Assembly: GCA_008501785.1 (NCBI GenBank)
Contig: QQUD01000581.1
Coordinates: 1-14,393, forward strand
DNA: 14,393 bases
From: Chloroflexota bacterium
GTDB taxonomy: Bacteria > Chloroflexota > Anaerolineae > Promineifilales > Promineifilaceae
Direction: 5' to 3'
Below the pieces are notes generated by a model. That model was not told the DNA's origin. It did not search any database and was given only the letters and a program-made list of their open reading frames with translations. Position numbers and translations under genes: made by a program. Of this stretch, positions 1-14,393 are shown piece after piece. How positions within the stretch are numbered: position 1 is the first letter of the stretch; every line of letters starts with the position of its first letter.

Positions 1-1858
1 CCACCTCCGCCAGCGCTACCTCCACCTCCGCCGCTTGCACCGCCTCCAGAGCCGCCGGTATCGCCCGCACGTCCTCCGCCGCCCGCGCTGCCGCCGCCTC
101 TGCCGCCAGCGCCGCCGCCTGCGCCGCCCGCAATTCCTCCTGCGCCGCCGCCCGCGCCACCGCCTCCTCCGCCGCCGCCTGCGCCGCTAGTTGTGTAGCA
201 GCATATACAAATAGACTTAAAACAACCACAACGATAATTGCTGTTTGCCGAATTCTAAGTCTCTTCTGTCGGGTAATGCTTATATTGATATAGTTGATTT
301 CTGAGACGCTTAATTTATTTTTGTTTGTTTTCAACCAATTTGCAGCTTCAGTCAATGTGGGATTGCGTAATAACAAATCTTTGTTTTTGTTATTGCCTTG
401 CCATTGTTCCATGTAAAAACGCAAACGCTCTTGCCAAACTCGAAAGGTCCGATCTTCTTCCATCCAACTTTGCAGTCTTGCCCATCCGCGAATCAATGCT
501 TCATGTGCAACTTCGGCAGTTTCTTCATTCGTAATGCCTCTACCAGTTACAATCAGGCGGGTATCAGCCAATTTACTGGCCAATTGCCATTCATCGTCTC
601 TCAGATCTGCGCGAGTAGCTGTGCGTCGTGTATCCTCAATTTCACCCGGCTGAATCAGTTGCACAAATACTTTCCTGGCCAATTCTGCTTCCTGATTATC
701 TAGTTTTTTGAACTCGGCTTCAGCATGAGCCGCTAAAGCACCCTCCACCTTCCCAACCGTTTCATAGGCATTATGAGTTAATAGACCATCTTCCTGATGT
801 TCCCATAGGGCAGTAAGTGCAAACTCCAATAAAGGTAAATTCCCTTTTTTAGTTCCCACATCTTCTAAAATACGGTCCACCAACCCATCAACAAAGATAA
901 TTTCATTTCCTATTAGCGGCATTTTAATGACCTGTCGCAACTCTTCTTGGTTCATTGGACCGATAAGTTGTTGGTTATCTTGCAGCGCATCAGCAAAAGG
1001 TCGGTAAGAAAGGCCTTGGCCTAAAAAGTCTGCCCGCATGGTCAATAAAACACGTATTTTTTGATCGCCAGTCAGGATGGCATCTAGAAGTAAATCCAAA
1101 AAGCGGTGACGTATTTCAGTGTCGGGACATTGAGAATATAATTCCTCAAATTGATCTATGATTAAGAATAAACAGTTTTTATTTGTTTGTTTGAGTAAAA
1201 TGCGATTAATGATTTGCAGCATCGATAAAGCGCCATCTTTCAATCCTTGACTCAGTTTGTTGATTTCCAACAGTCGCTCAGTTTCAGTCATTCTTGATTC
1301 TAATAATGGAAGTAAGGATGCGGCTAAAGCCTGAATGGGTTCCTTTCCTGGTCTAAAATCAATGATCAACCATTCCTCTTTATTACGTAAATTCGGCACT
1401 AAACCAGCAAATACAAGAGAAGATTTGCCACTTCCTGATGCTCCCATCAAGGCAGTGAATGGTTTTGTTTGCACAGCCTCTAACAGTTGTTGTGTTGGTA
1501 TAGAACGACCAAAAAAGATATTGGCGTCTTCTTCACGAAAGGCAGCCAGACCTCGATAGGGGCAGAGCAAATCATCCGGTGGTCCACCGTCCCAATTCAC
1601 GAGGGGTCGGTTTTTTTGTAAGATGCTAATCAACTGTGGTAGACGCCCCTGACGTTCCGTAAATGTTACGAGGTTGCGGGCCTTGTCCCTTCTAGTCTCT
1701 CCTGAAATGTTTTCGTACTCAAAATCCAAATCGAAGCAGAGCTGTTCAAGCTCACTTAGATTAAAGTATTCCTCCAGTAAATTTTGTAGCTTTTGTGCTG
1801 TTAACATCAAATCCTTTATCAGCTTATTCTCTAAGAGAAGTTCGATTATAGCCTTCAT
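1..1858 (-). CDS. EAD-nSTAND P-loop NTPase with membrane helix and Ala-rich coiled-coil tail (3' end outside window)
   Basis: This open frame of 619 codons starts at ATG 1858 and runs off the left edge. Residues about 18-88 match a death-like effector-associated domain (ELEQLCFDLDFEYE, GETRRDKARNLV, ERQGRLPQL). From about residue 105 (CPYRGLAAFREEDANIFFGR) an nSTAND-type NTPase follows, with Walker A GASGSGKSS (K145), Walker B LFLIIDQFEELY (D235), the TMRADFLG strand, and the C-terminal signature VAHEALIRGWARLQSW (H452). A hydrophobic segment at about 539-556 is probably a membrane helix. After it comes an Ala/Glu/Arg tail predicted to be helical. Such NTPases are usually stress- or phage-sensing switches that recruit an effector through EAD-EAD contacts (family knowledge). 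No effector gene is adjacent inside the window. The start is chosen because the frame has no other usable start codon down to an upstream stop at 1937-1939; the Shine-Dalgarno is weak. The C-terminal sensor, often a repeat domain, is not visible. Confidence 0.85.
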   Translation of the reverse strand, partial: MKAIIELLLENKLIKDLMLTAQKLQNLLEEYFNLSELEQLCFDLDFEYENISGETRRDKARNLVTFTERQGRLPQLISILQKNRPLVNWDGGPPDDLLCPYRGLAAFREEDANIFFGRSIPTQQLLEAVQTKPFTALMGASGSGKSSLVFAGLVPNLRNKEEWLIIDFRPGKEPIQALAASLLPLLESRMTETERLLEINKLSQGLKDGALSMLQIINRILLKQTNKNCLFLIIDQFEELYSQCPDTEIRHRFLDLLLDAILTGDQKIRVLLTMRADFLGQGLSYRPFADALQDNQQLIGPMNQEELRQVIKMPLIGNEIIFVDGLVDRILEDVGTKKGNLPLLEFALTALWEHQEDGLLTHNAYETVGKVEGALAAHAEAEFKKLDNQEAELARKVFVQLIQPGEIEDTRRTATRADLRDDEWQLASKLADTRLIVTGRGITNEETAEVAHEALIRGWARLQSWMEEDRTFRVWQERLRFYMEQWQGNNKNKDLLLRNPTLTEAANWLKTNKNKLSVSEINYINISITRQKRLRIRQTAIIVVVVLSLFVYAATQLAAQAAAEEAVARAAAQEELRAAQAAALAAEAAAARAAEDVRAIPAALEAVQAAEVEVALAEV

Positions 1859-1865
1859 TATTATT

Positions 1866-1885
1866 ACGGAAATAGCTGTTTCCGT
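1866..1885. promoter_or_regulatory. 7-bp perfect inverted repeat just upstream of the STAND NTPase start
   Basis: The arms ACGGAAA (1866-1872) and TTTCCGT (1879-1885) are separated by 6 bases. The repeat ends 7 bases before the ATG at 1858, where a ribosome-binding site would be expected and none is clear. It could be an operator or a translation-controlling hairpin; which one cannot be told from sequence alone. Confidence 0.35.
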
Positions 1886-1959
1886 TGACTGGAAATAATT
1901 TTCTACACGGACGAATAAAAAGTTGTCAATCCCGTGTCATTAAAGGAGAAAAACATTTG

Positions 1960-1994
1960 TAGTAGAGGTCACAAGTTCGACTCTTCTGCTTGCA
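1960..1994 (+). pseudogene. Possible 3' tRNA fragment (T-arm plus acceptor strand)
   Basis: The stretch reads as variable loop AGGTC (1966-1970), T-stem ACAAG (1971-1975), T-loop TTCGACT (1976-1982), T-stem CTTCT (1983-1987, one mismatched pair) and a 7-base acceptor-like strand GCTTGCA (1988-1994). No matching 5' acceptor (TGCAAGC) or D-arm lies upstream, so it is not a complete tRNA. Such 3' halves are typical leftovers of integration at tRNA genes, but a chance resemblance is possible. Confidence 0.35.
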
Positions 1995-2079
1995 TTGTAC
2001 CATTTATTAGTCTGACGGCCGTTTTCCAACCCACAAAAAAGCCAACAAAAACATATATTAGGCTTCGCCCTCCCCAATT

Positions 2080-2844
2080 TTACTGCCCCGTCATTATCCC
2101 CCCATCAATTGTGAGCGCCGTCCCTGTTATCCATGATGAATCGTCCGAGGCGAGGAACAGCGCCGCCTTGGCAACGTCATCTGGTGTGCCGAGTCGCTTC
2201 ATCAGCGTTTTGTTTCCAACTTCCTGCACAACCGTTGTTGGCTTAGCGAATGCTTTGGTAGAATCCCAAATGAGCGGCGTGTCTACCGGACCGGGGCAAA
2301 AGCAGTTTGCCCGAATTTTGTACTCGGCATAGTCAACAGCCCGGTTCCTGGTCAGCGATATGAGCGCTCCCTTGGAAGCGCAGTAAGCTGGGTGATTCGG
2401 GAATGCTTTGAATCCGGCGATGGATGCATTAATCACGATCTGGCCGCCGCCAGCTTTGATCATCTCGGGTATCCCGAAACGGTAGAGGTAAAAAACACCG
2501 TTGAGGTTTGTGCCAATGGTCTGGTTCCATGTTTCCAGCGGAACTTCTGTGACGGAGCCAATGCCTAATATGCCAGCGTTGGGAACCAGGATATTGATTT
2601 TGGCGTATTTATTGACTGCCTGCTGCACGAGATTTTCTACTTCATCGGCCTTGGAAATATCGGCAGCGATAAATATGGCTTCACCCCCGTCTTGCCTGAT
2701 TTCATCCACAATTTGATTGCCGCGCTCTACGCTGCGTCCGCTGAGAACTACTGAGGCACCCTATTTTGCAAACATTTTGGCGATGCCTTTGCCCATTCCG
2801 CTTGTTGCACCGCTGATGAGTGCTACTTTGTTTTTGAGTTTCAT
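2080..2844 (-). pseudogene. Short-chain dehydrogenase/reductase (SDR) interrupted by an in-frame amber codon
   Basis: Reading from ATG 2844, the frame gives a classical SDR of about 254 residues. It has the Rossmann glycine motif GATSGMGKG at residues 12-20, NAG at the end of beta-4, a catalytic-type Ser in INASIAG, the YCASK (YxxxK) motif, GPVDTPL, and the usual C-terminal SSWITGTALTIDGG. Codon 28 (2761-2763) is TAG inside the sequence FAK-stop-GASVVL, where classical SDRs have a sense codon such as Gln or Glu. The reading frame is otherwise intact, so this is a single nonsense change. The 3' part remains open from an internal ATG at 2709, but a product from there would lack the nucleotide-binding loop. 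Alternatives are a sequencing error (CAG or GAG read as TAG) or readthrough. An NAD(P)-dependent oxidoreductase is certain at family level; the substrate is unknown. Confidence 0.8.
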
Positions 2845-3206
2845 GTTGAGTCCTTTTTTGGTTTAACGGCCGTTTATCCACACTATCCATACACGGTCAA
2901 AGACCGAAAAAGAGAACTAGCACGGTCCGAAGACTGGCCAGAGCAGAGAGTTGAAAATTTTGTAAAACGATTTGCTAAATCGTTCGGTGCGATTTAGCAA
3001 ATCGCGTTACAAAGTGTCAAGTTAACTATGTGGATTTCTGAACCATTCCCTATTTACCTATCAAATAATAACGTTCATATCTAAAAAATGATTGCATTTT
3101 ATTAGTGTCTGGATAGGTTGATTAAGCTCCTATGTTGTAAGGTGAAGCTAATTCAATGATTTAGATTATTTATGGTGGGCAACCACTTGATAAAGGAGCA
3201 AATAAA
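2845..3206. other. Gene-free spacer between divergent SDR pseudogene and lipoprotein gene
   Basis: I see no credible coding frame in this 362-base interval. It holds one AACGGCCGTT palindrome (2865-2874), a nested inverted repeat (2968-3004), and an AT-rich stretch from about 3030 to 3190 that presumably carries the promoter of the lipoprotein gene. I could not pick out a convincing -35/-10 pair. Confidence 0.6.
2968..3004. repeat. 15-bp perfect inverted repeat whose arms are themselves palindromic
   Basis: The left arm CGATTTGCTAAATCG (2968-2982) and right arm CGATTTAGCAAATCG (2990-3004) are exact reverse complements around a 7-base loop. Each arm is also an inverted repeat of CGATTT with AAATCG around 3 bases, so the unit CGATTT occurs four times in alternating orientation. 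No T-run follows on either side, which argues against a simple intrinsic terminator. It may be a binding site for a dimer or tetramer, or a REP-like element. Confidence 0.6.
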
Positions 3207-3917
3207 ATGCGATACATACTTTTACTACTCATCGCGGCTGGCATTGTTTTAACGAGCTGTAACGTCGTTACCGGGTCTGGTGATGTGATCAGTGAAGAAC
3301 GTCAAGTTTCACGGTTTGAAGGGGTATCTCTCAGTGGGGTTGGTGAGATGACCGTGATACAGGCAGATGATCATTCTCTACTGATCGAAGCTGAAGATAA
3401 TATAGTGCCATATCTCACCACAGAAGTGCGTGGGGACATCTTATATATCGGGACCAAGGATGGTGTTTCATTACGAAACAATAAACCAATTAAATATACC
3501 ATCACAACACCTGATATTGAGCAGCTTGATATATTTGGTTCTGGCTCTATTTTTTCTGAAAGCATTGAATCTAAAAATTTGGATTTAGATGTTAGTGGCA
3601 GTGGCGAGATGACCATCGAAGAGCTTTCGGTTGACACATTGACGGTGAAAATTAGCGGTTCAGGGGATGTTGCCACGCAAGGTGAGGCTGGTTCCCAAGT
3701 TGTAGACATTTCTGGTTCTGGCGAATATGATGCGCCTGAATTAGTTAGTGAAGATGTCGAGATTGATGTAAATGGCTCTGGTGAGGCTGTTGTCTGGGCG
3801 AAAGAGTCGTTGTCGGTCGATATTAGTGGGTCTGGCACGGTTGCCTATCATGGACGCCCTCAAATTGAGCAATCCATTTCTGGCTCCGGTACGCTTGAAT
3901 CGGTAAACGGCCGTTAA
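3207..3917 (+). CDS. DUF2807-type (head GIN domain) putative lipoprotein
   Basis: This is a 236-residue exported protein. It begins with a lipoprotein signal peptide: a hydrophobic stretch at residues 3-15 and lipobox LTSC with Cys18 as the lipidation site. The rest is a repetitive beta-rich domain with many GSG turns (VSGSGEM, ISGSGDV, ISGSGEY, VNGSGEA, ISGSGTV, ISGSGTL), spaced as in the right-handed beta-solenoid of DUF2807 proteins. These are called putative auto-transporter adhesins, but their function is not established; a surface-anchored structural or adhesive role is inference. A clear Shine-Dalgarno AAAGGAG (3192-3198) lies 8 bases before the ATG. The last codons, Asn-Gly-Arg-stop, are formed by a copy of the AACGGCCGTT palindrome. 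It is a single-gene unit closed by a strong terminator. Confidence 0.88.
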   Translation: MRYILLLLIAAGIVLTSCNVVTGSGDVISEERQVSRFEGVSLSGVGEMTVIQADDHSLLIEAEDNIVPYLTTEVRGDILYIGTKDGVSLRNNKPIKYTITTPDIEQLDIFGSGSIFSESIESKNLDLDVSGSGEMTIEELSVDTLTVKISGSGDVATQGEAGSQVVDISGSGEYDAPELVSEDVEIDVNGSGEAVVWAKESLSVDISGSGTVAYHGRPQIEQSISGSGTLESVNGR

Positions 3918-3955
3918 CCTCCTCTCCCCTTCATTCCAACACACATTCTTGCTTT

Positions 3956-3995
3956 AGGTGAGACGCACTTCAGAAAGTGCGTCTCACCTTTTTTT
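3956..3995 (+). terminator. Intrinsic terminator of the lipoprotein gene
   Basis: A 15-bp perfect stem (3956-3970 with 3975-3989) with a 4-base loop CAGA is followed by a run of T (3990-3995). The hairpin lies directly beyond the stop codon of the convergent minus-strand gene (3994-3996). It may also hinder transcription from that side, although the minus strand has no T-run after it. Confidence 0.93.
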
Positions 3996-6186
3996 AGTCA
4001 GACGGCCGTTTCCACACCATAAACAAAGTCAACAAAAACACAATCCCAATCAACATCAATTGAATCGAAAGCGACGAAATGCTCGGTGAAAATCCAAGTG
4101 GGCGAGCTGCTTTATTGGCTGGTACAGCTTTTGGTAGTGGCACTGGCGTTACATCATCACCAATTGTCGGGATTAATGGCTGTTGTGAACCATCTTGCTC
4201 CAATAAAAATGCAATGATGATCTCAATTTGGTCTGGCGAGAGCCTTGTTGTGTAGTCACGTGGCATGATGTTGGCAATACACGGTCCGTTGGGGCATTCC
4301 TCCACAACAAACGCATTTGGATCAATAATGGATTCGCGCAGGTAGTCGGCAGTACTCATGCCCGAAATGCGTTCACCGGCGATGATGCCGATTGCAGATA
4401 AATCAGGTCCCACTTTACCCCCTTCACCCATTCCGCCAATGGCATGACAAGCGCCGCAGCCTGCATTGAGAATTACCTCTTCGGGACTTTGCCCTTCAAT
4501 GGGGCGGGGTGTTGCGGTTGGCGCAGGTGTGTTGGTTGGTGCAGGGGTTGGTGTGATGGTTGGTGTGGGCATGGCGGCGATTTCTTCTGCAGTGGGTTGA
4601 TGTGGTTCTTCGCCAGGGGTGAATCGCAAGATGGCTTCACATTCATTGACTCCCGGCTCTGGGTCTGGCGAACACCACCAGGGGCCGCCCTTTTTCGTTT
4701 TGAGCAAGGGTACATACCAGTAAACTAAATCTTCGTTGACGAGATTGTCGCCGTTAATCCATTGGCGTGGTGGTTGGAACGTGTCGCCGGGACCCGTGGA
4801 GGTGGGACCTTCTCCTTCGCCTGCGTTGTCTTGCAGGATGAAGAAGTAGGCCTCGTCTAATCCAAGTGGGTCTGTACGATCCATTTGCACGTGGTAATGT
4901 AAATCGTTGCTGCTGATAACTGCTTTGTCACCATTGGGGGCCATGTCGTTGAAAAATGGGAACAGCTCCAGTTCTTCTTCGGCTACAAACCACATGTTGT
5001 CTTGCCAGATGGAAATTGTGTCATTGGCTGCGCCGCCGATGTCGAGGTCGAATCGCCAAAACGGCCGATACACCGACAAATCATCACAGCCTGGACCATG
5101 TGAGACAAAGTTAGCTTCAAGCGTGCCGTCAGCAAAAAAGCGCAGTACTTCTTCGTAGCGGTAGCAGCAGACGCAGTTGGGCCAGCGCGTAAATTCGGTA
5201 AAAAGCTGGCGCACTTCGAAGCCGTTGCCTAAATCATTGACTTCGGTATCATCAAAAGGCGGGACGGAGGCACTGAACCCAACTTCGTCACGATAGCCGC
5301 CGGGCCAGCTTGGATACCATGCTTCGATTTGGGTGATTTTGACGCTGGAGAAGATTTCGGTGCCATTGAAAGTGGCGTCGTAGAAGTTAACACCGTCGTG
5401 GGCGGTCATTTCCCAGCAGACATCCCAGCCGTACTGCTGGTTGCAGCCGTTGGTGAATGCGCCGCGCTGCATGATTGGCTCGGGTACATCGAGTTCGGGG
5501 CGCCCACGAGTGTAAAAGGTGCGGGCCACTTCGTTGCGGGTCATGTTCACAAAGACGTGGTAGACGCGCCCGCTGCCTGCGGGGTCTACAAAGGAGAGAT
5601 CGACGCACCAATCATCGCGGCATTCGTTGTCGGACAGCCATGCAGACATGGGGACCATGGCTGGGTCGGCGTCACCGATTTGACCGAGAACGGCCGTTAC
5701 CCCCATATCCCGCGCCGCAATGTCCATCGCTCGTGACAGGATGTGTGTGCTGCCGCCAGGGCGAACGGCCGTATCCATCCATGATCCCACCACTTCACTT
5801 GATTTCAGATTGACAATGGCGTTGACTGTACCCCCATCTGTGTGATTATAAAACAACACATGAGAGCAACTGTTATGTGTACATCCTGCATCGCGCCACG
5901 GAGCCGCCTCACCATATCCCAACGGCACTGCATTTACAAATTCGAGTGACTTTTCTTGATTCCACTGGTGAATGATCGGTTCGGCCAGTGTGATTGATTG
6001 CATGTTCACTGGATTGATCGCCACTTCTGGCATCGTGATCATATCCAGCATGGCTCCCCCTTTCGCAACAGCTAATTGCACAGTGCTATTTTGCCTGTTG
6101 CCAAACTGAAAGAAACTTAAGACACAAAATAATAGTGCCGCAATGCCTAAACGAACGATAGATTGCCCGCGTGATCTGCTTCTCAA
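3994..6186 (-). CDS. Exported degenerate copper-amine-oxidase-like protein fused to a cytochrome c domain
   Basis: The protein has 730 residues, with a TTG start at 6186 chosen for its Shine-Dalgarno AGGAG six bases upstream. It has a hydrophobic N-terminus (about 11-29), a Cys-rich region (about 50-500), a Pro/Thr linker (540-562), a class I cytochrome c domain with CGACH (C577, C580, H581) and a probable distal Met641 (NIMPRD), and a C-terminal membrane helix (about 706-725). The region TAHDGVNFYDATFNG...CYRYEEVLRFFADGTLEANF...FDLDI resembles the catalytic domain of copper amine oxidases. Y342 sits where the topaquinone Tyr would be (C-Y-R-Y for N-Y-D/E-Y). The HxH copper ligands appear replaced by YRP (373-375), and the third His position (WYVPLL, about 490) is also lost. 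The cytochrome part is secure; the amine-oxidase resemblance is from memory and less sure. It probably sits on the outer face of the membrane. No partner genes adjoin it. Confidence 0.75.
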   Translation of the reverse strand: MRSRSRGQSIVRLGIAALLFCVLSFFQFGNRQNSTVQLAVAKGGAMLDMITMPEVAINPVNMQSITLAEPIIHQWNQEKSLEFVNAVPLGYGEAAPWRDAGCTHNSCSHVLFYNHTDGGTVNAIVNLKSSEVVGSWMDTAVRPGGSTHILSRAMDIAARDMGVTAVLGQIGDADPAMVPMSAWLSDNECRDDWCVDLSFVDPAGSGRVYHVFVNMTRNEVARTFYTRGRPELDVPEPIMQRGAFTNGCNQQYGWDVCWEMTAHDGVNFYDATFNGTEIFSSVKITQIEAWYPSWPGGYRDEVGFSASVPPFDDTEVNDLGNGFEVRQLFTEFTRWPNCVCCYRYEEVLRFFADGTLEANFVSHGPGCDDLSVYRPFWRFDLDIGGAANDTISIWQDNMWFVAEEELELFPFFNDMAPNGDKAVISSNDLHYHVQMDRTDPLGLDEAYFFILQDNAGEGEGPTSTGPGDTFQPPRQWINGDNLVNEDLVYWYVPLLKTKKGGPWWCSPDPEPGVNECEAILRFTPGEEPHQPTAEEIAAMPTPTITPTPAPTNTPAPTATPRPIEGQSPEEVILNAGCGACHAIGGMGEGGKVGPDLSAIGIIAGERISGMSTADYLRESIIDPNAFVVEECPNGPCIANIMPRDYTTRLSPDQIEIIIAFLLEQDGSQQPLIPTIGDDVTPVPLPKAVPANKAARPLGFSPSISSLSIQLMLIGIVFLLTLFMVWKRPSD

Positions 6187-6192
6187 GAGACA

Positions 6193-6197
6193 CTCCT
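6193..6197 (-). promoter_or_regulatory. Ribosome binding site deciding a TTG start
   Basis: On the minus strand AGGAG lies 6 bases before the TTG at 6186-6184. No ATG exists in frame nearby upstream, and the signal-like hydrophobic segment begins right after this start. Confidence 0.75.
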
Positions 6198-6232
6198 GAA
6201 ATGGTTATCGTTGGACAAGACGCTGGTCTTGT

Positions 6233-6248
6233 ACCAACTTCGGTTGGT
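6233..6248 (+). promoter_or_regulatory. Small hairpin with UUCG tetraloop between divergent genes
   Basis: ACCAAC-TTCG-GTTGGT forms a 6-bp perfect stem closed by C(UUCG)G, an unusually stable RNA tetraloop. GTCT/AGAC sequences outside could extend the stem after an internal loop. It lies about 90 bases upstream of coaBC, possibly in its leader. The role is unknown. Confidence 0.4.
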
Positions 6249-6336
6249 TTAGACAAAACAGCGTTTTGTGCTACGGATGTTATTGGAGTGCGATTATACC
6301 GATTTGATTTACGTTTTGCGATTTACGAATTAAACT

Positions 6337-7569
6337 ATGGGTATGGAACCGATAACACTTTTACAAAACAAACGCATTCTTCTGGGTGTGACCGGCTCTG
6401 TGGCCTGCTATAAAGCGATTGATCTGGCATCAAAGTTAATGCAAGCGGGGGCAGAAGTCGATGTGATAATGACGGAAGCGGCGCAGCAGTTTGTGACGCC
6501 GTTAGCTTTTCGGTCGGTGACTGGCCGACACGTTTTTTCGGATATGTGGGCGACTGACCAGCATGTGCAGCATGTTAATTTAGGCGAAACGGCCGATTTG
6601 CTGGTCATTGCTCCGGCAACCGCGCACACGATGGCAAAAATGGCGCAAGGAATGGCCGATAATTTGCTGACTGTGACTGCGTTGGCGGCCCGCTGCCCTG
6701 TATTGATTGCGCCGGCAATGGATGGCGGCATGTTTGTGCATCCATCGACGCAGGCCAATGTGAATACGCTCAAGGGGTGGGGTGCTATCATGGCTGGCCC
6801 TGCTACCGGGCGCATGGCTTCAGGCTTGTCTGGATTGGGTCGCATGTTGGAGCCGATGGCGTTGCTGGCACACATTCGGCTGACGCTGGCAAAACAAGGC
6901 CGCTTAAAAGGTCGCCGGGTGGTGGTGTCAACTGGTCCAACGCGGGAGGCGCTGGACCCGGTGCGGTTTATTAGTAATCGTTCGACGGGCAAACAAGGGT
7001 TAGCGGTGGCGCAAGCGGCGCTCGATGCTGGTGCAAAAGTTTGCCTGATTCACGGCCCCATTTCAGAGCCGCTGCCAATTGGCGTGGAAACTGTGCCGGT
7101 GGAAACGTCGGCAGAAATGGCGGACGCTGTTCTGGGAGCTGTGAAAGATGCGGATGCGCTGTTTATGGTGGCGGCGGTGGCCGATTTCCGCCCTGGTAAT
7201 CAGTCTGAGCAAAAGATCAAAAAGACGGACGAGAAGTGGGGATTGGCTATTGGCCTTGAAAAAACGCTGGATATTCTCAGTGCTGTTAAGGAGCAGCGTG
7301 AAATAACGGGGTATCCACGGGTTTCGCTCGGATTTGCGGCAGAGACAAACAATGCTTTTGAATATGGTCGCGACAAACTCCTGCGTAAAGGTCTGAATTT
7401 TATTGCCGTCAATGATGTGACGGATGAGGGCGTTGGCTTTGGTGTGGACACGAACAAGATTCTACTGCTCAGTTCGGCGGGCGTGGTGGAAGAGATTCCT
7501 TTGCAGAGCAAAACGGCCGTTGCAGAACGTCTTGTCCATTATGTTGGGAAGACTTTGAATGGAAATTAA
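6337..7569 (+). CDS. coaBC: Bifunctional phosphopantothenoylcysteine decarboxylase/phosphopantothenate-cysteine ligase
   Basis: The 410-residue length is usual for CoaBC, which adds cysteine to 4'-phosphopantothenate (CoaB) and then decarboxylates the product (CoaC) in coenzyme A synthesis in the cytoplasm. The N-terminal CoaC flavoprotein half (about 10-185) shows GVTGSVACYKAI, catalytic His79 (HVNLGETADLLVIAPAT) and PAMDGGMF. The C-terminal CoaB half (about 190-405) shows STGPTREALDPVRFISNRST and the KIKK lysines (293-296). Two classic CoaC positions differ: the Asn of PxMNxxMW is Asp129, and the flap Cys of ACGxxGxGRM is Ser162 (ASGLSGLGRM). From memory similar variants occur in other Chloroflexota, so this may be lineage-typical. 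No good Shine-Dalgarno precedes ATG 6337; ATG 6343 is an alternative. Downstream is a terminator hairpin and a convergent glycosyltransferase. Confidence 0.95.
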   Translation: MGMEPITLLQNKRILLGVTGSVACYKAIDLASKLMQAGAEVDVIMTEAAQQFVTPLAFRSVTGRHVFSDMWATDQHVQHVNLGETADLLVIAPATAHTMAKMAQGMADNLLTVTALAARCPVLIAPAMDGGMFVHPSTQANVNTLKGWGAIMAGPATGRMASGLSGLGRMLEPMALLAHIRLTLAKQGRLKGRRVVVSTGPTREALDPVRFISNRSTGKQGLAVAQAALDAGAKVCLIHGPISEPLPIGVETVPVETSAEMADAVLGAVKDADALFMVAAVADFRPGNQSEQKIKKTDEKWGLAIGLEKTLDILSAVKEQREITGYPRVSLGFAAETNNAFEYGRDKLLRKGLNFIAVNDVTDEGVGFGVDTNKILLLSSAGVVEEIPLQSKTAVAERLVHYVGKTLNGN

Positions 7570-7693
7570 GGGGCAAGGGACTTGTGGGCTATAACCAACG
7601 TCCTATTTATGAAAATGTAGGGGGGATTTATAATCTGTGTCAGTTGTATTGGAAGCATTTTAGCTAACGTAATGGAAGAGTATAATTTTAATG

Positions 7694-7719
7694 CAAAGCG
7701 GACCCAAAGGTCCGCTTTG
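7694..7719. terminator. Convergent-gene hairpin, likely intrinsic terminator
   Basis: CAAAGCGGACC (7694-7704) and GGTCCGCTTTG (7709-7719) form an 11-bp perfect stem with loop CAAA. It is followed by a T-rich TTTGG stretch on the plus strand. It separates coaBC from the convergent glycosyltransferase that ends at 7726. The plus-strand U-tract is interrupted and the minus strand has none, so it is a moderate terminator, probably for coaBC. Confidence 0.7.
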
Positions 7720-7725
7720 TTTGGT

Positions 7726-8856
7726 TTAGGTGATGTGTCGGTAGATTTGCAACGTGCTGTTGGCTGCTTTTTTCCATGAAAAATTTTGTGCCTGTGTTTT
7801 TCCTTTTTCTTCTAATTCAAACCGTAATGAATCATTTGCCAGTAAACGGCCGATAACTGTTGCCATCTCGCGCACATTCGTTGGGTCGAAATAATGGGCT
7901 GCGTCACTACCAATCTCTGGCAGGCTGGAACTATTGGCACAGGAAACGGCAGTTCCACATGCCATTGCTTCTATCACAGGTAATCCAAATCCTTCATACA
8001 AGCTGGGAAAAACAAATAAAGCTGCGCTGCTGTACAGTGCAGCCAAATCTGCCTCAGGGATGGGGCCTAAAAATTGCACAGCGTTTTCGATGCCGAATTC
8101 GGCTGCTTTTTGCTGGGGTTCAGGGTAACGGTTAATCCAAGCGCCAGCGATGATTAATTGGGGTGGGTTCTCTTGCTCGTCAATGATGATTTTCCACGCT
8201 TCTAACAAACGAACCAGATTTTTGTGCGGTTTATTGCTGCCCAAATAAAGCGCATATGTCTCAGGTAAATTGTATTTATGGCGGATTTGAAGAATGGTTG
8301 ATTCAGGTTGGGGTTGAAAAATGGGATCGGGGGCAAGGGGAACGGCCGTTACCTTTTCCGGCTGTATGGGAAAAGCTGCTAACAAATCCCGCCGTGTTGT
8401 CTCTGAAATGACAATGATATGGTTGGCACTGCGCAGCGCCAGTCGTGTCGCGAGACGAGACAGGAGCCTTGCCTGAAGCGAAACCGTTTGCGGAAATAGC
8501 TGTGGAATTAAATCATAAATGGTGACAACCGTCGGCACTTTTGGTCGGTAAGGCATTAAATAATATGGGCTGTGATACATGGTAGCTTGATGTTGATGTA
8601 GCTGCTGCGGAATTGCCCATTGTTGGCGAATTGAAAATGGGGAAATGGTTTTCTCCATCACAATTGTGTTGATATTGGCGGTTGTTGGCATCTGCCAATG
8701 ATCGGAAGTTTCTCCAGGGTTTTGCAGAAAGAGTAGTTCTTCATTGGGCAATAGCTGCGTTGCCATCGCCTGCCCTAAATTGCTGACATATCGGCCAATG
8801 CCTGGAAAATGGTCGGTTGTGGTTCGTGCATCTAAAACGTATGAATTTTTTTTCAT
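7726..8856 (-). CDS. GT4-family glycosyltransferase (second gene of the pair)
   Basis: This 376-residue cytoplasmic or membrane-peripheral GT-B enzyme transfers a sugar from an activated donor to a glycan or lipid acceptor. It shows the N-terminal glycine loop GIGRYVSNL, the linker motif YLGSNKPHKNLVRLLEAW (about 204-221), and the donor-binding signature EGFGLPVIEAMACGTAV with the EX7E glutamates at about 288 and 296. It resembles mannosyl/rhamnosyltransferases of O-antigen and exopolysaccharide clusters; the actual donor is not decidable. I take ATG 8856 as the start. The frame continues upstream to a TTG at 8886, but neither start has a good Shine-Dalgarno, and the ATG sits directly before the first beta strand (NSYVLDA). 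It lies 48 bases behind the upstream glycosyltransferase, on the same strand, so co-transcription is likely. Confidence 0.9.
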   Translation of the reverse strand: MKKNSYVLDARTTTDHFPGIGRYVSNLGQAMATQLLPNEELLFLQNPGETSDHWQMPTTANINTIVMEKTISPFSIRQQWAIPQQLHQHQATMYHSPYYLMPYRPKVPTVVTIYDLIPQLFPQTVSLQARLLSRLATRLALRSANHIIVISETTRRDLLAAFPIQPEKVTAVPLAPDPIFQPQPESTILQIRHKYNLPETYALYLGSNKPHKNLVRLLEAWKIIIDEQENPPQLIIAGAWINRYPEPQQKAAEFGIENAVQFLGPIPEADLAALYSSAALFVFPSLYEGFGLPVIEAMACGTAVSCANSSSLPEIGSDAAHYFDPTNVREMATVIGRLLANDSLRFELEEKGKTQAQNFSWKKAANSTLQIYRHIT

Positions 8857-8904
8857 GAGTTTCTTTGTAAGTAAACAACAGAGCAATTATTTTTTGCTGA
8901 TTGG

Positions 8905-10071
8905 TTAATGAAAAAGCTCTGAGTAAATGACTTCAACCTCATGAGCCACGCGCTTGATATTGAAGTGAGATTCGGCATGTAAACGGCCGTTTCTCCCCAT
9001 TTCAATGCGTCTGGCTGGCTGGTTGAGGAGTTGCGTCACAGCCGCTGCCAATTTCACTTCATTTTCTGATGAAATCAACAGGCCCGTTTTTTCATGCACA
9101 ACAATTTCTGGCAATGCGCCATGTGCAAATGCGACCACTGGCTTCCCTAGGGCCATCGCTTCCACATTCACCAATCCAAATGGCTCTGGCGCACCAGCAT
9201 GGACAAAAATGTCCAATGCTGCCAACGCAGGCCTCACATCCGGCAAATGCCCTGTAAAAGTGATCCGGTTGGTGAGATTGTGTTTCGCTGCTAGCTGATG
9301 AAGGTCCTTTTCAAACCCATCGTTTACCTGAAAGGGGGAGCCACCGACAATGAGGAATCGGGCAGATGGATTGGATTTGGCCACTTTTGCGGCAATGCGA
9401 ATGAATCGATCCTGCCCCTTCCAGGGACGCAGCCGACCCACTGTGCCAATCAGCGGCGCATCAGGCGGGATGTTGAACCGGTGGCGGAAAGTGGAAGAAA
9501 CGGCCGTTTCGGCTGCGCTCAGTGCTGGCGTTACCCCAAACGTTGACAAATCAATACCGTTATGTACAACATGGACCTTTTTGGGACATGGCAGATGTGT
9601 GGCAACGGCAAGAGAGTTTGCAATCACTGCTGTAGATGCATTGCACAACCATCGTTTGCCCCATCGATCTAGCCACAGGCGATTGGGTTTTGCTTCGGAT
9701 AGCCAAAAGTCGCGCATGTGCCAGATGCAGGGGAGATTTGTTTTTTGGGCGGTAACGGCCGTAACCATTGCCGCTCGCACCGTGTTGGCATGAAGCAACA
9801 CGGCTCCAATTTCTTTGGCGATCTGGGCAATGCCATCTGCCGCTTGCCGCAGGTTTTTGATGAAACTGGTTGATCTGCGCAGGCGAGGTAAGGGAGTGAG
9901 GTGCGTTGGGATGTTAACAGCCCTAGCAGCCTTACTCAACTCACCCTCTACACAAGCCAGATGCGGCTGCCATTGTTGCCGATCGAGATGCTGCATGAGC
10001 AAGAGCAGGCTTTTTTCTGCTCCCCCCAAAGCAGCAGCGTGATCAACAAAAAGGATAGGTTTTGGTGTCAT
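8905..10071 (-). CDS. GT4-family glycosyltransferase (first gene of the pair)
   Basis: This 388-residue GT-B enzyme has the N-terminal acceptor-side glycine loop HAAALGGAEKSLLLL (about 11-25), a central VIANSLAVATHL and VVHNGIDLSTF hinge, GTVGRLRPWKGQDRFI (about 209-224) with the nucleotide-binding Arg/Lys pair, and EPFGLVNVEAMALGKPVVA (E296 and E304 as the EX7E pair). Members build capsule, lipopolysaccharide-like or glycolipid sugars. It is the first gene of a two-gene minus-strand unit and is divergent from the HDAC-fold gene, sharing a spacer of 182 bases. The start is ATG 10071; the Shine-Dalgarno is weak. Three AACGGCCGTT-type palindromes lie within it (8982, 9499, 9754). Confidence 0.92.
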   Translation of the reverse strand: MTPKPILFVDHAAALGGAEKSLLLLMQHLDRQQWQPHLACVEGELSKAARAVNIPTHLTPLPRLRRSTSFIKNLRQAADGIAQIAKEIGAVLLHANTVRAAMVTAVTAQKTNLPCIWHMRDFWLSEAKPNRLWLDRWGKRWLCNASTAVIANSLAVATHLPCPKKVHVVHNGIDLSTFGVTPALSAAETAVSSTFRHRFNIPPDAPLIGTVGRLRPWKGQDRFIRIAAKVAKSNPSARFLIVGGSPFQVNDGFEKDLHQLAAKHNLTNRITFTGHLPDVRPALAALDIFVHAGAPEPFGLVNVEAMALGKPVVAFAHGALPEIVVHEKTGLLISSENEVKLAAAVTQLLNQPARRIEMGRNGRLHAESHFNIKRVAHEVEVIYSELFH

Positions 10072-10211
10072 AGTGAATCAACCATTTTTTTAACAGCGGT
10101 CCAAATCGGATAAGCCCCAATCCATTGGTGAAACTAAAATTGCGATACATCCCAATCTGTTGTTGAAATAAACACAAAAGTCGTAGACAATCTTTGCACC
10201 ATAAAAGTATA

Positions 10212-10238
10212 CAGGTGGTTTGTAGGTTTCACCACCTG
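10212..10238. promoter_or_regulatory. 8-bp inverted repeat upstream of HDAC-fold gene
   Basis: CAGGTGGT (10212-10219) and ACCACCTG (10231-10238) are perfect reverse complements around an 11-base spacer. They end 15 bases before ATG 10254. The position fits either an operator or an RNA hairpin in the leader. Confidence 0.45.
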
Positions 10239-10253
10239 GCAATGTAAGAATTT

Positions 10254-11153
10254 ATGAAAATATTTCATTATGATCAACACACATTTCCACTTCCTGAGGA
10301 ACATCGTTTTCCAGTAGCCAAATATGGGATGCTGCGGCAGCGAGTGCTGGCAGCAAATGTGGTGCCAGTTGAAAACATTCAATCACCCGAACCGGTTTTT
10401 GATGTCGATTTACGGCGAGCGCACACCAGAGATTATTTGCATCGGTTTGAAAATGGATTGCTGACTGATGCCGAGGTACGCCGAATTGGGCTGCCTTGGT
10501 CGCCGGAACTGGTGCAGCGCGTTAAATACACAGCAGGGGCGACCATTGCTGTTTGCCACAATGCATTGCGGGATGGCGTGGCGTTGTCGCTAGGGGGCGG
10601 CACGCACCATGCCTGCTCAGATCATGGGCAGGGGTACTGCCTTTACAATGATAGTGTGGTGGCGGCACGAGCGCTGCAAGCAGAAGGTTTGGTGCAACAT
10701 GTGTTGGTGATTGATTGTGATGTTCATCAGGGCAATGGCACGGCCGAAATCACCACCGGCGACTCATCTATTTTTACATTTTCGATTCACGGTGAAAAAA
10801 ACTTTCCCTTCCGCAAGATTCCCAGTGATTTAGATGTGGGTTTGCCAGATGGCACGGGCGATGAAGCGTATTTGGATGTGCTCGAAGGTGCGTTGGATTC
10901 GGCTCTGGCGCAGTCTCGCCCAGACCTGGCAATTTACCTGGCTGGGGCTGATGTGCATGAGAACGATCGGTTAGGACGGCTTGCACTCACAAAATCGGGC
11001 ATCGGTTTTCGGGATGAATTGGTGTTGTCGAAATGCCAGGAAATGGAGATTCCGGTGGGGGTGGTGATGGCAGGAGGATACGGCCGTAACCTCTCCGAAA
11101 TGGTTGACATCCAGTTACAAACCGTAAACATTGCAGCTTCTTTTTCACCATAA
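10254..11153 (+). CDS. Histone-deacetylase-fold zinc hydrolase (deacetylase-like)
   Basis: This 299-residue enzyme belongs to the arginase/deacetylase superfamily, which removes acyl groups from amines such as acetylated lysine or polyamines using one zinc ion. All key residues are present: the His pair in GGGTHHA (H118, H119), YCLYND, zinc ligands D156 and H158 in VIDCDVHQGNGT, the third ligand D233 in AGADVHENDRLGRL, and the transition-state Tyr276 in AGGYGRN. The short length, without extra domains, fits bacterial HDAC11-like members. The substrate cannot be read from sequence. It stands alone: a divergent glycosyltransferase is upstream and a MITE-like element downstream. The Shine-Dalgarno at ATG 10254 is poor, but the conserved start of the domain (FHYDQHTF) fits. 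Confidence 0.93.
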   Translation: MKIFHYDQHTFPLPEEHRFPVAKYGMLRQRVLAANVVPVENIQSPEPVFDVDLRRAHTRDYLHRFENGLLTDAEVRRIGLPWSPELVQRVKYTAGATIAVCHNALRDGVALSLGGGTHHACSDHGQGYCLYNDSVVAARALQAEGLVQHVLVIDCDVHQGNGTAEITTGDSSIFTFSIHGEKNFPFRKIPSDLDVGLPDGTGDEAYLDVLEGALDSALAQSRPDLAIYLAGADVHENDRLGRLALTKSGIGFRDELVLSKCQEMEIPVGVVMAGGYGRNLSEMVDIQLQTVNIAASFSP

Positions 11154-11169
11154 ATACGGTAATTATTTT

Positions 11170-11337
11170 GAAAATCCGGCATGGTTCAGTATCAGAAAAA
11201 TCATCTTTACAATATTGTTCTAAGAGGGCGACCACAAGAGTCCGCCCTTACACAAGGTCGAATCGTAGGGCGATCCTTGTGGTCATCCAAAATGTGTAAA
11301 GATCATTCATTTAATTTTGAACCATGTCGAAAATCCG
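11170..11337. mobile_element. MITE-like element of 150 bp with 9-bp target duplication
   Basis: The 9-bp direct repeat GAAAATCCG stands at 11170-11178 and 11329-11337. Between them is a 150-bp segment with imperfect terminal inverted repeats of about 33 bp. The outer block is CATGGTTCA (11180-11188) against TGAACCATG (11318-11326). The inner block is ATCTTTACA (11203-11211) against TGTAAAGAT (11295-11303). The core has further inverted repeats: GACCACAAG (11230-11238) with CTTGTGGTC (11276-11284), and GGGCG (11226-11230) with CGCCC (11243-11247). It encodes nothing. It sits between two convergent genes and could fold into a bidirectional transcription stop. Confidence 0.7.
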
Positions 11338-11367
11338 TTTTCCCACCCTATTCGTGTTAATAAAAGG

Positions 11368-12027
11368 CTATTCACGACTTTTTGCATAATCTTCAAGGTA
11401 GGCTGGCAGCGGAACGCCTTCTTTGAGCTTGTCATCAGCCTCTAGCCCCCCGAAAACAGTACGCATTGGCAAAATACCTGCCCACACATCTAGCGCATAA
11501 TCTTCATCATCGTCACCTGGTCCACCTTCACGAATTTTGGCCGAGGCGGACTCGATGGGAACGGAGACGATATGGGTTGCTTTGGTTTCTTTGGCATTGG
11601 GAATGCGGGCATTGGCCCAGCGCCCTGGAATCAGCTTTTCGGTGAACACTTTGAGTGCTTCCATTTTGGCATCGGCATCTTCAATCAGGTAGCCTTTGCC
11701 AAACAAAACGGCCGAACGATAATTCATTGAGTGGTGGAAAACAGAGCGTGCCAGTACCAGTCCATCGAGATGCGTAACCGTGATGCAAATGTCGCTGCCA
11801 CGAGCGATCTGTTTTAGCATACGGCTGGTGGTTGCGCCGTGCAGCAAAATATTGTCACCTTGTCGGGCGTGGATGGTGGGGATCACAAACGGACGGCCGT
11901 TTTCTACAAATCCCACATGGCAAATCAACGCATCATCTACAATCGCGTAAATTGTCTCCTTGTCGTATTGGCCTCGCTGCGGAACCCGGCGGACACGATT
12001 TAAATCAGTTTTTGGGAAAGTTTCCAT
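11368..12027 (-). CDS. Pyridoxamine 5'-phosphate oxidase-like FMN-binding protein
   Basis: The 219-residue protein has the split-barrel fold of the PNPOx-related flavin-binding group (Pyridox_ox_2 type). Visible features are the leading RVRRVPQRGQYDKETIYAIVDDA, a first barrel segment ICHVGFVENGRPFVIPT, ILLHGATTSRMLKQI, the strand ICITVTHLDGLVLARS, and HSMNYRSAVLFGKG, the region that in this family contacts FMN phosphate. The enzymatic role is unproven; such proteins can be flavin reductases or detoxifying enzymes. The start is ATG 12027, selected over a longer frame from 12063 because AAGGAG lies 6 bases upstream of it. It is divergent from a MocR/PdxR-type regulator, a common pairing that suggests the regulator controls it and that its function is tied to vitamin B6 or flavin. 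Confidence 0.88.
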   Translation of the reverse strand: METFPKTDLNRVRRVPQRGQYDKETIYAIVDDALICHVGFVENGRPFVIPTIHARQGDNILLHGATTSRMLKQIARGSDICITVTHLDGLVLARSVFHHSMNYRSAVLFGKGYLIEDADAKMEALKVFTEKLIPGRWANARIPNAKETKATHIVSVPIESASAKIREGGPGDDDEDYALDVWAGILPMRTVFGGLEADDKLKEGVPLPAYLEDYAKSRE

Positions 12028-12048
12028 TGTTGTCTCCTTGAAAATGGT

Positions 12049-12077
12049 GGGGCAAAGGGGCAAGGGGCAAGGGGCAA
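12049..12077 (+). repeat. Four tandem GGGGCAA units; G-quadruplex motif
   Basis: Units start at 12049, 12057, 12064 and 12071 (the first has an extra A). Four GGGG runs with 3-4 base loops meet the standard intramolecular quadruplex pattern on the plus strand. It lies between the PNPOx-like start and the predicted promoters, so the minus-strand transcript would carry the C-rich copy in its leader. Confidence 0.65.
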
Positions 12078-12116
12078 AACTCCCGCTGACTCTGCGCTCT
12101 TTGCGGTGTGAATTCT

Positions 12117-12144
12117 ATTTTAGATGAAATTGGTTGTGTTACAA
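12117..12144 (-). promoter_or_regulatory. Predicted promoter for the PNPOx-like gene
   Basis: On the minus strand, TTGTAA (12144-12139) and TAAAAT (12122-12117) are separated by 16 bases. It overlaps the predicted plus-strand -10 of the MocR-type gene, so the two promoters would exclude each other. Prediction only. Confidence 0.35.
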
Positions 12145-12145
12145 T
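12137..12145 (+). promoter_or_regulatory. Predicted extended -10 promoter for the MocR-type regulator
   Basis: TGTTACAAT is an extended -10 element (TGn plus TACAAT). No good -35 is present. It lies 44 bases before the chosen start codon at 12190. Confidence 0.4.
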
Positions 12146-12178
12146 AGCCATTATTTGCAAAAATGGGCATACCAATGT

Positions 12179-12183
12179 GGGAG
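12179..12183 (+). promoter_or_regulatory. Ribosome binding site deciding the start of the MocR-type gene
   Basis: GGGAG lies 6 bases before ATG 12190. It supports that start over the in-frame ATGs at 12163 and 12175, which lack such a site. Confidence 0.7.
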
Positions 12184-12189
12184 TGTTTG

Positions 12190-13671
12190 ATGGGTAAAAT
12201 TGCTTCGTTTGTTTCATTGGCCGGGATATTGTTGGATCGTGACGATGGGTTGCCACTTTATCAGCAGCTTTATGATCAGATTCGTTATATGATTTTGAAT
12301 GGTGTGCTGCTGGCTGGCTCTCGATTGCCGCCGACGCGCACGCTTTGTGAGGAGCTGGATTTGTCGCGCAGTACGGTGGTGGAGGCGATGGCGCAGCTCA
12401 AGGCGGAAGGCTATTTGGAGAGCCAAGTGGGTCGCGGCACGTTTGTTGCGGTGGCGCTTCCTGAAAAGTTGCTGCGTGTGCCTGACGATGCTCATGTTGT
12501 TGCGCAGCCAGTTGGCGAAGCGGTTGGGGTGCTTTCGGAACGGGGGGAGCGGTTAACGGCCGTTTCCATCCCCTCCAAACAGCACGGCCTCTTTCGTCCC
12601 GGTATGCCAGACACCCATACCTTTCCACTCAAAACGTGGCGCAAGTTGATCGACAACCATTGGCAAAATGCGAACATTGAATCACTCGGCTATGGTGATC
12701 CCGCAGGGTATTTACCACTGCGGCAAGCGATTGCAGAGCATGGTCGCCTTGCACGTCGGGTCAATTGTGTACCTGAGCAGGTGATCATCACGGCTGGCGC
12801 ACAACAAGCACTTTATCTGACGGCACAACTGCTTGTTGGATCAGGGGATCAAGTTTGGGTTGAAAATCCAGGTTACAGCGGAGCGCACGTTGCATTTCGG
12901 GCAGCGGGCGCAAATTTGTGTCCGATTCAGGTTGACGAAAATGGACTGGATGTTGAAGCTGGCATTGCCTCCGCACCCAATGCAAAGCTGATTTACGTTT
13001 GCCCGTCACACCAATATCCGGTAGGTGGCACTTTACCGGTGGCGCGGCGCCTCCAGCTATTGTCGTGGGCGGCACAGCAGGGTGCATGGATTGTTGAAGA
13101 TGATTATGACAGTGAGTACCGGTACAGCGGACATCCGTTGGCATCGTTACAAGGGCTTGATTTGCAGCAGCGAGTCATTTACATGGGCACATTTAGCAAG
13201 GTGATGTTTCCGTCGATTCGATTGGGGTATGTGATTGTGCCGATGCAGCTGTGTGATGCGTTTGTGAAGGCGCGAAGTGTGATTGATCGCGGGTCGAGTA
13301 CGGTGACGCAGATGGCATTGGTTGATTTTATGCGGGAGGGTCATTTTTCGCGGCATATTCGGCGATTGCGAGTCATTTATGCACAACGACAGCAGGCGGC
13401 GATTGCGGCGATTGCGGCGTTGTGTGATGGGATGTTGACGGGTCGGCCGTTTCCTGCTGGTATTCACTTACTCGCCTGGTTGCCAGAAAGGTGGGACGAT
13501 CAAGCTGTTACGGCAGCGTTATCTGAGCATGGCTTTGCCATACAGCCCTTGTCAAATTACAGCTTAACCCGGTTAAATCGTGGCGGCCTTGTATTGGGGT
13601 ATGCCGCCCATGATGAGACGATGATTTGGTCAGGGGTAAAAAAGATGGCTGAGACCCTAAGACACTTTTAA
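12190..13671 (+). CDS. MocR/PdxR-type GntR regulator with aminotransferase-like domain
   Basis: The product has 493 residues. Residues about 18-88 form a GntR winged helix (LPLYQQLYDQIRYMIL, AGSRLPPTRTLCEELDLSRS, VGRGTFV). The rest is a class I aminotransferase fold. The PLP-binding positions are present: Asp304 (VEDDYDSEYR), Lys337 for the Schiff base (GTFSKVMFP) and Arg344. In this family, PLP or its adduct controls DNA binding; PdxR members regulate vitamin B6 genes and others act on GABA or taurine genes. The divergent PNPOx-like gene makes a B6- or flavin-linked regulon plausible, with autoregulation from overlapping promoters. The ligand is not decidable. No AACGGCCGTT copy lies in the C-terminal two-thirds, only a partial match near 13442. 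Confidence 0.93.
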   Translation: MGKIASFVSLAGILLDRDDGLPLYQQLYDQIRYMILNGVLLAGSRLPPTRTLCEELDLSRSTVVEAMAQLKAEGYLESQVGRGTFVAVALPEKLLRVPDDAHVVAQPVGEAVGVLSERGERLTAVSIPSKQHGLFRPGMPDTHTFPLKTWRKLIDNHWQNANIESLGYGDPAGYLPLRQAIAEHGRLARRVNCVPEQVIITAGAQQALYLTAQLLVGSGDQVWVENPGYSGAHVAFRAAGANLCPIQVDENGLDVEAGIASAPNAKLIYVCPSHQYPVGGTLPVARRLQLLSWAAQQGAWIVEDDYDSEYRYSGHPLASLQGLDLQQRVIYMGTFSKVMFPSIRLGYVIVPMQLCDAFVKARSVIDRGSSTVTQMALVDFMREGHFSRHIRRLRVIYAQRQQAAIAAIAALCDGMLTGRPFPAGIHLLAWLPERWDDQAVTAALSEHGFAIQPLSNYSLTRLNRGGLVLGYAAHDETMIWSGVKKMAETLRHF

Positions 13672-13674
13672 TTA

Positions 13675-13683
13675 TGCTATAAT
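13675..13683 (+). promoter_or_regulatory. Extended -10 promoter
   Basis: TGCTATAAT is a consensus extended -10 (TGn plus TATAAT), directly after the stop codon of the MocR-type gene and about 90 bases before the next start. No clear -35 precedes it, as is usual for extended -10 promoters. Confidence 0.6.
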
Positions 13684-13704
13684 GACCGAGGTGTGTCCTC
13701 TTAT

Positions 13705-13758
13705 GTTTTGCAAGATGGTAATTGGATTGTGGAGGGACAATCATTACTAATTGCAAAC
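13705..13758 (+). promoter_or_regulatory. Long leader hairpin with GGAGGG loop
   Basis: The outer stem TTTGCAA/TTGCAAA (13707-13713 with 13751-13757) and the inner stem GTAAT plus GATTGT (13718-13722, 13725-13730) with ACAATC plus ATTAC (13737-13747) leave a 6-base loop GGAGGG (13731-13736). It ends just before the true ribosome binding site (13761-13766). An RNA-level control of the following gene is plausible but unproven. Confidence 0.5.
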
Positions 13759-13773
13759 AAAGGAAGATAACAA

Positions 13774-14393
13774 ATGAAGTCGCGCCGTTATGCCAACGGA
13801 CCTCTCATTGTTGCACTCACATTAGGATTTGGATTTTTAACCCTTTTACTCAATTTGATGATAAGACCGCAAACAAGCCTCGCCTACATCCTGGAAAACA
13901 TTGACCAAAACGCAATACACAGAACATCACAATCCACAGCCGCAGACTTACCGATGCCCTCTCTAACCGTTGCAGATCAACCAGATGCACCTCTCAGCAT
14001 CTTGAGCATTGCTCAATCATCAATTGCCACAGATCAATGCTACTTGGCCCAGGACACACAAACAGTCTGTTTTCAAGTGTATAACAGTTCAACAACGGGT
14101 GAGTGGATCACCGATTTTACGCTGACATTCCCAACCATCGATGGAAATTGGCAAGTGAATTGTCTGTCTGGTGGTCAGGATGCGACAGATTCGGTCGGTT
14201 ATGCCGTTAATTTTAATTGCAGCACTACGCCACCGAACGTCATTGAATTTGCAACCGCTGACACAGACGGATTTGGCGAACTCAGTAACGGAGCCAGTTG
14301 GAACACTTGCGTCGAATTAACCATTCCTGCTGGGTATACCGGTAATCGACTGGTCAATTGGGAATTAAACGGCGATGATTCGGGACATGCTAC
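13774..14393 (+). CDS. Secreted or membrane-anchored protein of unknown function (3' end outside window)
   Basis: The frame is open for 206 codons from ATG 13774 to the right edge. AGGAAG lies 7 bases before the start. A positively charged start (MKSRRYANG) and a hydrophobic segment at residues about 10-28 act as signal peptide or anchor. After a Ser/Thr/Pro/Ala-rich spacer, a beta-rich domain begins at about residue 85, with paired Cys residues and phrases such as CFQVYNSSTTGEWITDFTLTF and TCVELTIPAGYTG that look like an extracellular immunoglobulin-like sandwich. I do not recognise a named family. Chloroflexota often carry long surface proteins with such repeated beta domains (general knowledge), so the rest of the gene may be long. 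Confidence 0.8.
   Translation, partial: MKSRRYANGPLIVALTLGFGFLTLLLNLMIRPQTSLAYILENIDQNAIHRTSQSTAADLPMPSLTVADQPDAPLSILSIAQSSIATDQCYLAQDTQTVCFQVYNSSTTGEWITDFTLTFPTIDGNWQVNCLSGGQDATDSVGYAVNFNCSTTPPNVIEFATADTDGFGELSNGASWNTCVELTIPAGYTGNRLVNWELNGDDSGHA

Follow-up and report, generated by a model that had tools for sequence, protein, structure and literature searches.

The palindrome ACGGCCGT is strongly over-represented both in the window, by which we mean the whole 14,393-nucleotide stretch of Chloroflexota DNA analysed here, and in related genomes, where its excess is limited to particular clades. It is split into dialects, conserved at its sites and written into codons and amino acids, and it is present in phage DNA. 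On balance and with modest confidence, we favour the interpretation that this is an independently evolved, DNA-level system of the HIP type: a CGGCCG-centred duplex palindrome whose outer pair varies by lineage, found in one Chloroflexota order and at least one phage.

The window contains 14 copies of ACGGCCGT, 20 of CGGCCG and six of ACGGCCGA/TCGGCCGT. ACGGCCGT and ACGGCCGA/TCGGCCGT together give 34 strand-matches, compared to a mean of 0.73 and a maximum of 6 in shuffled sequences, and an order-3 Markov model trained on the window predicts 0.42 copies of ACGGCCGT and 0.07 of the 10-mer AACGGCCGTT. The original prediction, which took this 10-mer as the iterated unit, had counted eight perfect copies; we find the same eight, far above dinucleotide shuffles (mean 0.01, largest 1, 200 shuffles). 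Its expectations under equal base frequencies (0.014 for the 10-mer, 0.22 for the 8-bp palindrome) are arithmetically correct, and its count of 19 core sites in 2014-12564 is exact. A twentieth site lies on the other strand, beyond the span first read. Placements in genes and frames also agree: TAV/TAD/TAE/SAV, NGR/YGR/IGR, RP, one gene end including the stop, and two intergenic sites. The sites are listed below, with a strand for the copies of ACGGCCGA; ACGGCCGT is its own reverse complement and has no strand orientation.

2015..2022: ACGGCCGT, intergenic
2865..2874: AACGGCCGTT, intergenic, upstream of the SDR frame
3906..3915: AACGGCCGTT, 3' end of a DUF2807 gene (NGR, then stop)
4002..4009: ACGGCCGT, end of a cytochrome-c-like gene (KRPS)
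5061..5068, + strand: ACGGCCGA, one outer base off, YRPF, gene on the - strand
5689..5698: AACGGCCGTT, TAV
5765..5772: ACGGCCGT, TAV
6589..6596, + strand: ACGGCCGA, coaBC, TAD; taken as CoaBC alignment column 253
7512..7521: AACGGCCGTT, coaBC, TAV; taken as CoaBC alignment column 1195
7846..7853, + strand: ACGGCCGA, IGR, glycosyltransferase gene on the - strand
8341..8350: AACGGCCGTT, TAV
8982..8991: AACGGCCGTT, NGR
9499..9508: AACGGCCGTT, TAV
9755..9762: ACGGCCGT, TAV
10740..10747, + strand: ACGGCCGA, TAE, histone-deacetylase-family gene
11080..11087: ACGGCCGT, YGR
11708..11715, + strand: ACGGCCGA, SAV, gene on the - strand
11893..11900: ACGGCCGT, NGR
12555..12564: AACGGCCGTT, TAV, GntR/aminotransferase regulator gene
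13443..13450, - strand: ACGGCCGA, GRPF

The unit itself had to be corrected. AACGGCCGTT is the subset of ACGGCCGT with A/T at the next position, and this subset is favoured in the window, where A stands at position -1 of ACGGCCGT in 75% of cases compared to 40% in the A-type pool. What is iterated is ACGGCCGT, built on a deeper CGGCCG core, with an outer pair that depends on the lineage: A..T, T..A, G..C or none. Dialect labels are based on samples of 4-60 kb per genome. In these sampled stretches, genomes G317 and G117 use TCGGCCGA, G202 uses GCGGCCGC, and bare CGGCCG occurs in one separate clade and in G174. In G324 a different palindrome, TGCCGGCA, is iterated instead. The dialects cluster on the CoaBC tree, and at CoaBC columns 253 and 578 one dialect has been swapped for another in place; both T-type genomes carry TCGGCCGA at column 253.

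To place the window in context, genome-wide frequencies were taken from relatives of its genome, namely 56 genomes of one order in the class Anaerolineae and a draw of 298 genomes from the class, all of the genomes compared being drafts. By whole-genome counts, ACGGCCGT exceeds 400/Mb in 30 of the 56 genomes of the order. The 28 genomes labelled A-type contain 437-2,102 copies/Mb, whereas the same word written backwards, a control of equal composition, reaches 7-66/Mb and is thus roughly 10-200 times rarer. Spacing in the relatives is about one copy per 500 to 2,000 letters. In these relatives, a frequency near chance is refuted by the thousands of copies per genome, and we conclude from the related genomes that the excess in the window is confirmed as no local accident. 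In the class draw, ten of the 298 genomes exceeded 400/Mb, all members of the one order, and ACGGCCGT was avoided in 33. The strong excess in the order also led us to reject a restriction-modification target, for which site avoidance would be expected. Within the A-type clade, a Promineifilum-like subclade has only a weak excess, and we identified no lost gene that accounts for its low motif content. Copies are less than half as dense in noncoding as in coding DNA (841/Mb and 1,819/Mb). The intervals between them hardly depart from random (mean CV 0.89 vs 0.94, P = 0.08), so no strict rule of one site per interval is visible.

Most copies lie in coding sequence, with a frame preference of TAV over NGR over RP. 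This might be consistent with the motif being an assembly artefact or a side effect of base composition or of a preference for certain codons or amino acids, an explanation that we consider almost certainly wrong. Copies are found in three frames, on both strands and between genes, independent assemblies agree, and the backwards control is rare despite its equal composition. Codon usage predicts the motif in 15% of TAV tripeptides, whereas 95% carry it. Moreover, the tripeptide changes with the dialect: the motif spells 279 of 293 TAV in A-type genomes, 101 of 110 SA[DE] in T-type and 32 of 34 AAA in G-type. Each dialect's own tripeptide occurs about 100 times per 100 kb of ORF, with 92-95% motif spelling, compared to only 0-16% for the tripeptides of the other flanked dialects (three flanked dialects). 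Even the small numbers of TAV (9/17) and SA[DE] (10/16) tripeptides in the weak set lean towards motif spelling.

We also looked at the conservation of individual sites. At aligned loci from ten non-independent pairs, 162 motif copies were shared and 37 were not; background 8-mers in the same pairs were identical 12-64% of the time. Where the tripeptide was conserved, the motif was kept at 67 of 67 TAV-frame and 33 of 34 xGR-frame sites, compared to 1,099 of 2,796 background tripeptides with conserved amino acids whose 8-mer was kept. Conservation of the amino acids themselves was no higher at motif sites (67/109) than in the background (2,796/4,448). In CoaBC, 18 of 21 species carry the motif at column 1195, and the seven motif columns of the alignment show zero gapped comparisons. 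The motif has thus spread by substitution and been kept, not inserted, in a comparison that does not separate selection from biased repair. The original prediction of selection acting on DNA and not on protein holds up, given the strong site conservation and three dialects that each rewrite a different tripeptide, although these results do not distinguish selection from biased repair.

One form of biased repair is Elhai's HIP1 model, in which an orphan methyltransferase marks CGGCCG/GGCC, mismatch repair directed by the marked strand ratchets near-sites towards the motif, and the flank selects the sites that are read. We regard this as a credible but unlikely explanation. One-off copies of the motif mostly deviate at its two end bases, as in HIP1 (PMC4390886, in the portion consulted), with 206 at the outer position (77 expected) and 77 at inner positions (116 expected), and MutL is present in 49 of the 56 genomes, although it does not discriminate among them. 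C-to-T one-offs, a sign of 5-methylcytosine decay, showed no clear excess in the A-type pool; one C-to-T word, CGACCG, was observed 23 times in the N-type genome G300 (10 expected). The A..T and T..A dialects give no G-methylC step, which the published model requires.

The search for the orphan methyltransferase that the original prediction called for yielded no candidate that follows the motif. The C5 methyltransferase family PF00145 was rejected since it is missing from 14 of the 28 A-type genomes, and the N4/N6 family PF01555 is patchy across genomes. No methyltransferase cluster follows the dialects among the 26 PF00145 and 30 PF01555 proteins compared, which are part of the matches (the PF00145 proteins come from 30 loci, four of which gave no frame by our filter). 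A conserved 657-aa amino-methyltransferase that resembles DUF1156 in a weak NCBIfam match (76 bits vs a cut-off of 1000) came closer to the repair model's expectation, with copies in 26 of 28 A-type genomes (seven partial or in pieces), both T-type genomes and the one G-type genome. We set it aside as a candidate for the cognate enzyme, as two A-type genomes (G013 and G156) and six N-type genomes lack it, and as it occurs at 46-58% identity in 18 motif-poor genomes of the class outside the order (23 at E <= 1e-60). Twelve of the 13 weak genomes have it too, and in its tree genomes rich and poor in the motif are intermixed. N-type genome G224 had no match at E <= 0.001 to PF00145, PF01555 or the 657-aa enzyme. 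Phosphorothioation was considered as well, because the Dnd sites of Streptomyces have a GGCC core, which CGGCCG contains. DndC, however, scored above cut-off in just five of the 56 genomes, all A-type, and the PAPS-reductase-like genes of the viral contigs scored far below that cut-off. In the genomes of the order, none of the families tested (cytosine and amino-methyltransferases, DndC, MutL and ComEC) tracks the motif, and no reader gene was found among them.

The motif is also carried by viral DNA. On a phage contig that encodes terminase, portal and head protease, the motif reaches 3,565 copies/Mb over 46.8 kb, above every genome counted. A related contig, whose terminase is 74% identical, reaches 3,739/Mb, and none of the remaining 78 of the 80 terminase relatives exceeds 225/Mb. 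In the open frames of three dense viral contigs, one of them verified as phage, 198 of 207 TAV are motif-spelled. These densities might reflect a signal of self-recognition or protection, similar to Chi, which spares DNA from RecBCD: if a nuclease or defence system spared motif-rich DNA, chromosome and phages alike would be selected to carry it. We think this unlikely. Of the ten dense viral contigs, nine were originally picked by searching for dense motif, so that they give no estimate of the fraction of host phages that carry it, and their hosts are assigned from the motif alone. The verified phage appears Mu-like and may remain in the chromosome for long periods. We could tie no nuclease or defence gene to the motif, and Chi is strand-oriented, whereas ACGGCCGT is palindromic. 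A simple repeat scan of host loci for CRISPR arrays linking phages to hosts gave only a tandem, in L094. In a further reading, which we find improbable, the motif would be a genome-wide identity mark: the cell would tolerate only motif-dense DNA, so that host chromosome and phages both must carry it, and lineages would shift the outer pair as a 'password', rewriting thousands of codons.

A DNA-uptake sequence spread by biased transformation, a form of molecular drive, would share the high density, lineage dialects and drive-like spread of the uptake sequences of Neisseriaceae, which have dialects, and Pasteurellaceae (USS). The competence gene ComEC is present in 50 of the 56 genomes, but these include most of the motif-poor ones of the order. 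Uptake sequences are not known to be palindromes, whereas ACGGCCGT is palindromic and unoriented. Many uptake sequences are located in terminators, whereas this motif is thinner between genes, and it is phage-borne, at a higher density than in the hosts. We therefore hold this explanation to be very improbable.

The label 'HIP-like' was upheld by the dialects, each rewriting its own tripeptide, and by the site conservation; HIP1 and its alternates are the closest analogue. Both systems have an 8-bp palindrome, published HIP1 densities of 300-2,700/Mb (PMC4390886, Table 2) overlap those in Chloroflexota, and in both, one-off copies deviate chiefly at the outer bases. According to Robinson 1997 and Xu 2018, as cited in the consulted part of PMC6604393, HIP1 spreads through substitution and selection maintains it. 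Variation at outer bases around a retained core is likewise seen among alternate HIPs and derivatives of HIP1 (TCGATCGA, GGGATCCC, GGCGCC and others; Elhai 2015), and the substitution of a different palindrome in one genome recurs in G324. Unlike HIP1, which is cyanobacterial, the Chloroflexota motif has a CGGCCG core and order-wide dialects that follow clades, and no near-universal and specific cognate methyltransferase was found among the families tested. In contrast, each cyanobacterial alternate has a matching putative methyltransferase that could act on it (Elhai 2015, in the portion consulted). HIP1 proper, GCGATCGC, has no copies in the window, whose closest relatives are Chloroflexota. 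Titles and opening lines of abstracts contained no report of ACGGCCGT as a genomic repeat; in such partial text, ACGGCCGT appears as a word in an unrelated context and AACGGCCGTT in contexts including the binding sites of a Thermus regulator. Methylated motifs listed for lake Chloroflexi of another lineage are GANTC, TTAA and GCWGC (PMC6329791, in part), and CGGCCG was not found in the main text of PMC12772301.

Under the HIP-type interpretation that we favour, a putative sequence-specific factor that binds the palindrome would act on any DNA resident in the cell; it is probably not among the standard cytosine methyltransferases tested, and its role may lie in repair, in chromosome structure or in protecting DNA. 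Base substitution would create sites, after which site-bearing DNA would be favoured or near-miss sites converted to the motif, near-misses at inner bases would be removed, and density would settle at about one site per 0.5-2 kb. The outer-base specificity of the factor may have drifted, and with a change in its contact to the outer pair, sites would switch dialect in place.

What HIP1 does has been a question since the 1990s, one reason being that the repeat was known from cyanobacteria alone. The Chloroflexota motif would be a counterpart of independent origin; within a single order it shows several dialects as well as losses and switches, and its control of certain codons is near-total. Shared by at least one phage, it would allow comparisons that search for the reader through gene-content correlation, and it represents a DNA-level signal strong enough to alter amino-acid sequence at many protein sites.

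The window contains 14 copies of the palindrome ACGGCCGT, eight of them in the longer form AACGGCCGTT, and six copies with one outer base altered. An order-3 Markov model of the window predicted 0.42 copies of the 8-mer and 0.07 of the 10-mer. The eight 10-mers of the original prediction were recovered and its 19 core sites were confirmed; the full window total proved to be 20 CGGCCG. All 20 have an A on at least one side (5'-ward, own strand). Eighteen lie inside frames taken as genes, using all three frames, and the gene families are ordinary: DUF2807, cytochrome-c-like, CoaBC, two glycosyltransferases, histone-deacetylase-family, a pyridoxamine-oxidase-like protein and a GntR/aminotransferase regulator. 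The first copy is at position 2015; positions 1–2014, unlike most of the remaining window, have zero CGGCCG, start with a GCC-rich repeat and are possibly newly acquired DNA. An in-frame stop at 2761–2763 (minus strand) breaks a short-chain dehydrogenase frame. What remains open does not cover the N-terminal portion of the Pfam profile, so this gene looks broken or miscalled.

Relatives of the window CoaBC, the closest with 71–78% protein identity, come from draft Chloroflexota genomes whose titles read Ardenticatenaceae, Promineifilum, Anaerolineae or similar. Among 24 Chloroflexota loci, 18 had ACGGCCGT as their top-ranking 8-bp palindrome, one (L016) had it tied for first place, and in five it did not rank first. 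The highest whole-genome count among these was 15,176 copies in 7.5 Mb, versus 183 of the backwards word TGCCGGCA, a control of equal composition. Within the Anaerolineae order that includes genome G002, 30 of 56 genomes exceeded 400 copies/Mb; 28 of these we label A-type, that is, with an outer A, at 437–2,102 copies/Mb, or about 10–201 times the backwards word. An even draw across the class gave 10 of 298 genomes above 400/Mb, all from this order. With thousands of copies per genome in relatives, the motif is no local accident of the window. In the same count table, 33 of the 298 genomes carried 0–10 copies, fewer than the backwards word, which occurred 41 times or more; loci L019 and L020 had no CGGCCG in 42 kb. 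Such near-absence amounts to avoidance of this core among relatives, a pattern to be expected of restriction.

Individual sites are conserved. CoaBC from 21 species contained 59 copies in seven gap-free columns, one of them shared by 18 of the 21. Ten locus pairs, which are not independent, had the motif in both members at 162 positions and in one at 37, 19 of the latter with at least three bases different. L007/L008, for example, had the motif in both members at 17 positions and in one at 1, with 32% of their background 8-mers identical; L001/L023 had 29 shared and 5 unshared positions (31%), and L008/L014, towards the bottom of the range, 2 of each. Where the tripeptide was conserved, all eight bases were kept at 67/67 TAV-frame and 33/34 xGR-frame sites, compared with 1,099/2,796 background tripeptides of fourfold-degenerate residues. 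TAV-frame tripeptides themselves were conserved no better than elsewhere (67/109 and 2,796/4,448), which argues against strong selection of a simple kind on every site. One-off words were overrepresented when the change lay at the outer base (206 vs 77 expected) and underrepresented when it lay at the inner bases (77 vs 116).

The outer base pair differs among genomes in dialects, whose labels are our own and derive from 4–60 kb stretches per genome (below 10 kb in five). The T-type genomes G317 and G117 carried 74 and 83 copies of TCGGCCGA in 60 kb each, and the G-type genome G202 had 68 copies of GCGGCCGC in 41 kb; tandem units of about 82 bp occur in its locus L094 (about 7923–8400). CGGCCG without outer preference (N-type) was found in G174, G300, G224 and G332–334, and probably characterises G335 and G336. 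Thirteen genomes were weak, with little or near no excess, and sampled stretches of G320, G321 and G325 showed none. G324 (loci L081, L082 and L243), also of this order, has TGCCGGCA as its iterated palindrome: its whole genome has 3,665 copies in 4.0 Mb versus 14 of ACGGCCGT, and CGGCCG is hardly present. The preference in the window extends one base outward, with 75% A at position −1; at this position T-type has A/T and G-type mostly C. On a tree built from CoaBC alone, with 48 rows, the six labels require 9 changes versus 20.3 when shuffled. The window and the 25 A-type genomes included form one clade, which is interrupted by G325 and by a weak subclade that is Promineifilum-like. Another clade consists of five N-type genomes, and T-type groups with N-type G174. 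CoaBC column 253 reads ACGGCCGA in 16/25 A-type rows and TCGGCCGA in both T-type rows, and column 578 reads ACGGCCGT in nine A-type rows and GCGGCCGC in the G-type row, indicating that sites change dialect in place.

Each flanked dialect (A, T, G) rewrites its own tripeptide: the motif spells 279/293 TAV in A-type ORFs (codon usage predicts about 15%), 101/110 SA[DE] in T-type and 32/34 AAA in G-type, which places the signal at the level of DNA rather than protein, as originally predicted. On each other's tripeptides, motif spelling fell to 0–16%; it was intermediate in N-type (31–61%), and in the weak set reached 9/17 TAV, 10/16 SA[DE] and 4/87 AAA. The favoured tripeptide occurs near 100 times per 100 kb of ORF. 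Outside their own dialect, TAV and SA[DE] occur 5–25 times, and the AAA background is higher and more variable (25–99). The motif therefore adds amino-acid changes, beyond codon choice alone. The 19 A-type stretches examined carry 536 copies; by crude calling of M-started ORFs, 502 lie wholly within ORFs (1,819/Mb), distributed along their length, and 34 wholly outside (841/Mb).

The motif also occurs on at least one viral contig. Three IMG/VR scans for three nearby copies, a search that favours dense contigs by design, returned 22, of which ten had 1,613–3,739 copies/Mb in the sequenced pieces examined; the other twelve had 292–1,519, which may partly be chance. The only dense contig verified as phage, carrying terminase, portal and head protease, has 167 copies in 46.8 kb examined (3,565/Mb). 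Among 80 relatives of its terminase, densities above 500/Mb were confined to the phage itself and one other (74% identity), with the remaining 78 at or below 225/Mb; the aligned part of these two has one shared and two unshared copies. A joint scan of three contigs, 47 ORFs in all, detected Mu-like portal and protease domains without naming the contig that bears them. PAPS-reductase-like genes, distantly DndC-like, lie on motif-dense putative viral contigs (L162:12027–13187, minus strand; L164:5093–6151, plus strand). We infer that the hosts of motif-dense contigs are motif-bearing lineages.

An orphan methyltransferase had been suggested, and none of the candidates in the 56 genomes tracks the motif. 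PF00145 is in 26/56 and missing from 14/28 A-type genomes. PF01555 passed the cut-off in 45/56 and, on a second look at 10 genomes, in five. From this second look emerged a permuted enzyme of 657 aa, in which DPMMGGGTT precedes TDPPY; it was matched in 26/28 A-type genomes (seven partial or in pieces), both T-type, the G-type, 12/13 weak genomes and G336, in part only in G320, and in 0/6 main N-type genomes. A class-wide search, scoring no more than four candidates per genome, found it in at least 18 genomes outside the order at 46–58% identity, and in at least 23 at E ≤ 1e-60; motif-rich genomes are intermingled with motif-poor ones in its tree. DndC (5/56, all five A-type), MutL (49/56) and ComEC (50/56) likewise failed as trackers. 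Loci L351 (1273–3246, minus strand) and L373 hold a conserved, orphan-looking amino-methyltransferase in which motif I comes before motif IV and which many genomes of the class carry.

According to Elhai (2015; PMC4390886), HIP, the highly iterated palindrome of cyanobacteria, is biased at its outer bases in the same way, reaches similar densities and can be replaced by other palindromes, with a fitting methyltransferase nearly always present. The Chloroflexota motif resembles HIP in the outer-base bias of its one-off words, its density and the replacement of its palindrome; no fitting methyltransferase emerged for it among the families tested. We therefore file it as a variant, HIP-type in the broad sense, and read its origin as independent. 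A palindrome-reading factor would act on it, and its carriage by at least one phage raises a possible role in the protection or identification of DNA, to which we assign a low probability.
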